64,000 bases of DNA from Tateyamaria pelophila. Its GTDB lineage: Bacteria > Pseudomonadota > Alphaproteobacteria > Rhodobacterales > Rhodobacteraceae. The position numbers and the translations under genes were made by a program. The DNA lies in contig NZ_JAIMIA010000003.1 in the NCBI RefSeq assembly GCF_019966495.1, positions 62,001 to 126,000 on the forward strand. Reading direction: 5' to 3'. Below are positions 1 through 64,000 of the stretch, one piece after another (the first letter of the stretch is position 1; each line of letters begins with the position of its first letter). Under the pieces are notes generated by a model. That model saw nothing but the letters and a program-made list of their open reading frames with translations. It had not been told where the DNA came from and did no database searches.

Positions 1-105
1 CCCGGCCATGGCGGCGTGCTGGACCGTTTTGACGGTATGCTTGGCGCATCGGTCTTTCTGCTGATGCTGGGGCAGGTCTCCGGCATTCCCGGAGGGGCTT
101 TGTGA
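1..105 (+). CDS. cdsA: phosphatidate cytidylyltransferase, C-terminal end only
   Basis: Only the last 34 codons of this gene lie in the window. They contain the motif GGVLDRFDG followed by a hydrophobic helix, which is the CdsA family signature region near the C-terminus. CdsA makes CDP-diacylglycerol from phosphatidate and CTP at the inner membrane. The stop TGA overlaps the GTG start of dxr by four bases (GTGA), so the two genes are translationally coupled. cdsA-dxr-rseP is a common proteobacterial gene order, which supports the call despite the short fragment. Confidence 0.88.
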   Translation, partial: PGHGGVLDRFDGMLGASVFLLMLGQVSGIPGGAL

Positions 106-1271
106 CGCGCCGCGTTTCGATCTTTGGGGCAACAGGGTCGATCGGACAAAACACCATTGATCTGATTGCCCGCAATCCGGATGCCTATGATGTGGTGGCC
201 CTGACCGGGGCATCGAATATCGATCTGCTGGCGCGGGACGCGATCCGCCTGGGGGCCGATGTGGCCGTGACAGCCGACGAAACACAGCTTGACGCCTTGC
301 GTGAGGCGCTGCGCGGATCCGGTGTGGAAGCGGCGGCAGGTCAGTCTGCGATGACCGAGGCGGGCTGCCGTCCGGCAGACTGGGTGATGTCGGCGATCGT
401 GGGGGCTGCGGGCCTTGCGCCAAGCATCTGCGCCTTGCAGCAAGGGGCGACACTGGCGCTTGCAAACAAGGAATCGCTGGTCTGTGCCGGGGCCCTGATC
501 CTCGAGACGGCCAAGGCGCATGACGCACGCCTGTTGCCGGTCGACAGCGAACATTCCGCTGTGTTTCAGGCGCTGGTCGGCGAAGACATGAGCGCGGTCG
601 AGCGGATCATCATCACCGCATCTGGCGGAGCATTCCGCGACTGGCCCATCGAAAAACTCGCCAGCGCCACGATTGCCGAAGCTTCGGCGCATCCCAATTG
701 GGACATGGGTCAGCGGATCACCATCGATTCCGCGTCCATGTTTAACAAGGCGCTGGAAATTATTGAAACACATGAATATTTTGGCGTTGCACCTGATCAA
801 ATCGAAGTGCTGGTCCACCCTGAATCCCTGATCCACGCGATGGTCGGTTTTCGGGATGGTGCATTGATGGCCCATGTGGGGCCACCCGATATGCGCCACG
901 CCATCGGCTATGCCTTGCACTGGCCCACACGCCAATCGCTGCCGGTCGCGCGTCTGGATCTTGCGGAAATAGGTGCGCTGACCTTCCGCGCGCCAGACGA
1001 AGACCGCTGGCCCGCGCTGCGTCTGGCCCGCGAAGTGATGGAGCGCGGCGGCTTGTCCGGTGCAGTGTTCAATGCGGCCAAGGAAACCGCGCTCGATGGT
1101 TTCATTGGCGGGGCGCTCTCGTTCCCGGCGATGGCCGAAGTTGTGGAAATCGTGCTGAACGAAACAGATCCAGGTCACATTGACGCCCCGATGACCCTTG
1201 ATAACGTCATGGTTGTAGACCACATCAGCAGACAAGCGGCGCGCAAAGCGATCGAGCAACGAGCAGGATAG
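102..1271 (+). CDS. dxr: 1-deoxy-D-xylulose 5-phosphate reductoisomerase
   Basis: The protein (389 aa, normal length) catalyses the NADPH-dependent conversion of DXP to 2-C-methyl-D-erythritol 4-phosphate, the first committed step of the MEP isoprenoid pathway in the cytoplasm. The nucleotide-binding loop GATGSIG is at residues 9-15, NKES at 122-125, and the metal-binding segment DSEH at 148-151 (D148, E150). A serine-rich substrate loop (ASGG) and the NKALE segment follow. The GTG start overlaps the cdsA stop, and rseP begins five bases after the stop, so it is the middle gene of a coupled envelope and isoprenoid operon. Confidence 0.97.
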   Translation: MTRRVSIFGATGSIGQNTIDLIARNPDAYDVVALTGASNIDLLARDAIRLGADVAVTADETQLDALREALRGSGVEAAAGQSAMTEAGCRPADWVMSAIVGAAGLAPSICALQQGATLALANKESLVCAGALILETAKAHDARLLPVDSEHSAVFQALVGEDMSAVERIIITASGGAFRDWPIEKLASATIAEASAHPNWDMGQRITIDSASMFNKALEIIETHEYFGVAPDQIEVLVHPESLIHAMVGFRDGALMAHVGPPDMRHAIGYALHWPTRQSLPVARLDLAEIGALTFRAPDEDRWPALRLAREVMERGGLSGAVFNAAKETALDGFIGGALSFPAMAEVVEIVLNETDPGHIDAPMTLDNVMVVDHISRQAARKAIEQRAG

Positions 1272-1275
1272 CATT

Positions 1276-2625
1276 TTGGACATTTCGGCCCTCATACCCG
1301 CCTTTGGCGGCCTTGCCTGGACCATCTTTTTCTTTGTCGTGGCGCTCAGCATCATCGTGGCGATCCATGAATATGGCCATTACATCGTGGGCCGGTGGTC
1401 GGGCATTCATGCGGATGTGTTTTCGATCGGGTTTGGCCCCGTTCTTTACAGCCGGGTCGACAAGCGCGGTACACGTTGGCAAATCGCGGCCTTGCCCTTT
1501 GGTGGTTATGTGAAATTCGCGGGCGACGCGGATGCAGCTTCCGGCAAAGACACCGAGGCCATGGCCGAAGCGGCCGAAGATCCCGAACGGTTGCGCAAGA
1601 CGATGCACGGCGCGCCGCTCTGGGCGCGGGCGGCGACCGTCGCGGCGGGCCCGGCGTTCAACTTTGCCCTGTCGATCATCGTCTTCGCCATCGTTGGATA
1701 TTCAAACGGCGTAGTCCGTGATCCGCTGACCGTCGGCGAACTGCGCCCATTGCCCGCACAGGTGCAGGAACTGCGGGAAGGCGACGTGGTGTTGGCGATC
1801 AACGGCGTCCCCGTTCCGAGTGTCGAAGATGCAGCCTACGGCGATCTGATGAATGACCTGCCCGGTGAGCCGATCCTGGACTATACGATCATCCGGGACG
1901 GCTCCGAGATGATCGTGCAGGGGCCGTATCTGCGCCCTGCCTTGATCAGCGCGGTCAGCCCGCAAAGTGCGGCACTTGCCGCCGATCTGGCCCCCGGTGA
2001 TGTGATTGTCGGAATTGATGGCGCGCCGATCTTTGCCTTTGGGCAGCTGGTCGTTGCGGTGGAAGGCTCCGATGGCCGCAGCCTGAACCTGTCTGTCTGG
2101 CGCGACGGCGACGTGACCGACAAGGTCCTCACCCCCAAACGCGTCGACGAACCGCAACCGGACGGTGGATTTGCCACACAATGGCGGATTGGTGTCGCGA
2201 GCGGTAATGCCTTTGAGGCAGCAACTGAATCGCCCGGCATCGGCGCCGCGATCAGCGGTGGCGTGGCGCAGACCTGGCGCATCATCAACGGCTCGATTTC
2301 GGGGCTGGGTCACATGATCACCGGCTCTATCAGCACCTGCAACCTGTCCGGACCCATCGGGATTGCCCAGGTTTCAGGCACAATGGCCAGTCAGGGCGCC
2401 CAGAGCTTCATCTGGTTCATCGCTGTGTTGTCGACGGCGGTTGGGTTACTCAACCTGTTTCCGATTCCGGCACTGGATGGCGGGCACCTTGTTTTCTACG
2501 CCTATGAGGCTGTCACGGGGCGGCCGCCCAGCGACCGGGCATTGCGCGTTTTGATGGGGGCGGGGCTGGCGCTTGTTTTGTCCTTGATGGTGTTTGCGCT
2601 CGCGAATGATCTATTTTGCCCCTGA
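1276..2625 (+). CDS. rseP: site-2 zinc metalloprotease RseP
   Basis: This 449-residue inner-membrane M50 protease cuts anti-sigma factors inside the membrane. The zinc motif HEYGH is at residues 31-35 in the first transmembrane helix, and the second metal motif LDGGH is near residue 401 in a C-terminal helix. Two PDZ-like modules lie in between, facing the periplasm. I use the TTG start because an AGGA Shine-Dalgarno sits seven bases upstream and the reading frame begins just after dxr; no ATG fits before the HEYGH helix. It lies between dxr and bamA, the usual alphaproteobacterial place. Confidence 0.96.
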   Translation: MDISALIPAFGGLAWTIFFFVVALSIIVAIHEYGHYIVGRWSGIHADVFSIGFGPVLYSRVDKRGTRWQIAALPFGGYVKFAGDADAASGKDTEAMAEAAEDPERLRKTMHGAPLWARAATVAAGPAFNFALSIIVFAIVGYSNGVVRDPLTVGELRPLPAQVQELREGDVVLAINGVPVPSVEDAAYGDLMNDLPGEPILDYTIIRDGSEMIVQGPYLRPALISAVSPQSAALAADLAPGDVIVGIDGAPIFAFGQLVVAVEGSDGRSLNLSVWRDGDVTDKVLTPKRVDEPQPDGGFATQWRIGVASGNAFEAATESPGIGAAISGGVAQTWRIINGSISGLGHMITGSISTCNLSGPIGIAQVSGTMASQGAQSFIWFIAVLSTAVGLLNLFPIPALDGGHLVFYAYEAVTGRPPSDRALRVLMGAGLALVLSLMVFALANDLFCP

Positions 2626-2726
2626 GCGGGGGCGTGATGCGTCGAAATGCCTGAATTCCGCCACATTTGTATCAATCTTGTGTCCCAATCCCGGACTACT
2701 CTGATTCCAAGAGGAAGGATGAGACG

Positions 2727-2852
2727 ATGCAAACACTTCAAAGTGGATACCGGGGCCTGAGCCTTCTGATGCTGCTCAACTCGGATCGTGTGCTGTATGC
2801 GATGACGCTGATGGCGGCCCTTCTGGCTGGTGCTTGGCTGGGTGGCCTCTAG
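2727..2852 (+). CDS. small single-pass membrane protein, 41 aa, function unknown
   Basis: This short ORF has a strong Shine-Dalgarno (AGGAAGG) before its ATG. It encodes a polar N-terminus followed by a hydrophobic helix at about residues 22-40 rich in Ala, Leu and Met, ending Gly-Gly-Leu. A frame extension to 2667 exists but has no ribosome binding site. A hairpin terminator follows at once, so the gene has its own end between rseP and bamA. I recall similar short ORFs in related genomes but assign no function. It could be a small membrane modulator of the envelope genes on either side; that is inference. Confidence 0.6.
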   Translation: MQTLQSGYRGLSLLMLLNSDRVLYAMTLMAALLAGAWLGGL

Positions 2853-2883
2853 GGCAACCTCAAACACTGTGACACTTCTGTCG

Positions 2884-2910
2884 CCCACGCTTTTGCGTGG
2901 GTGTTTGTGC
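2884..2910 (+). terminator. Rho-independent terminator after the 41-aa ORF
   Basis: A 7-bp perfect stem (CCCACGC / GCGTGGG) with a TTTT loop is followed by a T-rich stretch. It sits 32 bases after the small ORF and before bamA, so it should separate the cdsA-dxr-rseP-small ORF unit from the bamA operon, which would then start in the AT-rich interval 2905-2980. Confidence 0.65.
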
Positions 2911-2981
2911 TTTTGACAAGCCCTCTCAATCCCGTTACTTCCTTTCTGTATTATAGAAATCTGAACACGTGGGGCAAAATC

Positions 2982-5333
2982 ATGGGATTGAGGATGACAG
3001 GCGTGAGTGGCAAACAGCAGTACCAGCACCGAAACGCAATACAGGCTCTTTTGATTTTAGCGCTGATTTCAGTCGCTTGGATGACTCAGCTTGCTCCGGC
3101 TTTCGCGCAGGAGTTTCGATTCACCCGCATCGTGGTCGAAGGCAATGAACGCGTCGGCGACGCGGCCGTGGTGACACGGGCCGGAATCGCTTCGGGGCAG
3201 ACCGTATCGGCAGGCCAGGTAAATGATGCGTTGCAAAATCTCCAAACCAGCGGATTGTTTGAAACCGTGACCGTGGAACCGCAGGGATCGACACTGTTGA
3301 TCACGGTGGTTGAACGGCCCACGTTGAACAGGGTCACGTTCGAAGGCAACCGGCGTATCGACGATGAAGCCTTGGCCGAAGTGATCGAAAGCCAGGAACG
3401 CCTGGTGTTCAGCACCGCTCAGGTCGAGCGCGACGTAGCGGCCATCGCAGAGCTGTATTCTGCGCAGGGACGGATCGCAGCCCGGGTCAGCCCAAGGATC
3501 ATCCGCCGGTCTGATAACCGCGTGGACCTGATTTTCGAGATTTTCGAAGGCGATGTCATCGAAATCGAGCGCCTCAGCTTTGTTGGCAACCGTGCCTTTT
3601 CGGATCGCCGCCTGCGCCGCGTCTTGCAGACCAAGCAAGCGGGGATCTTCCGGGCACTGATCACGAGCGATACGCTGATCGAGGACCGCGTCGAGTTCGA
3701 CAAGCAAGTGCTTCAGGATTTTTACTTTTCGCGCGGCTATGTCGATTTCCGGACCTTGAGCGCCAATGCCCAGTTGACCGAAGAACGCGATGGTTTCTTT
3801 CTGGTGTTCACCGTTGAGGAAGGCCAGCAATTCACGTTTGGCGAAATATCGGTGTCTTCCGATCTGCCTGGACTCGACCTCGGCGTGTATCAGGATGCGG
3901 TCCGGGTTCGTCCGGGCGTTGTCTATTCGCCGCTATTGGTCGAAAATGAAATCGCGCGTCTCGAGCGCCAGGGACAACGCGACGGTGTCGACTTCCTGCG
4001 GGTTGAACCACGTGTTACGCGCAACGACCGTGACCTGACGCTGGATGTGGAGCTGTTTCTGAGCCGTGGGCCCCGGGTTTTTGTTGAAAGGATCGATATC
4101 GAGGGCAACACCACGACGCTTGACCGCGTCATCCGCCGCCAATTCAGAATTGCCGAAGGGGACCCGTTCAATCCACGCGAGATCCGTGACGCGGCCGAAC
4201 GGATCCGGGCGCTTGATTTCTTTGGCGACACCAGCGTCAACGCGCGTGAAGGCTCGCGACCAGACCAGGTGATCATCGACGTGGACGTCGAAGAACAGCC
4301 AACCGGATCTCTGAACTTCGGTGGATCTTACGCGGTGAACGAAGGCTTCGGCCTTGCGATCGGCTTCACGGAACGTAACTTTCTTGGACGCGGACAGACT
4401 TTCGGTCTGAACTTTTCGACGGCACAAGATGCTGGGCAATATGGTTTGACGTTCATCGAACCCGCCTTTCTGGGCCGCGATGTCGCCTTCGGTCTGTCCC
4501 TGCGATATTCGGAATCCGACAGTAGCTTCAACAACTATGATACCGAAAGCTTCCTGTTCAGCCCCTCGCTGACATTCCCGGTGAGTGAGAACGGTACTCT
4601 CTCGTTGCGCTACACGGTCCGCCGCCAGAAGATGTTGGATCGCGATCCGATCGAAAACGGCGCTGTCGTGCAGACCGAGATTGATGCGGGCCGGGAACTC
4701 GCCTCGGGTCTGGGCTACACTTATGTGTACGACACACGCACAACTGGCCTTGATCCGAATTCCGGAGTTCTTTTCGAGTTTGGTCAGGATTTTGCTGGAC
4801 TTGGCGGCGACTCAGAGTTCATCCGGACAACTGCAAAAATCGTCGGCGAGCGTCGCGTGCTGAGCGAAGATGTCGTGCTGCGGGCGACGGTTGAGGGCGG
4901 TGCGCTGAATTGGCGCGGCGGGACGAACCGGACGATTGACCGGTTCCAGGTCGGACCTCGTATCTTCCGTGGCTTTGAGCCGGGCGGTATTGGCCCACGC
5001 GATTTCTCGGCACCAGACGATCCGGATGCGTTGGGTGGCAACCTTTTTGCCGTAGCCCGTCTGGAAGCTGAATTCCCTGTTGGACTGCCCGACGAATGGG
5101 GCCTGCGCGGTGCGTTGTTCACGGATGCGGGTAACTTGTGGAACCTTGATGACGTGGACCTGACGGGGGGTGATATCAAAGGCGAAAACGGGTCGCTCCG
5201 TGTTGTCGTCGGCGCTTCGATCCTTTGGGACACAATCATCGGGCCTTTGCGCTTCAACTTCAGCAAGGCCGTCAAAAAGGAAAGCTTTGACCGGGAACAA
5301 TCGTTTGATGTAACCCTGTCGTCCAACTTCTGA
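2982..5333 (+). CDS. bamA: outer membrane protein assembly factor BamA
   Basis: BamA (783 aa) inserts beta-barrel proteins into the outer membrane. The N-terminus is a signal peptide ending at about residue 43 (AFAQ). Five POTRA repeats follow, each with the VxxxGN pattern (VEGNERV, FEGNRRI, FVGNRAF and so on), then a C-terminal 16-strand barrel that ends in a terminal Phe. I chose the ATG at 2982 because GGGGC lies seven bases upstream and the longer frame (from 2901) begins inside the preceding terminator. An alternative ATG four codons later is possible. Skp, fabZ and the lpx genes follow on the same strand. Confidence 0.97.
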   Translation: MGLRMTGVSGKQQYQHRNAIQALLILALISVAWMTQLAPAFAQEFRFTRIVVEGNERVGDAAVVTRAGIASGQTVSAGQVNDALQNLQTSGLFETVTVEPQGSTLLITVVERPTLNRVTFEGNRRIDDEALAEVIESQERLVFSTAQVERDVAAIAELYSAQGRIAARVSPRIIRRSDNRVDLIFEIFEGDVIEIERLSFVGNRAFSDRRLRRVLQTKQAGIFRALITSDTLIEDRVEFDKQVLQDFYFSRGYVDFRTLSANAQLTEERDGFFLVFTVEEGQQFTFGEISVSSDLPGLDLGVYQDAVRVRPGVVYSPLLVENEIARLERQGQRDGVDFLRVEPRVTRNDRDLTLDVELFLSRGPRVFVERIDIEGNTTTLDRVIRRQFRIAEGDPFNPREIRDAAERIRALDFFGDTSVNAREGSRPDQVIIDVDVEEQPTGSLNFGGSYAVNEGFGLAIGFTERNFLGRGQTFGLNFSTAQDAGQYGLTFIEPAFLGRDVAFGLSLRYSESDSSFNNYDTESFLFSPSLTFPVSENGTLSLRYTVRRQKMLDRDPIENGAVVQTEIDAGRELASGLGYTYVYDTRTTGLDPNSGVLFEFGQDFAGLGGDSEFIRTTAKIVGERRVLSEDVVLRATVEGGALNWRGGTNRTIDRFQVGPRIFRGFEPGGIGPRDFSAPDDPDALGGNLFAVARLEAEFPVGLPDEWGLRGALFTDAGNLWNLDDVDLTGGDIKGENGSLRVVVGASILWDTIIGPLRFNFSKAVKKESFDREQSFDVTLSSNF

Positions 5334-5337
5334 TCCG

Positions 5338-5877
5338 ATGTGGCGCTTCGCCCGATACATGCTTTTGGCGCTGGCCTTGACAGGGGCCAGCGCTGTCTTT
5401 GCGCAGGATTTGCGCAGTCCTGTCTTGACCGTAGACAGCGACCGGTTGTACCGCGACAGTGACTTTGGCAAACGCGTGGCGCAGGAGATCGAAACGCTCG
5501 GCCGCGCGATGGCTGAAGAAAACCGGGTGCTCGAAGCCGAACTCGAAGCCGAAGAGCGCAGCCTGACCGCGCAACGCGCCGAACTCACACCCGAAGATTT
5601 CCGGACGCTCGCGGACGCTTTTGACGCCCGTGTTCAGAAGATCCGCCGCGAACGCGAATCCCAAAACCGGCTTTTGAGCGAGCAGTTGGAAGAAAACCGT
5701 GTGCGGTTCCTGAATGCGGCGGCTCCGGTTTTGGAAGACATCATGCGAGAGGCCGGTGCGGGCATCATTCTTGAACGCCGCGGTGTCTTCATCAGTGCCA
5801 ATGCCATCGACATCACCGTTGCCGCAATCGAGCGGATCAATTCCGTGCTCGGCGATGGTGTGCCCGCGTCCGAATAG
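5338..5877 (+). CDS. OmpH/Skp family periplasmic chaperone
   Basis: The 179-residue protein starts with a signal peptide (residues 1-23, ending VFAQ). It continues with a long charged helical part rich in Glu and Arg between about 55 and 125 that should form the coiled-coil tentacles of Skp, then a compact core. Skp holds unfolded outer-membrane proteins on their way to BamA, which fits its place four bases after bamA. The length is near the family norm. The OmpH family is sequence-divergent, so the call rests on size, architecture and position. Confidence 0.9.
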   Translation: MWRFARYMLLALALTGASAVFAQDLRSPVLTVDSDRLYRDSDFGKRVAQEIETLGRAMAEENRVLEAELEAEERSLTAQRAELTPEDFRTLADAFDARVQKIRRERESQNRLLSEQLEENRVRFLNAAAPVLEDIMREAGAGIILERRGVFISANAIDITVAAIERINSVLGDGVPASE

Positions 5878-5955
5878 GTCCCGCGCTTGCGGCACCGCAT
5901 CGCCCTTGCTAGTCAGGTGCTCAGCAAACCCGTATCAGCGAGGCCGGAACAGACA

Positions 5956-6420
5956 ATGAGCACAGAACTTCTTACAGCAGATATCGGGCTGATCCAGCGC
6001 ATCATTCCGCACCGTTATCCGTTTTTGCTGGTCGACAAGGTCATCGATATCGACGGCTACACGTCTGCGACCGGCATCAAGAACGTCACCATGAACGAGC
6101 CGCATTTTCAGGGCCATTTTCCGGGCAAACCCATCATGCCGGGTGTGACAATCGTCGAGGCGATGGCTCAGACGGCGGCCGTAATGGTGGGCACGGCTCT
6201 GGAGATGATGGACAAGAACATGCTGGTCTATTTCATGGCCATCGACAAATGCAAGTTCCGCCGCATGGTCGTGCCGGGAGATGTTTTGTACCTCAATCTG
6301 ACCACGACGCGTGGCAAACCGGGCGCCAAAGTCTGGAAATTTGCCGGAGTCGCACAAGTCGACGGTGAGATGGCGTGCGAAGCGGAATTCACGGCGATGA
6401 TGGATTTGCCCGCTGCATGA
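5956..6420 (+). CDS. fabZ: 3-hydroxyacyl-ACP dehydratase FabZ
   Basis: This 154-residue hot-dog-fold enzyme dehydrates 3-hydroxyacyl-ACP in fatty acid synthesis and competes with LpxA for hydroxymyristoyl-ACP. The N-terminal [11 protein letters not shown] segment and the catalytic motif [11 protein letters not shown] with His54 and Glu68 are intact. The ATG at 5956 gives the usual FabZ length; an in-frame extension to 5887 adds residues not seen in the family. The stop overlaps the lpxA start (ATGA), coupling it to lipid A synthesis. Confidence 0.97.
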
Positions 6421-7205
6421 GCGACGTGCGGGTCCACCCTTCGGCTGTGATCGAGGCTGGTGCGCGGATTGATCCGTCCGCCTCGGTTGGGCCATTTTCT
6501 GTGGTGGGTCCGGACGTGGTGCTGGGCCCGAGGGTTGCGCTGAAAAGCCATGTAGTCGTGTCCGGGCAAACGGTGATCGGTGCCGATACGGTGGTTTTTC
6601 CGTTCGCCGTGCTCGGAGAAATCCCGCAAGACCTCAAGTTCAAGGGGGAAGACAGCCGCCTCGAGATTGGTGAACGCAACCGCATCCGAGAGCATGTGAC
6701 GATGAATGGCGGCACGCGCTATGGCGGTGGTGTGACCCGGATCGGCGATGATTGCCTGTTCATGGCAGGTTGCCACATTGCCCATGATGCCCGGGTGGGG
6801 AACCGGGTCGTGGTCGTGAATGCGGCGGGCGTCGCGGGGCACTGTATTCTCGAAGACGATGTGATTCTGGGTGGATTGTCCGGCGTGCATCAGTTTGTGC
6901 GAATCGGGCGTGGGGCGGTTATCGGTGCTGTCACGATGGTGACCCATGACGTGATCCCCTACGGCCTCGTACAGGCGCCGCGCGGGGAATTGGACGGGCT
7001 GAACCTTGTGGGTCTCAAGCGACGTGGCGTTGACCGTGTCGATATCACGGCGCTGCGGGCGGCTTACCAGATGCTGGCCCAGGGCGACGGCACCTTTCAT
7101 GACAGGGCGGCCAAGCTTGGCTCCGAGACGGACAGTCAATATGTGCGCGATATTGTCGACTTCGTCATGGGCGAAAGTGACCGTTCCTTTCTGACCCCGC
7201 GCTGA
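6417..7205 (+). CDS. lpxA: UDP-N-acetylglucosamine acyltransferase LpxA
   Basis: LpxA (262 aa) starts lipid A synthesis by moving a 3-hydroxyacyl chain from ACP onto UDP-GlcNAc. Left-handed beta-helix hexapeptide repeats run from about residue 5 to 190. The catalytic histidine lies in the HIAHDARVG segment (His123), and a helical C-terminal domain follows. It starts inside the fabZ stop, and its own stop overlaps the lpxI ATG by one base. The start matches the usual N-terminus of the family. Confidence 0.97.
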
Positions 7206-8089
7206 TGCTGGCGCTGATCACAGGGCGCGGTGGCTTGCCGATTGCTGTGGCAGAGGCGCTTGCGACCCGTCCGCTGGTTTGCGCTCTGAACGGGCAGGGG
7301 CCGGACGGGCTGATCCCCGACATTACATTTCGGATCGAGCATCTGGGCACATTGCTGTCCACGCTGAAGTCGGCGGCGGTGACCGACGTGTGCTTGTGTG
7401 GATCCATTGATCGGCCGAGGCTTGATCTGGACAAGGTGGACACTGCCACGGCGCCTTTGTTGCCGGTCCTGGCCGGGGCTGTTGCGTCGGGCGAGGACAG
7501 TGCCCTGCGCGCAGTGATCGGCATTTTTGAGCAGGCCGGGTTCGGTGTCCGCGCGGCCCATGATCTGGCGCCCGATTTGCTCCCGCCCGCGGGTCTTCTG
7601 ACATCTGCGCCTGTCCCGCAGGAGGCCGGGTCAGATGTGGCGCTGGCCTTGCGTGTTCTTGAAGCGCATGGGGCTGCCGATCTTGGGCAATCTTGCGTCA
7701 TTCAGAACGGGACGGTCCTCGCTCGCGAGGATGCGCGTGGTACTGATGCAATGCTTGAGGGTTTGGGCCCTACGCCTGTCGCCACAGACAGACCGGATCC
7801 GTTCTCTGGCATGATGGACATGGCCGGTGATCTGTTGGGCGATGCGGCGGATTGGCTGTCCGGTGATGCCAAACCGGATGCGGTTCGGGCGGGAATGCTC
7901 TTCAAGGCCCCGAAACCGGGTCAGGATCATCGCATTGACTTGCCCACCATCGGGCCAGTGACCGCGGAGAAGGCCAGTGCCGCCGGCCTGGCCGGGATCG
8001 TGATTGCCCAAGGGGGCGTTATCGTCCTTGAGCAGGCCCGCGTTCTGGACAAGTTGAATGCAGCGGGCATGTATCTGTGGGTGCGCTGA
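7205..8089 (+). CDS. lpxI: UDP-2,3-diacylglucosamine pyrophosphatase LpxI
   Basis: The 294-residue protein belongs to the DUF1009/LpxI family: it opens with ALITGRGGLPIAVAEA and ends in the conserved C-terminal domain with the GIVIAQGGVIVL segment. LpxI hydrolyses UDP-2,3-diacylglucosamine to lipid X and UMP, replacing LpxH in alphaproteobacteria. It lies exactly between lpxA and lpxB, overlapping both, which supports the role. The C-terminal metal-binding domain runs from about residue 150 onward. Confidence 0.93.
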   Translation: MLALITGRGGLPIAVAEALATRPLVCALNGQGPDGLIPDITFRIEHLGTLLSTLKSAAVTDVCLCGSIDRPRLDLDKVDTATAPLLPVLAGAVASGEDSALRAVIGIFEQAGFGVRAAHDLAPDLLPPAGLLTSAPVPQEAGSDVALALRVLEAHGAADLGQSCVIQNGTVLAREDARGTDAMLEGLGPTPVATDRPDPFSGMMDMAGDLLGDAADWLSGDAKPDAVRAGMLFKAPKPGQDHRIDLPTIGPVTAEKASAAGLAGIVIAQGGVIVLEQARVLDKLNAAGMYLWVR

Positions 8090-9240
8090 AGGTCTTTGTC
8101 GTTGCGGGGGAACCTTCGGGGGATGCGCTTGGCGGCGCGCTCATGGCGGGCTTGCGTGTGCTCGCGCCAGACGTGTGCTTTGACGGTGTCGGCGGGCCAA
8201 TGATGCAGGCGCAGGGCCTCACCAGCCGGTTCGATATGTCGGAATTGTCCGTGATGGGCATCGCTGAGATATTGCCGAGGTATCGGAACCTCAAGCGGCG
8301 TATCACGCAGACCGCGCAGGCGGTGATCGAGACGCACCCGGATGTTCTGATCACCATCGACAGCCCTGATTTTTGTTTGCGCGTTGCCAGGCAGGTGAAA
8401 GCCGGCAGTGACATTCGGACCGTGCATTACGTGGCCCCGACGGTCTGGGCGTGGCGTTCGGGGCGGGCGGCCAGGATGGCCCGGGTCATCGATCATGTGT
8501 TGGCGCTGTTTCCGTTTGAGCCGCCTTACATGACGGCTGTCGGCATGACCTGTGATTTTGTCGGGCACCCGGTGGCAACCGCGCCGCGGGCGACAGAGGC
8601 AGACTGCGCGGCTTTCCGTGCGAAACACGGTTTGGAAAAAGCGTCTCCTCTGGTGTTGGTCCTGCCCGGTTCGCGGCAAGGGGAAGTGCGCCGGATGGGG
8701 CCGGTTTTTGGAGCGGCCTTGGGACAGATGGCGCGGTCGCATCCAGATATGCGGATCGTGTTGCCTTCGGCGGCGGCCGTGGCAGATCTTGTTGCCGCAC
8801 AGGTAAGGGATTGGCCGATTGCCCCGCTTCTGATTGATCCCCGGGTGATGTCATTGGACGCAGGGCAGGCCGAAAAGCGCGCGGCGTTTCGCGCAGCGGA
8901 TGTCGCGCTGGCCACGTCGGGAACCGTGGCCTTGGAACTGGCGGCCGCTGGCACACCAATGGTGAGCGCCTATGATTTTCACTGGCTGAGCCGGGCGATC
9001 ATCCGCCGGATGGTGACCACGGACACCGGCAACCTGATCAACCTTGTCTCTGACACCCGCGTTGTTCCAGAGGTGATCGGCAAGGCCCTGACGGTAGAAA
9101 ACACCGTGCGCGCGATGGCGCAGGTCTTGGCTGATCCAACCGCGCAACGTGCAGCCATGATCCAAACGATGGACGCGCTTGGCCGGGGCGGCGAAGACCC
9201 CGGATTGCGCGCCGCGCGCTCTGTTCTGAGGAGCATCTAA
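8077..9240 (+). CDS. lpxB: lipid-A-disaccharide synthase LpxB
   Basis: LpxB (387 aa) joins lipid X to UDP-2,3-diacylglucosamine to form the lipid A disaccharide at the cytoplasmic face of the inner membrane. The N-terminal VVAGEPSGDALGG motif and the HYVAPTVWAWRSGRA segment are characteristic of family GT19. The GTG start lies inside lpxI and overlaps it by 13 bases. It ends the rightward envelope run and converges on tyrS across a 68-base gap. Confidence 0.96.
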   Translation: MGALKVFVVAGEPSGDALGGALMAGLRVLAPDVCFDGVGGPMMQAQGLTSRFDMSELSVMGIAEILPRYRNLKRRITQTAQAVIETHPDVLITIDSPDFCLRVARQVKAGSDIRTVHYVAPTVWAWRSGRAARMARVIDHVLALFPFEPPYMTAVGMTCDFVGHPVATAPRATEADCAAFRAKHGLEKASPLVLVLPGSRQGEVRRMGPVFGAALGQMARSHPDMRIVLPSAAAVADLVAAQVRDWPIAPLLIDPRVMSLDAGQAEKRAAFRAADVALATSGTVALELAAAGTPMVSAYDFHWLSRAIIRRMVTTDTGNLINLVSDTRVVPEVIGKALTVENTVRAMAQVLADPTAQRAAMIQTMDALGRGGEDPGLRAARSVLRSI

Positions 9241-9308
9241 TCCGAAGGCGCGCCTTGCGGCGCAAACTCTTGTTGATTTCGCCCTTTGTCGGGCAACTGC
9301 GCCTTGGA

Positions 9309-10553
9309 TTAGCCCAATTGGACCAAGGCGTGCCGTTTCTTGCCAGCCGAGAGCTTTATGGGTGAGCCGAGCGCGCCTGCGTCGATCATCAGGCCCGCAT
9401 TGGTCAGGGGCGCGTCGTCCATCCTGGCACCACCTTCTGAAATCAGCCGCTTGGCCTCTTTTCCGGATCCGGCGAGGCCGGATTTGACGATCAGTTGCAC
9501 GATGCTGATCCCATCACCGATGTCGGCGGTCGAGAGCGTCAATGTCGGCAGGTCATCGCCCACGCCGCCCTTTTCGAATACCTCACGCGCGGTATCGGCC
9601 GCGGCCGCTGCGGCCTCGGCCCCGTGCAGCAGAGCCGTGACTTCGGTGGCAAGGCGCACCTTGGCCTCATTGATTTCCGACCCTTCAAGGGCCCCGAGAC
9701 GGTCGCATTCGTCCAGCGGAAGCTCGGTGTAGAGATTCAGGAAACGGCCTACATCCGCGTCCGTCGTGTTGCGCCAGAACTGCCAGAATTCGTAGGGCGA
9801 CAGCATGTCCGCGTTGAGCCAGATCGCGCCTGCCTGCGATTTGCCCATCTTCTTGCCATCCGATGTGGTCAACAGGGGCGATGTGAGGCCGTAAACCTCA
9901 CCTTCGATCACGCGCCGGGTCAGGTCGATCCCGTTGACGATATTGCCCCATTGATCCGACCCGCCAAGTTGCAGGATACAGCCGTAACGGCGGTGAAGTT
10001 CCATGAAATCATAGGCTTGCAGGATCATGTAATTGAATTCGAGGAAAGACAACGACTGTTCGCGGTCGAGCCGGGACTTGACGGACTCAAAGCTCAGCAT
10101 CCGGTTGATCGAAAAATGCCGACCGATGTCCCGCAGGAAATCGAGGTAGTTCAGGTTGTCCAACCACTCGGCATTGTTGATCATCATCGCCTTGTCGTCG
10201 CCGTAGTCGATATAGGCCGAAAACACTTTTTTGATGCCAGCGATATTGGCGTCGATCTGTTCGGGGCCAAGCAGGGGGCGTTCATCGGCACGAAACGAAG
10301 GATCGCCCACCTTGGTGGTGCCGCCGCCCATCAGCGTGATGGGTCGATGCCCGGTTTTCTGGAACCAGCGCAGCATCATGATCTGGATGAGCGAGCCCAC
10401 ATGCAACGACTCCGCCGTCGCATCAAAACCGATATAGGCCGACTGCACACCGCTCAGCAGCGCTTCGTCCAGCGATTGCAGATCGGTGCAATCGGCAAGG
10501 AACCCGCGGCTCTGCATGACGTGCAGGAAATCGGATCTGGGTGTGTAGGTCAT
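9309..10553 (-). CDS. tyrS: tyrosyl-tRNA synthetase
   Basis: A class I aminoacyl-tRNA synthetase of 414 aa. The HIGH-type motif is HVGS at residues 51-54 and the KMSKS-type motif is KMGKS at 235-239. The anticodon-binding region and a C-terminal S4-like RNA-binding domain (from about 350) complete the bacterial TyrRS layout. I use the ATG at 10553; the frame continues upstream to 10730 but that part is antisense to anmK. It is divergent from anmK, with 64 bases between start codons for both promoters. Confidence 0.97.
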
Positions 10554-10617
10554 TGTGCTTGTCCTTGGAACGGCTCCGGCGCAGTCTATACGGGGGCAAG
10601 AGGCAAAGGAAAAGGCC

Positions 10618-11742
10618 ATGGATAAGGTCAAACAGAAAGGTGTGGTGATCCGGGCGCTGGGGGCGATGTCGGGCACGTCGCTCGATGGCGTGGATGCGGC
10701 CGTGCTGGAGACGGACGGGGTGCGGATCAAGGGCTTTGGCCCGAGCGAGTATATGTCCTACACCGCCGAGCAGCGCGGCGTCCTGCATGCGGCCCTCGGG
10801 CATTGGCATGGCGCGACGCTGGCGCCCGCGACGGATGTGGTGATGGAGGCGCATCGCGCCTTGTTAGGGGCATTTGCACAGGTTGATCTGATCGGTTTTC
10901 ACGGCCAGACCGTCGCCCATGCGCCGCGCGCGCAAGGCACGTTGCAACTGGGCGATGGCGCAGCGTTATCGGACAGTTTCGGCGTTCCGGTGGTGTGGGA
11001 TTTCCGGTCGGCGGATATCGAAATGGGCGGCGAGGGTGCGCCGCTGGCTCCGTTTTTTCACTTTGCCTGCGCCAAGTGGATCGGTGCCGAGGGACCCATC
11101 GCCTTTCTGAACCTCGGAGGCGTGGGCAATATCACCTGGGTCGATCCGTCCTTTGACAGGCCCGAGGACCATGGCGCGCTTCTGGCCTTTGACACCGGGC
11201 CCGCCAATGCGCCGATCAACGATCTGGTGCAGGCCCGGCGTGGCGTGCCCTATGATGCAGGAGGTGAGATCGCGGCAAAGGGTACGGTCGAGACGGGGGC
11301 ACTGGAGCTGTTTCTCGCCGAGCCATTCTTTGCACGCCTGCCGCCCAAGTCACTGGATCGAAATGACTTTGCCGAAATGGTCGCACTTGTCCGGGAACTG
11401 GGAGATGCCGATGCCACTGCGACCCTGACGGCGATGTGCGCCGCAGGTGTGGCTGAAGCAATGCAGCATTGTCCACGTCCGCCGTCGCGGGTTCTCGTCA
11501 CGGGGGGCGGGCGGCACAATCCGGTGCTTATGAAGATGCTGGAGGTTTCGCTGGAGTGCCCTGTGGCCCCGGTGGAGGCCGTGGGCCTCGACGGGGATAT
11601 GCTGGAAGCGCAGGCCTTTGCCTATCTTGCGGTGCGTGTGGCGCGTGGATTGCCCACCTCCTGCCCCGGCACCACAGGTGTCAGGGCTGCGGTGGCGGGC
11701 GGGACGCTGAGCGTTCCAGCCCCTGCACATAGTCCGACGTAA
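10618..11742 (+). CDS. anmK: anhydro-N-acetylmuramic acid kinase
   Basis: AnmK (374 aa) phosphorylates and hydrolyses 1,6-anhydro-MurNAc to MurNAc-6-phosphate in peptidoglycan recycling. The ATP-binding motif [12 protein letters not shown] lies at residues 15-26, with further ASKHA-fold elements ([28 protein letters not shown]). The ATG at 10618 follows a purine-rich stretch (AAAGGAAAAGG), and 21 extra in-frame codons upstream lack a binding site. Its 3' end overlaps the convergent desaturase gene by 62 bases, so the two messages are antisense there. Confidence 0.95.
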
Positions 11743-12598
11743 ATGCGCCATAGCCGTTTGAAACGGATTTGAGATGCGGTTTCAGGTGCTTGTGTAACGC
11801 GGGCAGCTGGTGAAACGGGACGGCTGGAAAGCTGTGATGTTCTGCATGATAGGGCATGTTCCAGGCCAGCCAGCGCACCAGGCGCACGGTGCGGGTGGTG
11901 CGCGTGTTTTCCAGCATGTCGGCGACGGGCGGGCAGTGGCCATGCTCTGCCAGCAGGTAAAGGCGCAGTACCGGTTGGGCAAGCAGAACAGGCACCAGCC
12001 AAAGCCAGAGCACCAGCGGCGACCAAAGCAGCGACAGCGCCGCAAGCGCATAGACGGCCAGCAATATCCGCGCCTCACGCCGCATCGCCGCATGTTTGCG
12101 CGGTGGCAAATAGGGAGCCTCGATCGTTCCGAAAGCGTTGCGCCAAAGGGTCCGGGCATTGCCCGACCAATAGCCCCAGCCGGTCAGATAGCGCAGATAG
12201 GCAGCCCAGGTCGTCGGCCGTCCGCCGCCTGCCAATTCGGGATCATTGTCCGGATCATTGGTGTGGCGGTGATGCGCGAGATGGAAATATCGAAACCAGG
12301 TAAAGGGCAGCAGGATCAACGGGGCAACTGCGTGGCCAACCCAATCGTTCAACTCTTTGCGGGCAAATGGCGTCACGTGGGTGCATTCATGGCTGAGTGT
12401 GAACAGGAAGACGATCAAAATGCCGTGCGGCAGCAGCGCCAGACCCCAGAGCGGGCCTTGCAGGGCAATATAGGTTCCGGTCACAGCGATAGCGCCAAGG
12501 TGACCACCCAGATGCACCAGACCCGCGCGCGTGTTCGTTTGCGTCAAGGCGGCCCTTTGCGACGCACTCAAAGCAGAGAGGGCCTCCAGATGGGTCAT
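11681..12598 (-). CDS. membrane fatty acid desaturase family protein
   Basis: This 305-residue integral membrane protein carries the three histidine clusters of membrane di-iron desaturases and hydroxylases: HECTH (70-74), HLAHHRH (106-112) and HAEHH (251-255). Hydrophobic segments lie at about 35-70, 88-103 and 170-200. It should use oxygen and an electron donor to modify an acyl or isoprenoid chain; the substrate cannot be read from the sequence. The ATG overlaps the stop of the upstream cupin gene by four bases. The last 62 bases overlap anmK on the other strand. Confidence 0.85.
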
Positions 12599-13011
12599 CT
12601 CGGGATGTCGAAACCGGGTGGGGCGAGGGTAAAGCCGTCGAACTGGAAACCGGGAGAGACGGTGCAACTGACCAAGGTCCAGTCGCCGGTGCTGCGGGCC
12701 GCCTGCCAATGCCCGTCCGGAACGATCAGTTGCGGCGCACCGGCGTCAAGATCGGGTGTCAGAAGGTGATCTGTCGCGGGGCCCTTCTCATCCGGACTGA
12801 TCGAGAGGATCAACGGGTCGCCTGCGTGAAACAGCCAGATTTCGGTCGCGTCAACTTTGTGCCAGTGGCTGGATTCGCCCTTGGAAAGCAGGAAATAGAT
12901 GCAGGTACCCGTAGGGCGTCCGGAATTTTTGGCGACCCAGGTCTGGCGATAATGGCCGCCTTCTGGATGCGGGGTCAGCTCGAGCCGGGTGATGATCTCT
13001 TGTGCGTTCAT
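12595..13011 (-). CDS. cupin protein, DUF985 family
   Basis: A 138-residue single-domain cupin. It opens with LTPHPEGGHYRQTW and has HWHKVDATEIWLFHAGDP, matching the cupin_5/DUF985 family (YML079-like beta barrel). Function of the family is unsettled; nothing in the sequence identifies a ligand. It is translationally coupled to the downstream desaturase (ATGA), so the two are probably made together. Confidence 0.85.
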   Translation of the reverse strand: MNAQEIITRLELTPHPEGGHYRQTWVAKNSGRPTGTCIYFLLSKGESSHWHKVDATEIWLFHAGDPLILSISPDEKGPATDHLLTPDLDAGAPQLIVPDGHWQAARSTGDWTLVSCTVSPGFQFDGFTLAPPGFDIPR

Positions 13012-13145
13012 ATGCCAAGGGTAGGGTCACGACCGCCAGAGGGCAAGCGCATGCAAGCGATCATTGTCGGCAGTGGGAAGTCTGCTGGCTCACGGCTCAG
13101 TGGTGCTCAGGCTGTTGGGGCCGCGCCGTTTGGCATCGACCATCT

Positions 13146-13655
13146 TCAAAGCGTGATGTCGTAAAACCGCAACGCATGAAGCAGATCCGGGTCGGGGTCA
13201 TAAAAAGGTGCGCAAGGTGCGAAACCCATCCGCTCATAGAGTGCAATCGCCTCGGTCAAGGGCGCAATGCTGTCGAGCACCATGCGTTTGTAGCCGTCGG
13301 CATGGGCGCGGGCCATCGCGTTGCTGATCAAAGCCTGTCCGGCCCCGGAGCCACGCGCCTGTGGGCTGACAAAGACGCGTTTGATTTCGGTCGTGGTGGC
13401 GTCGATGGGGTAGTACATCGCACATCCGACCACGGTGTCGCCGAGGGTTGCGACCACGATGTCACCCTTTGGGCGCGCATGGATACGGGGCAGGTCGCGG
13501 ATCATCGCGTCATAGGTCTCGGCGGCGTAATAGGTGCCGATGAAGGTCGGAAGATGCGGCGAACGGTCCACCAAAAGCGCGCGGTAGGCCCAGCACAGCC
13601 GCGCGATATCCTCCATATCGGCGGCTGTTGCGGCTCTGATCTGAAGATCTGCCAT
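13146..13655 (-). CDS. GNAT family N-acetyltransferase
   Basis: The 169-residue protein has the GNAT fold: IRAATAADMEDIARL at the N-terminus, the acetyl-CoA pyrophosphate loop PQARGSGAGQALI near residues 107-119, and ALYERMGF near the end. The acceptor substrate is unknown. The ATG at 13655 has AGGT six to nine bases upstream; 14 extra in-frame residues upstream look non-coding. It sits just downstream of eno on the same strand with a 56-base gap. Confidence 0.88.
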   Translation of the reverse strand: MADLQIRAATAADMEDIARLCWAYRALLVDRSPHLPTFIGTYYAAETYDAMIRDLPRIHARPKGDIVVATLGDTVVGCAMYYPIDATTTEIKRVFVSPQARGSGAGQALISNAMARAHADGYKRMVLDSIAPLTEAIALYERMGFAPCAPFYDPDPDLLHALRFYDITL

Positions 13656-13711
13656 CAGTGACCTGCACAGGGGGCCGGTGGCGCGGACGCGCGCCACCAG
13701 TGCGGTTTCGT

Positions 13712-15049
<1,338 letters not shown>

Positions 15050-15064
15050 CTAACTAAAGAGGCT

Positions 15065-15949
15065 TTAGGCCAATGCGGCCTTTTTCACACGCTGTTCGCG
15101 CCAAAGCGTGAACAGACCCGACGCGATAATGATGGTGGCACCGATCAACGTCATTGCATCAGGGCTTTCAGAAAAGAAGACCACGCCGATCAGCAGCGCA
15201 AAAACCATCCGGCTGTAGCGGAACGGCGTGACAAAGCTGATTTCACCGATGCGCATCGCCACGGTGATCGCAAAATAGCTGATCGCACCAAACAGAACAC
15301 CGGCGCCGAGCAAGCCCCACTGGTGCAGCGTCGGAGCGATCAGAGCATCGCCGCTGACGGCCATGAGGATGGCGGCGGCGGGCATCAGCGAGAAGAAGGC
15401 CAGCATGCTCAATTGCAAGGAACTGACCGAAGCCCTGACCCGCCGTGTCGCCAGATCGCGCAACGCCATGCCGAGCACGCCGACCACCGCATAAAGCGAC
15501 AGCCAGTTGAAATCACCTGTGCCGGGCCGGATGATCATCAGCACTCCGGCAAAGCCCACGGCGATCGCAGCCCAACGCCGCCAGCCGACAGGTTCGCCCA
15601 GAAACAGGGCCGCGCCCAAGGTCACAAGCAAAGGCCCGGCTTGCAGGATCGCGGCGGCGGTTGAGAGCGGGATCAGCGACAGGGCGGTGACAAAGCCCAC
15701 CGTGCCGATCAGTTCCGCGGAATTTCGGGCAAGCACGGCAGGGGCCAGAAACGCCCGCGTCCACAGCGATTGCCTCTGCGCGCGGCAGATCAGCGCGAAC
15801 ACGATACCACCGCCCAGCCCAAACATGCCGATGATCTGCCCCACGGGCAACGCCCCGGCCAGCAGCTTGATCAGCGCGTCCTCAATGGCAAAGCCCAGCA
15901 TGGCGATGACCATGATTGCCGCGCCGCGCAAGTTATCCAAGTTCTGCAC
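15065..15949 (-). CDS. EamA/DMT family transporter
   Basis: A 294-residue protein with about ten hydrophobic helices arranged as two EamA repeats, the drug/metabolite transporter layout. It is probably an inner-membrane exporter of small metabolites; the substrate is unknown. It starts with GTG directly after the stop of the NYN gene (no intergenic base), so it is in one unit with the NYN and fur genes upstream. The C-terminal tail is basic. Confidence 0.87.
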   Translation of the reverse strand: MQNLDNLRGAAIMVIAMLGFAIEDALIKLLAGALPVGQIIGMFGLGGGIVFALICRAQRQSLWTRAFLAPAVLARNSAELIGTVGFVTALSLIPLSTAAAILQAGPLLVTLGAALFLGEPVGWRRWAAIAVGFAGVLMIIRPGTGDFNWLSLYAVVGVLGMALRDLATRRVRASVSSLQLSMLAFFSLMPAAAILMAVSGDALIAPTLHQWGLLGAGVLFGAISYFAITVAMRIGEISFVTPFRYSRMVFALLIGVVFFSESPDAMTLIGATIIIASGLFTLWREQRVKKAALA

Positions 15950-16684
15950 TTAGCCGGTCAGCCGCATCATCAGCTGGTTGCCCTGTTTGCGCGTCTCGAC
16001 CCCCTTGAGCGCATTGACCAGTGCCGACAGTTTGGTGTGCCCGTAGGTCCGGGTGTCAAAGTCGGGATGGGCGTTCTGGATGGCCTGACCGATCTGTCCC
16101 AGCGCGTACCATTCATCCTCCTGATCAATCTTGTCTATCGCGGATTTGATCAGGGGCAGGGCGGATTTGGCGGCCGCGAGCGATTGCGGCCCGCTTGCAT
16201 CATTCACCAGGTTTTCGATCAGGATGAAGCGGTTGCAGACGTTGCGCAGCGCTTCGGGGGCCTTGGCCTCGCCGATGCCGATGACGGTCAACCCGTCCTC
16301 TCGCATGCGGTTGGCCAGTGCCGTGAAGTCGCTGTCGGAGGAGACGATGACAAAGCCGTCAAAGCGCCGCCCATGCAGGATGTCCATCGCGTCGATCACA
16401 AGGCCGATATCGCTGGCATTCTTGCCGGTCGTGTTCGAGGTGTCCTGATGCGCCACGAGCCCGAGTTGCAGGATGCGGTCCGACCAGGCCTTGAGCCTGC
16501 CCGATGTCCAGTCGCCGTACACCCGGCGCAAGGCGGGCTCTCCGATGGCAGTGACCTCGCGCAGGATCGCATCGGCGAATTTGGCGGGGACGTTGTCTGC
16601 ATCGATCAGGACGGCGAGCAGGGGGCGGTCACGTTCGGCCACGGGGGGCTCCTTTGATTCCATATGCATAGAGTTTCGGGCCAT
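15950..16684 (-). CDS. NYN-domain (LabA/DUF88 type) putative RNase with OST-HTH domain
   Basis: This 244-residue protein has an N-terminal NYN/PIN-like nuclease domain: VLIDADNVP near residues 25-33, KNASDIGLVIDAMD near 88-101 and VIVSSDSDF at 112-120 supply the acidic metal-binding residues. The C-terminal part (about 170-240) looks like an OST-HTH/LOTUS RNA-binding domain, a common partner. It probably cuts or binds RNA; the target is unknown. The ATG overlaps the fur stop (TAATG). Internal ATGs at codons 6 and 8 have no better ribosome site. Confidence 0.85.
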   Translation of the reverse strand: MARNSMHMESKEPPVAERDRPLLAVLIDADNVPAKFADAILREVTAIGEPALRRVYGDWTSGRLKAWSDRILQLGLVAHQDTSNTTGKNASDIGLVIDAMDILHGRRFDGFVIVSSDSDFTALANRMREDGLTVIGIGEAKAPEALRNVCNRFILIENLVNDASGPQSLAAAKSALPLIKSAIDKIDQEDEWYALGQIGQAIQNAHPDFDTRTYGHTKLSALVNALKGVETRKQGNQLMMRLTG

Positions 16685-17103
16685 TAGCGTTTGCGCGGCA
16701 CGCCGTAAAGCTCCAGCCGGTGCCCGCGCAACTCATAGCCAAGCTTTTCGGCGATCTTGTCCTGCAAGGCTTCGATCTCTTCATCCACGAACTCGATCAC
16801 CTCGCCTGAATTCAGGTCGATCAGGTGATCGTGGTGTTCTCGCTCGGCATCCTCATAGCGTGCGCGCCCGTCGCCGAACTCCAGCTTGTCCAGAATACCC
16901 GCCTCTTCGAACAGCTTGACGGTGCGGTACACGGTGGCAATCGAAATGCGCGGATCCACAGCGCTGGCCCGGTTGTACAGCTCTTCGACATCCGGATGGT
17001 CTGCGGAGTCTTCGAGGACCTGTGCAATAACCCGACGCGGGTGGGTCATACGCAGGTCATTGGCCTCGCACCGGTCTGTGATTGTGTGTCGCTTGTCAGT
17101 CAT
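16684..17103 (-). CDS. Fur family metal-responsive regulator (Fur/Mur type)
   Basis: A 139-residue DNA-binding repressor. The winged helix includes ATVYRTVKLFEEAGIL (residues 56-71), followed by the metal-binding cluster EREHHDHLIDLNSGEVIEF (88-105). The only cysteine is C12, so the CxxC structural zinc site of E. coli Fur is absent. That is typical of the alphaproteobacterial clade in which the protein acts as a manganese regulator (Mur), whereas Irr or RirA handles iron. Mn versus Fe response cannot be settled from the sequence. It is divergent from the DEAD-box helicase and heads the fur-NYN-EamA unit. Confidence 0.9.
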   Translation of the reverse strand: MTDKRHTITDRCEANDLRMTHPRRVIAQVLEDSADHPDVEELYNRASAVDPRISIATVYRTVKLFEEAGILDKLEFGDGRARYEDAEREHHDHLIDLNSGEVIEFVDEEIEALQDKIAEKLGYELRGHRLELYGVPRKR

Positions 17104-17178
17104 GTTCTCGGTTTAGCGAAGGTTTGCGCGCGCGGCAATTGCGGTTGACGCCATGCCATGATGGGTGCACTGGAAACC

Positions 17179-18468
17179 ATGAGCGATTTTGACATGATGA
17201 ACCTGCCTGAGGCGCTGACCAAGCGCATCGCAGAAATGGGTCTGACGGATCCAACCCCGATTCAGGCGCAAGCCATTCCGCACGCGCTGAACGGGCGCGA
17301 CGTGATGGGCCTTGCGCAGACCGGCACCGGCAAGACGGCCGCCTTTGGTATCCCGCTGATTGCGCGCCTGATGGAAGAGGGCGGACGCGCGGCCCCCAAG
17401 ACGGCGCGCGGCTTGATCCTCGCCCCGACCCGCGAACTTGCGGGCCAGATCGCGACAGTGCTGCGCGCGATGACGGAGATGAAGGTGCAGATTGTTGTGG
17501 GCGGCGTTTCGATCAACCCGCAAATCCAGCGTCTGTCCAAGGGCGTCGATATTCTGGTGGCCACGCCCGGTCGCTTGCTGGATCTTGTGGATCGTCGGGC
17601 CGTGCGGCTGGACCAGACGAATTTCCTGGTGCTGGACGAGGCGGACCAGATGCTCGATCTGGGCTTTGTGCATGACCTGCGCAAGATCGCCAAGATGATG
17701 GGCGACGATCGCCAGACCATGCTGTTTTCGGCCACGATGCCAAAACAGATGGCCGAGATTGCGGCCAGCTACTTGCATGAACCGCTGCGGATCGAGGTGT
17801 CGCCGCCGGGCAAGGCCGCGGACAAGGTCACGCAAGAGGTGCATTTTATCGCCAAGGCGGAAAAGACGGCGCTTCTGATCGAGTTGATTGCCAAGCACCG
17901 CGAGGAACGTGCGCTGGTCTTTACCCGGACAAAACACGGGGCGGACAAGCTGACCAAGGCGCTGGATCGTGCGGGATACAAGGTGGTCGCGATCCACGGC
18001 AACAAACGGCAGGGTCAGCGCGATCGTGCTCTGGCCGCGTTCAAGGCGCGCGAAGTGCTGGTGCTGGTGGCCACCGACGTAGCGGCGCGCGGGCTCGATA
18101 TTCCCGACGTCAAACACGTCTATAACTACGAGTTGCCCAACGTGCCCGAGGCCTATGTGCACCGGATCGGACGGACCGCGCGAGCCGGCAAGGAAGGGGC
18201 CGCCATTGCTTTTTGCGCCCCGGACGAAATTGCGCATCTCAAGGACATTCAGAAGATCATGAAAATCCGCATTCCCGTAGCCTCGGGCCGTGCATGGGAA
18301 GAGGTACCGGACCCCAAGGCAAAGCCAGCGGGCGGTCGGGGCCGGGGGCGCGGAAAACCGGGCGGTGGACGCCCCGGTGGCGGGCCGGGTGGGGCTCCGG
18401 GCGGGGCCAAACCGTCGAACAACCGGCGGCGCAAACCCAAGCCAAGGGGGCCAGCCACAACTGGCTGA
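17179..18468 (+). CDS. DEAD-box ATP-dependent RNA helicase, RhlE-like
   Basis: The 429-residue helicase has the full motif set: Q motif (PTPIQ), motif I AQTGTGKT (46-53), PTRELAGQ, DEAD, SAT and the C-terminal HRIGRTARAG. After about residue 375 comes a low-complexity basic tail rich in Gly, Arg and Pro, typical of RNA-binding extensions. It probably remodels ribosomal or mRNA structures, perhaps in the cold. I prefer the ATG at 17179, which gives the usual MSDF start; an ATG at 17158 would add seven residues. Confidence 0.94.
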   Translation: MSDFDMMNLPEALTKRIAEMGLTDPTPIQAQAIPHALNGRDVMGLAQTGTGKTAAFGIPLIARLMEEGGRAAPKTARGLILAPTRELAGQIATVLRAMTEMKVQIVVGGVSINPQIQRLSKGVDILVATPGRLLDLVDRRAVRLDQTNFLVLDEADQMLDLGFVHDLRKIAKMMGDDRQTMLFSATMPKQMAEIAASYLHEPLRIEVSPPGKAADKVTQEVHFIAKAEKTALLIELIAKHREERALVFTRTKHGADKLTKALDRAGYKVVAIHGNKRQGQRDRALAAFKAREVLVLVATDVAARGLDIPDVKHVYNYELPNVPEAYVHRIGRTARAGKEGAAIAFCAPDEIAHLKDIQKIMKIRIPVASGRAWEEVPDPKAKPAGGRGRGRGKPGGGRPGGGPGGAPGGAKPSNNRRRKPKPRGPATTG

Positions 18469-18503
18469 CCCGTTCGTCGCTCGACAGCACACAGGATCCG
18501 TAC

Positions 18504-19307
18504 TTAGACGTAGAGCGACGGCACGCCCAGTTGGGCATGAATGTCATTGACCTGTTTGGCTTCCAGACCAAGACCCTTGGCCAGGCTGTGCAAGTACTGC
18601 GCCTCAGATTGGCTATCGAGGTCAATCCCGAGCAGTGACACGGCATAGACCTGCGGCCCCATGCCCGGCGGTACCTGCGCCACCAGTGCGTCCACGTCGA
18701 CGGGTTTGCTCATTTCGGTGCGCACAAAGGCGGCTTCTTCGGTGTCGACGTTACCGCCCAGCTGATCCACGAGGTGTTTTTGTTCGGCATCGTCCAGCGT
18801 GCCATCGGACTTGGCCGCTTGTATCATCGCGCGCAGCATCAAGGCGGCTGCGGCCTCCTGATCCGGGGTGGGTTCGATCTCTGGTTCTGGGGTCTGATCA
18901 AAGGCGGAATTCAGGACCTGTCCGAAATCGGCCCCGTTCTCTGCGGGGCGTTGCGCCGTCGCAGCCCCCAGACCGCCCAAGAGTCCGCCAAGCCCTGATG
19001 ACCCGGCCAATCCGCCCAGCATATCCTGCAATCCGCCGGGCGCCGCCCCACCGGGTCCGCCCAGACTATCGAGCAACCCGCCCAAGCCCCCAAGACCACC
19101 CTTGCCGCCCATCAGTCCGCCAAGCGCATCCTGCAATCCCGCAGCCGAAGCGCCGGAGCCTTGCAGCGATCCGGCCAGCCCCCCGAGCAATCCGCCCAGG
19201 CTGCCTTCACTTGCCGTTCCGCCCTTGCGATTGTTCATGACGGCGCTGGCACCCTTGGCCACTGCCACGCCGATGGCCACTTTGGCCAATGTCTTCATCA
19301 AGCTCAT
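18504..19307 (-). CDS. DUF533 family protein with TerB-like domain
   Basis: A 267-residue protein with three parts. An N-terminal helix (KTLAKVAIGVAVAKGAS) may anchor it in the membrane. A very Gly- and Leu-rich low-complexity centre (about 30-125) has GGLGGLL-type repeats. The C-terminal helical domain (about 155-265) has the acidic pattern of the TerB/DUF533 fold, as in YebE. No function is established. It is divergent from the EamA gene at 19397 and converges on the helicase. Confidence 0.82.
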   Translation of the reverse strand: MSLMKTLAKVAIGVAVAKGASAVMNNRKGGTASEGSLGGLLGGLAGSLQGSGASAAGLQDALGGLMGGKGGLGGLGGLLDSLGGPGGAAPGGLQDMLGGLAGSSGLGGLLGGLGAATAQRPAENGADFGQVLNSAFDQTPEPEIEPTPDQEAAAALMLRAMIQAAKSDGTLDDAEQKHLVDQLGGNVDTEEAAFVRTEMSKPVDVDALVAQVPPGMGPQVYAVSLLGIDLDSQSEAQYLHSLAKGLGLEAKQVNDIHAQLGVPSLYV

Positions 19308-19396
19308 GGTTCACTTCCTTCTTCGTAGAATCGTCTGGTTTCAGGATTGCATGAAACCGGACGATCAAGATGCAGAAACGCGGGTGGTGATTGACA

Positions 19397-20302
19397 ATGC
19401 AGTCCGACACCTCGCAAGTGGCTGCTATGGAACGCAAAACCCATATTGACCTGATCGGGGCTGTTGCCCTTGTTGCCGTCGCGATGAATTTTGGGCTCAA
19501 TCAGGTGGTTGTAAAAGTCTCCAATGGCGGGTTCGAACCGATTTTTCTGGCCGGTTTGAGGTCGATCGGGGGCGGCATCGTCCTGCTGCTGTGGATGTGG
19601 GCGCGGGGCATTTCGGTCAGGTTGCCGCGTGCGAGCATGGTGTCCGGGGTGATTGCGGGCCTGCTTTTTGCCAGTGAATTTGCCCTTTTGTTCACCGCCC
19701 TCGATCTGACCACCGTGTCACGGTCTTCGATCATTTTCTATTCGATGCCTGTGTGGCTTGCGCTGGCCGCTCATTTCGCTTTGCCGGGCGAGCGGTTGTC
19801 TGGCCCGCGCCTGATCGGGTTGGCGCTTGCAATGGCGGGCGTTTTTCTGGCGCTTGCCGATCGTCAGAGCGGTCAGGCCAGTTTTTGGGGCGATGCATTG
19901 TCGCTGCTCGCAGCTTTTTGCTGGGCGGGAATCGCTTTGTTGGTGCGTGTCACGCCGCTGAGCAAAGTACCGGCCGAGCAGCAGTTGCTGTGGCAGTTGA
20001 TGATCTCTGCACCGCTGCTGATCGGATTGTCGCTGTTTTACGGCCCGCTGATCCGAGATTTGCAGGTCATTCATGTTGCCGGGCTGATTTACCAGATCTT
20101 TGCCGTTGCCAGCTTTGGGTTCCTGGCGTGGTTCTGGCTGATCAAGATCTATCCCGCCTCATCTGTCGCCTCGTTCAGCTTTCTGTCGCCGGTCTTTTCC
20201 GTCCTGTTGGGATGGCTTCTTCTGGGCGAGCAGATCGCGTTGACGATCTGGCTGGCTTTGGCGCTGGTGGCGTCCGGCCTTTATCTGATCAACCGGCGTT
20301 AG
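19397..20302 (+). CDS. EamA/DMT family transporter
   Basis: A 301-residue membrane protein with about ten helices forming two EamA repeats; ILYS-type cues ([32 protein letters not shown]) mark the ends of each repeat. It is a probable metabolite exporter of unknown substrate, distinct in sequence from the transporter at 15065. I use the ATG at 19397 (GGTGGTGA upstream); a TTG six bases earlier and an ATG at 19430 are alternatives. Its stop overlaps the convergent selO stop by four bases. Confidence 0.87.
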
Positions 20303-21702
20303 GTCCCGCAAAAGGTTGCGGGCACAATCTCCGCCTTGGTCGGTGGGCGGCGCAGGTCTTCAAAGGCGGCGGGGACATCGAATGGCGCCGCAAGCGCTTG
20401 CATCAAACGTTCAAACGGCACCATGTCGCCTGCCACTGCGGCCTCGATCATGGCCTCGATCCGATGATTGCGCGGGATAATCTGAGGATTGGCGCGAACC
20501 ATGATGGACGCCGCATTCGGGCCGACCCGTCCCCGCCATTTCTGATCCCATGCATCAAAGGCGGCCCGGTCCGTGAACTGGTCGCGGGCCGTGTCGGTGC
20601 CGAGGGTGGCAAAGCTGTTGGTGAAATCCGCACCGTCCGTTTGCATCAGCGTCAACAGCTCTTCGATGAGAAACTGATCCTCGGGCACCGCGTCGGACAG
20701 CCCGATTTTCGCTCCGAACCGGCGCAGCCACGCCGCCTGCAATTGCGCGGGCATCGCGTGCACGATTGCGGTGGCCTCTTCGACGGCGGCCTCCTTGTCG
20801 TCATAGAGCTGGATCAGGGACGTCGCCAGTTGCGCCATGTTCCATACGGCGATGCGGGGCTGGTTGCCGTAGGCATAGCGCCCGGTCTGGTCGATCGATG
20901 AAAACACGCGGGCCTCATCATAGGCATCCATGAAGGCGCAGGGACCATAATCGATGGTCTCGCCCGAGATGGTGCAATTGTCGGTGTTCATCACACCGTG
21001 AATAAATCCGACCGACATCCAGGCCGCGACCAGTTCGGATTGGGCGGCGCAGACGGCGGACAAAAGCCCCATCGGCCCATCCGCGTCAGGATAATGGCGG
21101 GCAATGGCGTAGTCGGTGAGGGTGCGCAGGGCGTCGATCTCGCCCCGGTGCGCAAAGATCTGAAACGTGCCGACGCGCAAATGACTGGACGCCACACGCG
21201 TCAGCACGGCCCCCGGCAATCCGCCCTGTTCACGGTAGACCGGCTGCCCGGTGCCCACGGCGGCCAGCGCGCGGGTGGTCGGGATGCCAAGCGCATGCAT
21301 CGCCTCGCTGACCACATATTCGCGCAGCACCGGCCCCAGCCAAGCGCGCCCGTCGCCCATGCGCGAATAGGGCGTCGGGCCGGAGCCCTTGAGCTGGATA
21401 TCGCGGCGCTGCCCGGTCGTGTCGATGACCTCGCCCAGCAGAATGGCCCGCCCGTCGCCCAATTGTGGGTTGTAGCTGCCAAATTGATGACCCGCATAAA
21501 GCTGCGCCAAAGGATCGGCGCCCTCCGGCACTGCATTACCGGCAAATACTTCGGCGCTTTCGCCGGTGATGCCAAGCTCGGCGGCCAACGCGCCATTCCA
21601 TGCGATCATGGATGGCGTTTTGACCGGGGTGGGTGCCTGCCGCGTGTAGAACGCGTCGGGCAGGGCAGCATAGCTGTTGTCGAAGGGGATGTGAATAGTC
21701 AT
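20299..21702 (-). CDS. selO: protein adenylyltransferase SelO (YdiU family)
   Basis: SelO (467 aa) is a pseudokinase-fold enzyme that transfers AMP from ATP to Ser, Thr or Tyr of target proteins, linked to redox stress. Conserved elements are YAGHQFG (69-75), the nucleotide-binding [12 protein letters not shown] (103-114), RALAAVGTG, and the catalytic GVMNTDN (236-242) with DYGPCAF (251-257). A cysteine three residues from the C-terminus sits where the family often carries a redox-active Cys or Sec. The ATG at 21702 is chosen because the extra upstream codons are not conserved in type. Confidence 0.94.
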
Positions 21703-21777
21703 GCTCTGGATATAGTTTAGAGGTCGGTCAGAAACCACCCATGCACGTCAGACATTTGCCGGATCGCAAGGAAGACT

Positions 21778-22227
21778 TCAGAACATCCGCGTCATAAGGT
21801 GATAGCCGTCGCGCAGCCGGAACCCTGCGCGCTTGTAAAGCCGCGTGGCACCGGTATTCTCGGGGCCGACCTCTAGATGCAGCGCCTTGAGGCCTGCTCC
21901 GGCCAGCGCGCGCGGCAGCGAGATCAGCACTTCCCCGGCCACGCCACGCCCGCGCACGCCGGGGCGCACGTAAAGCTCGTCGATAAACCCATCCATGCCG
22001 CCAAATTCGATGGACCAGCCAAAGGTCACGACAATATAGCCGATGGGCGCGCGCGGCGGGCCGATCAGGTAGGCCGCACCGTGGGGTATCCCTTCGAGCA
22101 GCGGGCGCACTGCGTTCTCGCGCGCTTCATCGCTCAGGCCCAGCCCTTCTTCGCTGTGAAAGGCGGCTACCAGCGGCATCAGCCTGTCGATGTGGTCCGT
22201 GGTGGCGAGGGTCAATACTGCGCTCAT
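21778..22227 (-). CDS. GNAT family N-acetyltransferase
   Basis: A 149-residue GNAT enzyme with the acetyl-CoA loop VRGRGVAGEVL and a C-terminal GPENTGATRLYKRAGF segment. The acceptor is unknown. The ATG overlaps the GrpB stop by four bases, making it the last gene of a three-gene coupled operon with the GrpB-family gene and the nucleoside hydrolase. Confidence 0.88.
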   Translation of the reverse strand: MSAVLTLATTDHIDRLMPLVAAFHSEEGLGLSDEARENAVRPLLEGIPHGAAYLIGPPRAPIGYIVVTFGWSIEFGGMDGFIDELYVRPGVRGRGVAGEVLISLPRALAGAGLKALHLEVGPENTGATRLYKRAGFRLRDGYHLMTRMF

Positions 22228-22733
22228 TCATATATCTCCAATGCGCGGGCTTCGGCCTTGTTGATCCAGCCGGATTTGCACGCGCCGTAATCTGCTCCGA
22301 GGTCCGGGTGTCGGACCGCGCAGGCCGCTTTGACAGAGGTATAGGCGGCGCGCAACGCCCCATTGGCAAGCAATGCGTCCCGAAAGGCGAGGTGGCGGCG
22401 AATATCCGCGTGCCCCTGAACATAAGCGTGCGCATGAAACAGACGTACGCCGTTGTGTGGATCGGAACGGCGGCAATACCGGCGTCCCTCAAGACCGTAG
22501 GGCCCCATCCAGTCATAGCCGAGTGCCTCGACGGATGGTCGGGCGGCGTCTGCGCTGGCGGTATCCGCGAAGACGGGCATGAGATCGAGGATCGGTTTGG
22601 CGGGCAGGCCGGGCACTGCGGTGGAACCGATGTGGTGCACGGTGACCAACCCGCTGACAGTGGCCCGCCACCTGTCGGCCTCGGCCGCCGCCTGTGCGAG
22701 CCAGCCGGGGTCGGGCGCCGCCAGACCGGTCAC
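22224..22733 (-). CDS. GrpB/UPF0157 family protein
   Basis: A 169-residue protein of the GrpB family, which has the nucleotidyltransferase fold. HHIGSTAVPGLPAKPILDLMPVF is the family signature; it holds the GS motif and one carboxylate (D). LEGRRYCRRSDP, HAHAYVQGHADIRRHLAFRD and the lysine-tyrosine end follow. It is often annotated as a possible dephospho-CoA kinase partner, but function is unproven. The GTG start overlaps the nucleoside hydrolase stop (GTGA), and its stop overlaps the GNAT start, so three genes are strictly coupled. Confidence 0.88.
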   Translation of the reverse strand: MTGLAAPDPGWLAQAAAEADRWRATVSGLVTVHHIGSTAVPGLPAKPILDLMPVFADTASADAARPSVEALGYDWMGPYGLEGRRYCRRSDPHNGVRLFHAHAYVQGHADIRRHLAFRDALLANGALRAAYTSVKAACAVRHPDLGADYGACKSGWINKAEARALEIYE

Positions 22734-23671
22734 AGGCGGGCCAGACGCTCGGTCAGGAGGGTGAAAAAGCCGTCGGCGTCCAGATCGCCGATGAACAGCG
22801 CGTTTTGGGGCCGATCCGTCACCCCCCACCAATCGGCGACGGTCATGCCCATGGTCAGGTCAGATTGCGTCTCGATCTCGACGTTGATGTGGCGGCCGGT
22901 GAAAAGGTCAGGCTTGATCAGATAGGCGGTGACGCAGGGATCGTGCAGTGGCGCGCCGGACGAGCCGTATTTCTCCTTGTCGAACCGCTCGAAGAAATCG
23001 GTCATCTGGGCGACCGCAATTCCGGTGGGCGTGCCCAAGGCGCGGAATGCCTCGTTGCGTGGCGCGGTGACAAGGGCCTTGTGCGTCACGTCGAGCGGCA
23101 TGACGACAATATCCGCGCCGGATTTGAACACGATATCAGCAGCCTCCGGATCGACGTAGATGTTGAATTCAGCCGTCGGCGTGATATTGCCCACTTCGAA
23201 ATAAGCCCCGCCCATCAGCACGATCTGCTGCACCCGTTCGATGATCTCGGGGGCTTTGCGAAATGCGTTTGCAATGTTGGTCAATGGACCGAGCGGGCAC
23301 AGGGTGACCGTTCCGGAGGGCTGCGTGCGCAACGTGTCGATGATGAAATCGACCCCGTGGCCGGGCGCGAGTTGCATGTGTGGGTCGGGCAGTGATGGGC
23401 CGTCCAGCCCGGTCTTGCCGTGCACATGTTCGGCCGTAACCAGCGGGCGGCCCAACGGGCGGTCGCAGCCTGCGTAGACAGGCACATCGACCTTGCCTGC
23501 CAACTCACAGATCATAAGCGCATTTTTTGCGGTCAGGTCCAGTGGCACGTTGCCCGCGACCGCGGTGATGCCCAGCACGTCGATCTCGTCCGGGCTGGCC
23601 AGCGCCAACAGGATGGCGACGGCATCGTCCTGGCCGGGGTCGGTGTCGATAATGATCTTGCGGGGTGCCAT
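22730..23671 (-). CDS. inosine-uridine preferring nucleoside hydrolase
   Basis: The 313-residue enzyme splits ribonucleosides into base and ribose in salvage. The calcium-binding motif DTDPGQDDA is at residues 9-17, and the later ligand-bearing segments (LMGGAYFEVGN; APLHDPC) are present. Substrate choice (inosine, uridine or pyrimidine type) cannot be settled. The ATG at 23671 has AAGAGG upstream; the longer frame has no support. It leads the coupled nucleoside hydrolase-GrpB-GNAT operon. Confidence 0.93.
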   Translation of the reverse strand: MAPRKIIIDTDPGQDDAVAILLALASPDEIDVLGITAVAGNVPLDLTAKNALMICELAGKVDVPVYAGCDRPLGRPLVTAEHVHGKTGLDGPSLPDPHMQLAPGHGVDFIIDTLRTQPSGTVTLCPLGPLTNIANAFRKAPEIIERVQQIVLMGGAYFEVGNITPTAEFNIYVDPEAADIVFKSGADIVVMPLDVTHKALVTAPRNEAFRALGTPTGIAVAQMTDFFERFDKEKYGSSGAPLHDPCVTAYLIKPDLFTGRHINVEIETQSDLTMGMTVADWWGVTDRPQNALFIGDLDADGFFTLLTERLARL

Positions 23672-23795
23672 GAGAACCTCTTGAGGGGTGTGAAATTCCG
23701 GGCACCGTGGCCGCTTTGGCACCCCTTGTCCAGAACCGCCCGCGACCGATGCGCAAAACCTTGCGCGCCGAAGCGGCGGTGGCATAAGGGCGGTT

Positions 23796-24662
23796 ATGAC
23801 TGAGGTCCCCTTATACGTTCACGCAGGCGCGCATCGCACTGGCACATCCTCGTTTCAGATGTGTTTGCACGACAACCGCGCGGTATTGGATCAGGCCGAC
23901 TATGCGCTGGCCTATCCGGGTCGGGATGACATTCCGTCGGGCCGTTTGGCGTTGCGCTTGCCCAGACCCAAGGACGGCGTGCCGCAACAGGCCATCGTGA
24001 AGGCACGCAAGACGCTGGCGATGCATTCGGGCGGCAGGCCCCTGATCCTGTCCGAAGAGAATATTCCGGGTCGGATGATGCATTTCATGCAAAGCCGGTT
24101 CTATCCTGCCGCCGAAGCGCGCTTGCAAGTGCTGCGCGCGGCGTGGGATGGCCCGATTGCCCATGTTTTGCTGGTGGTGCGCCCCTATGACGCGTTGTTT
24201 GTCTCGGGCTATCGCAAGCGGGCCGAGGACAACCGCGTGCCGGATTTCGACAGCCTGCGGCCAAAGTACATGTCCATGAACCGGGGCTGGCCCGCCGTGG
24301 CCCAGTCGATGCGTGATATCCTCAAGCCGGAGCGGATCACGGTCATTCCTTATGCGCAACGCGGCACGAGTGCGGCACTGTTGACCCGGTTGGTGCCGGG
24401 ACTGGCGGACGATCTGGTTGAGCCGGGACAGATGATGAACCTGAGTGCGACGGATGCCGCGTTGATCGCATTGCAACGGCGCTACCGGGCGGGTGAAACG
24501 TTGAGCCGGGCCGCGTGGCAGGACATCGTGGCCCGCCACGCCGACGACACGGGCAACCTCGGTTTTGCGGCCTTTTCGGAGGCCGAAACGCAGGTGTGGG
24601 CCGCCCGTTATGCCCGTGACCTCGACAGGCTGGCCACCATGGACGGGATCACGTTCGGCTAG
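23796..24662 (+). CDS. sulfotransferase-like P-loop protein
   Basis: The 288-residue protein begins VPLYVHAGAHRTGTSSFQ. The HRTGTSS segment (residues 13-19) resembles the 5'-phosphosulfate loop of PAPS-dependent sulfotransferases, and LLVVRPYDALFVSGYRKR resembles their 3'-phosphate site (R..D..S.Y). I have not matched it to a named family, so sulfation of a polysaccharide or small molecule is inference. It stands alone, is divergent from the nucleoside hydrolase and overlaps the 3' end of mazG by 14 bases. Confidence 0.7.
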   Translation: MTEVPLYVHAGAHRTGTSSFQMCLHDNRAVLDQADYALAYPGRDDIPSGRLALRLPRPKDGVPQQAIVKARKTLAMHSGGRPLILSEENIPGRMMHFMQSRFYPAAEARLQVLRAAWDGPIAHVLLVVRPYDALFVSGYRKRAEDNRVPDFDSLRPKYMSMNRGWPAVAQSMRDILKPERITVIPYAQRGTSAALLTRLVPGLADDLVEPGQMMNLSATDAALIALQRRYRAGETLSRAAWQDIVARHADDTGNLGFAAFSEAETQVWAARYARDLDRLATMDGITFG

Positions 24663-25482
24663 ATTTTTCGGCCCGTTTCGCGGCATCCCACAACGCATCC
24701 ATTTCTTCGAGCGTGCTGTCCTGCGCGCATGTGCCCCGATCCACCAAGGCGGCCTCGACCGCGCCGAACCGGCGGGTGAATTTCGCATTGGTCCGCCGCA
24801 GCGCCTCTTCGGGGTCGATATCGAGATGGCGGGCGAGGTTGGCCACCACGAAGAGCAGATCGCCCATTTCGTCGACCATGTCGTCATGGCTCAGGGTGTC
24901 GCGGGCCTCGACAAGCTCTGCGGCTTCTTCGGTGATCTTGGCCAGAACGTGATCGGTGTGGGGCCAGTCAAACCCCACGCGCGCGGCGCGCTTTTGCAAC
25001 TTTAGCGCCCGCAACAGCGCGGGCAGGTTCTTGGCCACGCCGTCCAGCGTGCCGGATTGTTCCTTGCCCGCGCGTTCTGCTGCCTTGATTGCCTCCCAGT
25101 CGCGGGTTTGCTGTTCGGCGGACTTATCGCGGGATTCGTCGCCGAATACATGTGGGTGCCGGGCCACCATCTTGTTCGAAATGTTGGTGACGACGGATTG
25201 AAAGGTGAAATGCCCGGCCTCTTCTCCGATGGCGGTGTGATAGACCGATTGCAGCAACAGATCGCCCAATTCGCCTTCAAGCTCGGGCCAGTCGCAGCGC
25301 TCGATTGCATCTGCGACCTCATAGGCCTCTTCGATCGTGTAGGGCGCAATGGTGTCAAAGGTCTGTTCGATGTCCCACGGACAGCCGGTTTCGGGATCGC
25401 GCAAGCGGCGCATGATTTCAAGCAGACGCTCGATCCCTGCGCTTTCATCGTAAATCAGGTCAGGGTTTTGCGGGACGCCCAT
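24649..25482 (-). CDS. mazG: nucleoside triphosphate pyrophosphohydrolase MazG
   Basis: MazG (277 aa) hydrolyses NTPs and dNTPs to monophosphates, a house-cleaning and stringent-response role. It has two MazG folds, at about residues 25-115 (EEAYEVADAI, then ELGDLLLQ) and 160-265 (EEAAELVEAR, then DEMGDLLFVVANLARHL), each with the EExxE and ExxD metal residues. The ATG at 25482 has GAGG six bases upstream; an ATG at 25515 is weaker. The open frame far upstream is antisense to the M20 gene and not part of it. Confidence 0.95.
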   Translation of the reverse strand: MGVPQNPDLIYDESAGIERLLEIMRRLRDPETGCPWDIEQTFDTIAPYTIEEAYEVADAIERCDWPELEGELGDLLLQSVYHTAIGEEAGHFTFQSVVTNISNKMVARHPHVFGDESRDKSAEQQTRDWEAIKAAERAGKEQSGTLDGVAKNLPALLRALKLQKRAARVGFDWPHTDHVLAKITEEAAELVEARDTLSHDDMVDEMGDLLFVVANLARHLDIDPEEALRRTNAKFTRRFGAVEAALVDRGTCAQDSTLEEMDALWDAAKRAEKSSRT

Positions 25483-25545
25483 TGCAGCCTCGTCACGTTT
25501 GGGGTTTGGTGCCATCTGACGCATCCCGTGCACAGGAGTCCAGCC

Positions 25546-26709
25546 ATGGCGATCATCAACCGTATCGGAGACCTCGGCCCAAAGATGGCGGAATGGCGGC
25601 AGCATCTGCATACCATTCCCGAGCTGTCCTTTGACTGTCCCAAGACGTCCGCCTTTATCCACGACCGGTTGGAAGAGATCGGTGTGGATGCCATTCATGA
25701 CGGGATTGCCCAGACCGGGATCGTGGCGATTATCGAAGGGCAGGGTGACGGGCCAACGATTGGACTGCGCGCGGATTTCGACGCGCTGCCGATCAGCGAA
25801 GAAACAGGGGTGGCCTATGCCTCGACTCATCCGGGGAAAATGCATGCCTGCGGCCATGACGGGCACACCGCGATGTTGTTGGGGGCGGCGCAGTATCTGA
25901 CCGAGACCCGCAACTTCGCGGGCCGGGTCGCACTGATCTTTCAACCGGCCGAAGAGGACGGCGGCGGCGCCGAGGTGATGGTGCGCGAAGGCATTCTCGA
26001 CACGTTCGACATCGGCCAAGTCTATGCGATCCACAACGCTCCGGGGAAGGATTTTGGCAAGTTCCATACTACCACAGGTCCGATTATGGCCGCGTGCGAT
26101 ACGTTCACCATCAACATCACCGGCAAGGGCGGGCATGGCGCGCGGCCCTATGATTGCGTCGATCCCGTTGTCGCGGCCTGCGGCATCGTCACAGCACTGC
26201 AAACCATTGTCAGCCGCAATCACAACACCAACGCGTCGCTGGTTGTCTCGGTCACACAAATCCACACTGGCACCACCGATAACGTGATCCCCGAAACCGC
26301 TTATATCAACGGCACGGTGCGGACTTTCGACAAAGAGGTACAGGCCATGGTTGTGCGTCGGATGGAAGAGGTCGTGGCGGGCCAGGCGGCGGCCTACGGG
26401 TGCACCGCGACACTGGAGTTCGAGTTTGGCTATCCGCCGACGGTCAACGATGTGGACAAGTCCGCCTTTGCGGCGCGCGTTGCGGCGGATGTGGCGGGCG
26501 CGGACGGTATCGAGGACGCGATGACGCCGGTGATGGGGGCCGAGGATTTTGCCTATATGCTGGAGGCGCGGCCGGGGGCTTATCTGATGCTGGGTCAGGG
26601 GGATGGCGCGGGCGTGCATCATCCCAAATACAACTTCAACGATGAGATCGCGCCAATCGGGGCCTCGTTTTTTGCCCGGTTGGTGGAAACGGCGCAACCG
26701 TTGCGATAG
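25546..26709 (+). CDS. M20 family amidohydrolase (hippurate hydrolase-like)
   Basis: This 387-residue metallopeptidase-family enzyme should cleave an N-acyl amino acid or similar amide. Metal ligands are in HACGHDGHTAML (residues 100-111; C102, H104), FQPAEED (about 134-140) and the late MGAEDFAYML. The ATG has a perfect AGGAGT six bases upstream. Two ureohydrolase genes follow on the same strand, suggesting a shared nitrogen-compound catabolic role; the substrate is not visible. Confidence 0.92.
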   Translation: MAIINRIGDLGPKMAEWRQHLHTIPELSFDCPKTSAFIHDRLEEIGVDAIHDGIAQTGIVAIIEGQGDGPTIGLRADFDALPISEETGVAYASTHPGKMHACGHDGHTAMLLGAAQYLTETRNFAGRVALIFQPAEEDGGGAEVMVREGILDTFDIGQVYAIHNAPGKDFGKFHTTTGPIMAACDTFTINITGKGGHGARPYDCVDPVVAACGIVTALQTIVSRNHNTNASLVVSVTQIHTGTTDNVIPETAYINGTVRTFDKEVQAMVVRRMEEVVAGQAAAYGCTATLEFEFGYPPTVNDVDKSAFAARVAADVAGADGIEDAMTPVMGAEDFAYMLEARPGAYLMLGQGDGAGVHHPKYNFNDEIAPIGASFFARLVETAQPLR

Positions 26710-26768
26710 GGGCTCTGCCCCTCGGCCCGTTGGGCCTCACCCCGGGATTTTTTTGAACAGAGAAGAAG
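26708..26768 (+). repeat. dispersed intergenic palindromic element, copy 1
   Basis: The interval from the M20 stop to the first ureohydrolase holds GGGGCTCTGCCCC (palindromic), then a GGCCCGTTGGGCC hairpin, then CCCCGGGATTTTTTT and a purine tail AGAGAAGAAG. The same layout (GGGGC-N3-GCCCC, CCCCGGGAT, AAGAGAAG) recurs at 43463-43512. In this copy the purine tail lies where the ribosome binding site of the next gene should be. It looks like a REP-type element of the Rhodobacteraceae. Confidence 0.6.
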
Positions 26769-26776
26769 ACTGCGTC

Positions 26777-27745
26777 ATGGCCCTTGAAGATGCCAAAAGC
26801 CAGATTGATCATGCGTTCACGCGCGAAGACCTGAGGGGGCCGTCCTTTGAGCTGACCTTTGCGGGGGCCACGTCGTTTCTGCGGCGGCGCTATAGCAAGG
26901 ACCTGGGCGGCGTGGATATTGCCGTGACGGGCATACCGTTCGATCAGGCGGTGACGAACCGCCCCGGCACGCGGTTGGGGCCGCGCGCGATCCGCGAGGC
27001 GTCGGCCCTGCAGGCGCCCGACGCGCCTTATGGCTGGCCCTTTGATGTGATGCGTGAACGGGTGATCGTGGATTATGGCGATATGGCGTTTGACTATGCC
27101 GATATTCCGGCCTTTCCCGATACGGTGACGGCGCATGTTCGCGGCATTCTGGCGGCGGGAGCGGCCAGCGTCGTTCTGGGTGGCGATCACTATATTTCGT
27201 TTCCCATTCTCAAGGCCTATGCCGAAATCTACGGCCCGGTGTCGTTGATCCAGGTGGATGCGCATACGGACACCTGGCCCGACGATGACATGGGGCGCGT
27301 CGATCATGGCACCATGTTCTACAAGGCGGTGAAGTCGGGGATCGTGGACCCGGCAACCTCGGTGCAGATCGGCATTCGCACCACCAATGAAGACACGCTG
27401 GGCGTCAATATCATCGATGCGGCGGAAGTGCACCGGATCGGGGCGGAGGCGGTTGCCGCGCGGACGCGTGAGATCGTGGGCGACAGGCCATGCTACCTGA
27501 GTTTTGACATCGACGGGCTGGATCCGGCCTTTGCCCCCGGCACCGGAACACCGGTCTGGGGCGGGCTGACCTCGGCGCAGGCGGCCGCGCTGCTGCGGGG
27601 TCTGGCGGGTATCAACATTCGCGGTGGGGACATCGTCGAGGTCAGCCCGCCCTTTGACACCACCGGGGCCACCGCCATTGCAGGGGCGCATGTGGCGACC
27701 GAGATTTGCTGTTTATTGGGGTGGAGGATGCGGACCGGTGGTTAG
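26777..27745 (+). CDS. ureohydrolase (agmatinase/arginase family), paralog 1
   Basis: A 322-residue binuclear-metal hydrolase of the arginase/agmatinase superfamily that would release urea from a guanidino compound. All six metal ligands are visible: GGDH (H138), DAHTD (D161, H163, D165) and DIDGLDP (D244, D246). The substrate loop differs from that of the neighbour paralog (DTWPDDD versus DVNDEMF), so the two probably use different substrates, such as agmatine, guanidinobutyrate or guanidine. The stop lies inside the next gene, coupling the two. Confidence 0.9.
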   Translation: MALEDAKSQIDHAFTREDLRGPSFELTFAGATSFLRRRYSKDLGGVDIAVTGIPFDQAVTNRPGTRLGPRAIREASALQAPDAPYGWPFDVMRERVIVDYGDMAFDYADIPAFPDTVTAHVRGILAAGAASVVLGGDHYISFPILKAYAEIYGPVSLIQVDAHTDTWPDDDMGRVDHGTMFYKAVKSGIVDPATSVQIGIRTTNEDTLGVNIIDAAEVHRIGAEAVAARTREIVGDRPCYLSFDIDGLDPAFAPGTGTPVWGGLTSAQAAALLRGLAGINIRGGDIVEVSPPFDTTGATAIAGAHVATEICCLLGWRMRTGG

Positions 27746-28682
27746 AAATCAACCGATCAGCGGCAACGATCTGGCGCGTTTTTCCGGGCCGAACACGTTC
27801 ATGCGACTGCCTTTTGCAAATGACCTCAAGGGCTTGGATGTGGCGATCCTGGGTGTTCCGATGGATATCGGCACCTCGTGGCGATCGGGCACGCGGTTTG
27901 GCCCCAAACAGGTGCGCAGCGAATCCGCGATGATCCGGCCCTATAATCTGCAAACCGGGGCTGCCCCATTCGACAGCCTTCAGGTGGCGGACATTGGCGA
28001 TCTGGCGATCAACACGTTTTCCTTGACGGACAGTCTGCGCATCATCGAAGAAAGCTATGAAGCGGTCCTGAACTACGATGTGATCCCGGTGGCGATCGGC
28101 GGGGATCATTCCATCACCTTGCCGATCTTGCGGGGAATCGCGAAACGCCACGGGCCGGTGGCTTTGGTGCATGTGGATGCCCATGCGGACGTGAATGACG
28201 AGATGTTCGGCGAGAAAGAGACCCACGGCACGGTGTTTCGGAGGGCCCACGAAGAAGGGTTGATCACCGCGTCAAAGACGTACCAGATCGGTTTGCGCGG
28301 CACCGGCTATTCGGCGGAAGATTTTACCGAGGCGCAAGGCTGGGGGTTTCAGCAGTTTCTGGCGCCGGATCTTTGGGGGCGCGACCTGAGCACGCTTGGT
28401 GCGGAAATCCGGCGCGATATCGGCGATCTGCCCGTCTATATCAGTTATGACATCGACAGCCTTGATCCGGCATTCGCGCCCGGTACGGGCACGCCCGAAA
28501 TCGGCGGCCTGACGACACCGCAGGCGATGCAGCTGATCCGGAGTTTCAAGGGGTTGAACGTCGTTGGCTGTGATCTGGTCGAGGTCTCGCCGCCCTATGA
28601 TACGTCCGGCAATACCGCGCTGACGGCGGCGAATATTCTCTATGAACTGTTGTGTATCTTGCCTGGCGTTACATATCGTTGA
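27738..28682 (+). CDS. ureohydrolase (agmatinase/guanidinobutyrase family), paralog 2
   Basis: A 314-residue paralog of the preceding gene. Metal ligands are GGDH (H124), DAHAD (D147, H149, D151) and DIDSLDP (D238, D240). GTG at 27738 is the best start: GGAGG lies ten bases upstream and no ATG precedes the conserved GVPMDIGTSWRSGTRFGP. It overlaps paralog 1 by eight bases. It is likely to be an agmatinase or guanidinobutyrase; the exact guanidino substrate is not determinable here. Confidence 0.9.
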   Translation: MVRNQPISGNDLARFSGPNTFMRLPFANDLKGLDVAILGVPMDIGTSWRSGTRFGPKQVRSESAMIRPYNLQTGAAPFDSLQVADIGDLAINTFSLTDSLRIIEESYEAVLNYDVIPVAIGGDHSITLPILRGIAKRHGPVALVHVDAHADVNDEMFGEKETHGTVFRRAHEEGLITASKTYQIGLRGTGYSAEDFTEAQGWGFQQFLAPDLWGRDLSTLGAEIRRDIGDLPVYISYDIDSLDPAFAPGTGTPEIGGLTTPQAMQLIRSFKGLNVVGCDLVEVSPPYDTSGNTALTAANILYELLCILPGVTYR

Positions 28683-28726
28683 TCAGGCATTGTGCCGCAG
28701 CATTCTGCCAGACAGAAAGGCCGAAG

Positions 28727-29143
28727 ATGAGGATCATCATGTATCTCGCTGGTATCATTGTTTTTTTGCTTATGGCGGGCATGTTGTACGTCCGCCTGGC
28801 GCCGACGGATGTGGCGCGGTGGCACCAACCGATCGAGGCGGCCCAGAGCGCGGACCTTGCAGATGGTGCGGTCCGCGTGATCGCGGCGGATGAACAGAGT
28901 TTTGAGCGGGTGGCCCAGGCCGCAACATCTCTGCCGCGGACGGAGGTTGTTGCCGGGTCAGTGGCTGAAGGCCGTATCACATTTCGCACCCGGTCCAAAT
29001 GGATCGGTTTTCCGGATTTCACGACCATTGAATATGACAATGGAACGCTGAAGATGTATGCCCGCCTGCGTTTTGGACAATCGGACATGGGTGTCAATGC
29101 TGCGCGGCTTGAGCAGTTGCTTGGTGCGGCCCAGTCCGGGTGA
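28727..29143 (+). CDS. DUF1499 family protein
   Basis: A 138-residue protein with an N-terminal hydrophobic helix (residues 3-22) that should anchor or export it, then a soluble domain of the DUF1499 type (TRSKWIGFPDFTTIEYDNGTLKMYARLRFGQSDMGVN). The function of DUF1499 is unknown. The ATG at 28727 has GAAAGG upstream; a longer frame to 28652 lacks a binding site. It follows the ureohydrolases but is probably conserved with prfA-prmC rather than with them. Confidence 0.8.
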   Translation: MRIIMYLAGIIVFLLMAGMLYVRLAPTDVARWHQPIEAAQSADLADGAVRVIAADEQSFERVAQAATSLPRTEVVAGSVAEGRITFRTRSKWIGFPDFTTIEYDNGTLKMYARLRFGQSDMGVNAARLEQLLGAAQSG

Positions 29144-29261
29144 CAGGCTTACGAAAACGCCTGACTTCTGCACGTGTTGGCCATGACTGCGGGTAAAGTC
29201 CGATCGATTGCGCGGATGACGTCGATCAAAATGGGTGTGCCCGATTAGGGGAGAGACCCAA

Positions 29262-29341
29262 ATGACACGGACTATCTGCAAAGCGTCGACAACGCCTTTC
29301 TCTTGACCAATGCCGCGCCTTGGATCAAACCCGCGTCATGA
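29262..29341 (+). pseudogene. possible frameshifted micro-ORF coupled to prfA
   Basis: A strong ribosome site (GGGGAGAG) precedes an ATG at 29262, but that frame stops after 14 codons. The frame one base out stays open from there to a TGA at 29339 that overlaps the prfA ATG (ATGA). It reads as a plausible 26-residue peptide tail ending [10 protein letters not shown], with GC-biased third positions. A single missing base would fuse the two. It may be a decayed leader gene, a translational coupling leader or chance; no function is claimed. Confidence 0.25.
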
Positions 29342-30387
29342 TCCCCGAAGACCGCCTCATCCAGATCACGCAACGCTTTCAGTATCTTGAAGCGGCGATG
29401 TCTGCTGGCTCCGATGATATTGCGCGACTGGCCAAGGAATATTCCGATCTTCGGCCCGTCGTGGACCAGATAAACGCCTATCAGCAGATCGTGACCGACA
29501 TGGCCGAGGCCGAGCAGATGTTGGACGATCCCGACATGGCGGAGCTTGCGCGCGAGGAATTGCCGCGCCTGAAGGCTGCCTTGCCCGGCGCCGAAGCGGC
29601 GTTGCAATTGGCGCTTTTGCCCAAGGATGCTGCGGATGCGCGCCCGGCGATGTTGGAAATAAGGCCCGGTACGGGCGGGGATGAGGCCACCCTTTTTGCC
29701 GGCGATCTCTTTCGGATGTATCAACGCTATGCCGAGGCGCAGGGCTGGACCGTCGAGATTGTCGAGGAGCAGATTACCGAACTTGGGGGTCTCAAGGAGA
29801 TGGTGGCCCATATCAAAGGTGAGAACGTTTTTGCGCGGCTGAAATACGAATCGGGCGTGCACCGGGTGCAGCGGGTGCCGACGACAGAGAGCGGCGGGCG
29901 TATCCACACCTCGGCAGCGACGGTCGCGGTTTTGCCGGAAGCGCAGGAGGTCGATATCGAGATCAACCCCGGTGACATCCGCATCGACACGATGCGCGCC
30001 TCCGGATCCGGAGGGCAACATGTCAACACAACCGATTCGGCCGTGCGGATCACCCATTTGCCCACCGGGCTCATGGTCACCAGTTCCGAAAAATCCCAAC
30101 ACCGGAACCGCGAGATAGCCATGCAGGTCCTGCGCGCCCGGCTTTATGATCTGGAGCGGAACCGGGTGGACAGCGAACGCTCGGCGGATCGGGCCATGCA
30201 GGTGGGATCGGGGGACCGGTCGGAGCGTATTCGGACCTATAATTTCCCGCAGGGACGCATGACGGATCACCGGATCAACCTGACGCTCTACAAGCTCGAT
30301 CAGATCATGCAGGGGGACCTGAATGACGTGATCGATGCACTGACGGCGGACGCGCAGGCCCGCCAGATGGCGGAGATGGGAACGTGA
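29338..30387 (+). CDS. prfA: peptide chain release factor 1
   Basis: RF1 (349 aa) ends translation at UAA and UAG. The stop-codon reading tripeptide is PTT at residues 181-183 (the PxT type of RF1, not the SPF of RF2), and the catalytic GGQ is at 225-227 in GSGGQHVN. I use the ATG at 29338; a TTG six codons earlier has no advantage. Its stop overlaps the prmC GTG start (GTGA), so RF1 and the enzyme that methylates its GGQ glutamine are coupled. Confidence 0.97.
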
Positions 30388-31217
30388 CGGCCGCCGAAGC
30401 CATGGCCGCGGCGGCCGCGCGGTTACGGGCGGCGGGGGTGCCGGAACCGGCACGCGATGCCCGGATCTTGCTGGCCCATGCGGCGCAGGTGGACGCGGCG
30501 CGTGTGACGTTGATCGCGCCCGAAGACATTGCGCCTGAAATTCAGGATCGCTACGAGCATCTGATCGCGCTGCGGGCCGTCCGCGTGCCTGTCAGTCATC
30601 TGGTCGGAGAGCGGGAATTCTATGGCCGTAGCTTCAAGGTCAGCTCGGAAGTCCTTGATCCAAGGCCGGAAACCGAAACCCTCATTGAGGCAGCATTGGC
30701 GGAGGATTTCAGACACGTGCTGGATTTGGGCACCGGGTCCGGCTGTATCCTTGTGACGTTGCTGGCGGAACGGCCAGAGACGACGGGCATAGGTACCGAT
30801 TTGAGCGAAGATGCCTGTCTGCAGGCCAGTGCCAACGCCGTGCTGCACCATGTCGGGGATCGCGCGAGGATTCTGAACACCGACTGGTTCGACGACGTGG
30901 ACGGGCGGTTTGATCTGATCGTGTCCAATCCACCTTATCTTGCGGCTTTTGAGATGGACGAAGTCGCCCCTGAGGTGCGCGAACACGAACCGCGCATGGC
31001 GCTGACGGATGAAGGGGACGGGTTGTCGTGCTACCGGATCATTGCGGCGCAGGCTGGCAGTTATCTGACCTCGAACGGTCGTGTGATCTGCGAGATTGGC
31101 CGCGATCAGGGCGCTGACGTCCACGAGATATTCACGCGCGAAGGGTGGAGCAGCGTCACCGTATTACAGGACCTCGACCGGCGGGATCGTGTCATTGTTG
31201 CGCGAAATCCAGCGTAG
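30384..31217 (+). CDS. prmC: release factor glutamine methyltransferase PrmC
   Basis: PrmC (277 aa) methylates the GGQ glutamine of release factors using S-adenosylmethionine. The N-terminal helical domain recognises the factor. The SAM motif DLGTGSGC is at residues 114-121 and the NPPY catalytic motif at 182-185. It starts with GTG inside the prfA stop. No other gene follows closely; a 201-base gap separates it from the DUF4167 gene. Confidence 0.96.
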
Positions 31218-31418
31218 CGTGTTCAAAAAATCCAAAAATTCCGACTTTGCACTTGTTCTGAGAGCAAACCCATGCTTATTCAAGGAAAGACGCAATGTGT
31301 GAGGCCTGAGGGCCTTCCATGGCCTCTTCGCCCGATATATCGCCGAGACGTGTTGATGGTGCATCAAACGCACCACGCGGCGATCAGCAAAAAACTGCCA
31401 GAGAGCTGAACAGAATTC

Positions 31419-32027
31419 ATGAAATCTTCGAGATCACGGTCCCGGTCAAAGAACAATCGTAACCGCAGCAATAACAACAACAGCGGCGGCAATGTCATCA
31501 ACCGGGTGTTCGATAGTTCCGGCCCCGAAGGCAAGGTGCGCGGTACGCCTGCGCAAATCATCGACAAGTACAATCAATTGGCGCGTGATGCCCAAGTGTC
31601 CGGCGATCGGGTTGCGACGGAGAACTTCCAGCAACACGCCGAACATTATCTGCGTTTGTTGAGCGAAGCGCAGCGCGAGATAGATGCCCGCCGCGAAGAG
31701 CAGGACCGCCAGAACCGCGAACGTCAGGCCGAACAGGAGCGCATCAACCGTGAGCGCCAGGCCGAGCGGGATCGCGAACGCGCGACGCGGGATGAGCAAG
31801 AGCAAAAAACGCAGTCCGAATCTGACCCTTCAACAGCCGAGCAGCCGGACGTTGTCGACACCGAAAGCGATACGGGGTTGGTCGAAACACCCGAAAGCAA
31901 GCCCAAACCCAAGCCAAAACCGCGCCCCCGCACGCGCAAACCCAAAACGGATGCGCCAAAAAGCGACGAGGCACCAGCGGGCGCTCCTCCGGAAAAGAAC
32001 GGCTCTGCCCCGGAAGCGGCCGAGTAA
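31419..32027 (+). CDS. DUF4167 family protein
   Basis: A 202-residue protein. Residues 1-80 form the DUF4167 domain: a basic, Asn-rich start (RSRSKNNRNRSNNNN), then FDSSGPEGKVRGTPAQIIDKY and the EHYLRLLSEAQREI helix. Residues 85-130 form a highly charged coiled coil of Arg, Glu and Gln. The tail is Pro/Lys repeats (KPKPKPKPRPRTRKPK). Such a protein may bind RNA or ribosomes; function is unproven. Its occurrence beside prfA-prmC is typical of alphaproteobacteria. It converges on rsmA with a six-base gap. Confidence 0.88.
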   Translation: MKSSRSRSRSKNNRNRSNNNNSGGNVINRVFDSSGPEGKVRGTPAQIIDKYNQLARDAQVSGDRVATENFQQHAEHYLRLLSEAQREIDARREEQDRQNRERQAEQERINRERQAERDRERATRDEQEQKTQSESDPSTAEQPDVVDTESDTGLVETPESKPKPKPKPRPRTRKPKTDAPKSDEAPAGAPPEKNGSAPEAAE

Positions 32028-32033
32028 CGTGGG

Positions 32034-32876
32034 CTAGCCCGCCGCCACGGCGCGGGCCAATGCACAAAACCCTTCCAGAGACACCTGTTCGGCACGTTCT
32101 GTGGGCTTGATGCCCGCGGCGTGCAACCGGTCTTCGATGTCCGGCGCGAACCCCTTGAGCGCCGAGCGGAGCATTTTGCGCCGTTGATTGAATGCGGCGG
32201 CGACCACGCGGTTCAGCACCAGCGCATCCGCCTCAAACCGGGGTGCGGGCAGGGCCGTCAGGTGGACCACTGCACTCGATACTTTCGGCGGTGGTGTGAA
32301 GGCTTCGGGCGTCAGGGACAGCACGATGTTGGCATCGGCGCGCCACTGCGCCAGCAATGCAAGCCGCCCGTAGGCTTTGGACCCCGGCACCGCCACGATC
32401 CGTTCAGCCACCTCACGCTGAAACATCAGCGTCAACGATTGCCAGAAGGGCGGCCAGTCCGGCGGCGTCAGCCACCGCACCAGCAGTTCCGTGCCCACGT
32501 TATAGGGCAGGTTTGCCGCCACACGGATCGGAGCGCGCAGGTGTTCGAGCGGATCAATGTCGAGCGCGTCTCCTTCGATAATTTGCAAACGCCCCGGATA
32601 GGCTGCGGCGATCTCGTCCAGCGCGGGCAGGCAGCGGGCATCCTTTTCGATGGCCAGCACCTTGCGCGCGCCTTCGGAGAGCAATCCGCGTGTCAGCCCG
32701 CCCGGTCCGGGTCCAATTTCGAGCACATCCACATCCGTCAGATCTCCGGCCTGGCGCGCGATCTTGGCTGTCAGGTTCAAGTCGAGCAGGAAGTTCTGAC
32801 CCAGGGATTTGCGGGCCTTGAGGTCGTGGGTTGCAATCACGTCGCGCAGCGGGGGCAGGCTGTCGATGGTGGCCAT
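32034..32876 (-). CDS. rsmA: 16S rRNA dimethyladenosine transferase
   Basis: RsmA/KsgA (280 aa) dimethylates two adjacent adenosines at the 3' end of 16S rRNA. SLGQNFL (residues 24-30), the SAM motif [11 protein letters not shown] and the catalytic NLPYNV are present, with a C-terminal helical domain. The ATG at 32876 has GGAG nine bases upstream; a TTG five codons earlier would overlap that site. It is the last gene of the lptF-lptG-lptD-surA-pdxA-rsmA run, a classic proteobacterial order. Confidence 0.97.
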
Positions 32877-32909
32877 CTTGGGGTTCTCCAATTGCGCCCG
32901 CAGGCGGCG

Positions 32910-33872
32910 TTACGACGCTGCCATACGTGCCGCCAGCCTGATGGCTTCGATCATGCTGGTCGGGTTGGCGATATCACGGCCTGCAATGTCAAAGGCTGTG
33001 CCATGATCGGGCGAGGTTCGGACAATGGGCAGGCCCAGGGTCACATTCACGCCCCTGTCGAAATCCAGCGTCTTGATCGGGATCAGCGCCTGATCGTGAT
33101 ACATGCACACGGCGGCGTCGTACCGGGTCCGGGCCGCCGCATGAAACAACGTATCGGCTGGCCATGGGCCCGTCACATCCAGACCCCCTGCGGCCATGTC
33201 GGCAACGACGGCTGCGATCCAGTCCACCTCCTGAAGGCCCATCGCGCCCCCTTCGCCTGCGTGCGGGTTCAACCCGGCCACCACAAGACGCGGTTCAGCG
33301 ATCTGGAACTGGGTGCGCAGGCCCTGCGCCGTGATGGCGATGGTTTCACGCAGCAAGTCCGGTGTCAGCGCCTGTGGGACGTCTTGCAGCGCGATATGGA
33401 TGGTGGTCGGCACAACCCGCAAAGTATCTGAGGCCAGCATCATGACGGCGCGCGGCGCGCCCGTCAGCGCCTCAAGGTATTCGGTGTGGCCGGGATAGGC
33501 GAACGCGGCGCCATCCTTCAGCACTTTTTTGTGGAGCGGTGCGGTGCACAGCGCAGAGGCCGCACCCGATTGCACGAGGTCGACACCACGCGCAATCACG
33601 TCAACCACGCCCTGCGCGTTCGTGAGATCCGGGGCACCCGGTGTGGCAGGGCGCGCGAAGGGATGGGCGAGGACGGGCAGGGCGGAGGTGCAGACGGTGC
33701 AGGCCTCTTGAGCACTGGCCACTTCGGCGAAGGGTGTGCCCGTGGGCAGGTGGCGCGGATCGCCGATCCAGACCATCGGCACGCTGTCGCGCAGGGCGGC
33801 CCAGGCCTTGGCCGCAACCTCGGGGCCGATTCCCGCCGGTTCGCCACAGGTGATGGCGACGGGCGTTTGCAT
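32910..33872 (-). CDS. pdxA: 4-hydroxythreonine-4-phosphate dehydrogenase
   Basis: PdxA (320 aa) oxidises 4-phosphohydroxy-L-threonine in pyridoxal 5'-phosphate synthesis. The N-terminus (ITCGEPAGIGPEVAAKA), the metal histidine segments YPGHTEYLE and NPHAGEGG, and CMYHDQALIPIKTL near residue 265 are all typical. The ATG overlaps the surA stop by one base (TGATG). Confidence 0.96.
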   Translation of the reverse strand: MQTPVAITCGEPAGIGPEVAAKAWAALRDSVPMVWIGDPRHLPTGTPFAEVASAQEACTVCTSALPVLAHPFARPATPGAPDLTNAQGVVDVIARGVDLVQSGAASALCTAPLHKKVLKDGAAFAYPGHTEYLEALTGAPRAVMMLASDTLRVVPTTIHIALQDVPQALTPDLLRETIAITAQGLRTQFQIAEPRLVVAGLNPHAGEGGAMGLQEVDWIAAVVADMAAGGLDVTGPWPADTLFHAAARTRYDAAVCMYHDQALIPIKTLDFDRGVNVTLGLPIVRTSPDHGTAFDIAGRDIANPTSMIEAIRLAARMAAS

Positions 33873-35113
33873 CAGTCGAAAATGACGATGTCGGCGTCGG
33901 ACTGAAGCTCTTCCAGTGCCGTATCGGCGAGCGCTGACAAACGGGCGTTGCGCAGTTGAACGGCGACGGCTTCGCGGTCGATCTCTGCATTCTCCGCATC
34001 GGCCAGAAGTGGCGTGCGTCCGCACAGCATCAAGAACATCAGATTGGAGCCGTTGGCTCTGGTCAGGGCGGTCGACACCTCGTTGCGGTCAAGCTTGGCA
34101 AGCTCGATGGCAATGTCGCGCGGGATCTCCGCCGGGGGCAGTGTGTAGCGCTGCAGAACGCTTTCGGGCTGGCCTTTTGCAATTCCATAGAGGTCATCGC
34201 AGCGGTCAATCTGCGCCTCGACCTGGCGGGCGCGGGCCAGGGCTTCGGGACTGCGCCCGCCGGCAATGAAATAGGTTGCGTATTCGATCGAGGAATAGCG
34301 CGCCGCAGGGGCGGCGCGTTCGCGGATGCTGCGCAACTGAAACAGGGCGATCGCATCGGGGATGGGCAGCGGGGCCGTCACATCACCGGGTGCCAGCGCC
34401 AGCAGGATGGGCCGCAGTTGGGGCGGCAAATCGGTGATCGGCACCCACTCCAGACGACCCCCATTGTCGCGCGACGCAGTGGCAGAGAACTGGCGGGCAA
34501 ATTCGGAAAACTCCGCCTCCGATTGGACGGACATGATTTCCTGGGCCAGCGCCAGCACTTCGCCCTCGCTGTCGGGCGGGGTGGGGATGATGATCTCGGA
34601 AACGAGTACATCGATGCTGGTGTTGTCGCCGATGGATTGGACGGCACGGTCCACATCTTCGTTTCCGATCCGAACCGTACTGCCGAAGCGTGCGCGCACA
34701 TAGTCCCGCCAGAGCAACGAGGTCGTAACAAAGTCCCGGAATGTCTCTCCCGCGACACCATCCGCCTCGAGCCGTTCGACGAATTCTTCGGCCGAAAGCT
34801 CCGCGCGGGCCGCGAATTCAGTCAGTCCCGTTTGCAGGGCTTCGTCGGACAATTCGATACCGGCCTGCGTGGTCGCCTGAATGCGCAACCGTTCCTTGAT
34901 CAACTCGTCCAGCACGTCAGCGCGCGTGCCCGTCGGCGAGCCCAGAAGGGTCAGGAAACGGGCGCGTTGTTCCAGTTCAAATTCGGTGATGATGGCGCCA
35001 TTCACCAGCGCGATCTGCCTGAACTGGTTTTGCGCCACCGCTGCGACGGGGGTCAGGGCGAGGCACAGCAACGCGACTGACTGGACCAGTTTCATAATGG
35101 TTTTACCGCTCAT
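33872..35113 (-). CDS. surA: periplasmic chaperone/peptidyl-prolyl isomerase SurA
   Basis: The 413-residue protein has a signal peptide (to about residue 28, AAVAQ), an N-terminal chaperone domain with NGAIITEFELEQR, and parvulin-type domains in the middle and C-terminal part (VSEIIIPTP; FARQFSATASRDNGG). It escorts outer-membrane proteins, including LptD, to BamA. I choose the ATG at 35113 because it overlaps the lptD stop (ATGA) and has AGG upstream; an inner ATG at 35095 would give a shorter signal peptide. The parvulin core is divergent. Confidence 0.92.
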   Translation of the reverse strand: MSGKTIMKLVQSVALLCLALTPVAAVAQNQFRQIALVNGAIITEFELEQRARFLTLLGSPTGTRADVLDELIKERLRIQATTQAGIELSDEALQTGLTEFAARAELSAEEFVERLEADGVAGETFRDFVTTSLLWRDYVRARFGSTVRIGNEDVDRAVQSIGDNTSIDVLVSEIIIPTPPDSEGEVLALAQEIMSVQSEAEFSEFARQFSATASRDNGGRLEWVPITDLPPQLRPILLALAPGDVTAPLPIPDAIALFQLRSIRERAAPAARYSSIEYATYFIAGGRSPEALARARQVEAQIDRCDDLYGIAKGQPESVLQRYTLPPAEIPRDIAIELAKLDRNEVSTALTRANGSNLMFLMLCGRTPLLADAENAEIDREAVAVQLRNARLSALADTALEELQSDADIVIFD

Positions 35114-37278
35114 TTCGCCTGCTTTCCGCATGATCGCACTTGTGTTTGCTCGCCGGTGTTCGCCGAGAACCCTTGCAGGGACACTGATAACCCCAGATTG
35201 GTCGAGGGCTCAACACTTGTTGACGATGTAAACCGCCGGAAAACGGAGAATGCGATGGTCACACATTCGTTGGAATAGCTCAATTCGCCGCCCGCCCTGG
35301 CTGCACGGTTCGCTTCGAGGTCATAGCGCCAGCCAAAGCTCGCGTTCCAGTGGCGGTCGAGTTGGTAGGCGCCGTCCAGGATAAACTCGCTGATCGGCGA
35401 CGGGAGGTTTTCGGCGGGATCTTCGGTCACCCAGACATAGCTGCCCCCGAGATCAAGGCGATCATTGCTCCAGAAGCCGCGCAGTTCGGCTTTGGCGATG
35501 TCGAAATCACTGTCGATGATTGTACGTCCGCCGATGAATATCCCATTGTTCAGTTCGAATTGCCCGGCCAGAAGCAAATCGGATCTGGTGCCGGCCAGCC
35601 CCGAGGATTTGGTGAAATCCGGTTGCGACTCACTGCGCAGCACCTGCCCGAATGTCAGGTTCCCCGACCATCCATCTGCGGCATAACGCGACCATTTCGC
35701 CCCGTAAACCAGCGTCCATCCCCGTTCGCGACGGTCCGGAGCGGGAAAACGGGACAGGGACAGCAAGTCGCCCTCGTCGAATTCGACCCGCGTGCTTTCC
35801 TCGTTGGGCACATCGAGGTTGTTCCCGCCGACCCATCCAAGCTGTGCCAGCGGTTCAATCAACTGTGTAACGCCGTTTTGGGTCCGCGTCATCGGATAGC
35901 GCAGGGTGACGGCGGCCCTGGGCGCCAATCCCCCTGTGGTTTCATTCGGCTCGTCTTCTTCTGCGATGTAAAAGGTGTCTGCTGCCATCCCGAGCGTGGT
36001 TTGCACTTGCAGGCCGCCCATCTGGTAGGTCTTCAGCCATTGTGCGTCCGCGGTCACTCTCACCAGATCCAACTCGTCCGACATGCCGTTTTCACTTGTG
36101 GAAAAAGGATTGTCCCAGCCCCGGAAATGTGTGTGGCCCAGGGCCGTCAGACGCAGCTCGCCCCCGATCACACTTGGAAACAATCTGCGTTGATAGATCG
36201 TATCGATGACATCGGTCGGTTCAGATTCGTTTCCGTCTTCGTCGTCTTCGCGCAAGGATTTGAACTTGATATAGCTCAGCCCGAAATATTCATCCCGTCT
36301 GGTCCGGCTCAGCCTCAGTTCGCTGTCGAGTACGTCCTTGTCGGAATAGTCGTAATCAAGGAGGTAGGAATCGTCAGATGTCAGCTCGATATCGAATTCG
36401 AGAACAAAGTCATTTCTGAGATCAAAAGCACCAGCGCCAAACAGGTAGCCTCGCGGACCGCTCTTGAGGTCATCGTCCGAAACCGCCCCGACGAACTCGA
36501 CATCGCCGCGTTCAAAAGCCTGCCGGTAGCGAAATTCGAGGGTGCGGGTCTTGGGCGAAATATAGGGGGTCAGCGTCAGATCGCGTTGTTCGCCCAGCGT
36601 AATGAAATACGGGACCTTTATCCCGAACCCCAGAAGGGACGACTGTTCCAGCGAGGGGATCAGAAATCCGCTGGCGCGTTCCACCGTCGGATCGGGCAGG
36701 CGCAGGCTTGGCAGATAGAAGATCGGCACGCCCAGAACCCGAAATTGCGCTTGGTCGAAATAGAGCTGTCGCGTCTCGCTGTCATGAATGACCCGTTTGG
36801 CACGGATCTGCCACAGGGGCGGATTGGGGTCTTCTTCGCAGATGCGGCAGGACGTGACGACGGTTTTGTAAAGCTGCGTGTAGCGTCCTCCGACCCGGTT
36901 CATCTGGACCGATGCCAGTTGCAACTGGTCCTCCAGCACCAGCCGCGCGCCGGTCAGCAATCCGTCTTGCAGATCGCGGCTAAGTTCTGCCTGATCGGCC
37001 AGGACAACGATGCCTTCGCCGTCTTCGATGGTGATCGGACCAACGATGGACAACTGGCTCGTCTCGGGATCGTACCTGACCTCGGTCGCTGTCAGTCGGA
37101 TATTGTCCTGAAAGGCCTCGACATTGCCGCGCGCGATCAGGACCCGGTCTCTGGTGACTTCGATTTCATCTGCGATCAGAACGGCGGGCGCGCTTGTGTC
37201 TTGCGCCCAAATCCATGTGGCGCTGAACAGAAGAGCCAACAGGGAGGCAGCGCCCCATCGCCTGATCCGGCTAGCCAT
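35110..37278 (-). CDS. lptD: LPS-assembly protein LptD
   Basis: LptD (722 aa) is the outer-membrane barrel that inserts LPS on the cell surface with LptE. It has a signal peptide to about residue 26 (WIWAQ), an N-terminal beta-jellyroll (VLIADEIEVTRDRVLIARGNVEA) and a large barrel domain. Cysteines occur as SCRIC near residue 137 and again close to the C-terminus (NEC; RSCG), matching the known N- to C-terminal disulfides of the family. The ATG overlaps the lptG 3' end by eight bases. Confidence 0.95.
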   Translation of the reverse strand: MASRIRRWGAASLLALLFSATWIWAQDTSAPAVLIADEIEVTRDRVLIARGNVEAFQDNIRLTATEVRYDPETSQLSIVGPITIEDGEGIVVLADQAELSRDLQDGLLTGARLVLEDQLQLASVQMNRVGGRYTQLYKTVVTSCRICEEDPNPPLWQIRAKRVIHDSETRQLYFDQAQFRVLGVPIFYLPSLRLPDPTVERASGFLIPSLEQSSLLGFGIKVPYFITLGEQRDLTLTPYISPKTRTLEFRYRQAFERGDVEFVGAVSDDDLKSGPRGYLFGAGAFDLRNDFVLEFDIELTSDDSYLLDYDYSDKDVLDSELRLSRTRRDEYFGLSYIKFKSLREDDEDGNESEPTDVIDTIYQRRLFPSVIGGELRLTALGHTHFRGWDNPFSTSENGMSDELDLVRVTADAQWLKTYQMGGLQVQTTLGMAADTFYIAEEDEPNETTGGLAPRAAVTLRYPMTRTQNGVTQLIEPLAQLGWVGGNNLDVPNEESTRVEFDEGDLLSLSRFPAPDRRERGWTLVYGAKWSRYAADGWSGNLTFGQVLRSESQPDFTKSSGLAGTRSDLLLAGQFELNNGIFIGGRTIIDSDFDIAKAELRGFWSNDRLDLGGSYVWVTEDPAENLPSPISEFILDGAYQLDRHWNASFGWRYDLEANRAARAGGELSYSNECVTIAFSVFRRFTSSTSVEPSTNLGLSVSLQGFSANTGEQTQVRSCGKQAK

Positions 37279-38368
37279 CTTCCGCCTGCAACAGCAATCC
37301 CATGGCCAGAAGGATCGACGCCACCGGAGGGGCCCACGCCGCAAGCATCACCGGGATCTGCCCGTTCTCGCCCAGAATTTGCGCAAAGCTGCGAATGAAA
37401 TACAAGCCAAACCCCAGCAAAACTGCGGCCAGCACCGCCGTGCCGGTCCCTCCAAATCTGATATGCCGCATCGTGAAGGCCGCAGCAACCAGAACCATAC
37501 CCATGAGGAATACAGGCTGCGCCAGTTCGGATTGCAGCCAGACGTGATGGCGGCGGGCCGAAAACCCCGCCTGTTCGAGTTGCCGGATGAAGGCGGGCAT
37601 GTCCCAGATCGACACTCCCGTCGGGCTGCCGAGGCTTTCGCGGATCCGGTCGAGCGTGAGTGTGGACGGCACGGCGAGGACATCATGCGTTGTGGCATTC
37701 ACCTCCGGGTTGGCGTCGGTTCCCAGCGGCCAGACCTTGGCGTTGCGCAGCGACCATTCGCCGTTCTGCAAGGTGGCGCTTGCGGCCTCGATCCGTCTGA
37801 CCGGCCCGCCACTCGGCCCGTAGGCCACGAACATCACGTCATAGAGCACCGAGGCGTCGGTGTTGGAACGCCCGGCACGGATCACCGTCTGTCCCTCCGC
37901 ACTGCCTTGCCGCAGCCACAGCCCGTTTTCGGATACTGACAGCGTCGACACACCATCCGAGCGATAGAGCTCGGTCAGGGCCAGATAACGTTTCGAGGTC
38001 GCGGCCACGATCGGCCCCAGTGTCGTGATCGCGAACACGCCGATCAGCAAGGCGATGGTCACCGGGGCCAGAACGGCGCGTGCCGCCGACCGACCGGCCG
38101 CACGCATCACCACCAGTTCCGACGTCCGCGCGAGGGTCACGAACAAGGCAACGGTGCCCAGGATCATGATCAGCGGCAGGATCTGGCTCAGCGTCGTAGG
38201 TGCATTCAACAGCGTCAGTCCCAGACGCTGCCCGAGAGAGACGCCCTGACCGGCAAATTGGCGCGTTTGATCGATCAGGTCGACCAGCATGACCATTGCC
38301 ATCAGAACCGCGCTGATGATCAGCAGGCTGGCGACAAAGCGTCGTGCAAAATAGAAATGCAGGATCAT
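37271..38368 (-). CDS. lptG: LPS export ABC transporter permease LptG
   Basis: A 365-residue YjgP/YjgQ-family inner-membrane permease with six helices around a periplasmic jellyroll domain. With LptF and the ATPase LptB it extracts LPS from the inner membrane. The start FYFARRFVASLLIIS and the C-terminal helices (VFLMGMVLVAAAFTMR) fit LptG. The ATG overlaps the lptF stop (ATGA), so the two permease halves are made in equal amounts. Confidence 0.93.
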   Translation of the reverse strand: MILHFYFARRFVASLLIISAVLMAMVMLVDLIDQTRQFAGQGVSLGQRLGLTLLNAPTTLSQILPLIMILGTVALFVTLARTSELVVMRAAGRSAARAVLAPVTIALLIGVFAITTLGPIVAATSKRYLALTELYRSDGVSTLSVSENGLWLRQGSAEGQTVIRAGRSNTDASVLYDVMFVAYGPSGGPVRRIEAASATLQNGEWSLRNAKVWPLGTDANPEVNATTHDVLAVPSTLTLDRIRESLGSPTGVSIWDMPAFIRQLEQAGFSARRHHVWLQSELAQPVFLMGMVLVAAAFTMRHIRFGGTGTAVLAAVLLGFGLYFIRSFAQILGENGQIPVMLAAWAPPVASILLAMGLLLQAEDG

Positions 38369-39492
38369 GCCGCGCCGCCTCGCAAGCGTCGGCGCAGCGC
38401 ACCTGGATTCGCTGCGGTCCACAACAGTGCGAGGACCGTCAGGCCGCCAAGGATTGAGGGGATATAAAGAATGGGCCAGGCTCTGGCATCCTCAAGCACC
38501 GGGGCGGAGATGCTGGAGCGCATCCCGTCCAGCGCAAGAAGCAGCACGAAGGCAATGAAGATGTCGCGCCAGACCCCGAACCGTGAATGGCCGCCCACCA
38601 GTATCGTCGCAAAGCCGATCAAGGCGGTGACCACGCAAAACACCGCCCGCGCGATACGGCTGTGCAGTTCTTCGGCGACTGCCCCGGTGGTGGTACCGTT
38701 TTCGTTCGCGATCCGCGCCCAGTTGCGCATCAGGTGCGGGCTGCTCAGATATTGGATGGACGGTTCCGTGACGGAATCGGGTTTCATGAGCGCGGTGATG
38801 TCAAAGGAAAAGTCCCGAAAGCTGGCCGTCGACAGGCGCAGATCCGACCCCGACAAAAGCTGCGCCAACCCGTTGACCATGATGAGCGATGTGTTTTCGC
38901 CGTTGCGGACCAGATAGGCTTCTTCGGCGGTGTAGATGAAGCGTCTGGCCTCGTCGCGCCGATCGGCAAGGAAGACGTCGCGCAGCACGCCGTCCGTGCC
39001 GATGGAGCGGGTATAGAAGGTGACGCCGGTCGCCGGGCTCAGGAATGTACTTTCGGTGAGCAGCCGCGCGGTGATGTTATGCGAAATCTCGACTTCCCGC
39101 TCGCTGAGCTGTGCCGCGGCAAGGGGGACCAGAAAGTTGCTGAGCACGGACATCATCGCGCCTGCGATCAGTCCGAAGAGGAGCACGGGCCGCACTAGCC
39201 GCCATGGCGAATTGCCCGTGGCCATCATCACCGTCAGTTCGCTTTCGTCATTCAGCCGGTTTGTGACGTAGACCGCGGCTGAAAATGCAGCGATTGGCAG
39301 CACCACCGTAATCAGCCGCGGCAGACCGAGCGCGGTGAACTCGAGAAAAACGAGTGCTGTCTGCCCGTCTCCGATGAGCCGGTCAAACAGGTGCACTGCC
39401 TTGTTGATCCAGAAGACGATCACGAGCACGAGCGCAAAGAATCCAAACAGTACAAGAAGTTGCGACAGCATATAGCGGTCAAACTTTGACAA
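38365..39492 (-). CDS. lptF: LPS export ABC transporter permease LptF
   Basis: A 375-residue partner of LptG with the same six-helix plus jellyroll layout (FDRYMLSQLLVLFGFF at the start; NRLNDESELTVMMATG coupling-helix region). I place the start at TTG 39492 because GGAG lies six bases upstream and it yields the family-typical short N-terminus; the frame extends further without a good start, and an ATG seven codons in would cut the first helix short. It is the promoter-proximal gene of the operon, divergent from pepA over 168 bases. Confidence 0.92.
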   Translation of the reverse strand: MSKFDRYMLSQLLVLFGFFALVLVIVFWINKAVHLFDRLIGDGQTALVFLEFTALGLPRLITVVLPIAAFSAAVYVTNRLNDESELTVMMATGNSPWRLVRPVLLFGLIAGAMMSVLSNFLVPLAAAQLSEREVEISHNITARLLTESTFLSPATGVTFYTRSIGTDGVLRDVFLADRRDEARRFIYTAEEAYLVRNGENTSLIMVNGLAQLLSGSDLRLSTASFRDFSFDITALMKPDSVTEPSIQYLSSPHLMRNWARIANENGTTTGAVAEELHSRIARAVFCVVTALIGFATILVGGHSRFGVWRDIFIAFVLLLALDGMRSSISAPVLEDARAWPILYIPSILGGLTVLALLWTAANPGALRRRLRGGAA

Positions 39493-39660
39493 GGCGGTCT
39501 CCGGCTCGTGATTGGATCGGTTGCAAGGGCGCGGCTTTGATGGGGGCAAACTAACCCAAGGTCGCGCTGGGTAAAACTCCTAAACGTGGCGTGCCCACTG
39601 GTCAGAGGCAGATGGTCGGGTTAGGTCTCAGGGCAATCACAGAATTTTGCAGAGGCTGCC

Positions 39661-41130
39661 ATGACCGAACTCACCCCGATCTCATTTGTTACAACAGACA
39701 TAGACGCATTCGCAGCCATGAAGGGCCGGATCGCGGTCATCGTGACGCCGGAGGGCAAACTTGAAGCCTCCGCGCGCCGCGTCAATCGCCTGACCAAGGG
39801 CGCGGTGCAGCGGTTTGTGGACAGCGACGGCTTCCAGAAAGTGAAGTCTGGCGATGTCATGTCGATGGCCTGGCCCGCGGGTATGGCCGCGACTGCGGTG
39901 GATGTCGTGTGCTTGCCGCGCAATCACTCGGTGGCGGACGCGCGCAAGGCAGGGGCGGCGCTGGCCAAGCTGCGCGGCACCGGCGACATGCTGCTGGCGG
40001 TGGATGGCGCGCGTCGCGTTGCCGAACTGGCCTTTGGCTTCGTGATGCGCGACTACACCTTTTCGGATCACAAGACCGACGCAGACGAGCCGGAGGGCGA
40101 AGTGACGGTGATGTGCTCCAAGCCCGATGACGCCGAGGACGCGAGCGCGTCTTTGTTCGCCATCGCGCAGGGTACGTTCATGACCCGCGATCTGGTTAAC
40201 GAGCCTGCGAACGTGCTGACCACGACGGAATTTGCCAAACGCCTCGAAGACATGCAGGCCCTCGGCCTGACCGTCGAGGTGCTGGACGAGGCGGCGCTGG
40301 ACAAACTGGGGATGCGGACGCTGCTCTGTGTGGGGCAAGGCTCCGACAGCCCGTCCAAGGTGGTCGTGATGCAGTGGAATGGCGGGGCCAAGGATGCGGC
40401 ACCCCTGGCACTGGTGGGCAAGGGCGTGGTGTTCGACACCGGCGGGATCAGCCTGAAACCGGCGGCGGGCATGGAAGACATGACCATGGATATGGGCGGG
40501 GCCGGCGTCGTGGCGGGCACGATGCGCGCGCTGGCGCTGCGCAAGGCCAAGGCCAATGTCGTGGGCCTCGTGGGGCTGGTCGAAAACATGCCGTCGGGCA
40601 ATGCGACGCGTCCCGGCGACGTCATCACCTCGATGAAGGGTGACACCGTCGAGGTGATCAACACCGATGCCGAAGGCCGCCTCGTCCTGTGCGATGTGAT
40701 GTGGTATGCGCAAGAACGGTTCAAACCTGCGGGCATGATCGATCTGGCGACCCTGACAGGGGCCATCATCATCGGGTTGGGCCACGAGAACGCGGGCGTC
40801 TTCTCCAACAACGATGATCTGTGTGACGCCTTTCTGAAAGCGGCCGGCACCGAAAGCGAAGGCGCGTGGCGCATGCCTCTGGGGCAGGCCTATGATGACC
40901 TGTTGAAGTCGCGGATCGCGGACATGAAGAACATCGGGGGCCGTGCGGCGGGGTCGGTCACGGCGGCGCAGTTCCTGCAACGGTTCGTCAAGCCCGAGAC
41001 GCCCTGGATCCACCTTGATATCGCGGGTGTGGCCTCGGTCACCAGCGAAACGGCGCTTGCGCCCAAGGGGGCGACGGGCTGGGGCGTCATGGCGTTGAAC
41101 CGGTTGGTGGCGGACAAGTTCGAGGACTGA
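39661..41130 (+). CDS. pepA: leucyl aminopeptidase PepA
   Basis: A 489-residue M17 aminopeptidase that removes N-terminal residues in the cytoplasm; E. coli PepA also binds DNA. The metal-binding segments GKGVVFDTGGISLKP and the M17 signature NTDAEGRLVL are intact, as are the GAGVVAG and GNATRPGDV parts. A clear AGAGG precedes the ATG. The chi subunit gene holC follows four bases later, the standard pairing. Confidence 0.97.
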   Translation: MTELTPISFVTTDIDAFAAMKGRIAVIVTPEGKLEASARRVNRLTKGAVQRFVDSDGFQKVKSGDVMSMAWPAGMAATAVDVVCLPRNHSVADARKAGAALAKLRGTGDMLLAVDGARRVAELAFGFVMRDYTFSDHKTDADEPEGEVTVMCSKPDDAEDASASLFAIAQGTFMTRDLVNEPANVLTTTEFAKRLEDMQALGLTVEVLDEAALDKLGMRTLLCVGQGSDSPSKVVVMQWNGGAKDAAPLALVGKGVVFDTGGISLKPAAGMEDMTMDMGGAGVVAGTMRALALRKAKANVVGLVGLVENMPSGNATRPGDVITSMKGDTVEVINTDAEGRLVLCDVMWYAQERFKPAGMIDLATLTGAIIIGLGHENAGVFSNNDDLCDAFLKAAGTESEGAWRMPLGQAYDDLLKSRIADMKNIGGRAAGSVTAAQFLQRFVKPETPWIHLDIAGVASVTSETALAPKGATGWGVMALNRLVADKFED

Positions 41131-41134
41131 TCCG

Positions 41135-41590
41135 ATGGGGGCCGCCTATTTCTATCACATCACGCGCCGTCCGATGGAGGACACGTTGGGCATGCTGCTG
41201 GGCAAGGCCCGCCAGGCGGGATGGCGTGTGGCGGTGCGCGGGACGGATCTGGGTCGCCTTGCATGGCTGGATGAAAGGCTGTGGACGGCGGAGAAGGACG
41301 GATTTCTGCCCCACGGCCTTGCAGGCGGGCCCCATGACGCCGATCAACCGATCCTGTTGACCACCGGCGCGGCGTCCAACGGGGCCACCTGCGTGATGTC
41401 GGTCGACGGTGCGGCGGTGTCACCCGAAGAGGTGGCGGCGCTGGACCGTGTCTGTATCCTGTTTGATGGCGAGGACCCGGAGCAACTGGTCACGGCGCGG
41501 GCACAGTGGAAGCCGTTGAAAGACGCGTCCGCCTCGGCGCAATACTGGTCCGAGGAAAGCGGGCGGTGGGAGAAGAAGGCCGAGACCTAG
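41135..41590 (+). CDS. holC: DNA polymerase III chi subunit
   Basis: The 151-residue protein has the chi fold: YFYHITRRPMEDTLGMLLGKARQAGWR at the start, and LFDGEDPEQLVTARAQWK later. Chi links the clamp loader to SSB at the replication fork. It follows pepA directly, as in most proteobacteria, and should share its transcript. Confidence 0.93.
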   Translation: MGAAYFYHITRRPMEDTLGMLLGKARQAGWRVAVRGTDLGRLAWLDERLWTAEKDGFLPHGLAGGPHDADQPILLTTGAASNGATCVMSVDGAAVSPEEVAALDRVCILFDGEDPEQLVTARAQWKPLKDASASAQYWSEESGRWEKKAET

Positions 41591-41765
41591 TGTAGCGCAC
41601 CTGATATAAGAATGCTGATCAGAGCAGGTATCTGACACGGGTCCAATATTGCTGAGTGAAAATGTCAGAGGACGGCGAGGAGCCCGAAGCGAATGTTTGG
41701 ATTTGTTCCTTCGAATATGTTGCGGCTACGGTCTACCCTGTAAAAGAGTTAGGGAGGATTTTGCC

Positions 41766-42071
41766 ATGCCAGCACTGCTTGTCGTCAATGAGACGATCAC
41801 CGAACCCGAATTATTCGAGGACTATAAGCGCGCGGTTGTTCCAACGTTGGAAAAATTCGGAGGACGTTTTGTTGCCCGAGGCGCAGCATTGGAAGTGCTG
41901 GAAACAAGCGGGACTTGGTCTCCTGATCGGCTGGTGATCGTCGAGTTTCCGGACATGGCGGCGCTCAAGGCTTGGTATGACAGTCCCGAGTATGCACCTG
42001 CGCGTGAAATCCGCCTCCGATCAGCGAGCAGCACTTTGGTCGCCTTGGAGACCAGCCCGGTTTCTCCATAG
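41766..42071 (+). CDS. DUF1330 family protein
   Basis: A 101-residue single-domain protein: EDYKRAVVPTLEKFGGRFVARG and RLVIVEFPDMAALKAWYDSPEY define the DUF1330 ferredoxin-like fold. The function of this family is unknown. GGGAGG lies eight bases before the ATG; the open frame continues upstream but without a binding site. The gene and its 175-base upstream region are less GC-rich than the surroundings, which may mean transfer. It stands alone between holC and the retropepsin gene. Confidence 0.85.
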   Translation: MPALLVVNETITEPELFEDYKRAVVPTLEKFGGRFVARGAALEVLETSGTWSPDRLVIVEFPDMAALKAWYDSPEYAPAREIRLRSASSTLVALETSPVSP

Positions 42072-42164
42072 CAATGAGTTCCGCATAGCCGCCAGATGAA
42101 TTTTTGTTCGAGCACCCGGGGCGCACCACAGGCATGTTAGGTCTCTTCTGTCAGGTGGCGAAAA

Positions 42165-42746
42165 CTAGCGCGACAGCGTCAACTCTCCACCTTCGATCTC
42201 GATCCGGCCCCAGCGTTGCAGATAGCCCATACCGAGCAAAGATTGCTCCATCTGGCCACCGTTGACCACGGCTGTCACATCGCGGTCTTCGTGCGGGCCG
42301 ATTGCGACGCTGTCAAGGCGCACGGGCGCTGTGCGCACTTCGCCATTGGCGGTGAAGGCGCGGCCGAAATAATTGAGCGCGCCCGGATCAAGCCCGGCGG
42401 CGGCGGCATCGGTCTGCGTGAGCACCATATCCGTGGCGCCGGTATCCACGACGAATTGAATCGGCGCGCCGTTCAGGTCCAGCGTGATGTAATAGTGCCC
42501 GTCACGGCTGCGCGGAATGACGATTTGTCCGCTGTCTTCAAACCGCGTCTGGGTGGGGTAAAGATCATCGCGGATATCACCCCAGAGGCCGACTGCGCCA
42601 ATCGCGCCCACGAAGATCAGCCCCCAGATCGCGGCCATTTGCAGGGTTTGCCCAAGCTTGAGCCGGGATGTCAGCAAAAAGCCACCGCCCAACACGAGGG
42701 CGAAGGCGCCGAGATAGATCAATTGTGCAATGCTGTCTGGACTCAT
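42165..42746 (-). CDS. membrane-anchored retropepsin-like aspartic protease (TIGR02281 type)
   Basis: This 193-residue protein has two N-terminal hydrophobic helices (about 8-26 and 36-56) and then a pepsin-like half domain with the catalytic DTGA at residues 101-104 and GMGYLQRWGRIEIEGGEL near the end. Like retroviral proteases it would work as a dimer, probably on the periplasmic side. Substrates are unknown. The ATG lies in a 31-base gap after marC, so the two may be cotranscribed. Confidence 0.87.
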   Translation of the reverse strand: MSPDSIAQLIYLGAFALVLGGGFLLTSRLKLGQTLQMAAIWGLIFVGAIGAVGLWGDIRDDLYPTQTRFEDSGQIVIPRSRDGHYYITLDLNGAPIQFVVDTGATDMVLTQTDAAAAGLDPGALNYFGRAFTANGEVRTAPVRLDSVAIGPHEDRDVTAVVNGGQMEQSLLGMGYLQRWGRIEIEGGELTLSR

Positions 42747-42777
42747 GATGTTGATATAGGCGCGCGTTGCCGAAATG

Positions 42778-43401
42778 TCAGCCGGAGACAAATTGGAAAT
42801 TGCGCAGCCCGTCCAGAACGAACTGGACGGAAAGCGCCGCCAAAAGCATGCCAAGCAGGCGCGTAACCACCGTGATGCCGGTTTTGCCCAAGGCACGCTC
42901 CAGCAAGGACGAGCCGAGAAACAGCAACATCACGACGCCCAGCACCAGCGCCGTGATGGCCAACACGAGCGCGAGCCCCTCGATGCCCGGCTTCTGCCCG
43001 GTCAGCAGGATGACGGATGCGATGGCGCCAGGGCCCGCGATGAGCGGAATCGCGATGGGAAAGACGGACGGGTCGTCGAAGTCCTCTTCTTCGGTCTGGT
43101 TTTCGCGGCGTTTTGTGCGCCGCTCGAACAACATGTCCAGAGCGGTCAGGAAGAGCAGGATCCCGCCTGCCACACGGAAAGCGGGCATGGAGATGCCGAT
43201 GAACCCCAGCACAGCCTCGCCAAAGAGCGCAAACATGATCAGGATCGCCATGCCGATGGCACAGGCCCGCATCGCGATGCGGCGGCGTTGCTTTTCCGGC
43301 ACGCCCTGGGTCAACGCCACGAAGAGCGGGGCCAGTCCGATGGGGTCGATGACCACGAACATGGTGACGAAGGCGGTGATCAGGAATGCGGTGTCGATCA
43401 T
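42778..43401 (-). CDS. MarC family integral membrane protein
   Basis: A 207-residue membrane protein with six helices in two repeats (FVTMFVVIDPIGLAPLFVALT and IPLIAGPGAIASVILL are the paired motifs of the MarC/UPF0056 family). Its role is unsettled; the family was once linked to multiple antibiotic resistance, but this has been questioned. The ATG at 43401 gives the normal length. Confidence 0.9.
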   Translation of the reverse strand: MIDTAFLITAFVTMFVVIDPIGLAPLFVALTQGVPEKQRRRIAMRACAIGMAILIMFALFGEAVLGFIGISMPAFRVAGGILLFLTALDMLFERRTKRRENQTEEEDFDDPSVFPIAIPLIAGPGAIASVILLTGQKPGIEGLALVLAITALVLGVVMLLFLGSSLLERALGKTGITVVTRLLGMLLAALSVQFVLDGLRNFQFVSG

Positions 43402-43462
43402 GGCGTTTTCAGGCGGTGTTTTCAGAGTGAGCGCCGTGCGGCGCGTTTCATTTTGTATGGAC

Positions 43463-43512
43463 GAGGGGCGCTGCCCCTCGCGCTCCCCGGGATATTTATG
43501 GCCAAGAGAAGG
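43463..43512 (+). repeat. dispersed intergenic palindromic element, copy 2
   Basis: Between marC and the ABC-F gene lies GAGGGGC-GCT-GCCCCTC, a perfect palindrome, followed by CTCCCCGGGATATTTATGG and CCAAGAGAAGGG. It shares the order and key words (GGGGC-N3-GCCCC, CCCCGGGAT, AAGAGAAG) with the element at 26708-26768. Here it ends at the ABC-F stop codon instead of in front of a start codon. Confidence 0.6.
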
Positions 43513-43513
43513 G

Positions 43514-45364
43514 TCAGGCGTTTTCGGCGGTTTCGAGTTTTTCGAGGTCTTGCATCCAGAGGCTTTCAGCGCGTTCGAGCGCGCCCATGACTTCGGCATA
43601 TTTCTTTTGCCAAACCTCCATTTCGCCAAGCTTGGCGTCCTCATAGAGGGTGGGGTCGGCGAGTTTTTTGGCCAGCTTGTCGCGCATCTCGTTGAGCTTG
43701 GTCACGCGGGCTTCGGATTTGCGCACTTCGGATCGTAGCGTCAGGATCGCGTCGCGGCTGGGTCGTTTGGGTTTGGGTTTTTCGACCGCCGGTTTGGCGG
43801 GCTTGCTGTCGCTGAGCAGCATTTTGCGGTAGGCTTGGAGGTCGTCCTCGTAGGGTTTGACGCGACCGTCTTTGACCAGCCACAACCGATCGGCCACCAT
43901 CGACAGCAAATGCATGTCGTGGCTGACCAGAATGACCGCGCCGGAATAGGCGGTCAGCGCCTCGACCAAGGCTTCGCGGCTTTCGATATCGAGGTGGTTG
44001 GTCGGTTCATCGAGGATCAGCAGATGCGGGGCGGGCAGGGTGGCGAGCAGCAGCGAGAGCCGTGCTTTCTGCCCCCCCGACAGGCGTCCGACGTCGGTTT
44101 CGGCCTGATCCGGGCCCAGTCCAAAGCTTGCCAATCGGGCGCGCAGCTTGGCTTGTCCCTCGTGCGCCCGTTCGCGCATGAGGTGCTGCAACGGGGTTTC
44201 GTCAACATGCAGTTCATCCACCTGATGCTGTGCGAAAAAGCCGATCCGCAACTTGTTCGAGCTGACCATGTGACCGCTCATCGGGTCGAGACGCGCCGAC
44301 AGGAGTTTGGCAAGGGTCGATTTGCCCTCACCGTTTTTGCCAAGCAGCGCAATCCGGTCATCCTGATCGATGCGCAGGTTGAGGTGGCCCAGGACAATGG
44401 TCCCGTCATAGCCAACCGATACGCTTTCGGTTGCGATGATAGGGGGCGACAATTCTTCGGGTTCGGGGAATTTGAACACCGTGCGGGCCGCATCTTCGGG
44501 CGCGCGAATGGTGACCATCTTCTCCAGCATCTTGACCCGCGATTGCGCCTGCTTGGCTTTGGACGCCTTGGCCTTGAACCGGTCAACAAAGCCTTGCAGA
44601 TGGGCCCGGCGCAGGTCCTGTTTCTTGGCGGCGGCGGCCTGAACGGCGCGTTTGGCGGCGCGCTGCGCTGCGAAGCTGTCGTAATTGCCGGTGTAATAGG
44701 TCAGCTGTTTGTCTTCGAGATGCAGAATCGCCCCGACGGACCGGTTCAGCAATTCCCGGTCGTGGCTGATGATCATGACAGTGTGGGGATATTTGACCAG
44801 ATAGGCCTCAAGCCACAGCGCCCCTTCCAGATCGAGATAGTTGGTCGGTTCGTCCAGCAGCAGGTAATCGGGTTGGGCAAAGAGTACGGCCGCAAGTGCT
44901 ACACGCATCCGCCATCCACCCGAAAAGGCGGAACAGGGCATCAGTTGTTCCGCATGTTCGAACCCGAGACCTTTGAGGATCGAGGCGGCGCGCGCTTCGG
45001 CGGACCAGGCATCGATATCGGTCAGTCGCGTCTGGATATCGGATATGCGCCCCGGATCGGTGGCAGTCTCGGCCTCGGCAAGAAGATCGGCGCGTTCGGT
45101 ATCGGCGGCCAGTACGGTGTTGATGAGCGACACTTCATTGCCCGGTACTTCCTGGGCAACGCCGCCAATCTTGGCGCGGGCGGGCAGGGAAATTGCGCCG
45201 CCCTCAAGCACCAATTCACCTCTGATCAGCTTGAACAGCGTGGTCTTCCCGGCACCATTGCGCCCGATCAGGCCAACCTTGTGACCCGTTGGAATCGTCG
45301 CGGATGCCTCGCGAAACAGCGGGCGCCCCTCAACGGCATAGTTGATATCTGTAATGCGTAACAT
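43514..45364 (-). CDS. ABC-F family ATPase (Uup/YheS-like)
   Basis: A 616-residue soluble protein with two ABC cassettes: Walker A GRNGAGKT (34-41) and, in the second half, GKNGEGKST; signatures [11 protein letters not shown] and [12 protein letters not shown]; Walker [12 protein letters not shown] and [11 protein letters not shown]. The linker between them is basic and helical, as in ABC-F translation factors that bind the ribosomal E site. It ends in a coiled coil ([22 protein letters not shown]). The start ATG at 45364 gives the typical MLRI start. Which ABC-F subgroup it belongs to needs a tree. Confidence 0.92.
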
Positions 45365-45494
45365 GAGCGCGGTGTGCCGCAGTTGCACGGCGGCGTCAAT
45401 CGCGCCTTTCCAACCCATAAGGCCCATGATATCGGAGCCGCGATTTCAACATGAGGGCGCTGAATATGAGTGCCCGTTTCACAGGAGTGATCCC

Positions 45495-45917
45495 ATGGCT
45501 CTCGAGCGTACTTTTTCGATCATCAAACCCGACGCGACCCGCCGCAATCTGACCGGCAAGATCAATGCCAAGTTCGAGGATGCAGGCCTGCGCATCATCG
45601 CGCAGAAGCGTATCCACCTGACGAAGGCACAAGCCGGTGTGTTCTACAAGGTGCATGCCGAGCGCCCGTTCTATGACGAGCTGTGCGAATTCATGGCCTC
45701 CGCGCCGATCGTCGCTCAGGTCCTGGAAGGCGAAGGCGCCATTGCCAAGAACCGTGAAGTCATGGGGGCCACCAACCCGGCGGATGCGGCACCTGGCACC
45801 GTACGCGCGGATTTTGCCGAATCTGTTGGCGAAAACTCAGTCCACGGATCGGATGCGCCCGAGACGGCTGCCGAAGAGATCGCGTATTTCTTCTCGGGTC
45901 TTGAACTGGTCGGCTAA
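45495..45917 (+). CDS. ndk: nucleoside diphosphate kinase
   Basis: Ndk (140 aa) transfers phosphate between nucleoside di- and triphosphates through a phosphohistidine. The sequence opens [16 protein letters not shown] and carries the catalytic H117 in [15 protein letters not shown] precedes the ATG by six bases. A strong terminator follows the stop. Confidence 0.98.
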
Positions 45918-45943
45918 GCCGCACGGGTTTTGACAGGATTGGA

Positions 45944-45974
45944 CCGGCGTGCCCTAGGGGGACGCCGGTTTTTT
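45944..45974 (+). terminator. Rho-independent terminator of ndk
   Basis: A seven-base-pair stem (CCGGCGT / ACGCCGG) with an 11-base loop is followed by six Ts. It lies 27 bases after the ndk stop and is the clearest terminator in the window. Confidence 0.85.
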
Positions 45975-46245
45975 CATGTCCGGTGAACGGGGTGTAAATG
46001 CAACGGGCGCGGGTGGCTTGCTTCTTTGGTATTTCTTACATCCGAAATGAAGCGTAACGTATTGATATTAAATTACTTTATTGGTGGCGCCTTGGCGGTG
46101 CCCCGCGTGCACCTGTTGTGCACCCCATGTGCACCGGCCTTGTGGGTGTGGGACGCCACTGCCTCTATATCTGGGATGTTCGACAGGGATAGGCGGCAAA
46201 GATGAACAGGGCGTGTGTCCTGCGCACGCTGCCTTCGCCTTGCGG
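45975..46245. other. gene-free interval with AT-rich patch and GTGCAC triplet
   Basis: This stretch between ndk and the TfoX-C gene holds no credible ORF. It has an AT-rich patch at about 46035-46083, followed by three GTGCAC palindromes at 46107, 46118 and 46129, spaced exactly 11 bases apart and thus on one face of the helix. Both flanking genes end here, so a promoter for them is not expected. The array may be a protein-binding site or a nucleoid feature, or chance. Confidence 0.35.
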
Positions 46246-46590
46246 TCAAGGGCCGTGGCCCGTCGGTTTTTCGCGCACACCGATTTGATCGAGCATCCGT
46301 TCGAACTCGGACAGGCCACTGTCGAAAGCGTCGACCTTGAGCGCGTAAAAGCGATCCCGCAGAGCCTTTTTCTCGTCACCCTTGCAGTCGTTCCAGGGAC
46401 GGCCCTGAAGGCCCATGACCAGCACATAATAGCCGATGAAATGGGGCTGGGTGCCCGATTGCAGCAGGCGACGATAGGTTTCGTCAGGTCCGAGATCGCG
46501 CAGGGTTTCCGCGTCGGGAATACCTGCCTTTGCGCAGGCGGCATCCATGGCGGGGCCGAGGTTGCGGATCGAGGAAACTGGGGTGCCCAT
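46246..46590 (-). CDS. TfoX C-terminal domain protein
   Basis: A 114-residue protein matching the TfoX_C helical domain (SSIRNLGPAMDAACAKAGIPDAETLRDLGPDETYRRLL), a helix-hairpin-helix-like module found at the end of the competence regulator TfoX/Sxy and as a stand-alone protein. No TfoX N-terminal domain is present. Role unknown. Confidence 0.82.
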   Translation of the reverse strand: MGTPVSSIRNLGPAMDAACAKAGIPDAETLRDLGPDETYRRLLQSGTQPHFIGYYVLVMGLQGRPWNDCKGDEKKALRDRFYALKVDAFDSGLSEFERMLDQIGVREKPTGHGP

Positions 46591-46644
46591 GAGGTGAGCC
46601 TAATCCGTGTTCGCGCCGCTGTCACGTCGCAGCGGGTGCGGACC

Positions 46645-46743
46645 TCAGATGCTTGCGTAGTCGGTAAAGACCGGCTTTGGCTTGGGTTGGGGCTTTGGAC
46701 CTGGAACAGGGGTCTGTGGGGTAGGTTTTACATGAACTGACAT
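46645..46743 (-). CDS. proline-rich 32-residue peptide ORF
   Basis: A tiny ORF with a good ribosome site (AAGG, seven bases before ATG) encodes a peptide that is about one third proline, alternating with Lys (PGPKPQPKPKP), and ends in DYASI. It lies alone between galM and the TfoX-C gene with an AT-rich upstream region. It could be a genuine small protein or a leader; no function is assigned. Confidence 0.4.
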   Translation of the reverse strand: MSVHVKPTPQTPVPGPKPQPKPKPVFTDYASI

Positions 46744-46847
46744 CTGATTACCTTTTAACTCGCATTTTAACGAGCAATGCCAAATTGCTCGGAAGCACTG
46801 AAACGTCAACACAAGAAAACGACGCAGATGCGGCTGAACTGTGGCAA

Positions 46848-47765
46848 TTATGTGGCGATGGCTATTCGGTAAGAGGTTTTCTGCCAATATGCAGTGTCAG
46901 GACACGCGATGATTGAAGGAAAGCCGGGTTGGTTGGGTGAATCGGGCCACCCCTGCGGTTCCAGCGCGATACCTGCACCGGGTTTGATTCCCGCGTCCGG
47001 CATGTCGGGCATCAAACCTCCGGCATAGACCTGCAAGCCCGGTTCGGTGCTGTCGATCCGCAGCGTCAGACCATTCGAGCCGTGTAAGGTGGCAACCCTG
47101 ACAGGTGCGCTGCGCCGTGCCGTGGCGATGCAGAAATTGTGATCGGTCTGCGGATCGAGGGGGCGCGGGTGGCGATGGTCAAAGACGGTTCCGGCGACGG
47201 GCAGGATGTGCCCGGTCGGCACATTCCGTGCATCCACGGGCAGATAAGTCTCTGCCGCGACGCAGAGGCGATGATCGGACGCGTCGCCAAGCCGCCAGTA
47301 GGGGTGATGCGCGAGGGATATGGGCGTGGCGGCATCGGTCGTGGCCCGTATGTCGAGGCTGAGGCATGGCCCGTCAACGCGGTAGGTCGCGTCGAACACA
47401 CGGTTGCCGGGCAAGCCGCCCGCGCCGTCGGTCAATGTGCAGCGCAGGTGCAGCGCGGCGCTGTCATGGGTGATAACCTGCCAGGTCTGTCTGTCCAGAC
47501 CGTCAGGGCCGCTGTGCAACGCGGTGACGCCGTTTTCATTGCACGGCATCTGGTAGGTTTTGCCGTCGATCCTGACCTGTCCGCCCTTTACGCGGTTGGC
47601 GACCGGGCCGACGATGGTTCCGGCATAGCTGTTGCGCCAGGCCGGGTCGTCGCTATGCAAGAGCAGGCTTGGCCCACCCTGAAACCGCAGGGTTTCGAGC
47701 CGCGCACCCAAGGGTGAGATCGTGACTGTCAGATCGGATGAGGCGAGCGTGAATGTTTGTGTCAT
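46848..47765 (-). CDS. aldose 1-epimerase family protein
   Basis: A 305-residue galactose-mutarotase-fold protein. The motif NRVKGG, the paired histidines in SLAHHPYWRLG, DHNFC and the late acidic segment IALEPQGWPDSPNQPGFP match the aldose 1-epimerase family, with a His and Glu as acid/base pair. The exact sugar is not certain, so I give no gene symbol. I use the ATG at 47765; a TTG two codons earlier is possible. Confidence 0.88.
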   Translation of the reverse strand: MTQTFTLASSDLTVTISPLGARLETLRFQGGPSLLLHSDDPAWRNSYAGTIVGPVANRVKGGQVRIDGKTYQMPCNENGVTALHSGPDGLDRQTWQVITHDSAALHLRCTLTDGAGGLPGNRVFDATYRVDGPCLSLDIRATTDAATPISLAHHPYWRLGDASDHRLCVAAETYLPVDARNVPTGHILPVAGTVFDHRHPRPLDPQTDHNFCIATARRSAPVRVATLHGSNGLTLRIDSTEPGLQVYAGGLMPDMPDAGIKPGAGIALEPQGWPDSPNQPGFPSIIACPDTAYWQKTSYRIAIAT

Positions 47766-47966
47766 GGTCAAACTTTGGCAGAGCGACGTGCCCGGCGCCA
47801 GCCCCGCAGCTTATCTGTCACGTGCATCCTCGCTCCGATGTCGGGAAAACGCAGTGAAGCGCGATGCAGGCCGGTCATGTTTTTACCCAAGGCACCACCG
47901 TTGACGACAGCTTGCGGCTGCAATCGGCAAGACAGGCGCGGGTCGGTGCACGTGCGGGGGGCGGCG

Positions 47967-48869
47967 TCAGGCCAGCCAGGCCAGCGACAAGAGCGACAAG
48001 GCCGAGGTCCAGATAATCACGGGCGCGATCTGATCGGTGCGCACGCCGTGCAGGACGGCGAGGGCAAAGGCCATCGCCCCGGACGGGCCCGCGGCGCCAA
48101 GCAAAAACAGGGTGTTCCAGTTTTCGGGGCGGTCCCCGATGTGGAGCGCGCCCCAGACCATCGCGGGAAAGAGCAGCAGTTTCAGGCACGACACCGTGAC
48201 GATTGTCGGCGAGAGTTTCAGGGACTGGCCGGACAGGATCACCCCAAGCGCAAAGAGCGTCATGGGTGCGGCGGCACCACCTGCGAAATCAAGCGCGTTC
48301 ATGACGCCAATGGGCATGCGCACATTCAGCATGTTGCTGACCGCCCCCAGCGCGATAGCGATCAGGATCGGGTTCATGGCCAACCGCCGCAGGGATTGCG
48401 CAGCGGAGGCCTGTTTGTTCGCAATCAGATCGGTGGTCACGATGAAGAAGGCAAAGGAAAACGCGGTGTCCCAGGCCACGATGCTGGTGATTGGAACGGC
48501 GGCGGCCTCTCCGTAGATCAGATAGGAAATCGGCCAGATATACATGAGCGTGTTGACGAAGATCGTCGCCATCGCCAGCAGCCAGCTTTCCAATGTGTCG
48601 CGCCGCAGCAGAACGCGGGCGATCCCGAAGGTGACGCAGAACAGGACCGCCTGACAAGCTGCATAAAGCGCAAGGGCGTCGAACTGGAAGTCAGTGAAAT
48701 CCAGCCCGTAGATCAGCGGAAAGATCAACGCCGGTTGCAGCACCAGCAAGGAAATCCGGTTGATCGAGGCGGCTTCATCGCGCGAAACGGTGCTTCTGAG
48801 GCCCAGCAGGTATCCGAGGGCCAGCATGGAAAAGACCGGCAGAATATTATGCGTGAGAACCTGGAACAT
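47967..48869 (-). CDS. AEC family transporter
   Basis: A 300-residue protein with about ten hydrophobic helices in the auxin-efflux-carrier layout: NILPVFSMLALGYLLG at the start and AGPSGAMAFALAVLHGV near the C-terminus. It should be an inner-membrane carrier for a small organic acid or metabolite. It is divergent from the deaminase gene that heads the purine-like cluster, with 229 bases between. Confidence 0.88.
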   Translation of the reverse strand: MFQVLTHNILPVFSMLALGYLLGLRSTVSRDEAASINRISLLVLQPALIFPLIYGLDFTDFQFDALALYAACQAVLFCVTFGIARVLLRRDTLESWLLAMATIFVNTLMYIWPISYLIYGEAAAVPITSIVAWDTAFSFAFFIVTTDLIANKQASAAQSLRRLAMNPILIAIALGAVSNMLNVRMPIGVMNALDFAGGAAAPMTLFALGVILSGQSLKLSPTIVTVSCLKLLLFPAMVWGALHIGDRPENWNTLFLLGAAGPSGAMAFALAVLHGVRTDQIAPVIIWTSALSLLSLAWLA

Positions 48870-49098
48870 GCGAGAGGCGGCCTTTTCGTGCTGCGCCCGC
48901 TTTACCCGAATTCAGCGGCTTGGCAAGCGAGGGGATAGGGGCCGCGTTTTTGCGCATGAGGCGTTCGCACACTCTGCGATGATCTGTGGCCAAGGTTTGC
49001 GGTCATGCGGCCGGCTTTGCGATACCGGCTTTTGCTGGCATTTCGGGGCGCGGGGTCTACTGTGCCGACGAAAGGATCTCAATTGGAGTGAGCCCGAG

Positions 49099-49593
49099 AT
49101 GCAGCGCGATATGGATTTGAAACATCTGCAACGGTCCATCGATTTGGCCGATGAGGCCGTGCGGGAGGGCAATCACCCGTTCGGCGCGGTGCTGGTGTCC
49201 GAGACCGAGGAGGTGCTGCTGGAGGGCAAGAACAGCTATTCGGTCGATCGCGGTCCGGGCCATGCGGAGGCCAATCTGGCCCGCGAGGCCGCGCGTCAGT
49301 TTGATGCTGCGACGTTGCTGGCGGCGACGCTCTATACTTCGGTAGAGCCCTGTTCGATGTGTTCGGGCACCATCTATTGGGCCGATATCGGGGCTGTCGT
49401 CTTTGGTATGACGGAACACCGTTTGGGTGAATTGACGGGGGATGATCCTGAAAATCAGACACAGGATCTGGAATGTCGCGTCATCTTTGCCTCGGGGCGT
49501 CGTGAGGTGCAGGTGCGTGGCCCGTTTGAGGCGTTGGAAGAGCGGATTGCAGCGCAGCACAAGGCGTTCTGGAAGTCAGGCGGGGCCTCGTGA
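49099..49593 (+). CDS. nucleoside/nucleobase deaminase (cytidine deaminase fold)
   Basis: A 164-residue zinc deaminase. The ligand and proton shuttle GHAEAN (H55, E57) and PCSMC (C85, C88) are intact. Size and motif are like TadA/guanine deaminase (GDE-type) proteins; it lacks the features that would mark it as the essential tRNA deaminase. In a cluster with a purine-type transporter and a GuaD, a free-base role (guanine, adenine or a methylated purine) is likely; that is inference. ATG 49099 has GGAG ten bases upstream; ATG 49111 is an alternative. It overlaps the next gene (GTGA). Confidence 0.85.
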   Translation: MQRDMDLKHLQRSIDLADEAVREGNHPFGAVLVSETEEVLLEGKNSYSVDRGPGHAEANLAREAARQFDAATLLAATLYTSVEPCSMCSGTIYWADIGAVVFGMTEHRLGELTGDDPENQTQDLECRVIFASGRREVQVRGPFEALEERIAAQHKAFWKSGGAS

Positions 49594-49859
49594 CGGCCAC
49601 GGAATTCCGGCTGACGGGCCAGCTTGGGTCCAGCGGGTTTGCAGACTGGGTCTGTCACCGCGCCAGAGTGCTGGACCTGAATGGCTGGGTCAAACCGGAT
49701 GGATCCGAGGCGATGACGATCGTGGTGAGCGGCCCCGAACCCCTTGTGGATGCAATGGAAATGGCCTGTAGCCTTGGCCCCATGGATGTCTGGGTCGAGA
49801 GAATCGACCGCCATGCGCGGGCGTTGGACTCTCTGCCCAATGGATTTCATAAACTCTGA
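49590..49859 (+). CDS. acylphosphatase-like protein lacking catalytic residues
   Basis: An 89-residue protein with the size and layout of acylphosphatase (ferredoxin-like fold): LTGQLGSSGFADWVCHRARVL then NGWVKPDG. The catalytic Arg of the usual QGVxFR loop and the catalytic Asn of GWVxN are both replaced (FAD; GWVKP), so it should not hydrolyse acyl phosphates. It may bind a ligand or partner. It starts with GTG inside the deaminase stop, so it is made together with it. Confidence 0.7.
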   Translation: MTATEFRLTGQLGSSGFADWVCHRARVLDLNGWVKPDGSEAMTIVVSGPEPLVDAMEMACSLGPMDVWVERIDRHARALDSLPNGFHKL

Positions 49860-50011
49860 CCTGTCCTCCGTGACTTGCCTATTTATTAGGCGGCGGGCAA
49901 AAAATGTGCCAGAGTTCTCGCGTGATGATGGAATTCTGTGCTTTGTGCTTTCCTGCCGCCGGAAAACCGTCAGCATCTGCGTGAAGAAACCGACTGAACA
50001 GGCTGCTATCG

Positions 50012-50653
50012 ATGTCAACACTGCCCGTAGGATTATCCCGTGATCTGTCGGCCAAACGAGTGATGCGCGCCACGGTGGGCGGGCAGGATCTGGTGGTCTG
50101 GCGCGCGACCAATGGCGAGATTTCCGCCTGGGACAACCGCTGCCCGCATCGCGGCATGGCGCTCAGCCACGGGTTTGTGCGGGGCAACACATTGGCCTGC
50201 CTCTATCACGGTTGGCATTACAATGGGGCAGGGACCTGTACCTATATCCCGGCGCACCCCGATCTGGATCCACCGGCTACGATTCGAACAAATCGTTTTT
50301 CCGTCGTCGAACAGGACGGTGTGATCTGGGTCCGTACCGACGGTGAGGCCCAGGCGCCGGACCTGCCCGGTGGGTTGGAGCCGTTGCGTGTTTTCATCGT
50401 GGCGGCGTCGGCGGATCAGGTGCAGTGCGGTGCGGCGCAGGTTCCGTACGAGGGGCAGATGGCGGATGCCGGTGCTGTGCTTCACTTCGGTGCCGTATCC
50501 GTCATGCTCTTGTTGAGTCCACTGGGGGACGGCCGCACGCAGGTGACGACGCTTGCCAGCGCTGGTTTGACAGTGGCACAGCGGTCTGCGCTGTCGCGGT
50601 GGTGCGAGGCCACGCGTCGGCATGTCGAAGCGCAACAAGAGGAGGCTGCATGA
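50012..50653 (+). CDS. Rieske [2Fe-2S] protein without an oxygenase catalytic site
   Basis: The 213-residue protein has an N-terminal Rieske domain of the ring-hydroxylating oxygenase type: C44-P-H46-RG and C63-LY-H66-GW, 16 residues between C-x-H and C-x2-H. Residues 115-213 are helical and strand-like and contain no D-x2-H-x4-H iron motif. It therefore carries the electron-transfer cluster of an oxygenase but not the active site. The next ORF has the opposite content and starts inside this stop (ATGA). In Pseudomonas methylxanthine demethylation the Rieske for NdmC is supplied by another protein (NdmD); this may be the equivalent. No reductase domain is fused here. Confidence 0.87.
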   Translation: MSTLPVGLSRDLSAKRVMRATVGGQDLVVWRATNGEISAWDNRCPHRGMALSHGFVRGNTLACLYHGWHYNGAGTCTYIPAHPDLDPPATIRTNRFSVVEQDGVIWVRTDGEAQAPDLPGGLEPLRVFIVAASADQVQCGAAQVPYEGQMADAGAVLHFGAVSVMLLLSPLGDGRTQVTTLASAGLTVAQRSALSRWCEATRRHVEAQQEEAA

Positions 50654-51492
50654 GCCGTGAACACGCCCTGAACGATTGGTACGCGGTCGCGGATGTGCCC
50701 GGATTGACGCGTGGGCCGCGCAAGGCGCGGTTGCTGGGCTGCGATCTGCGGGTCTCGGGCCAGGTCGACGATCCGGTGGTTACGGACGAGGCGGGCCACC
50801 GCTATCCCGCGCAGGTCAGATATGATCACATCTGGACCACGCTGGGCGACGACCCGCGTGCGTTGTTCGAAATCCCCGAAGGCGAACAGCCGGGTCGCCG
50901 CCGCGTTCCATGCGGCGTCGTACGGGTCAAGTGCTCGCCGCTGCGTGCCGTCGAGAATTTCCTTGATATCGCGCATTTCCCTTTCGTGCATACCGATATT
51001 CTGGGGGCTGAGCCGCATACCGAAGTGATGGCCTACAAGGCGGAAATCCGCGAAGAGGAAGACGAGGTCTGGGCCACGAATATCAGTTTCTACCAACCGC
51101 AGGCGGCCAAGAGTGCAGGCGGGGGGATCACCACGAAATACGCGTATCGCGTGCACGCACCGACGACGGCGGTTTTGTACAAGACCTGTCCACCCCGGCC
51201 CGAAGAAATGGATGTGATCGCGATTTTTGTGCAACCGCGCAGCGAGACCGAATGCGATGTCTGGCCGTGGATGGCACTTTATGATGACAGCTCAGAGTTC
51301 GCTGAATTGGTGCAGTTTCAGCAGGAGATATTCTTGCAGGATCGTTCCATTCTGGAGAACCAGCGGCCGACCAGATTGCCCCTTGATCCCAAGATGGAAA
51401 TCCCCACGCGGGCCGATCTGACCTCCATCGCCTATCGCCGCTGGCTCAAGCGCCGGGGCGCTTATTACGGCGCAATGACAGAGGACGCATGA
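50650..51492 (+). CDS. Rieske-less mononuclear iron oxygenase subunit (NdmC-like)
   Basis: A 280-residue protein with the C-terminal catalytic domain of Rieske oxygenases: N103-F-L-D106-I-A-H109-F-P-F-V-H114 supplies the bridging Asp and two His ligands, and D231 in QDRSILENQ is the third. The N-terminus begins like a Rieske subunit (NDWYAVADVPGL, RLLGCDL) but the CPHRG and CxxH loops are absent and only a short linker remains. It should need an outside Rieske cluster, most simply the coupled upstream protein. NdmC of caffeine-degrading Pseudomonas has the same deletion. Likely reaction: oxidative N-demethylation; substrate inferred as a methylated purine. Confidence 0.85.
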   Translation: MSREHALNDWYAVADVPGLTRGPRKARLLGCDLRVSGQVDDPVVTDEAGHRYPAQVRYDHIWTTLGDDPRALFEIPEGEQPGRRRVPCGVVRVKCSPLRAVENFLDIAHFPFVHTDILGAEPHTEVMAYKAEIREEEDEVWATNISFYQPQAAKSAGGGITTKYAYRVHAPTTAVLYKTCPPRPEEMDVIAIFVQPRSETECDVWPWMALYDDSSEFAELVQFQQEIFLQDRSILENQRPTRLPLDPKMEIPTRADLTSIAYRRWLKRRGAYYGAMTEDA

Positions 51493-52148
51493 GCAGTTTT
51501 ACCCTCTACAATTACGTGCTGTCCGGCAATTGCTACAAGGTGCGCCTGATGGCGGCGTTGCTGGGCGTGGAGTATGACACGGTGGCCGTGGACTTCTATC
51601 CAGGTTTTGAACATCGCAGTGAACCGATGCTGGCGCTGAACCCGTCCGGCACGCTGCCGATCCTGACGGCGGATGATATGGTGCTGACCGAAACGCAGGC
51701 GATGCTGGGCTGGCTTGCGGCAAAATTCGACCCGACGGGGCGGTGGTATCCGGCCGACGACCCGGTCGTGAGCGGCGAGGTTTTGCAGTGGCTTGGTGTT
51801 GCGTCACGGTTGACGGGCAGCGTGGGTGCGGCGCGTCTGCACGCGATGCTGGATTGGCCTGTGGACGGGGAGGCCGTGCGCAAGGACGCATTGAAAGAGC
51901 TCCAGGGATTTGAATTGCTGCTGACGGATCGCGTCTTTGCCGGGCAAACATGGCTGGTGGGCGATCATCCGACCATCGCCGATATCGCCTGTTTTCCCTA
52001 CGTCGCGCTCAGCCCCGATGCGGGGCTGGAGCATGATGGCTTTCCGGCCATTCGCAACTGGCTTTATGCGGTGCGCAGTCTGCCCGGTTTCGTGACCATG
52101 CCGGGTATTCACCAGTTGCACGAATTGCGCGAGGGCGCGCATGGCTGA
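51489..52148 (+). CDS. glutathione S-transferase family protein (NdmE-like position)
   Basis: A 219-residue protein with an N-terminal thioredoxin-like GST domain (YNYVLSGNCYKVRLMAALLG; NPSGTLPIL; LTETQAMLGWLA) and a C-terminal helical domain (ADIACFPYV). It starts inside the stop of the Rieske-less oxygenase (ATGA), so it is made with it. In the NdmCDE N7-demethylase a GST-like protein (NdmE) is required to hold NdmC and NdmD together; a structural rather than a catalytic role is therefore plausible. Its stop overlaps the ABC ATPase start by eight bases. Confidence 0.88.
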   Translation: MSSFTLYNYVLSGNCYKVRLMAALLGVEYDTVAVDFYPGFEHRSEPMLALNPSGTLPILTADDMVLTETQAMLGWLAAKFDPTGRWYPADDPVVSGEVLQWLGVASRLTGSVGAARLHAMLDWPVDGEAVRKDALKELQGFELLLTDRVFAGQTWLVGDHPTIADIACFPYVALSPDAGLEHDGFPAIRNWLYAVRSLPGFVTMPGIHQLHELREGAHG

Positions 52149-53691
52149 GCCGACCCCGCTTTTGCGTTTGCGCGGCGTGACCAAGGCCTATCCGGCAGTG
52201 CTGGCCAATGACGCCGTCGATCTGGATGTGATGCCCGGCGAGATTCATGCGGTTCTGGGGGAAAACGGGGCCGGTAAGTCGACCCTGATGAAGATCATTT
52301 ATGGCTCGGTCCGCCCGGATGCGGGAACGGTGGAATGGAACGGCCAGCCCGTGGATATCCAATCGCCCGCGATGGCGCGCGAACTCGGCATCGGCATGGT
52401 GTTTCAGCATTTCTCGCTTTTTGACACGCTGACGGCGGCGGAAAACATCTCGCTGGCGGTGCCGGGCACGATTGCGGAATTGTCCGAGCGGATCAGGGCC
52501 GCGTCAGCGCAATTCGGTCTGGATGTCGAGCCGGGGGCCCGCGTCCAATCCATGACGGTGGGCGAACGCCAGCGCATCGAAATCCTGCGCTGTATTCTGC
52601 AGGAACCGAGGCTGATCATCATGGATGAACCGACGTCCGTTTTGCCGCCTCAAGGCATTTTAAAGCTGTTTGAGACCTTGCGGGCCTTGGCCAGCGAGGG
52701 GATCGGGATTGTCTTTATCTCACACAAGCTGGATGAAATCCGGGCCTTGTGCGACACCGCCACGGTGATGCGGGGCGGGCGGGTTGTGGGCGTTGTGGAC
52801 CCGAGGGTCGAGGATGCACAAAGTCTGACGCGGATGATGATCGGGCGCGAGATTGCGCCGCCGACCCACGGGGCCGAGCGGGGCGATCGCCATACGGTGC
52901 TGGAGGTGACGGGGCTGAACTACACGCCCGAAGACCCCTTTGCCACCGTATTGAAGGACGTTCACCTGAGCGTGCGCAGCGGCGAGATCCTCGGCATCGC
53001 CGGGGTGTCCGGCAATGGTCAGGATGCGCTGACCCGGGCGTTGGCAGGAGAGATCGTGCTGCGATCGGACAAGGGCAGCAGCGTCATGCTGGAGGGCACG
53101 CCGATCGGGGCGCTTGGCCCGGATGGCCGCCGTGCGCTGGGGGTGAATTTCATTCCCGAAGAGCGCCTTGGGCGCGGTGCGGTGCCGATCCATACTTTGG
53201 CCGAGAATGTCGGTTTGACCACGCATCACGGTGGTCTGGTCAAGTGGGGCTTCTTGCGGCTGGGGCAGCGTCGCCAGTTGGCCAGTGACACCATCGACAC
53301 CATGGACGTCCGGTGCGGCGGCCCGGATGCCACGGCGCAAAGCCTGTCGGGGGGCAATTTGCAAAAGTTCATCGTGGGGCGCGAATTGGCGTTGCGCCCC
53401 AAGGTTCTGATCGCGTCGCAGCCGACCTGGGGCGTCGATGTGGGGGCGGCCGCTGCGATCCGTCAAAAGCTGATCGATTTGCGGGACGAGGGTGCCGCCG
53501 TTTTGATCGTGTCGGAAGAGTTGGAAGAGATCTTCGAGATTTGCGACCGGATACAGGTGATGTTCCGGGGGCGTTTGTCCGAAGCGGTGCGCGTGCGCAC
53601 CACGGACATCAATCACGTGGGTCTGGCCATGGCCGGTGATTTCGATGCGCTGCATGCGGCTCCTGTCGAAAAGGAGGCCGCCCTTGGCTAG
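52141..53691 (+). CDS. BMP-type nucleoside/nucleobase ABC transporter, ATPase with two cassettes
   Basis: A 516-residue double ABC ATPase of the simple-sugar/nucleoside family. Cassette 1 has Walker A GENGAGKST and Walker B LIIMDEPTSVL. Cassette 2 has the degenerate Walker A GVSGNGQDALT, signature LSGGNLQK and Walker B VLIASQPTWGVD, typical of nucleoside importers (NupA and related). With two permeases and a BMP-family binding protein downstream it forms a complete importer. Genes before and after overlap it, which ties transport to the oxygenase genes. Confidence 0.93.
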   Translation: MAEPTPLLRLRGVTKAYPAVLANDAVDLDVMPGEIHAVLGENGAGKSTLMKIIYGSVRPDAGTVEWNGQPVDIQSPAMARELGIGMVFQHFSLFDTLTAAENISLAVPGTIAELSERIRAASAQFGLDVEPGARVQSMTVGERQRIEILRCILQEPRLIIMDEPTSVLPPQGILKLFETLRALASEGIGIVFISHKLDEIRALCDTATVMRGGRVVGVVDPRVEDAQSLTRMMIGREIAPPTHGAERGDRHTVLEVTGLNYTPEDPFATVLKDVHLSVRSGEILGIAGVSGNGQDALTRALAGEIVLRSDKGSSVMLEGTPIGALGPDGRRALGVNFIPEERLGRGAVPIHTLAENVGLTTHHGGLVKWGFLRLGQRRQLASDTIDTMDVRCGGPDATAQSLSGGNLQKFIVGRELALRPKVLIASQPTWGVDVGAAAAIRQKLIDLRDEGAAVLIVSEELEEIFEICDRIQVMFRGRLSEAVRVRTTDINHVGLAMAGDFDALHAAPVEKEAALG

Positions 53692-54778
53692 GTTCGTGAT
53701 CGAAGCCCGGCCGGAGCGGTCGGTCTGGGCGCCCATTCAGGTGTCGTTGCTGGCGATCCTGCTGACCTGCATCGGCGGATCGTTCCTGTTCATGGCCTAC
53801 GGGGTTGCGCCGTTGAAGGGGCTGGAGGCGGTGTTCATCGACCCGCTGCGCAGCACCTATGGCATTGGGGAAGTGCTGTTGAAAATGGCGCCGTTGCTGT
53901 TGATCGCGCAAGGGCTGGCCATCGGGTTTCGGGCACAGGTCTGGAACATCGGGGCCGAGGGGCAGTTGATCGTCGGGGCCATCGGGGCCTCGCTACTGGC
54001 GATCCAGTTTGATGGGACGACCTCGCCGCTGTTGCTGCCGGGGATGATCATCGCGGGCATGGTCGGAGGCATGGCCTGGGCCGGGGTGGCGGCGTTCCTG
54101 CGGGCGCAATTCAATGCCAACGAGATCCTTGTGACCTTCATGCTGACCAGCGTGGCGTTGCAACTGTTGTACTACCTTGTGTCGGGTCCGATGCGCGATC
54201 CGATGGGGTTCAACTTTCCGCAATCAATCAGTTTCGGGCCGTCCGCGACCTTCCCGATCCTGATCCCCGGCACACGGGTGAATGCCTCGCTGTTTCTGGG
54301 GCTTGGGGTCACGGTATTGGCGCTGATCTTTGTCCAGCGCAGCCTTGCGGGCTACAAGCTGTCGGTAGGCGGCGTGGCCCCCGGAGCCGCAATGTATGCG
54401 GGGTTTTCGTCGAAACGGGCGATCTGGCTGGCCTTGCTGATCTCGGGCGGTGCGGCGGGGCTGGCGGGGGTCGGCGAAGTTGCGGGACCGTTGGGCATGC
54501 TTCAGCGCAACGTGTCGCCCGGATACGGCTATGCGGGCATCATCGTGGCGGTTTTGGGGGGATTGCATCCCATCGGAATCCTTTTTGCCTCGGCGCTGAT
54601 GGCGCTGGTTTACGTCGGCGGAGACTTTGCGCTGTTGACGGTGGGCGTGCCCAACGCGGTCACCGGTATCTTTCAGGGCATGCTGTTGACTTTCTATCTG
54701 GCGTGTTCGTTCCTTTTGACACAGCGCATCCGGCGGATCACCCCGGAGACCGTTCCAAAGGGGGCACCGGCGGAATAA
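53684..54778 (+). CDS. BMP-type ABC transporter permease 1
   Basis: A 364-residue inner-membrane permease with about eight to ten helices; AEGQLIVGAIGA, FNANEILVTFMLTSVALQLLYY and ILVAVLGG-type motifs match nucleoside-type permeases. The start is TTG 53684: AAGGAGG lies six bases upstream, the best ribosome site in the operon, and the longer frame is inside the ATPase gene. Its stop overlaps the next ATG (TAATG). Confidence 0.92.
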   Translation: MARFVIEARPERSVWAPIQVSLLAILLTCIGGSFLFMAYGVAPLKGLEAVFIDPLRSTYGIGEVLLKMAPLLLIAQGLAIGFRAQVWNIGAEGQLIVGAIGASLLAIQFDGTTSPLLLPGMIIAGMVGGMAWAGVAAFLRAQFNANEILVTFMLTSVALQLLYYLVSGPMRDPMGFNFPQSISFGPSATFPILIPGTRVNASLFLGLGVTVLALIFVQRSLAGYKLSVGGVAPGAAMYAGFSSKRAIWLALLISGGAAGLAGVGEVAGPLGMLQRNVSPGYGYAGIIVAVLGGLHPIGILFASALMALVYVGGDFALLTVGVPNAVTGIFQGMLLTFYLACSFLLTQRIRRITPETVPKGAPAE

Positions 54779-55695
54779 TGGATGTTCTGATTTTCATCGT
54801 CAGCGGAACGCTCGCGGCGGCCACGGCGCTTCTCTTTGCTGCCATGGGCGAGCTTGTGGCCGAAAAATCGGGCATGTTGAACCTCGGGATCGAGGGGATG
54901 ATGGCGACCGGGGCGGCGATGGGGTTTGTCGCCTTGTCCGTGTCCGGCTCGCACAGCGTGGGATTTCTGGCCGCGGCGGTGCTGGGGGCGGTTTTGTCGC
55001 TGATCTATGCCATGCTGACACTGGTCTTTCGGGCCAATCAGGTCGCCTCGGGGCTGGCCATCGGCATTCTGGGGCTGGGCCTGTCGTCCGCCATCGGCAA
55101 GAACTACGAGGGCAAGACGGTGACCGGGCTGGAAGAACTGGACCTTGGCCCGCTGTCGGATATTCCACTGCTGGGACCGATGTTCTTTCAGCAAGACGTG
55201 ATGGTCTATCTGAGCATCGTTCTGATTTTCGCCACATGGTACCTGCTGAACCGGACCAAGCTGGGGTTGATCATCCGCGCCATCGGTGAAAGCCCGGAAA
55301 GTGCCCATGCGCTGGGGCTGAAGGTGCGTCTGATCCGGGCGGGGTGCGTGGCCTTTGGCGGGGCCATGGCTGGCATCGGCGGGGCCTATATGTCCACGGC
55401 CTACACGCCGCTCTGGGCCGAAGGGATGATCGCCGGGCGGGGCTGGATCGTCGTGGCGCTGACCGTGTTTGGAACCTGGATCGTCAAGCGGGTGGCGTTC
55501 GGGGCGTACCTCTTTGGCTCCATCTCCTTGCTCGAACTCTCCATTCAGGCGTTTGGCGTGAATGTTCCCAGTCAACTGATGTCGGCGATGCCTTATATCG
55601 TCACGATTGTCATGCTGGCCGTGATCTCGCGCAACCCTGTGTTTATCCGGCTCAACAGTCCCGCCAGCCTTGGTGCGACCCTGAAACTCAACTGA
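54778..55695 (+). CDS. BMP-type ABC transporter permease 2
   Basis: A 305-residue permease of the same family as the preceding one (GELVAEKSGMLNLGIEGMMATGA; FRANQVASGLAIGILGLGLSS). The two form the heterodimeric membrane channel. It ends 26 bases before the binding protein gene. Confidence 0.93.
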   Translation: MDVLIFIVSGTLAAATALLFAAMGELVAEKSGMLNLGIEGMMATGAAMGFVALSVSGSHSVGFLAAAVLGAVLSLIYAMLTLVFRANQVASGLAIGILGLGLSSAIGKNYEGKTVTGLEELDLGPLSDIPLLGPMFFQQDVMVYLSIVLIFATWYLLNRTKLGLIIRAIGESPESAHALGLKVRLIRAGCVAFGGAMAGIGGAYMSTAYTPLWAEGMIAGRGWIVVALTVFGTWIVKRVAFGAYLFGSISLLELSIQAFGVNVPSQLMSAMPYIVTIVMLAVISRNPVFIRLNSPASLGATLKLN

Positions 55696-55721
55696 TACCG
55701 CAACCAACAAAAGGAATTGAT

Positions 55722-56804
55722 ATGCTGCCCAAATCCCTGAAAACAACACTGACGGCGGTCGCTGCCGTAACGGTGCTGGCCGTGCCCGCCACCGCGCAGG
55801 ACAAGCTCAAGATCGGATTTCTGTTTCCCTCTCCCATCGCCGATGTGGGCTGGTCTGCGGAGTTGAACCACGGACGGCAAGCCATCGAAGAGCATTTTGG
55901 CGATCAGGTCGAAACCATTTTCGTCGAAAACGTGCCCGAAGGGCCGGATGCCGCGCGCATCATGAACCAGATGGCGGCGCAAGGCGCCGGGATGATCATG
56001 CTGGGCTCGTTCGGCTATATGAACGATGGCCTGAAGCTGGCGCAGCAACGCCCGGACATGACGTTCATCCATGCGTCTGGCTATAAACTGGCCCCCAATC
56101 TGGGTAACTTCCAGAGCCGGAACTATGAAAGCTCGTATCTTGTTGGGATGGCCGCCGCGGACGTCACTGAAACCGATACCGTGGGCATCGTGGCCGCCTA
56201 TGCGATCCCCGAAGTTGTGGGCATGATCAATGGCTTTGCGTTGGGTGTGCAAGAGGTGAACCCGGATGTCACGATCAAGGTGGTCTGGCTGAACTCCTGG
56301 TTCGATCCACCCAAGGCACAGGAAAGCGCGCGCGCGCTGATGGCGCAGCAGGCGGACGTGATCTATTCGCTCTATCAGGATACGCCGTCGGTGGTGAGTG
56401 TCGCGGAGGAAGAGGGCGTCTGGGTCATCAACACCTCATCCGACATGAAGGATTACGCACCCAACTGGTTGCTGGCGTCACAGATCGCCGACTGGTCAAC
56501 CTATTTCATCGAGAGCACTCAAGCCACGATTGATGGCACGTTTGAAGGCACCGCGTTCTGGGGCGGTATGGCGGACGACACGGTGGATGTGAAAAGCTGG
56601 TCTTCTTCGATCTCTGCCGAAACCATGGCCAAGATCGAAGCGGCCGCTGCCGCGATTCGCGCTGGCGAATTCCACCCGCTGACAGGCCCGATCCTGGATC
56701 AGGAAGGCACCGAGCGTCTGGCCGATGGTGAGGTGATCGAGGATGGCGCGATGGCCAGCATCGACTGGCTGGTGAGCGGCGTCGAAACGCGCATTCCGCA
56801 ATAG
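55722..56804 (+). CDS. BMP family ABC transporter substrate-binding protein
   Basis: A 360-residue periplasmic binding protein. A signal peptide (residues 1-25, ending ATAQ) precedes the PnrA/BMP fold: KIGFLFPSPIADVGWSAELNHGRQ and WVINTSSDMKDYAPN. BMP proteins bind purine and other nucleosides or bases; in this cluster a (methylated) purine base is likely. It has no lipobox cysteine. AAAAGG precedes the ATG by eight bases. Confidence 0.93.
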   Translation: MLPKSLKTTLTAVAAVTVLAVPATAQDKLKIGFLFPSPIADVGWSAELNHGRQAIEEHFGDQVETIFVENVPEGPDAARIMNQMAAQGAGMIMLGSFGYMNDGLKLAQQRPDMTFIHASGYKLAPNLGNFQSRNYESSYLVGMAAADVTETDTVGIVAAYAIPEVVGMINGFALGVQEVNPDVTIKVVWLNSWFDPPKAQESARALMAQQADVIYSLYQDTPSVVSVAEEEGVWVINTSSDMKDYAPNWLLASQIADWSTYFIESTQATIDGTFEGTAFWGGMADDTVDVKSWSSSISAETMAKIEAAAAAIRAGEFHPLTGPILDQEGTERLADGEVIEDGAMASIDWLVSGVETRIPQ

Positions 56805-56816
56805 GGGCGCACAAAC

Positions 56817-58118
56817 GTGCCAGTGTTTCGGGCCGATCTGATCCACACCCCCACCCGGGGGCGGATCGCGCGCATGCAAGACGCGCTGATCCGTGTGGAT
56901 GCGGACGGTACAATCACCTCTGTGGCGTCTTTTGATGCCACAGAGACACCGGATGTGGTGGATTTGCGCGGGCAGGGTGTGTTGATCCCCGGCCTGGTCG
57001 ATCTTCACATTCACGCGCCGCAATTCCCACAGCTTGGGACGGCGCTCGATGTCCCGCTCGAGGACTGGTTGCAGCGCTACACCTTTCCGCTTGAGGCGCG
57101 TTACGCCGATCTGGCTTTTGCGACGCGGGTCTATGACGCGTTGGTGCGCCGCCTTTTGGCCAATGGGACGACGACGGCGGTCTATTTCGCCACGATCCAC
57201 GGGCCCGCCAGTCTGCGCTTGGCCGAGATCTGCGTCGTGCAGGGCCAGCGGGCCTTGGTGGGCCGGGTGGCGATGGATGATCCGCACGGATGCCCGGACT
57301 ATTACCGCGATGCGGATGCGGCCACCGCGATCCGTGATACCGCCAGTTTCGTGGAGGCCGTGCGCGCGATCCCCGGCAATGCGCTTGTGGAGCCTGTGAT
57401 CACGCCGCGCTTTATACCGGCCTGTAGCGATGAGGCCTTGCACGGCCTTGGTCAGCTTGCGCGTGACACCCGGGCGGCGGTGCAAACTCATTGCTCGGAG
57501 AGCGATTGGGAACATGGGCACGTGTTGGATCGGTGCGGGATGAGCGATGCGCATGCGCTGGACAAGTTCGGCTTGCTCACACGGCGCACGGTGCTGGCCC
57601 ATGCGGGTTTCATCGACGCGGACGATATGGATCTGATCCGCGCGCGGGGGGCGGGCGTTGCGCATTGCCCGCTGTCGAATACCTATTTCGCCAATGCGGT
57701 CTTTCCGCTGCGCCGGGCGCTGGAAAAATCGGTGCGCGTGGGGCTGGGGACCGACATTTCCGGGGGCCCAAGTGCGTTCCTGCTGGACAATGCGCGGGCG
57801 GCTGTGGCGGGGTCGCGGATGCTGGAAAGCGGGGTTGATCCTGCAACTCCGGCCGGGAACCGCGGTGTCGGGGACAGCCGTGTCGATTTCCGCGATGCGT
57901 TCTGGCTGGCAACCACGGGGGGCGCGGATGTGCTCGACCTGCCGGTCGGGCTTTTTGAAGTGGGCCGTCAATTCGATGCAGTACTGGTGGACTTGCCCGA
58001 TGTGGACCTGGTGGAGCAAAGTGCCGACGATCTGTTGCAGGGCATCGTGATGCGCGCGACACCCGGCGATCTCCGCGCCACATGGGTCGCGGGGCGCTTG
58101 GTGTCCGGAGCGGTCTAG
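56817..58118 (+). CDS. guaD: guanine deaminase (GuaD-type amidohydrolase)
   Basis: The 433-residue enzyme belongs to the metal-dependent amidohydrolases. VDLHIHAPQFPQLG (H64, H66) is the guanine deaminase form of the first metal motif; H225 in QTHCSES, H262 in AHAGF and D313 in GLGTDISGG complete the site. Guanine deaminase makes xanthine from guanine; on N-methylguanines it would give methylxanthines. It starts with GTG 12 bases after the BMP stop and overlaps the convergent Rieske oxygenase by four bases. A related 8-oxoguanine or pterin deaminase cannot be ruled out. Confidence 0.88.
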   Translation: MPVFRADLIHTPTRGRIARMQDALIRVDADGTITSVASFDATETPDVVDLRGQGVLIPGLVDLHIHAPQFPQLGTALDVPLEDWLQRYTFPLEARYADLAFATRVYDALVRRLLANGTTTAVYFATIHGPASLRLAEICVVQGQRALVGRVAMDDPHGCPDYYRDADAATAIRDTASFVEAVRAIPGNALVEPVITPRFIPACSDEALHGLGQLARDTRAAVQTHCSESDWEHGHVLDRCGMSDAHALDKFGLLTRRTVLAHAGFIDADDMDLIRARGAGVAHCPLSNTYFANAVFPLRRALEKSVRVGLGTDISGGPSAFLLDNARAAVAGSRMLESGVDPATPAGNRGVGDSRVDFRDAFWLATTGGADVLDLPVGLFEVGRQFDAVLVDLPDVDLVEQSADDLLQGIVMRATPGDLRATWVAGRLVSGAV

Positions 58119-59170
58119 CTGCTCAGTGGGGCGCCAAGGCCGAATTTTTCGACCAGCGCGCGACGGTACGCGACGGACATGCGGTCGGCGGGGATGTGGA
58201 CCTCGTCCATGATGCCCAGCGGCAAATCCTCCGGGTGCTGGTTTTCGACCAGCGGCTTGTCCTCGTCATTGATCATCAGACTTTCCTTGATCAAAAACGT
58301 TTCGTCCGGTGCGCCGGTGGTGTCGGTGGCGACCTGAAAGATCCGGGTTTCATGGGCCGAAACCGGGCAAACGGTGTCGGCGAAATACTGCACATACCAA
58401 CTGTCATTGGGTCGGATGATGATGATCGTGGAAAACGGAAAGGTCAGTTCGTAGGTATAGACCACGTGGCGGGTATCGCCGGGCACGTCGTCGGGGAAGC
58501 GGTTGCCACCCTCGTCATACTCCAGATCGAAGGTCAGCCCGGAGGGTGTTTCGTGCACCGCGTAATGCGGGATGCGGTCATCTTCGCTGCCGCCGAATGT
58601 TGCTGTGTGGACCCATGGAAAATGGGCAACATCATTGAAGTTCTCTACATGCCGACTGGCGGCGGCCGCCCATGTGTTTGCCGGAACAAACACTTTTTTC
58701 AGTGCTTCATCTCGGATGCCGGGCCAGTCCGGCAAGGGCCAGCTTGGTGTGTCCGACAGACAGGTCCATACGATGCCGTAGCGTTCCTCGACTCGCAATG
58801 ACTGCAACCTCAGACGCGGCGAAACCCGCGCGGACTGATCCGGGTTGGACGGGATTTTGGTGCATTGACCGGCGGCGTTGAAATGCAGACCATGCATCGG
58901 ACAGATCAACTGATCTCCATCCACGCGGCCGGCGCTCAGCCGGGTGCCGCGATGCGGGCACAGATCGCGGGCGACAGACACGCCCGCGCCCGTCTTCCAG
59001 ATCACCAGATCGACATCCAGCAGGCGCGCGGCAAGCGGTTTTTTCCCGACCTCATGCACAAAGGCGACCGGATGCCAGAAGCCCGAAAGGATCCGCCAAT
59101 CGTGCTCTGAAAAAGTACAGTTTCTGGGCAGATCCGAAGCATGCGCAGAGTGATCAATGGGCAGGAACAC
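58115..59170 (-). CDS. Rieske non-heme iron oxygenase, alpha subunit (NdmA/B-like architecture)
   Basis: A full-length 351-residue oxygenase: Rieske ligands C71-P-H73-RG and C90-PM-H93-G, then VENFNDVAHFPWVH with D180, H183 and H188, and D304 in DEDKPLVENQ as the third iron ligand. It belongs to the group with vanillate-type and methylxanthine N-demethylases, which work without a beta subunit. The GTG start has AGGA seven bases upstream. It is convergent with guaD, not in the operon, but shares the neighbourhood; a second demethylation step at another position is a reasonable guess. No reductase gene lies beside it. Confidence 0.9.
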   Translation of the reverse strand: MFLPIDHSAHASDLPRNCTFSEHDWRILSGFWHPVAFVHEVGKKPLAARLLDVDLVIWKTGAGVSVARDLCPHRGTRLSAGRVDGDQLICPMHGLHFNAAGQCTKIPSNPDQSARVSPRLRLQSLRVEERYGIVWTCLSDTPSWPLPDWPGIRDEALKKVFVPANTWAAAASRHVENFNDVAHFPWVHTATFGGSEDDRIPHYAVHETPSGLTFDLEYDEGGNRFPDDVPGDTRHVVYTYELTFPFSTIIIIRPNDSWYVQYFADTVCPVSAHETRIFQVATDTTGAPDETFLIKESLMINDEDKPLVENQHPEDLPLGIMDEVHIPADRMSVAYRRALVEKFGLGAPLSS

Positions 59171-59387
59171 GTGAGTATCCTAGGGTTATGTGTCCAGACA
59201 TGATCGCCGGAACCCCGAAGAATGCAAGGGGTTTGGCCAGTTTGGGCGGGGTGCGCCCTGCGGCGTGCCGTTCAGACAGGCGGTCGCTCAGGTTTTGAAA
59301 CGGAGCACCCGCGCCGCAGCGACACGGCACCCGTCATAGAAACCGGCATCGCATGCAATCAGTCAGTGCTGCGTTGGCCCGACATCG

Positions 59388-59804
59388 TCAGCGGATTACG
59401 TAGACGCAGATTGGCGCGTGGGTCGCGACGTAGCCTGCATTCGAGGAAAAGATGTGGTCCTTGATGCCCGGAACGTGGCTGGCCATGACAATCAGATCGC
59501 AATCCGCATCTTTTGCAGCCGCGATGATGTCCTTGCCTACATGCAGGTGCAGATCGCCACGCAGCGTCACATGATCGTCCGTCTTGATCCCGTGGGTCTT
59601 GGCCTGTTCGGCGGTGAAACTGTCCAACTGTGCCTTGATCCGTTCACCTTCGGTGCGGGACGACATGGTTGGCACCGCGTCAACGACGCCGACATAGACA
59701 ACGGTTGCGTCGTTTTGCTTGGCCATTTGCGCGGCGACATTGAGCGCCTTCGTGAGTTGATCAATGTTGGTCAAATCGACAGGTACGAGAATGCGTGAAT
59801 ACAT
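59388..59804 (-). CDS. universal stress protein, UspA family
   Basis: A 138-residue single Usp domain: SRILVPVDLTN at the start and DLIVMASHVPGIKDHIFSSNAGYVATHAPICVYVI at the end. The G-x2-G-x9-G nucleotide motif is only partly kept. An FNR-type palindrome lies 55-68 bases upstream of the ATG, which suggests induction at low oxygen. The 217 bases between this gene and the oxygenase hold nothing I can name. Confidence 0.9.
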   Translation of the reverse strand: MYSRILVPVDLTNIDQLTKALNVAAQMAKQNDATVVYVGVVDAVPTMSSRTEGERIKAQLDSFTAEQAKTHGIKTDDHVTLRGDLHLHVGKDIIAAAKDADCDLIVMASHVPGIKDHIFSSNAGYVATHAPICVYVIR

Positions 59805-59858
59805 TGGGTGTCCTCCTTTGGTGTCTGGGGAGGGTAACGATGCAAGCGGGGTAAGGCA

Positions 59859-59872
59859 TTGACCTGCGTCAA
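59859..59872 (-). promoter_or_regulatory. FNR/CRP-family binding palindrome upstream of usp
   Basis: TTGAC-CTGC-GTCAA is a perfect inverted repeat of the FNR-family type (consensus TTGAT-N4-ATCAA). It lies 55-68 bases upstream of the usp start codon, a usual distance for an activator site. In Rhodobacterales FnrL or a Dnr-type regulator would be the candidate. Confidence 0.6.
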
Positions 59873-60107
59873 CACTGTGTCCAGGCGGCGATGGTGGCTC
59901 TTTGGCGGTTTCAGTCTGGCCCGGTTGCGTCGCGACCTGTCCGCAAGGGTTCTCAAGATACTGTCACCTGTGTCGCATCGCTGCCTTTGGTGGGGTGGAC
60001 CGTGGCGCACCTGTGCAGAGCGCCTTGGACAACCGCAACGTGCGGGTCGAAAAGGATGCAGGCCGGTCTTGCCTTCGGAGCGTGCGCGTCGTAGTTCGTT
60101 GGATGTC
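59873..60107. other. gene-free stretch upstream of the tRNA
   Basis: Together with the usp promoter region this forms a 303-base interval without a gene (59805-60107). No ORF here has a ribosome site or protein-like composition. It should hold the promoter of the tRNA gene at its right end, but I see no clear -35/-10 pair. Confidence 0.4.
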
Positions 60108-60181
60108 GCGGGTATAGTTCAATGGTAGAGCATTTGCTTCTCAAGCAAGTGATGAGGGTTCGATTCCCTTCACCCGATCCA
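60108..60181 (+). tRNA. tRNA with glycine-type body and CTC anticodon
   Basis: The sequence folds as a cloverleaf: acceptor GCGGGTA, D-stem GTTC/GAGC, anticodon stem TTTGC/GCAAG with loop TTCTCAA, T-arm GAGGG-TTCGATT-CCCTT, discriminator T and encoded CCA (60179-60181). The body (start GCGGGT, AATGGTAGAGCA, T-arm, U73) is that of bacterial tRNA-Gly. The anticodon at 60140-60142 is CTC, which reads Glu GAG; one change from the Gly CCC anticodon. Positions 1:72 (G-A) and 7:66 (A-C) do not pair. It is either a decayed tRNA at an integration site or a remodelled one. The integrase gene starts 116 bases later. Confidence 0.75.
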
Positions 60182-60255
60182 AAAAATCACAATATAAAAC
60201 AAGCCATTATCCCAAGCCCGTCCAAAAGAGCTTGTCTGGCGTCCAGTAGCGTTTA

Positions 60256-60282
60256 GAACCTATTTTGAACACGGTTTTGAAC
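60256..60282 (+). promoter_or_regulatory. LexA-like direct repeat upstream of the integrase
   Basis: GAAC at 60256, 60267 and 60279 gives GAAC-N7-GAAC-N8-GAAC. The first pair matches the alphaproteobacterial LexA operator, GTTC-N7-GTTC, read on the other strand. The last two units lie in an exact 11-base repeat (TTTTGAACACG at 60263 and 60275). The array ends 14 bases before the integrase ATG, a good place for a repressor. Confidence 0.5.
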
Positions 60283-60296
60283 ACGAGGGCCAAGAG

Positions 60297-61388
60297 ATGG
60301 CAAAAATCGACTTGAGCAATGAACGCAAACGGGACGCATTGCCGCCCCGTTCCAGCTATTACAGCCACGCACTTGGCTCAAAGCGGTACGTCCTTTTGCG
60401 CAAGCGGACAGCGGACACCCAAAGCTGGGGCGCACGTATTCCCGGTCTGCCCGACAGGGTGATTGGTAATGTGGTGGATATGACGTTTGACCAAGCCGCC
60501 ACACTGGTTCGAGAGATGGCCGAGGCAGGCACTACCAAGCCCGACAGCCTGCGGACCATAGGCGAGGCTCTGGACGACTATGTGGCCGCCTGTGGGCTTA
60601 CCAAGGCCGCCCGCCCTATGGCCGTCATACGGAGCCATGTGAAGGCGTGTGGGCCGCTTCGTGGCGAACCCATCGCGACAGTCTCAAAGGCCGCGCTCAA
60701 CAAATGGCAAACCGAACTCCTGACAGATAAGCGCGGGGTTCGGGGTGCCAACGCAATCGTCGCCACATTGAAGGCTGCATTGAACCGCGAAGGCATCGAC
60801 GGCGAATGGCAGAAACTCAAAAAGTTCAAGGAAGCTGACAAGGGTATCGAGGATGAAGCCGTTGTGTTGGCCCCCGAACAAGTCACGCTCCTCTTGAACA
60901 CCGCAGACGAAACCGATCCCGACTTGGGCACATTCCTTCGCGCCCTGTGGCTGACGGGGTGCAGACCGGGAGAAATGCGGGGCGCAAAGAAGGCGGCACT
61001 CAGAGGCTCTGTGCTGACCCTGACGGGCAAGATTGGCACGCGACACATAACACTGACTCCGAAGGTTGCCGCGTGGTTCGCCACGCGCCATGAAGCGTGC
61101 CAGACACATTTGACAGAGGCGAGTGGCAAACCGATTGCGGTACACACCTATCGCGACCGATGGAAGCATCTGGTTGCCGCCTGTGGCGATGCGCTTCCTG
61201 CCAAGGTGACGATGTATGCGCTGCGGCACGGTTTCATCACGCGGGCACTTTATGCTGGTGTGCCAATTTTCGCCGTTGCCAAACACTGCGGCACATCCAG
61301 TCAGATGATTGAGCGCACCTATGGCCACGTGATTGCACAGCTTCAAAGCAAGGCATTTGAGGTTCTGGATGCGGAGTCGGGCGTATGA
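60297..61388 (+). CDS. tyrosine recombinase (integrase)
   Basis: A 363-residue site-specific recombinase. After an N-terminal arm-binding and core-binding region (to about 185), the catalytic domain has R223 in LTGCRPGE, K245, Y307-A-L-R310-H, H330 and the nucleophile Y342 in TYGHV. The first His of the usual HxxR motif is a Tyr, as in several phage integrases. It lies right after the tRNA and should catalyse integration there. Its stop overlaps the next ATG (ATGA). Confidence 0.92.
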   Translation: MAKIDLSNERKRDALPPRSSYYSHALGSKRYVLLRKRTADTQSWGARIPGLPDRVIGNVVDMTFDQAATLVREMAEAGTTKPDSLRTIGEALDDYVAACGLTKAARPMAVIRSHVKACGPLRGEPIATVSKAALNKWQTELLTDKRGVRGANAIVATLKAALNREGIDGEWQKLKKFKEADKGIEDEAVVLAPEQVTLLLNTADETDPDLGTFLRALWLTGCRPGEMRGAKKAALRGSVLTLTGKIGTRHITLTPKVAAWFATRHEACQTHLTEASGKPIAVHTYRDRWKHLVAACGDALPAKVTMYALRHGFITRALYAGVPIFAVAKHCGTSSQMIERTYGHVIAQLQSKAFEVLDAESGV

Positions 61389-61852
61389 TTGAGATCGGTC
61401 CGACAGAACACGGGATGACTTTTGTGCGAACAATCACGGGCACGGAGATGCACCTGCCTGCCGCCGTGGTTGAAAAGCTGAAGGGCAGGGAGGCCGAACT
61501 CTTTGCCTTGGTTGAGGCGTGGCAGGATTTCACCGAAACCGAAGAAACAAACATTCCCCCAACACTTGGGGCCGTGCTGTCTCTGGTTAGTGGGCGTGAT
61601 GAAGTGCTGGAAGGCAAACGCGAACACATGGGCGACATGGCGGATGCCAAGTATGCCAAAGAGGGGACGGTGCAAGACGTGGTGAATGCAATCATGCAAG
61701 CGCAGTCCGAAACGGGGCGCGTGTATACGAGCAAGAGCCAAGCGGCCTACAAACTCCGCAAACGTGTGAATGAGATTCTGGTGGAATGGGGCAAGAACCC
61801 AAGGACCGAGGACCAGATTCGCAAACACATTCCCAACAGCATCAAAAAATAG
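61385..61852 (+). CDS. hypothetical protein of the integrated element
   Basis: A 155-residue soluble protein that I do not recognise. It is acidic at the start and basic at the end; residues 95-150 are helical and charged (QSETGRVYTSKSQAAYKLRKRVNEIL) and could bind DNA. It is translationally coupled to the integrase, so a role in recombination control is possible but unproven. Confidence 0.7.
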   Translation: MIEIGPTEHGMTFVRTITGTEMHLPAAVVEKLKGREAELFALVEAWQDFTETEETNIPPTLGAVLSLVSGRDEVLEGKREHMGDMADAKYAKEGTVQDVVNAIMQAQSETGRVYTSKSQAAYKLRKRVNEILVEWGKNPRTEDQIRKHIPNSIKK

Positions 61853-61926
61853 CTGGCGAGTCCCTTTGGCACACGCCAGAAAATTCGTTCATATGAGAAA
61901 GCATCTTAACACCGAGGTGCGAATCA

Positions 61927-62223
61927 ATGATCGATGTACAGGCGCTGGAAGCGCAAATGACAAAGGCGGTCCGCGAAGCGGTCGCCACCGAAGTAGGGAA
62001 AGCCCAAGGTCTTACCGCCAAGACAGAACTGGTGAAAACCATTCTGCAAAAACCCGTGATGATTTTCCCGGACGACATCCAACTTGTGTTGGGTATCGGA
62101 CGTTCCACCGCGTTCAATCTCGCCAAGGACGATGCGTCCTTTCCGATGATGTCCAAGGTGGGCGCTCGCAGCATTCTGCGCACCGACCGCTTCATGGAAT
62201 GGTTGGAAGGGAAAGCCACGTGA
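61927..62223 (+). CDS. excisionase/AlpA-like helix-turn-helix protein
   Basis: A 98-residue protein. The N-terminal half is a charged helix (EAQMTKAVREAVATEVGKAQ). Residues 48-92 (PDDIQLVLGIGRSTAFNLAKD, then ILRTDRFMEWLEG) resemble the winged HTH of MerR-like excisionases and AlpA regulators: a domain that reads DNA, a strand pair and a terminal helix. It lies after the integrase gene, where excisionases are usual. Confidence 0.72.
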   Translation: MIDVQALEAQMTKAVREAVATEVGKAQGLTAKTELVKTILQKPVMIFPDDIQLVLGIGRSTAFNLAKDDASFPMMSKVGARSILRTDRFMEWLEGKAT

Positions 62224-62241
62224 AACCCACATCTAATTAAA

Positions 62242-62267
62242 AAGGGAGCGCCCCAAAGCGCCCCCTT
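62242..62267 (-). terminator. hairpin with T-run on the minus strand
   Basis: A ten-base-pair stem with one A-C mismatch (AAGGGAGCGC / GCGCCCCCTT) and loop CCCAAA. On the minus strand it is followed by TTTTT, so it would stop leftward transcription, although the flanking genes point right. It may shield the HTH gene from antisense transcripts, or act as a weak bidirectional terminator. Confidence 0.35.
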
Positions 62268-62345
62268 CCCAATAATCGCGTATGAAGCGACCCACCAACT
62301 GGGCGCATCATACCGCTAATCCGCCCAGCCGGGCAAGGAATAAGT

Positions 62346-62693
62346 ATGACATTTTCACACATCGAATGGGTGCCAAAACCACCCGCACCGACACCGCCCC
62401 GCGTCAAAGGCCCGGTGCCGAAACCACCAACAACACCAACCGTCCTGCGTGGCTTCGCGACACATTATGGATGCGCGATTGCAGTAACAATCAAGGAGGA
62501 CCGCAGCGGTTTGCCAAGGGCCAACTGGACCGTCACGGGCCGCATCCTTGAGTGCCTGCCCACCCTTGGCCACGTGCGGCCAACCCCGCTGCGTGAGACG
62601 GCCCTGGCAGGCACAGAGGCAGCGTCTCGGGCCGAGGCCGCTGTGATGGTCGAGCGGTTGCTTGTCGCTTGGGAGCGGGGGGTGGCGGCATGA
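62346..62693 (+). CDS. hypothetical protein of the integrated element, Pro-rich N-terminus
   Basis: A 115-residue protein with a proline-rich start (VPKPPAPTPPRVKGPVPKPP), followed by a small domain and a C-terminal helix (EAASRAEAAVMVERLLVAWE). AAGGAATAAG precedes the ATG. I do not recognise it. Its stop overlaps the start of the primase-like gene (ATGA), so it may be a replication accessory protein. Confidence 0.65.
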   Translation: MTFSHIEWVPKPPAPTPPRVKGPVPKPPTTPTVLRGFATHYGCAIAVTIKEDRSGLPRANWTVTGRILECLPTLGHVRPTPLRETALAGTEAASRAEAAVMVERLLVAWERGVAA

Positions 62694-64000
62694 AATTTGG
62701 TATCCTGACACACGCCGCCACAAATTCCGCGCCAGAGGGTAAACATCGGTATCCGATGCCTGATGGGACGCTGGGCAAGCATACCGAAGGAACGCTTGTT
62801 GCCTGCAAATATCAGACCTTCGAAGCCCCCACATTGCAGGCGTTTTACGAGTGGCTGTATCACGCGCCAAGCACGCAATATATGACGCAAGGCATTGCGG
62901 ACCATCAGACCGCAGATGTTTATCCGAGGCCCGTTGTGGCCGAACTGGGTGACACATCCACGGCAGTGATGTCACGCACCCAAGATGACATCCATTGGCC
63001 AGAGGGCGCGGCCCTGATGGTTGTGGACTCGGATGCGAACGGCGAGCAAATCACTGTGGAACAGGTTTGGGCCGCACTGTGCATGGCCGAACCGAAGCTG
63101 GCAGGATATGCCTGCCTGCACACCACATCCAGTTCCAGCAATGTCGTGTACCTGGACACGAACACAGGCATTGGCGGGCTTCACACTTATCTCCACGTGA
63201 CCGATGGCACCGACATCCCAAGGGCGCTCCACGCCTTGCACGTGCGGTTGTGTTTGCGAGGGCAAGCGCGTCACAAATTGAGCCGCGACGGGAAGTTTTT
63301 GGACCGCTCGTTTGTGGATATGGCGATGAAGACGCCACAACAGCCCGCATACATCCGCGCTCACTGCGTCCCGCCTGTCACCCAAGACAAACAGTTCTGG
63401 ATGCGTAAGGGTGTCGAGATGCTCGACACGCGGGCCGTGATACCCGATCTCACGCAGACAGAACTGGCCGAATTTGACGCCCACCTTGTTATGGCCAAGG
63501 CGGGAATGCAGGACCAGATAGACGCAGTGCGCGACCAGTATCGAAACGAACGGGCCGAAGAGATCGCCAACGACACGGGCGTGTCACATGAGACGGCACT
63601 GGCGACCGTAGATGCGATGCTGACGACGCAGGTTCTGTGTTCCGATTTCGTGCTGACCGTGGGCCGTGAAAAGGTCACTGTGGGCCAGATACTTGCCCAG
63701 CCTGCGAAGTGGCACGGTGTGGCCTGTTGCGACCCTGTCGACCCGAAAGGGGCAGGCAAGACAGCCGCCAAGATTTATTCGGACCAAGGCCAGCCGATGG
63801 TGAACAGCTTTGCGCATGGCGGGGCTAAATACACTCTGACATTGCTGCCGAGCAACCCTGTACTGCCTGAAGGGGCGCGGCCTGTCACACAGGAAGTGTC
63901 ACAAGATGTGTCACGGGTGCCTGATAGCGCCGAGATCGAATGCTGGTTGCGGAACAGCTTTGGTGTTGAACTGGAAAAGCGGGCCATCATGGGTGTCGAG
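62690..64000 (+). CDS. primase-like replication protein of the integrated element, partial
   Basis: The first 437 residues of a protein that runs off the window. D113-x-D115 in VVDSDANGEQ, the SSSSN and GGLHTYLHV segments and the D210 region (FLDRSFVDMAMKTP) resemble the archaeo-eukaryotic-type primase domains of phage and satellite replication proteins. The later CDPVDPKGAGKTAAKIY and NSFAHGGAKYTL resemble the linker before a helicase domain in such proteins. The helicase itself would lie outside the window. Family assignment needs a profile search. Confidence 0.65.
   Translation, partial: MKFGILTHAATNSAPEGKHRYPMPDGTLGKHTEGTLVACKYQTFEAPTLQAFYEWLYHAPSTQYMTQGIADHQTADVYPRPVVAELGDTSTAVMSRTQDDIHWPEGAALMVVDSDANGEQITVEQVWAALCMAEPKLAGYACLHTTSSSSNVVYLDTNTGIGGLHTYLHVTDGTDIPRALHALHVRLCLRGQARHKLSRDGKFLDRSFVDMAMKTPQQPAYIRAHCVPPVTQDKQFWMRKGVEMLDTRAVIPDLTQTELAEFDAHLVMAKAGMQDQIDAVRDQYRNERAEEIANDTGVSHETALATVDAMLTTQVLCSDFVLTVGREKVTVGQILAQPAKWHGVACCDPVDPKGAGKTAAKIYSDQGQPMVNSFAHGGAKYTLTLLPSNPVLPEGARPVTQEVSQDVSRVPDSAEIECWLRNSFGVELEKRAIMGVE

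Follow-up and report, generated by a model that had tools for sequence, protein, structure and literature searches.

Two overlapping genes in a 64,000-nucleotide stretch of Tateyamaria pelophila DNA (the window) carry, one each, the two metal sites of a Rieske oxygenase. This split is real and conserved and belongs to the NdmCDE kind of system, but with a Rieske subunit that stands alone. The first gene (50012..50653, + strand) encodes a free-standing Rieske [2Fe-2S] protein of 213 aa (RIE; ligands C44, H46, C63 and H66), and the second (50650..51492, +) an NdmC-type catalytic subunit of 280 aa (OX; D106, H109, H114 and D231). The stop of RIE and the start of OX overlap in ATGA (50650..50653, +), and the gene of a GST-like protein homologous to NdmE (GST; 51489..52148, +) starts in a second ATGA overlap, with the end of OX. 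On re-reading the window sequence, the ORF coordinates and the RIE/OX overlap given in a preliminary description of this DNA proved exact. The overlap suggests coupling of RIE and OX, which may be made in equal amounts.

Pfam matches, alignments and motif counts agreed that RIE has all four Rieske ligands and no iron motif, as first described. Its Pfam match was the Rieske domain alone, the four ligands were invariant in 38/38 aligned sequences (window counted), and the 92 extracted RIE proteins all had an intact Rieske motif, with the [DN]xxHxxxxH motif present in none. OX matched VanA_C, with KshA_C under the cut-off and no match to a Rieske model. Its residues D106, H109, H114 and D231 were invariant in 35/35 close and 18/18 diverse sequences (window counted), and the DxxH...H motif was found in 99/99 extracted OX proteins, the CxH...CxxH motif in 0/99. 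The preliminary description had listed these four residues as iron ligands of a protein devoid of Rieske loops; the residues are all present and the loops are indeed missing, but we take the iron triad to be H109, H114 and D231, and D106 to be the bridging Asp of the electron path. OX lacks the cluster-binding part of the Rieske domain, while the N-terminal strands are still repeated in it; NDWYAVAD and RLLG, reported earlier for its N-terminus, are both present. Neither protein is an ordinary Rieske oxygenase alpha subunit, which has both metal sites on one chain, whereas jointly, by their complementary motifs and Pfam matches, they supply the metal sites of one such enzyme, as had been proposed.

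The closest known relatives were found in NdmCDE systems, the BLASTP references being homologues from other strains and not the CBB5 proteins themselves. OX was 42-50% identical to NdmC-type proteins of P. putida KF715, Klebsiella MS6671, Paraburkholderia caffeinilytica, Sinorhizobium and Komagataeibacter (OXb), with 42-44% identity to those from caffeine or purine clusters, and GST was 40-47% identical to NdmE-type GSTs from the same reference strains. RIE, which matches the N-terminal part alone of NdmD-type proteins (34-41% identity), was 50% identical, over 124 residues, to the free Komagataeibacter Rieske protein RIEb; a second Komagataeibacter set was more distant (OXa 30% to OX, RIEa 33% to RIE). 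NdmC and the N-terminal Rieske domain of NdmD are thus the right comparison. Judged by sequence, OX can be assigned to the NdmC family (iron site intact, no Rieske motif, homology to NdmC) and GST to the NdmE family (predicted GST-fold homologue, coupled to an ndmC-type gene). RIE is not an NdmD, in which a Rieske domain, a flavin/NAD reductase and a plant-type ferredoxin are joined in one chain.

NdmCDE, the 7-methylxanthine N7-demethylase of Pseudomonas putida CBB5 and its relatives, which acts at the final step of bacterial caffeine degradation, likewise consists of an iron-only oxygenase subunit, a separate Rieske domain and a GST-like structural partner; however, its Rieske domain is fused to an NADH reductase (NdmD), whereas in the window it forms a separate protein of 213 aa and the cluster contains no such reductase. 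The stand-alone Rieske protein had at first been regarded as a different arrangement. This holds for a free RIE without a local reductase, which is unlike NdmD, but not for the system as a whole, which is of the NdmCDE kind because OX has its direct homologue in NdmC, RIE in the NdmD N-terminus and GST in NdmE. Both halves match the folds and sequences of NdmA/NdmB, SxtT/GxtA and dicamba monooxygenase, in which, unlike in RIE and OX, both metal sites reside on one chain. HpxD is also a purine-linked Rieske oxygenase, but of one chain, and neither it nor RO2, a one-chain oxygenase of the window, falls within the split clades.

In ordinary Rieske oxygenases the electron already travels between subunits, leaving the cluster of one and reaching the iron of the next, so a cut between the domains need not break the electron path. 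According to an excerpt of PMC10380055, the cluster of NdmA/NdmB lies 12.1 Å from the iron of the neighbour versus 44.7 Å from that of its own chain, NdmCDE has three copies of each protein, and NdmE is structural. The NdmA/NdmB distances explain how a chain can be cut between its domains. An excerpt of a review (PMC4408171) names NdmCDE as the earliest report of a Rieske domain that is split off and fused to a reductase, and states that NdmD serves NdmC. No paper describing a free Rieske partner, and none linking methylguanine or guanine deaminase to such a system, was found in the open-licence literature, as judged by titles and the beginnings of abstracts; the excerpts of PMC12445004 and PMC8055839 mention no free Rieske partner, and that of PMC6421345 contains nothing on a RIE-OX-GST operon.

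RIE, OX and GST probably assemble into a single heteromeric enzyme, a Rieske oxygenase of the NdmC/NdmE type, which would most likely N-demethylate an imported methylated purine. The data show directly how the genes are laid out, which metal ligands they encode, their homology and conservation, and the common descent of OX; from these we infer the formation of the complex, its stoichiometry, its electron donor and its substrate. In the proposed mechanism, the purine and O2 would be bound by OX at its iron, the GST-like protein would act as the holder of RIE and OX, and the [2Fe-2S] cluster of RIE would be positioned beside the OX iron. Electrons would enter RIE from a general ferredoxin or reductase, and oxidative N-demethylation of the imported methylguanine or methylxanthine would yield a product that passes to guanine deaminase.

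The neighbours of the split pair in the window (a guanine deaminase, a purine-type importer and an HpxD-like oxygenase) suggest purine N-demethylation or hydroxylation. The importer genes, named from the annotation of homologues, encode an ABC transporter ATPase (52141..53691, +), in an operon with a BMP-family substrate-binding protein (55725..56804, +; start picked inside a longer ORF), and two permeases (53636..54778 and 54703..55695, both + and with uncertain starts). They are followed by the guanine deaminase gene (56817..58118, +), whose product passed the TIGR02967 cut-off (383.2 versus 375.4 bits). RO2 (58115..59170, - strand), placed tail-to-tail with guanine deaminase with a 4-base overlap, is 39% identical to HpxD, which is annotated as a subunit of a molybdenum-cofactor-independent xanthine hydroxylase, and shares a clade with it in the Rieske tree; the catalytic tree carries a long-branch warning. 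RO2 homologues were also seen in loci L002 and L008, upstream of RIE and on the same strand.

The conservation of these genes was examined in loci of the best 80 of 193 OX relatives from a GTDB scan, which are related and picked by similarity; GST was present in 80/80 and RIE in 79/80. Upstream of RIE lie genes of a CDA-fold deaminase (48967..49593, +, start chosen; TadA-like at 60.5 bits, under the TadA cut-off of 150), found in 6/80 loci, and of a small ACYP-like protein (49590..49859, +; Pfam Acylphosphatase, 30.6 bits), found in 77/80. The latter lacks the expected catalytic Arg. Of 93 aligned rows, at least 86 have a different residue at the position of this Arg, and most lack the Asn. 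A profile derived in part from these very loci detected ACYP-like proteins in 13/21 free-RIE loci and 0/9 fused loci. The whole importer was present in 68 of the 72 loci (among these best 80 of 193) with 7 kb of downstream sequence. Of the same 72 loci, 63 contained an 8-oxoguanine-deaminase-like amidohydrolase and 4 a true guanine deaminase, while 5 had neither of the two.

The location of OX beside guanine and xanthine enzymes fits the demethylation of methylguanine or methylxanthine. The OX gene shares 4 bases with a guanine deaminase ORF in L131 and L132; in L126 it overlaps an XDH-like ORF (55 bits to the reference used). ORF starts are mechanical in these loci. Two OX paralogues lie near one RIE/GST pair in L126 (7620-8603) and L127 (6397-7422); this purine supercluster also contains XDH-like ORFs, a guanine-deaminase-like gene and an 8-oxoguanine deaminase that passes its cut-off. 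Proteins of the MoCoBD_2 family, the family of xanthine dehydrogenases, are encoded elsewhere in the genome of the window.

The proposal of a three-part demethylase is weakened by the rarity of a true guanine deaminase, and the four loci without the importer, the poor model of OX near its iron, the purely structural likeness of the RIE C-terminus to a catalytic domain and the failure to find an NdmD-type reductase in the genome also speak against it. In addition, no formaldehyde-disposal genes were seen in the cluster of the window, unlike in L111. The main rival explanation, which we consider rather unlikely, is that the same three-part enzyme hydroxylates a ring carbon of a purine (e.g. C8), giving 8-oxoguanine or urate. 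The annotated function of HpxD, a relative from the wider family (29% identical to OX), is in line with such a reaction, as is the high frequency of the L115-like amidohydrolase (the 63 loci mentioned above). For the amidohydrolases of two RIE-OX-GST operons, the top-scoring model was that of 8-oxoguanine deaminase (L115, 367; L016, 408), and one such enzyme beside an OX in genome G153 passed its cut-off (572 versus 532). On the other hand, the two scanned operon enzymes stayed below this equivalog cut-off of 532, the NdmC-type proteins of caffeine and purine clusters are much nearer to OX (42-44%) than HpxD is, and the XDH-like ORF overlapped by OX in L126 would be superfluous after C8 hydroxylation of xanthine.

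For demethylation or hydroxylation alike, RIE is assigned here to OX. It is highly improbable that RIE is instead a Rieske ferredoxin for other oxygenases, such as RO2, with OX being fed from elsewhere. RIE weakly matches Rieske ferredoxin models, and RO2 lies about 7 kb from it in the window; however, RO2 is present in only 2/80 loci (against 79/80 for RIE), OX itself has no Rieske site, and homology links RIE to the Rieske portion of NdmD, the partner of NdmC according to the review excerpt (PMC4408171). Moreover, RIE fits the Rieske domains of oxygenases far better (best E 2.6e-25 versus 1.4e-5 for ferredoxins) and remained under all ferredoxin cut-offs (MocE family 24 bits against 136, PRK09965 24.5 against 113, AndAb 22.1 against 150). 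Rieske-type ferredoxins such as CarAc are free Rieske proteins, as RIE is, but RIE is longer, scores best with oxygenase Rieske domains and has an oxygenase-like C-terminal fold in its structural model.

This model (mean pLDDT 96.7) aligned in Foldseek with GxtA and SxtT chains at a query TM of 0.73-0.78, which exceeds what a Rieske domain of ~110 residues alone gives, and the last ~100 residues of RIE therefore appear to approximate a reduced catalytic fold. The model thus predicts for RIE the build of a complete oxygenase chain whose second domain is shrunken and free of iron. Profile comparison of this last part of RIE with the catalytic domains of oxygenases (hhalign) detected no sequence homology, so the likeness is structural only; a PHROGs scan of RIE gave no matches. 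The OX model had a lower mean pLDDT (79.4), with poor regions near the iron site (residues 111-122, 153-157 and 248-255), and aligned with GxtA at a query TM of 0.73-0.80. In the profile alignment with one-chain oxygenases (probability 99.9), OX starts at residue 4 and the cluster loops are gapped; a BLAST-like alignment with SxtT/GxtA showed the same gap of ~50 residues, its N-terminal piece alone not being significant.

No NdmD-type reductase was detected in the loci of the best 80 of 193 relatives (0/80 at E 1e-7), and the best match in the genome of the window to one stand-alone NdmD-like reductase (E 1e-6) was not convincing; nor was any of its five PF00175 proteins, of which two have 444 aa and one is PaaE-like, below the cut-off, besides two others. 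As neither the neighbourhood nor the genome yielded an NdmD-type reductase, RIE is proposed to be fed by a general ferredoxin or reductase. A free reductase gene of the NdmD kind does occur within the same cluster in L135 and L187.

The split itself was surveyed in 110 sampled loci, 99 of which (the window's own counted) contained OX; these were chosen by similarity to OX, come mostly from related rhizobia and derive from two genome collections that may share species. RIE and OX overlapped by 4 bases in 84 of the 99, showed another spacing in 8, and had no adjacent same-strand RIE in 7. The conserved overlap excludes chance, and together with the presence of RIE in 79/80 loci it indicates that the two genes are kept together in related genomes. 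Larger stretches of six of the seven exceptions (all but L009) revealed a free RIE and GST nearby in five, either next door on the opposite strand (L131, L132) or ~5-7 kb away (the other three), and an NdmD-type fusion in place of free RIE in L137. An ordinary alpha subunit broken by a sequencing error or a recent frameshift, a reading for which no supporting point was found, is ruled out to near certainty by these comparative data, since the identical split and overlap recur in 83 of the 98 other loci, the N-terminal strands are duplicated in OX, as the preliminary description had already argued, and no OX has kept the cluster motif.

The split system is broad but patchy, as is evident from its low counts in genome samples that include the genome of the window. 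Matches above 200 bits were found in 19/292 genomes of its own order, Rhodobacterales; the three other genomes of the genus in this sample gave no match. The phylum sample contained 23/398 genomes with a match at 1e-40, 15 of the split type and 8 of one chain by their ORFs, and the class sample 9/385, one of these being one-chain. Genes of the OX type are mostly annotated generically, e.g. as 'aromatic ring-hydroxylating dioxygenase subunit alpha'.

Five gene arrangements were distinguished: (a) RIE-OX-GST without a local NdmD-type reductase (the window, rhizobia and others); (b) the same three genes plus a free reductase gene, in L135, in L187 (where the OX ORF has just 189 aa), in Komagataeibacter L116 and in L133, which closely resembles L116; (c) OX together with GST and an NdmD-type fusion (L111-L114, L137, L195, L196, L198); (d) in L193 (8104-9360), a Rieske domain apparently fused to a plant-type [2Fe-2S] ferredoxin, with no flavin/NAD domain, beside OX; and (e) two OX genes alongside a single RIE and a single GST (L126/L127, L128/L129). 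Genome G115 also has two OX genes, with one RIE-GST pair in the stretch examined (L130). Since one RIE and GST may lie near two OX genes, the partnership of RIE and OX need not be 1:1. The free form is the commoner arrangement in the sampled loci. L116, on a Komagataeibacter plasmid from kombucha, and L133, in genome G273, each encode a second Rieske-like protein (5787-6320 and 12767-13504, respectively), that of L116 having GVYH at the place of the second CxxH; the close similarity of the two clusters suggests recent transfer.

In the catalytic tree, the 48 Rieske-less OX formed one clade (100/99) against 14 one-chain oxygenases, which demonstrates their shared descent. In the Rieske tree (120 columns; both RIEa rows, from L116 and L133, left out for their broken cluster motif), the 42 split-off Rieske proteins likewise formed one clade (99/96). 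Nine fused rows (L193 among them, L194 not counted as fused) and two free ones made up an 11-row clade (98/91), with two more free rows just outside. As the fused rows nest among free ones, a free ancestor is more parsimonious. For groups defined after the first tree was seen, the AU test weakly rejected 'free' RIE as one clade (p 0.036, 120 columns) and did not reject 'fused' as one clade (p 0.144); in the OX tree the first split separates a mostly fused-type group, and this tree favours neither form as the older. NdmD is thus probably a derived fusion and the free form older, with moderate support.

The descent of both halves from one ordinary oxygenase lineage, of the f43 type, is at most compatible with the trees: OX grouped with f43 at 87/87 (not starred), and the grouping of RIE with f43 was not rejected (p 0.275, with few columns and L102 badly trimmed). 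One-chain Rieske oxygenases of the f43 family lie beside BMP transporters in L165-L171, L200 and L201, and that of L165 also adjoins an ORF that by eye resembles adenosine deaminase. These one-chain oxygenases are possible intact relatives of the split enzyme.

Tentatively, a broader picture may be drawn, in which a broad two-chain class arose from a duplicated ordinary purine oxygenase whose copies decayed oppositely: in one, only the cluster was kept and the catalytic domain became vestigial; in the other, only the iron was kept and the Rieske domain became the vestige. The free Rieske protein could serve several interchangeable catalytic subunits per genome, NdmD would be a late fusion to a reductase, and the usual job of the class in rhizobia and marine bacteria would be to recover methylated guanine or xanthine released by nucleic-acid turnover, not to use caffeine. 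Although only a minority of genomes carry it, the free-standing form is spread across rhizobia and also occurs in some Rhodobacterales and further Proteobacteria; it is apparently commoner and probably older than the NdmD-type fusion that was reported first. With the metal sites on separable proteins, cluster-to-iron electron transfer could be studied by swapping one half, and the system points to a candidate purine step in root-nodule and marine bacteria.
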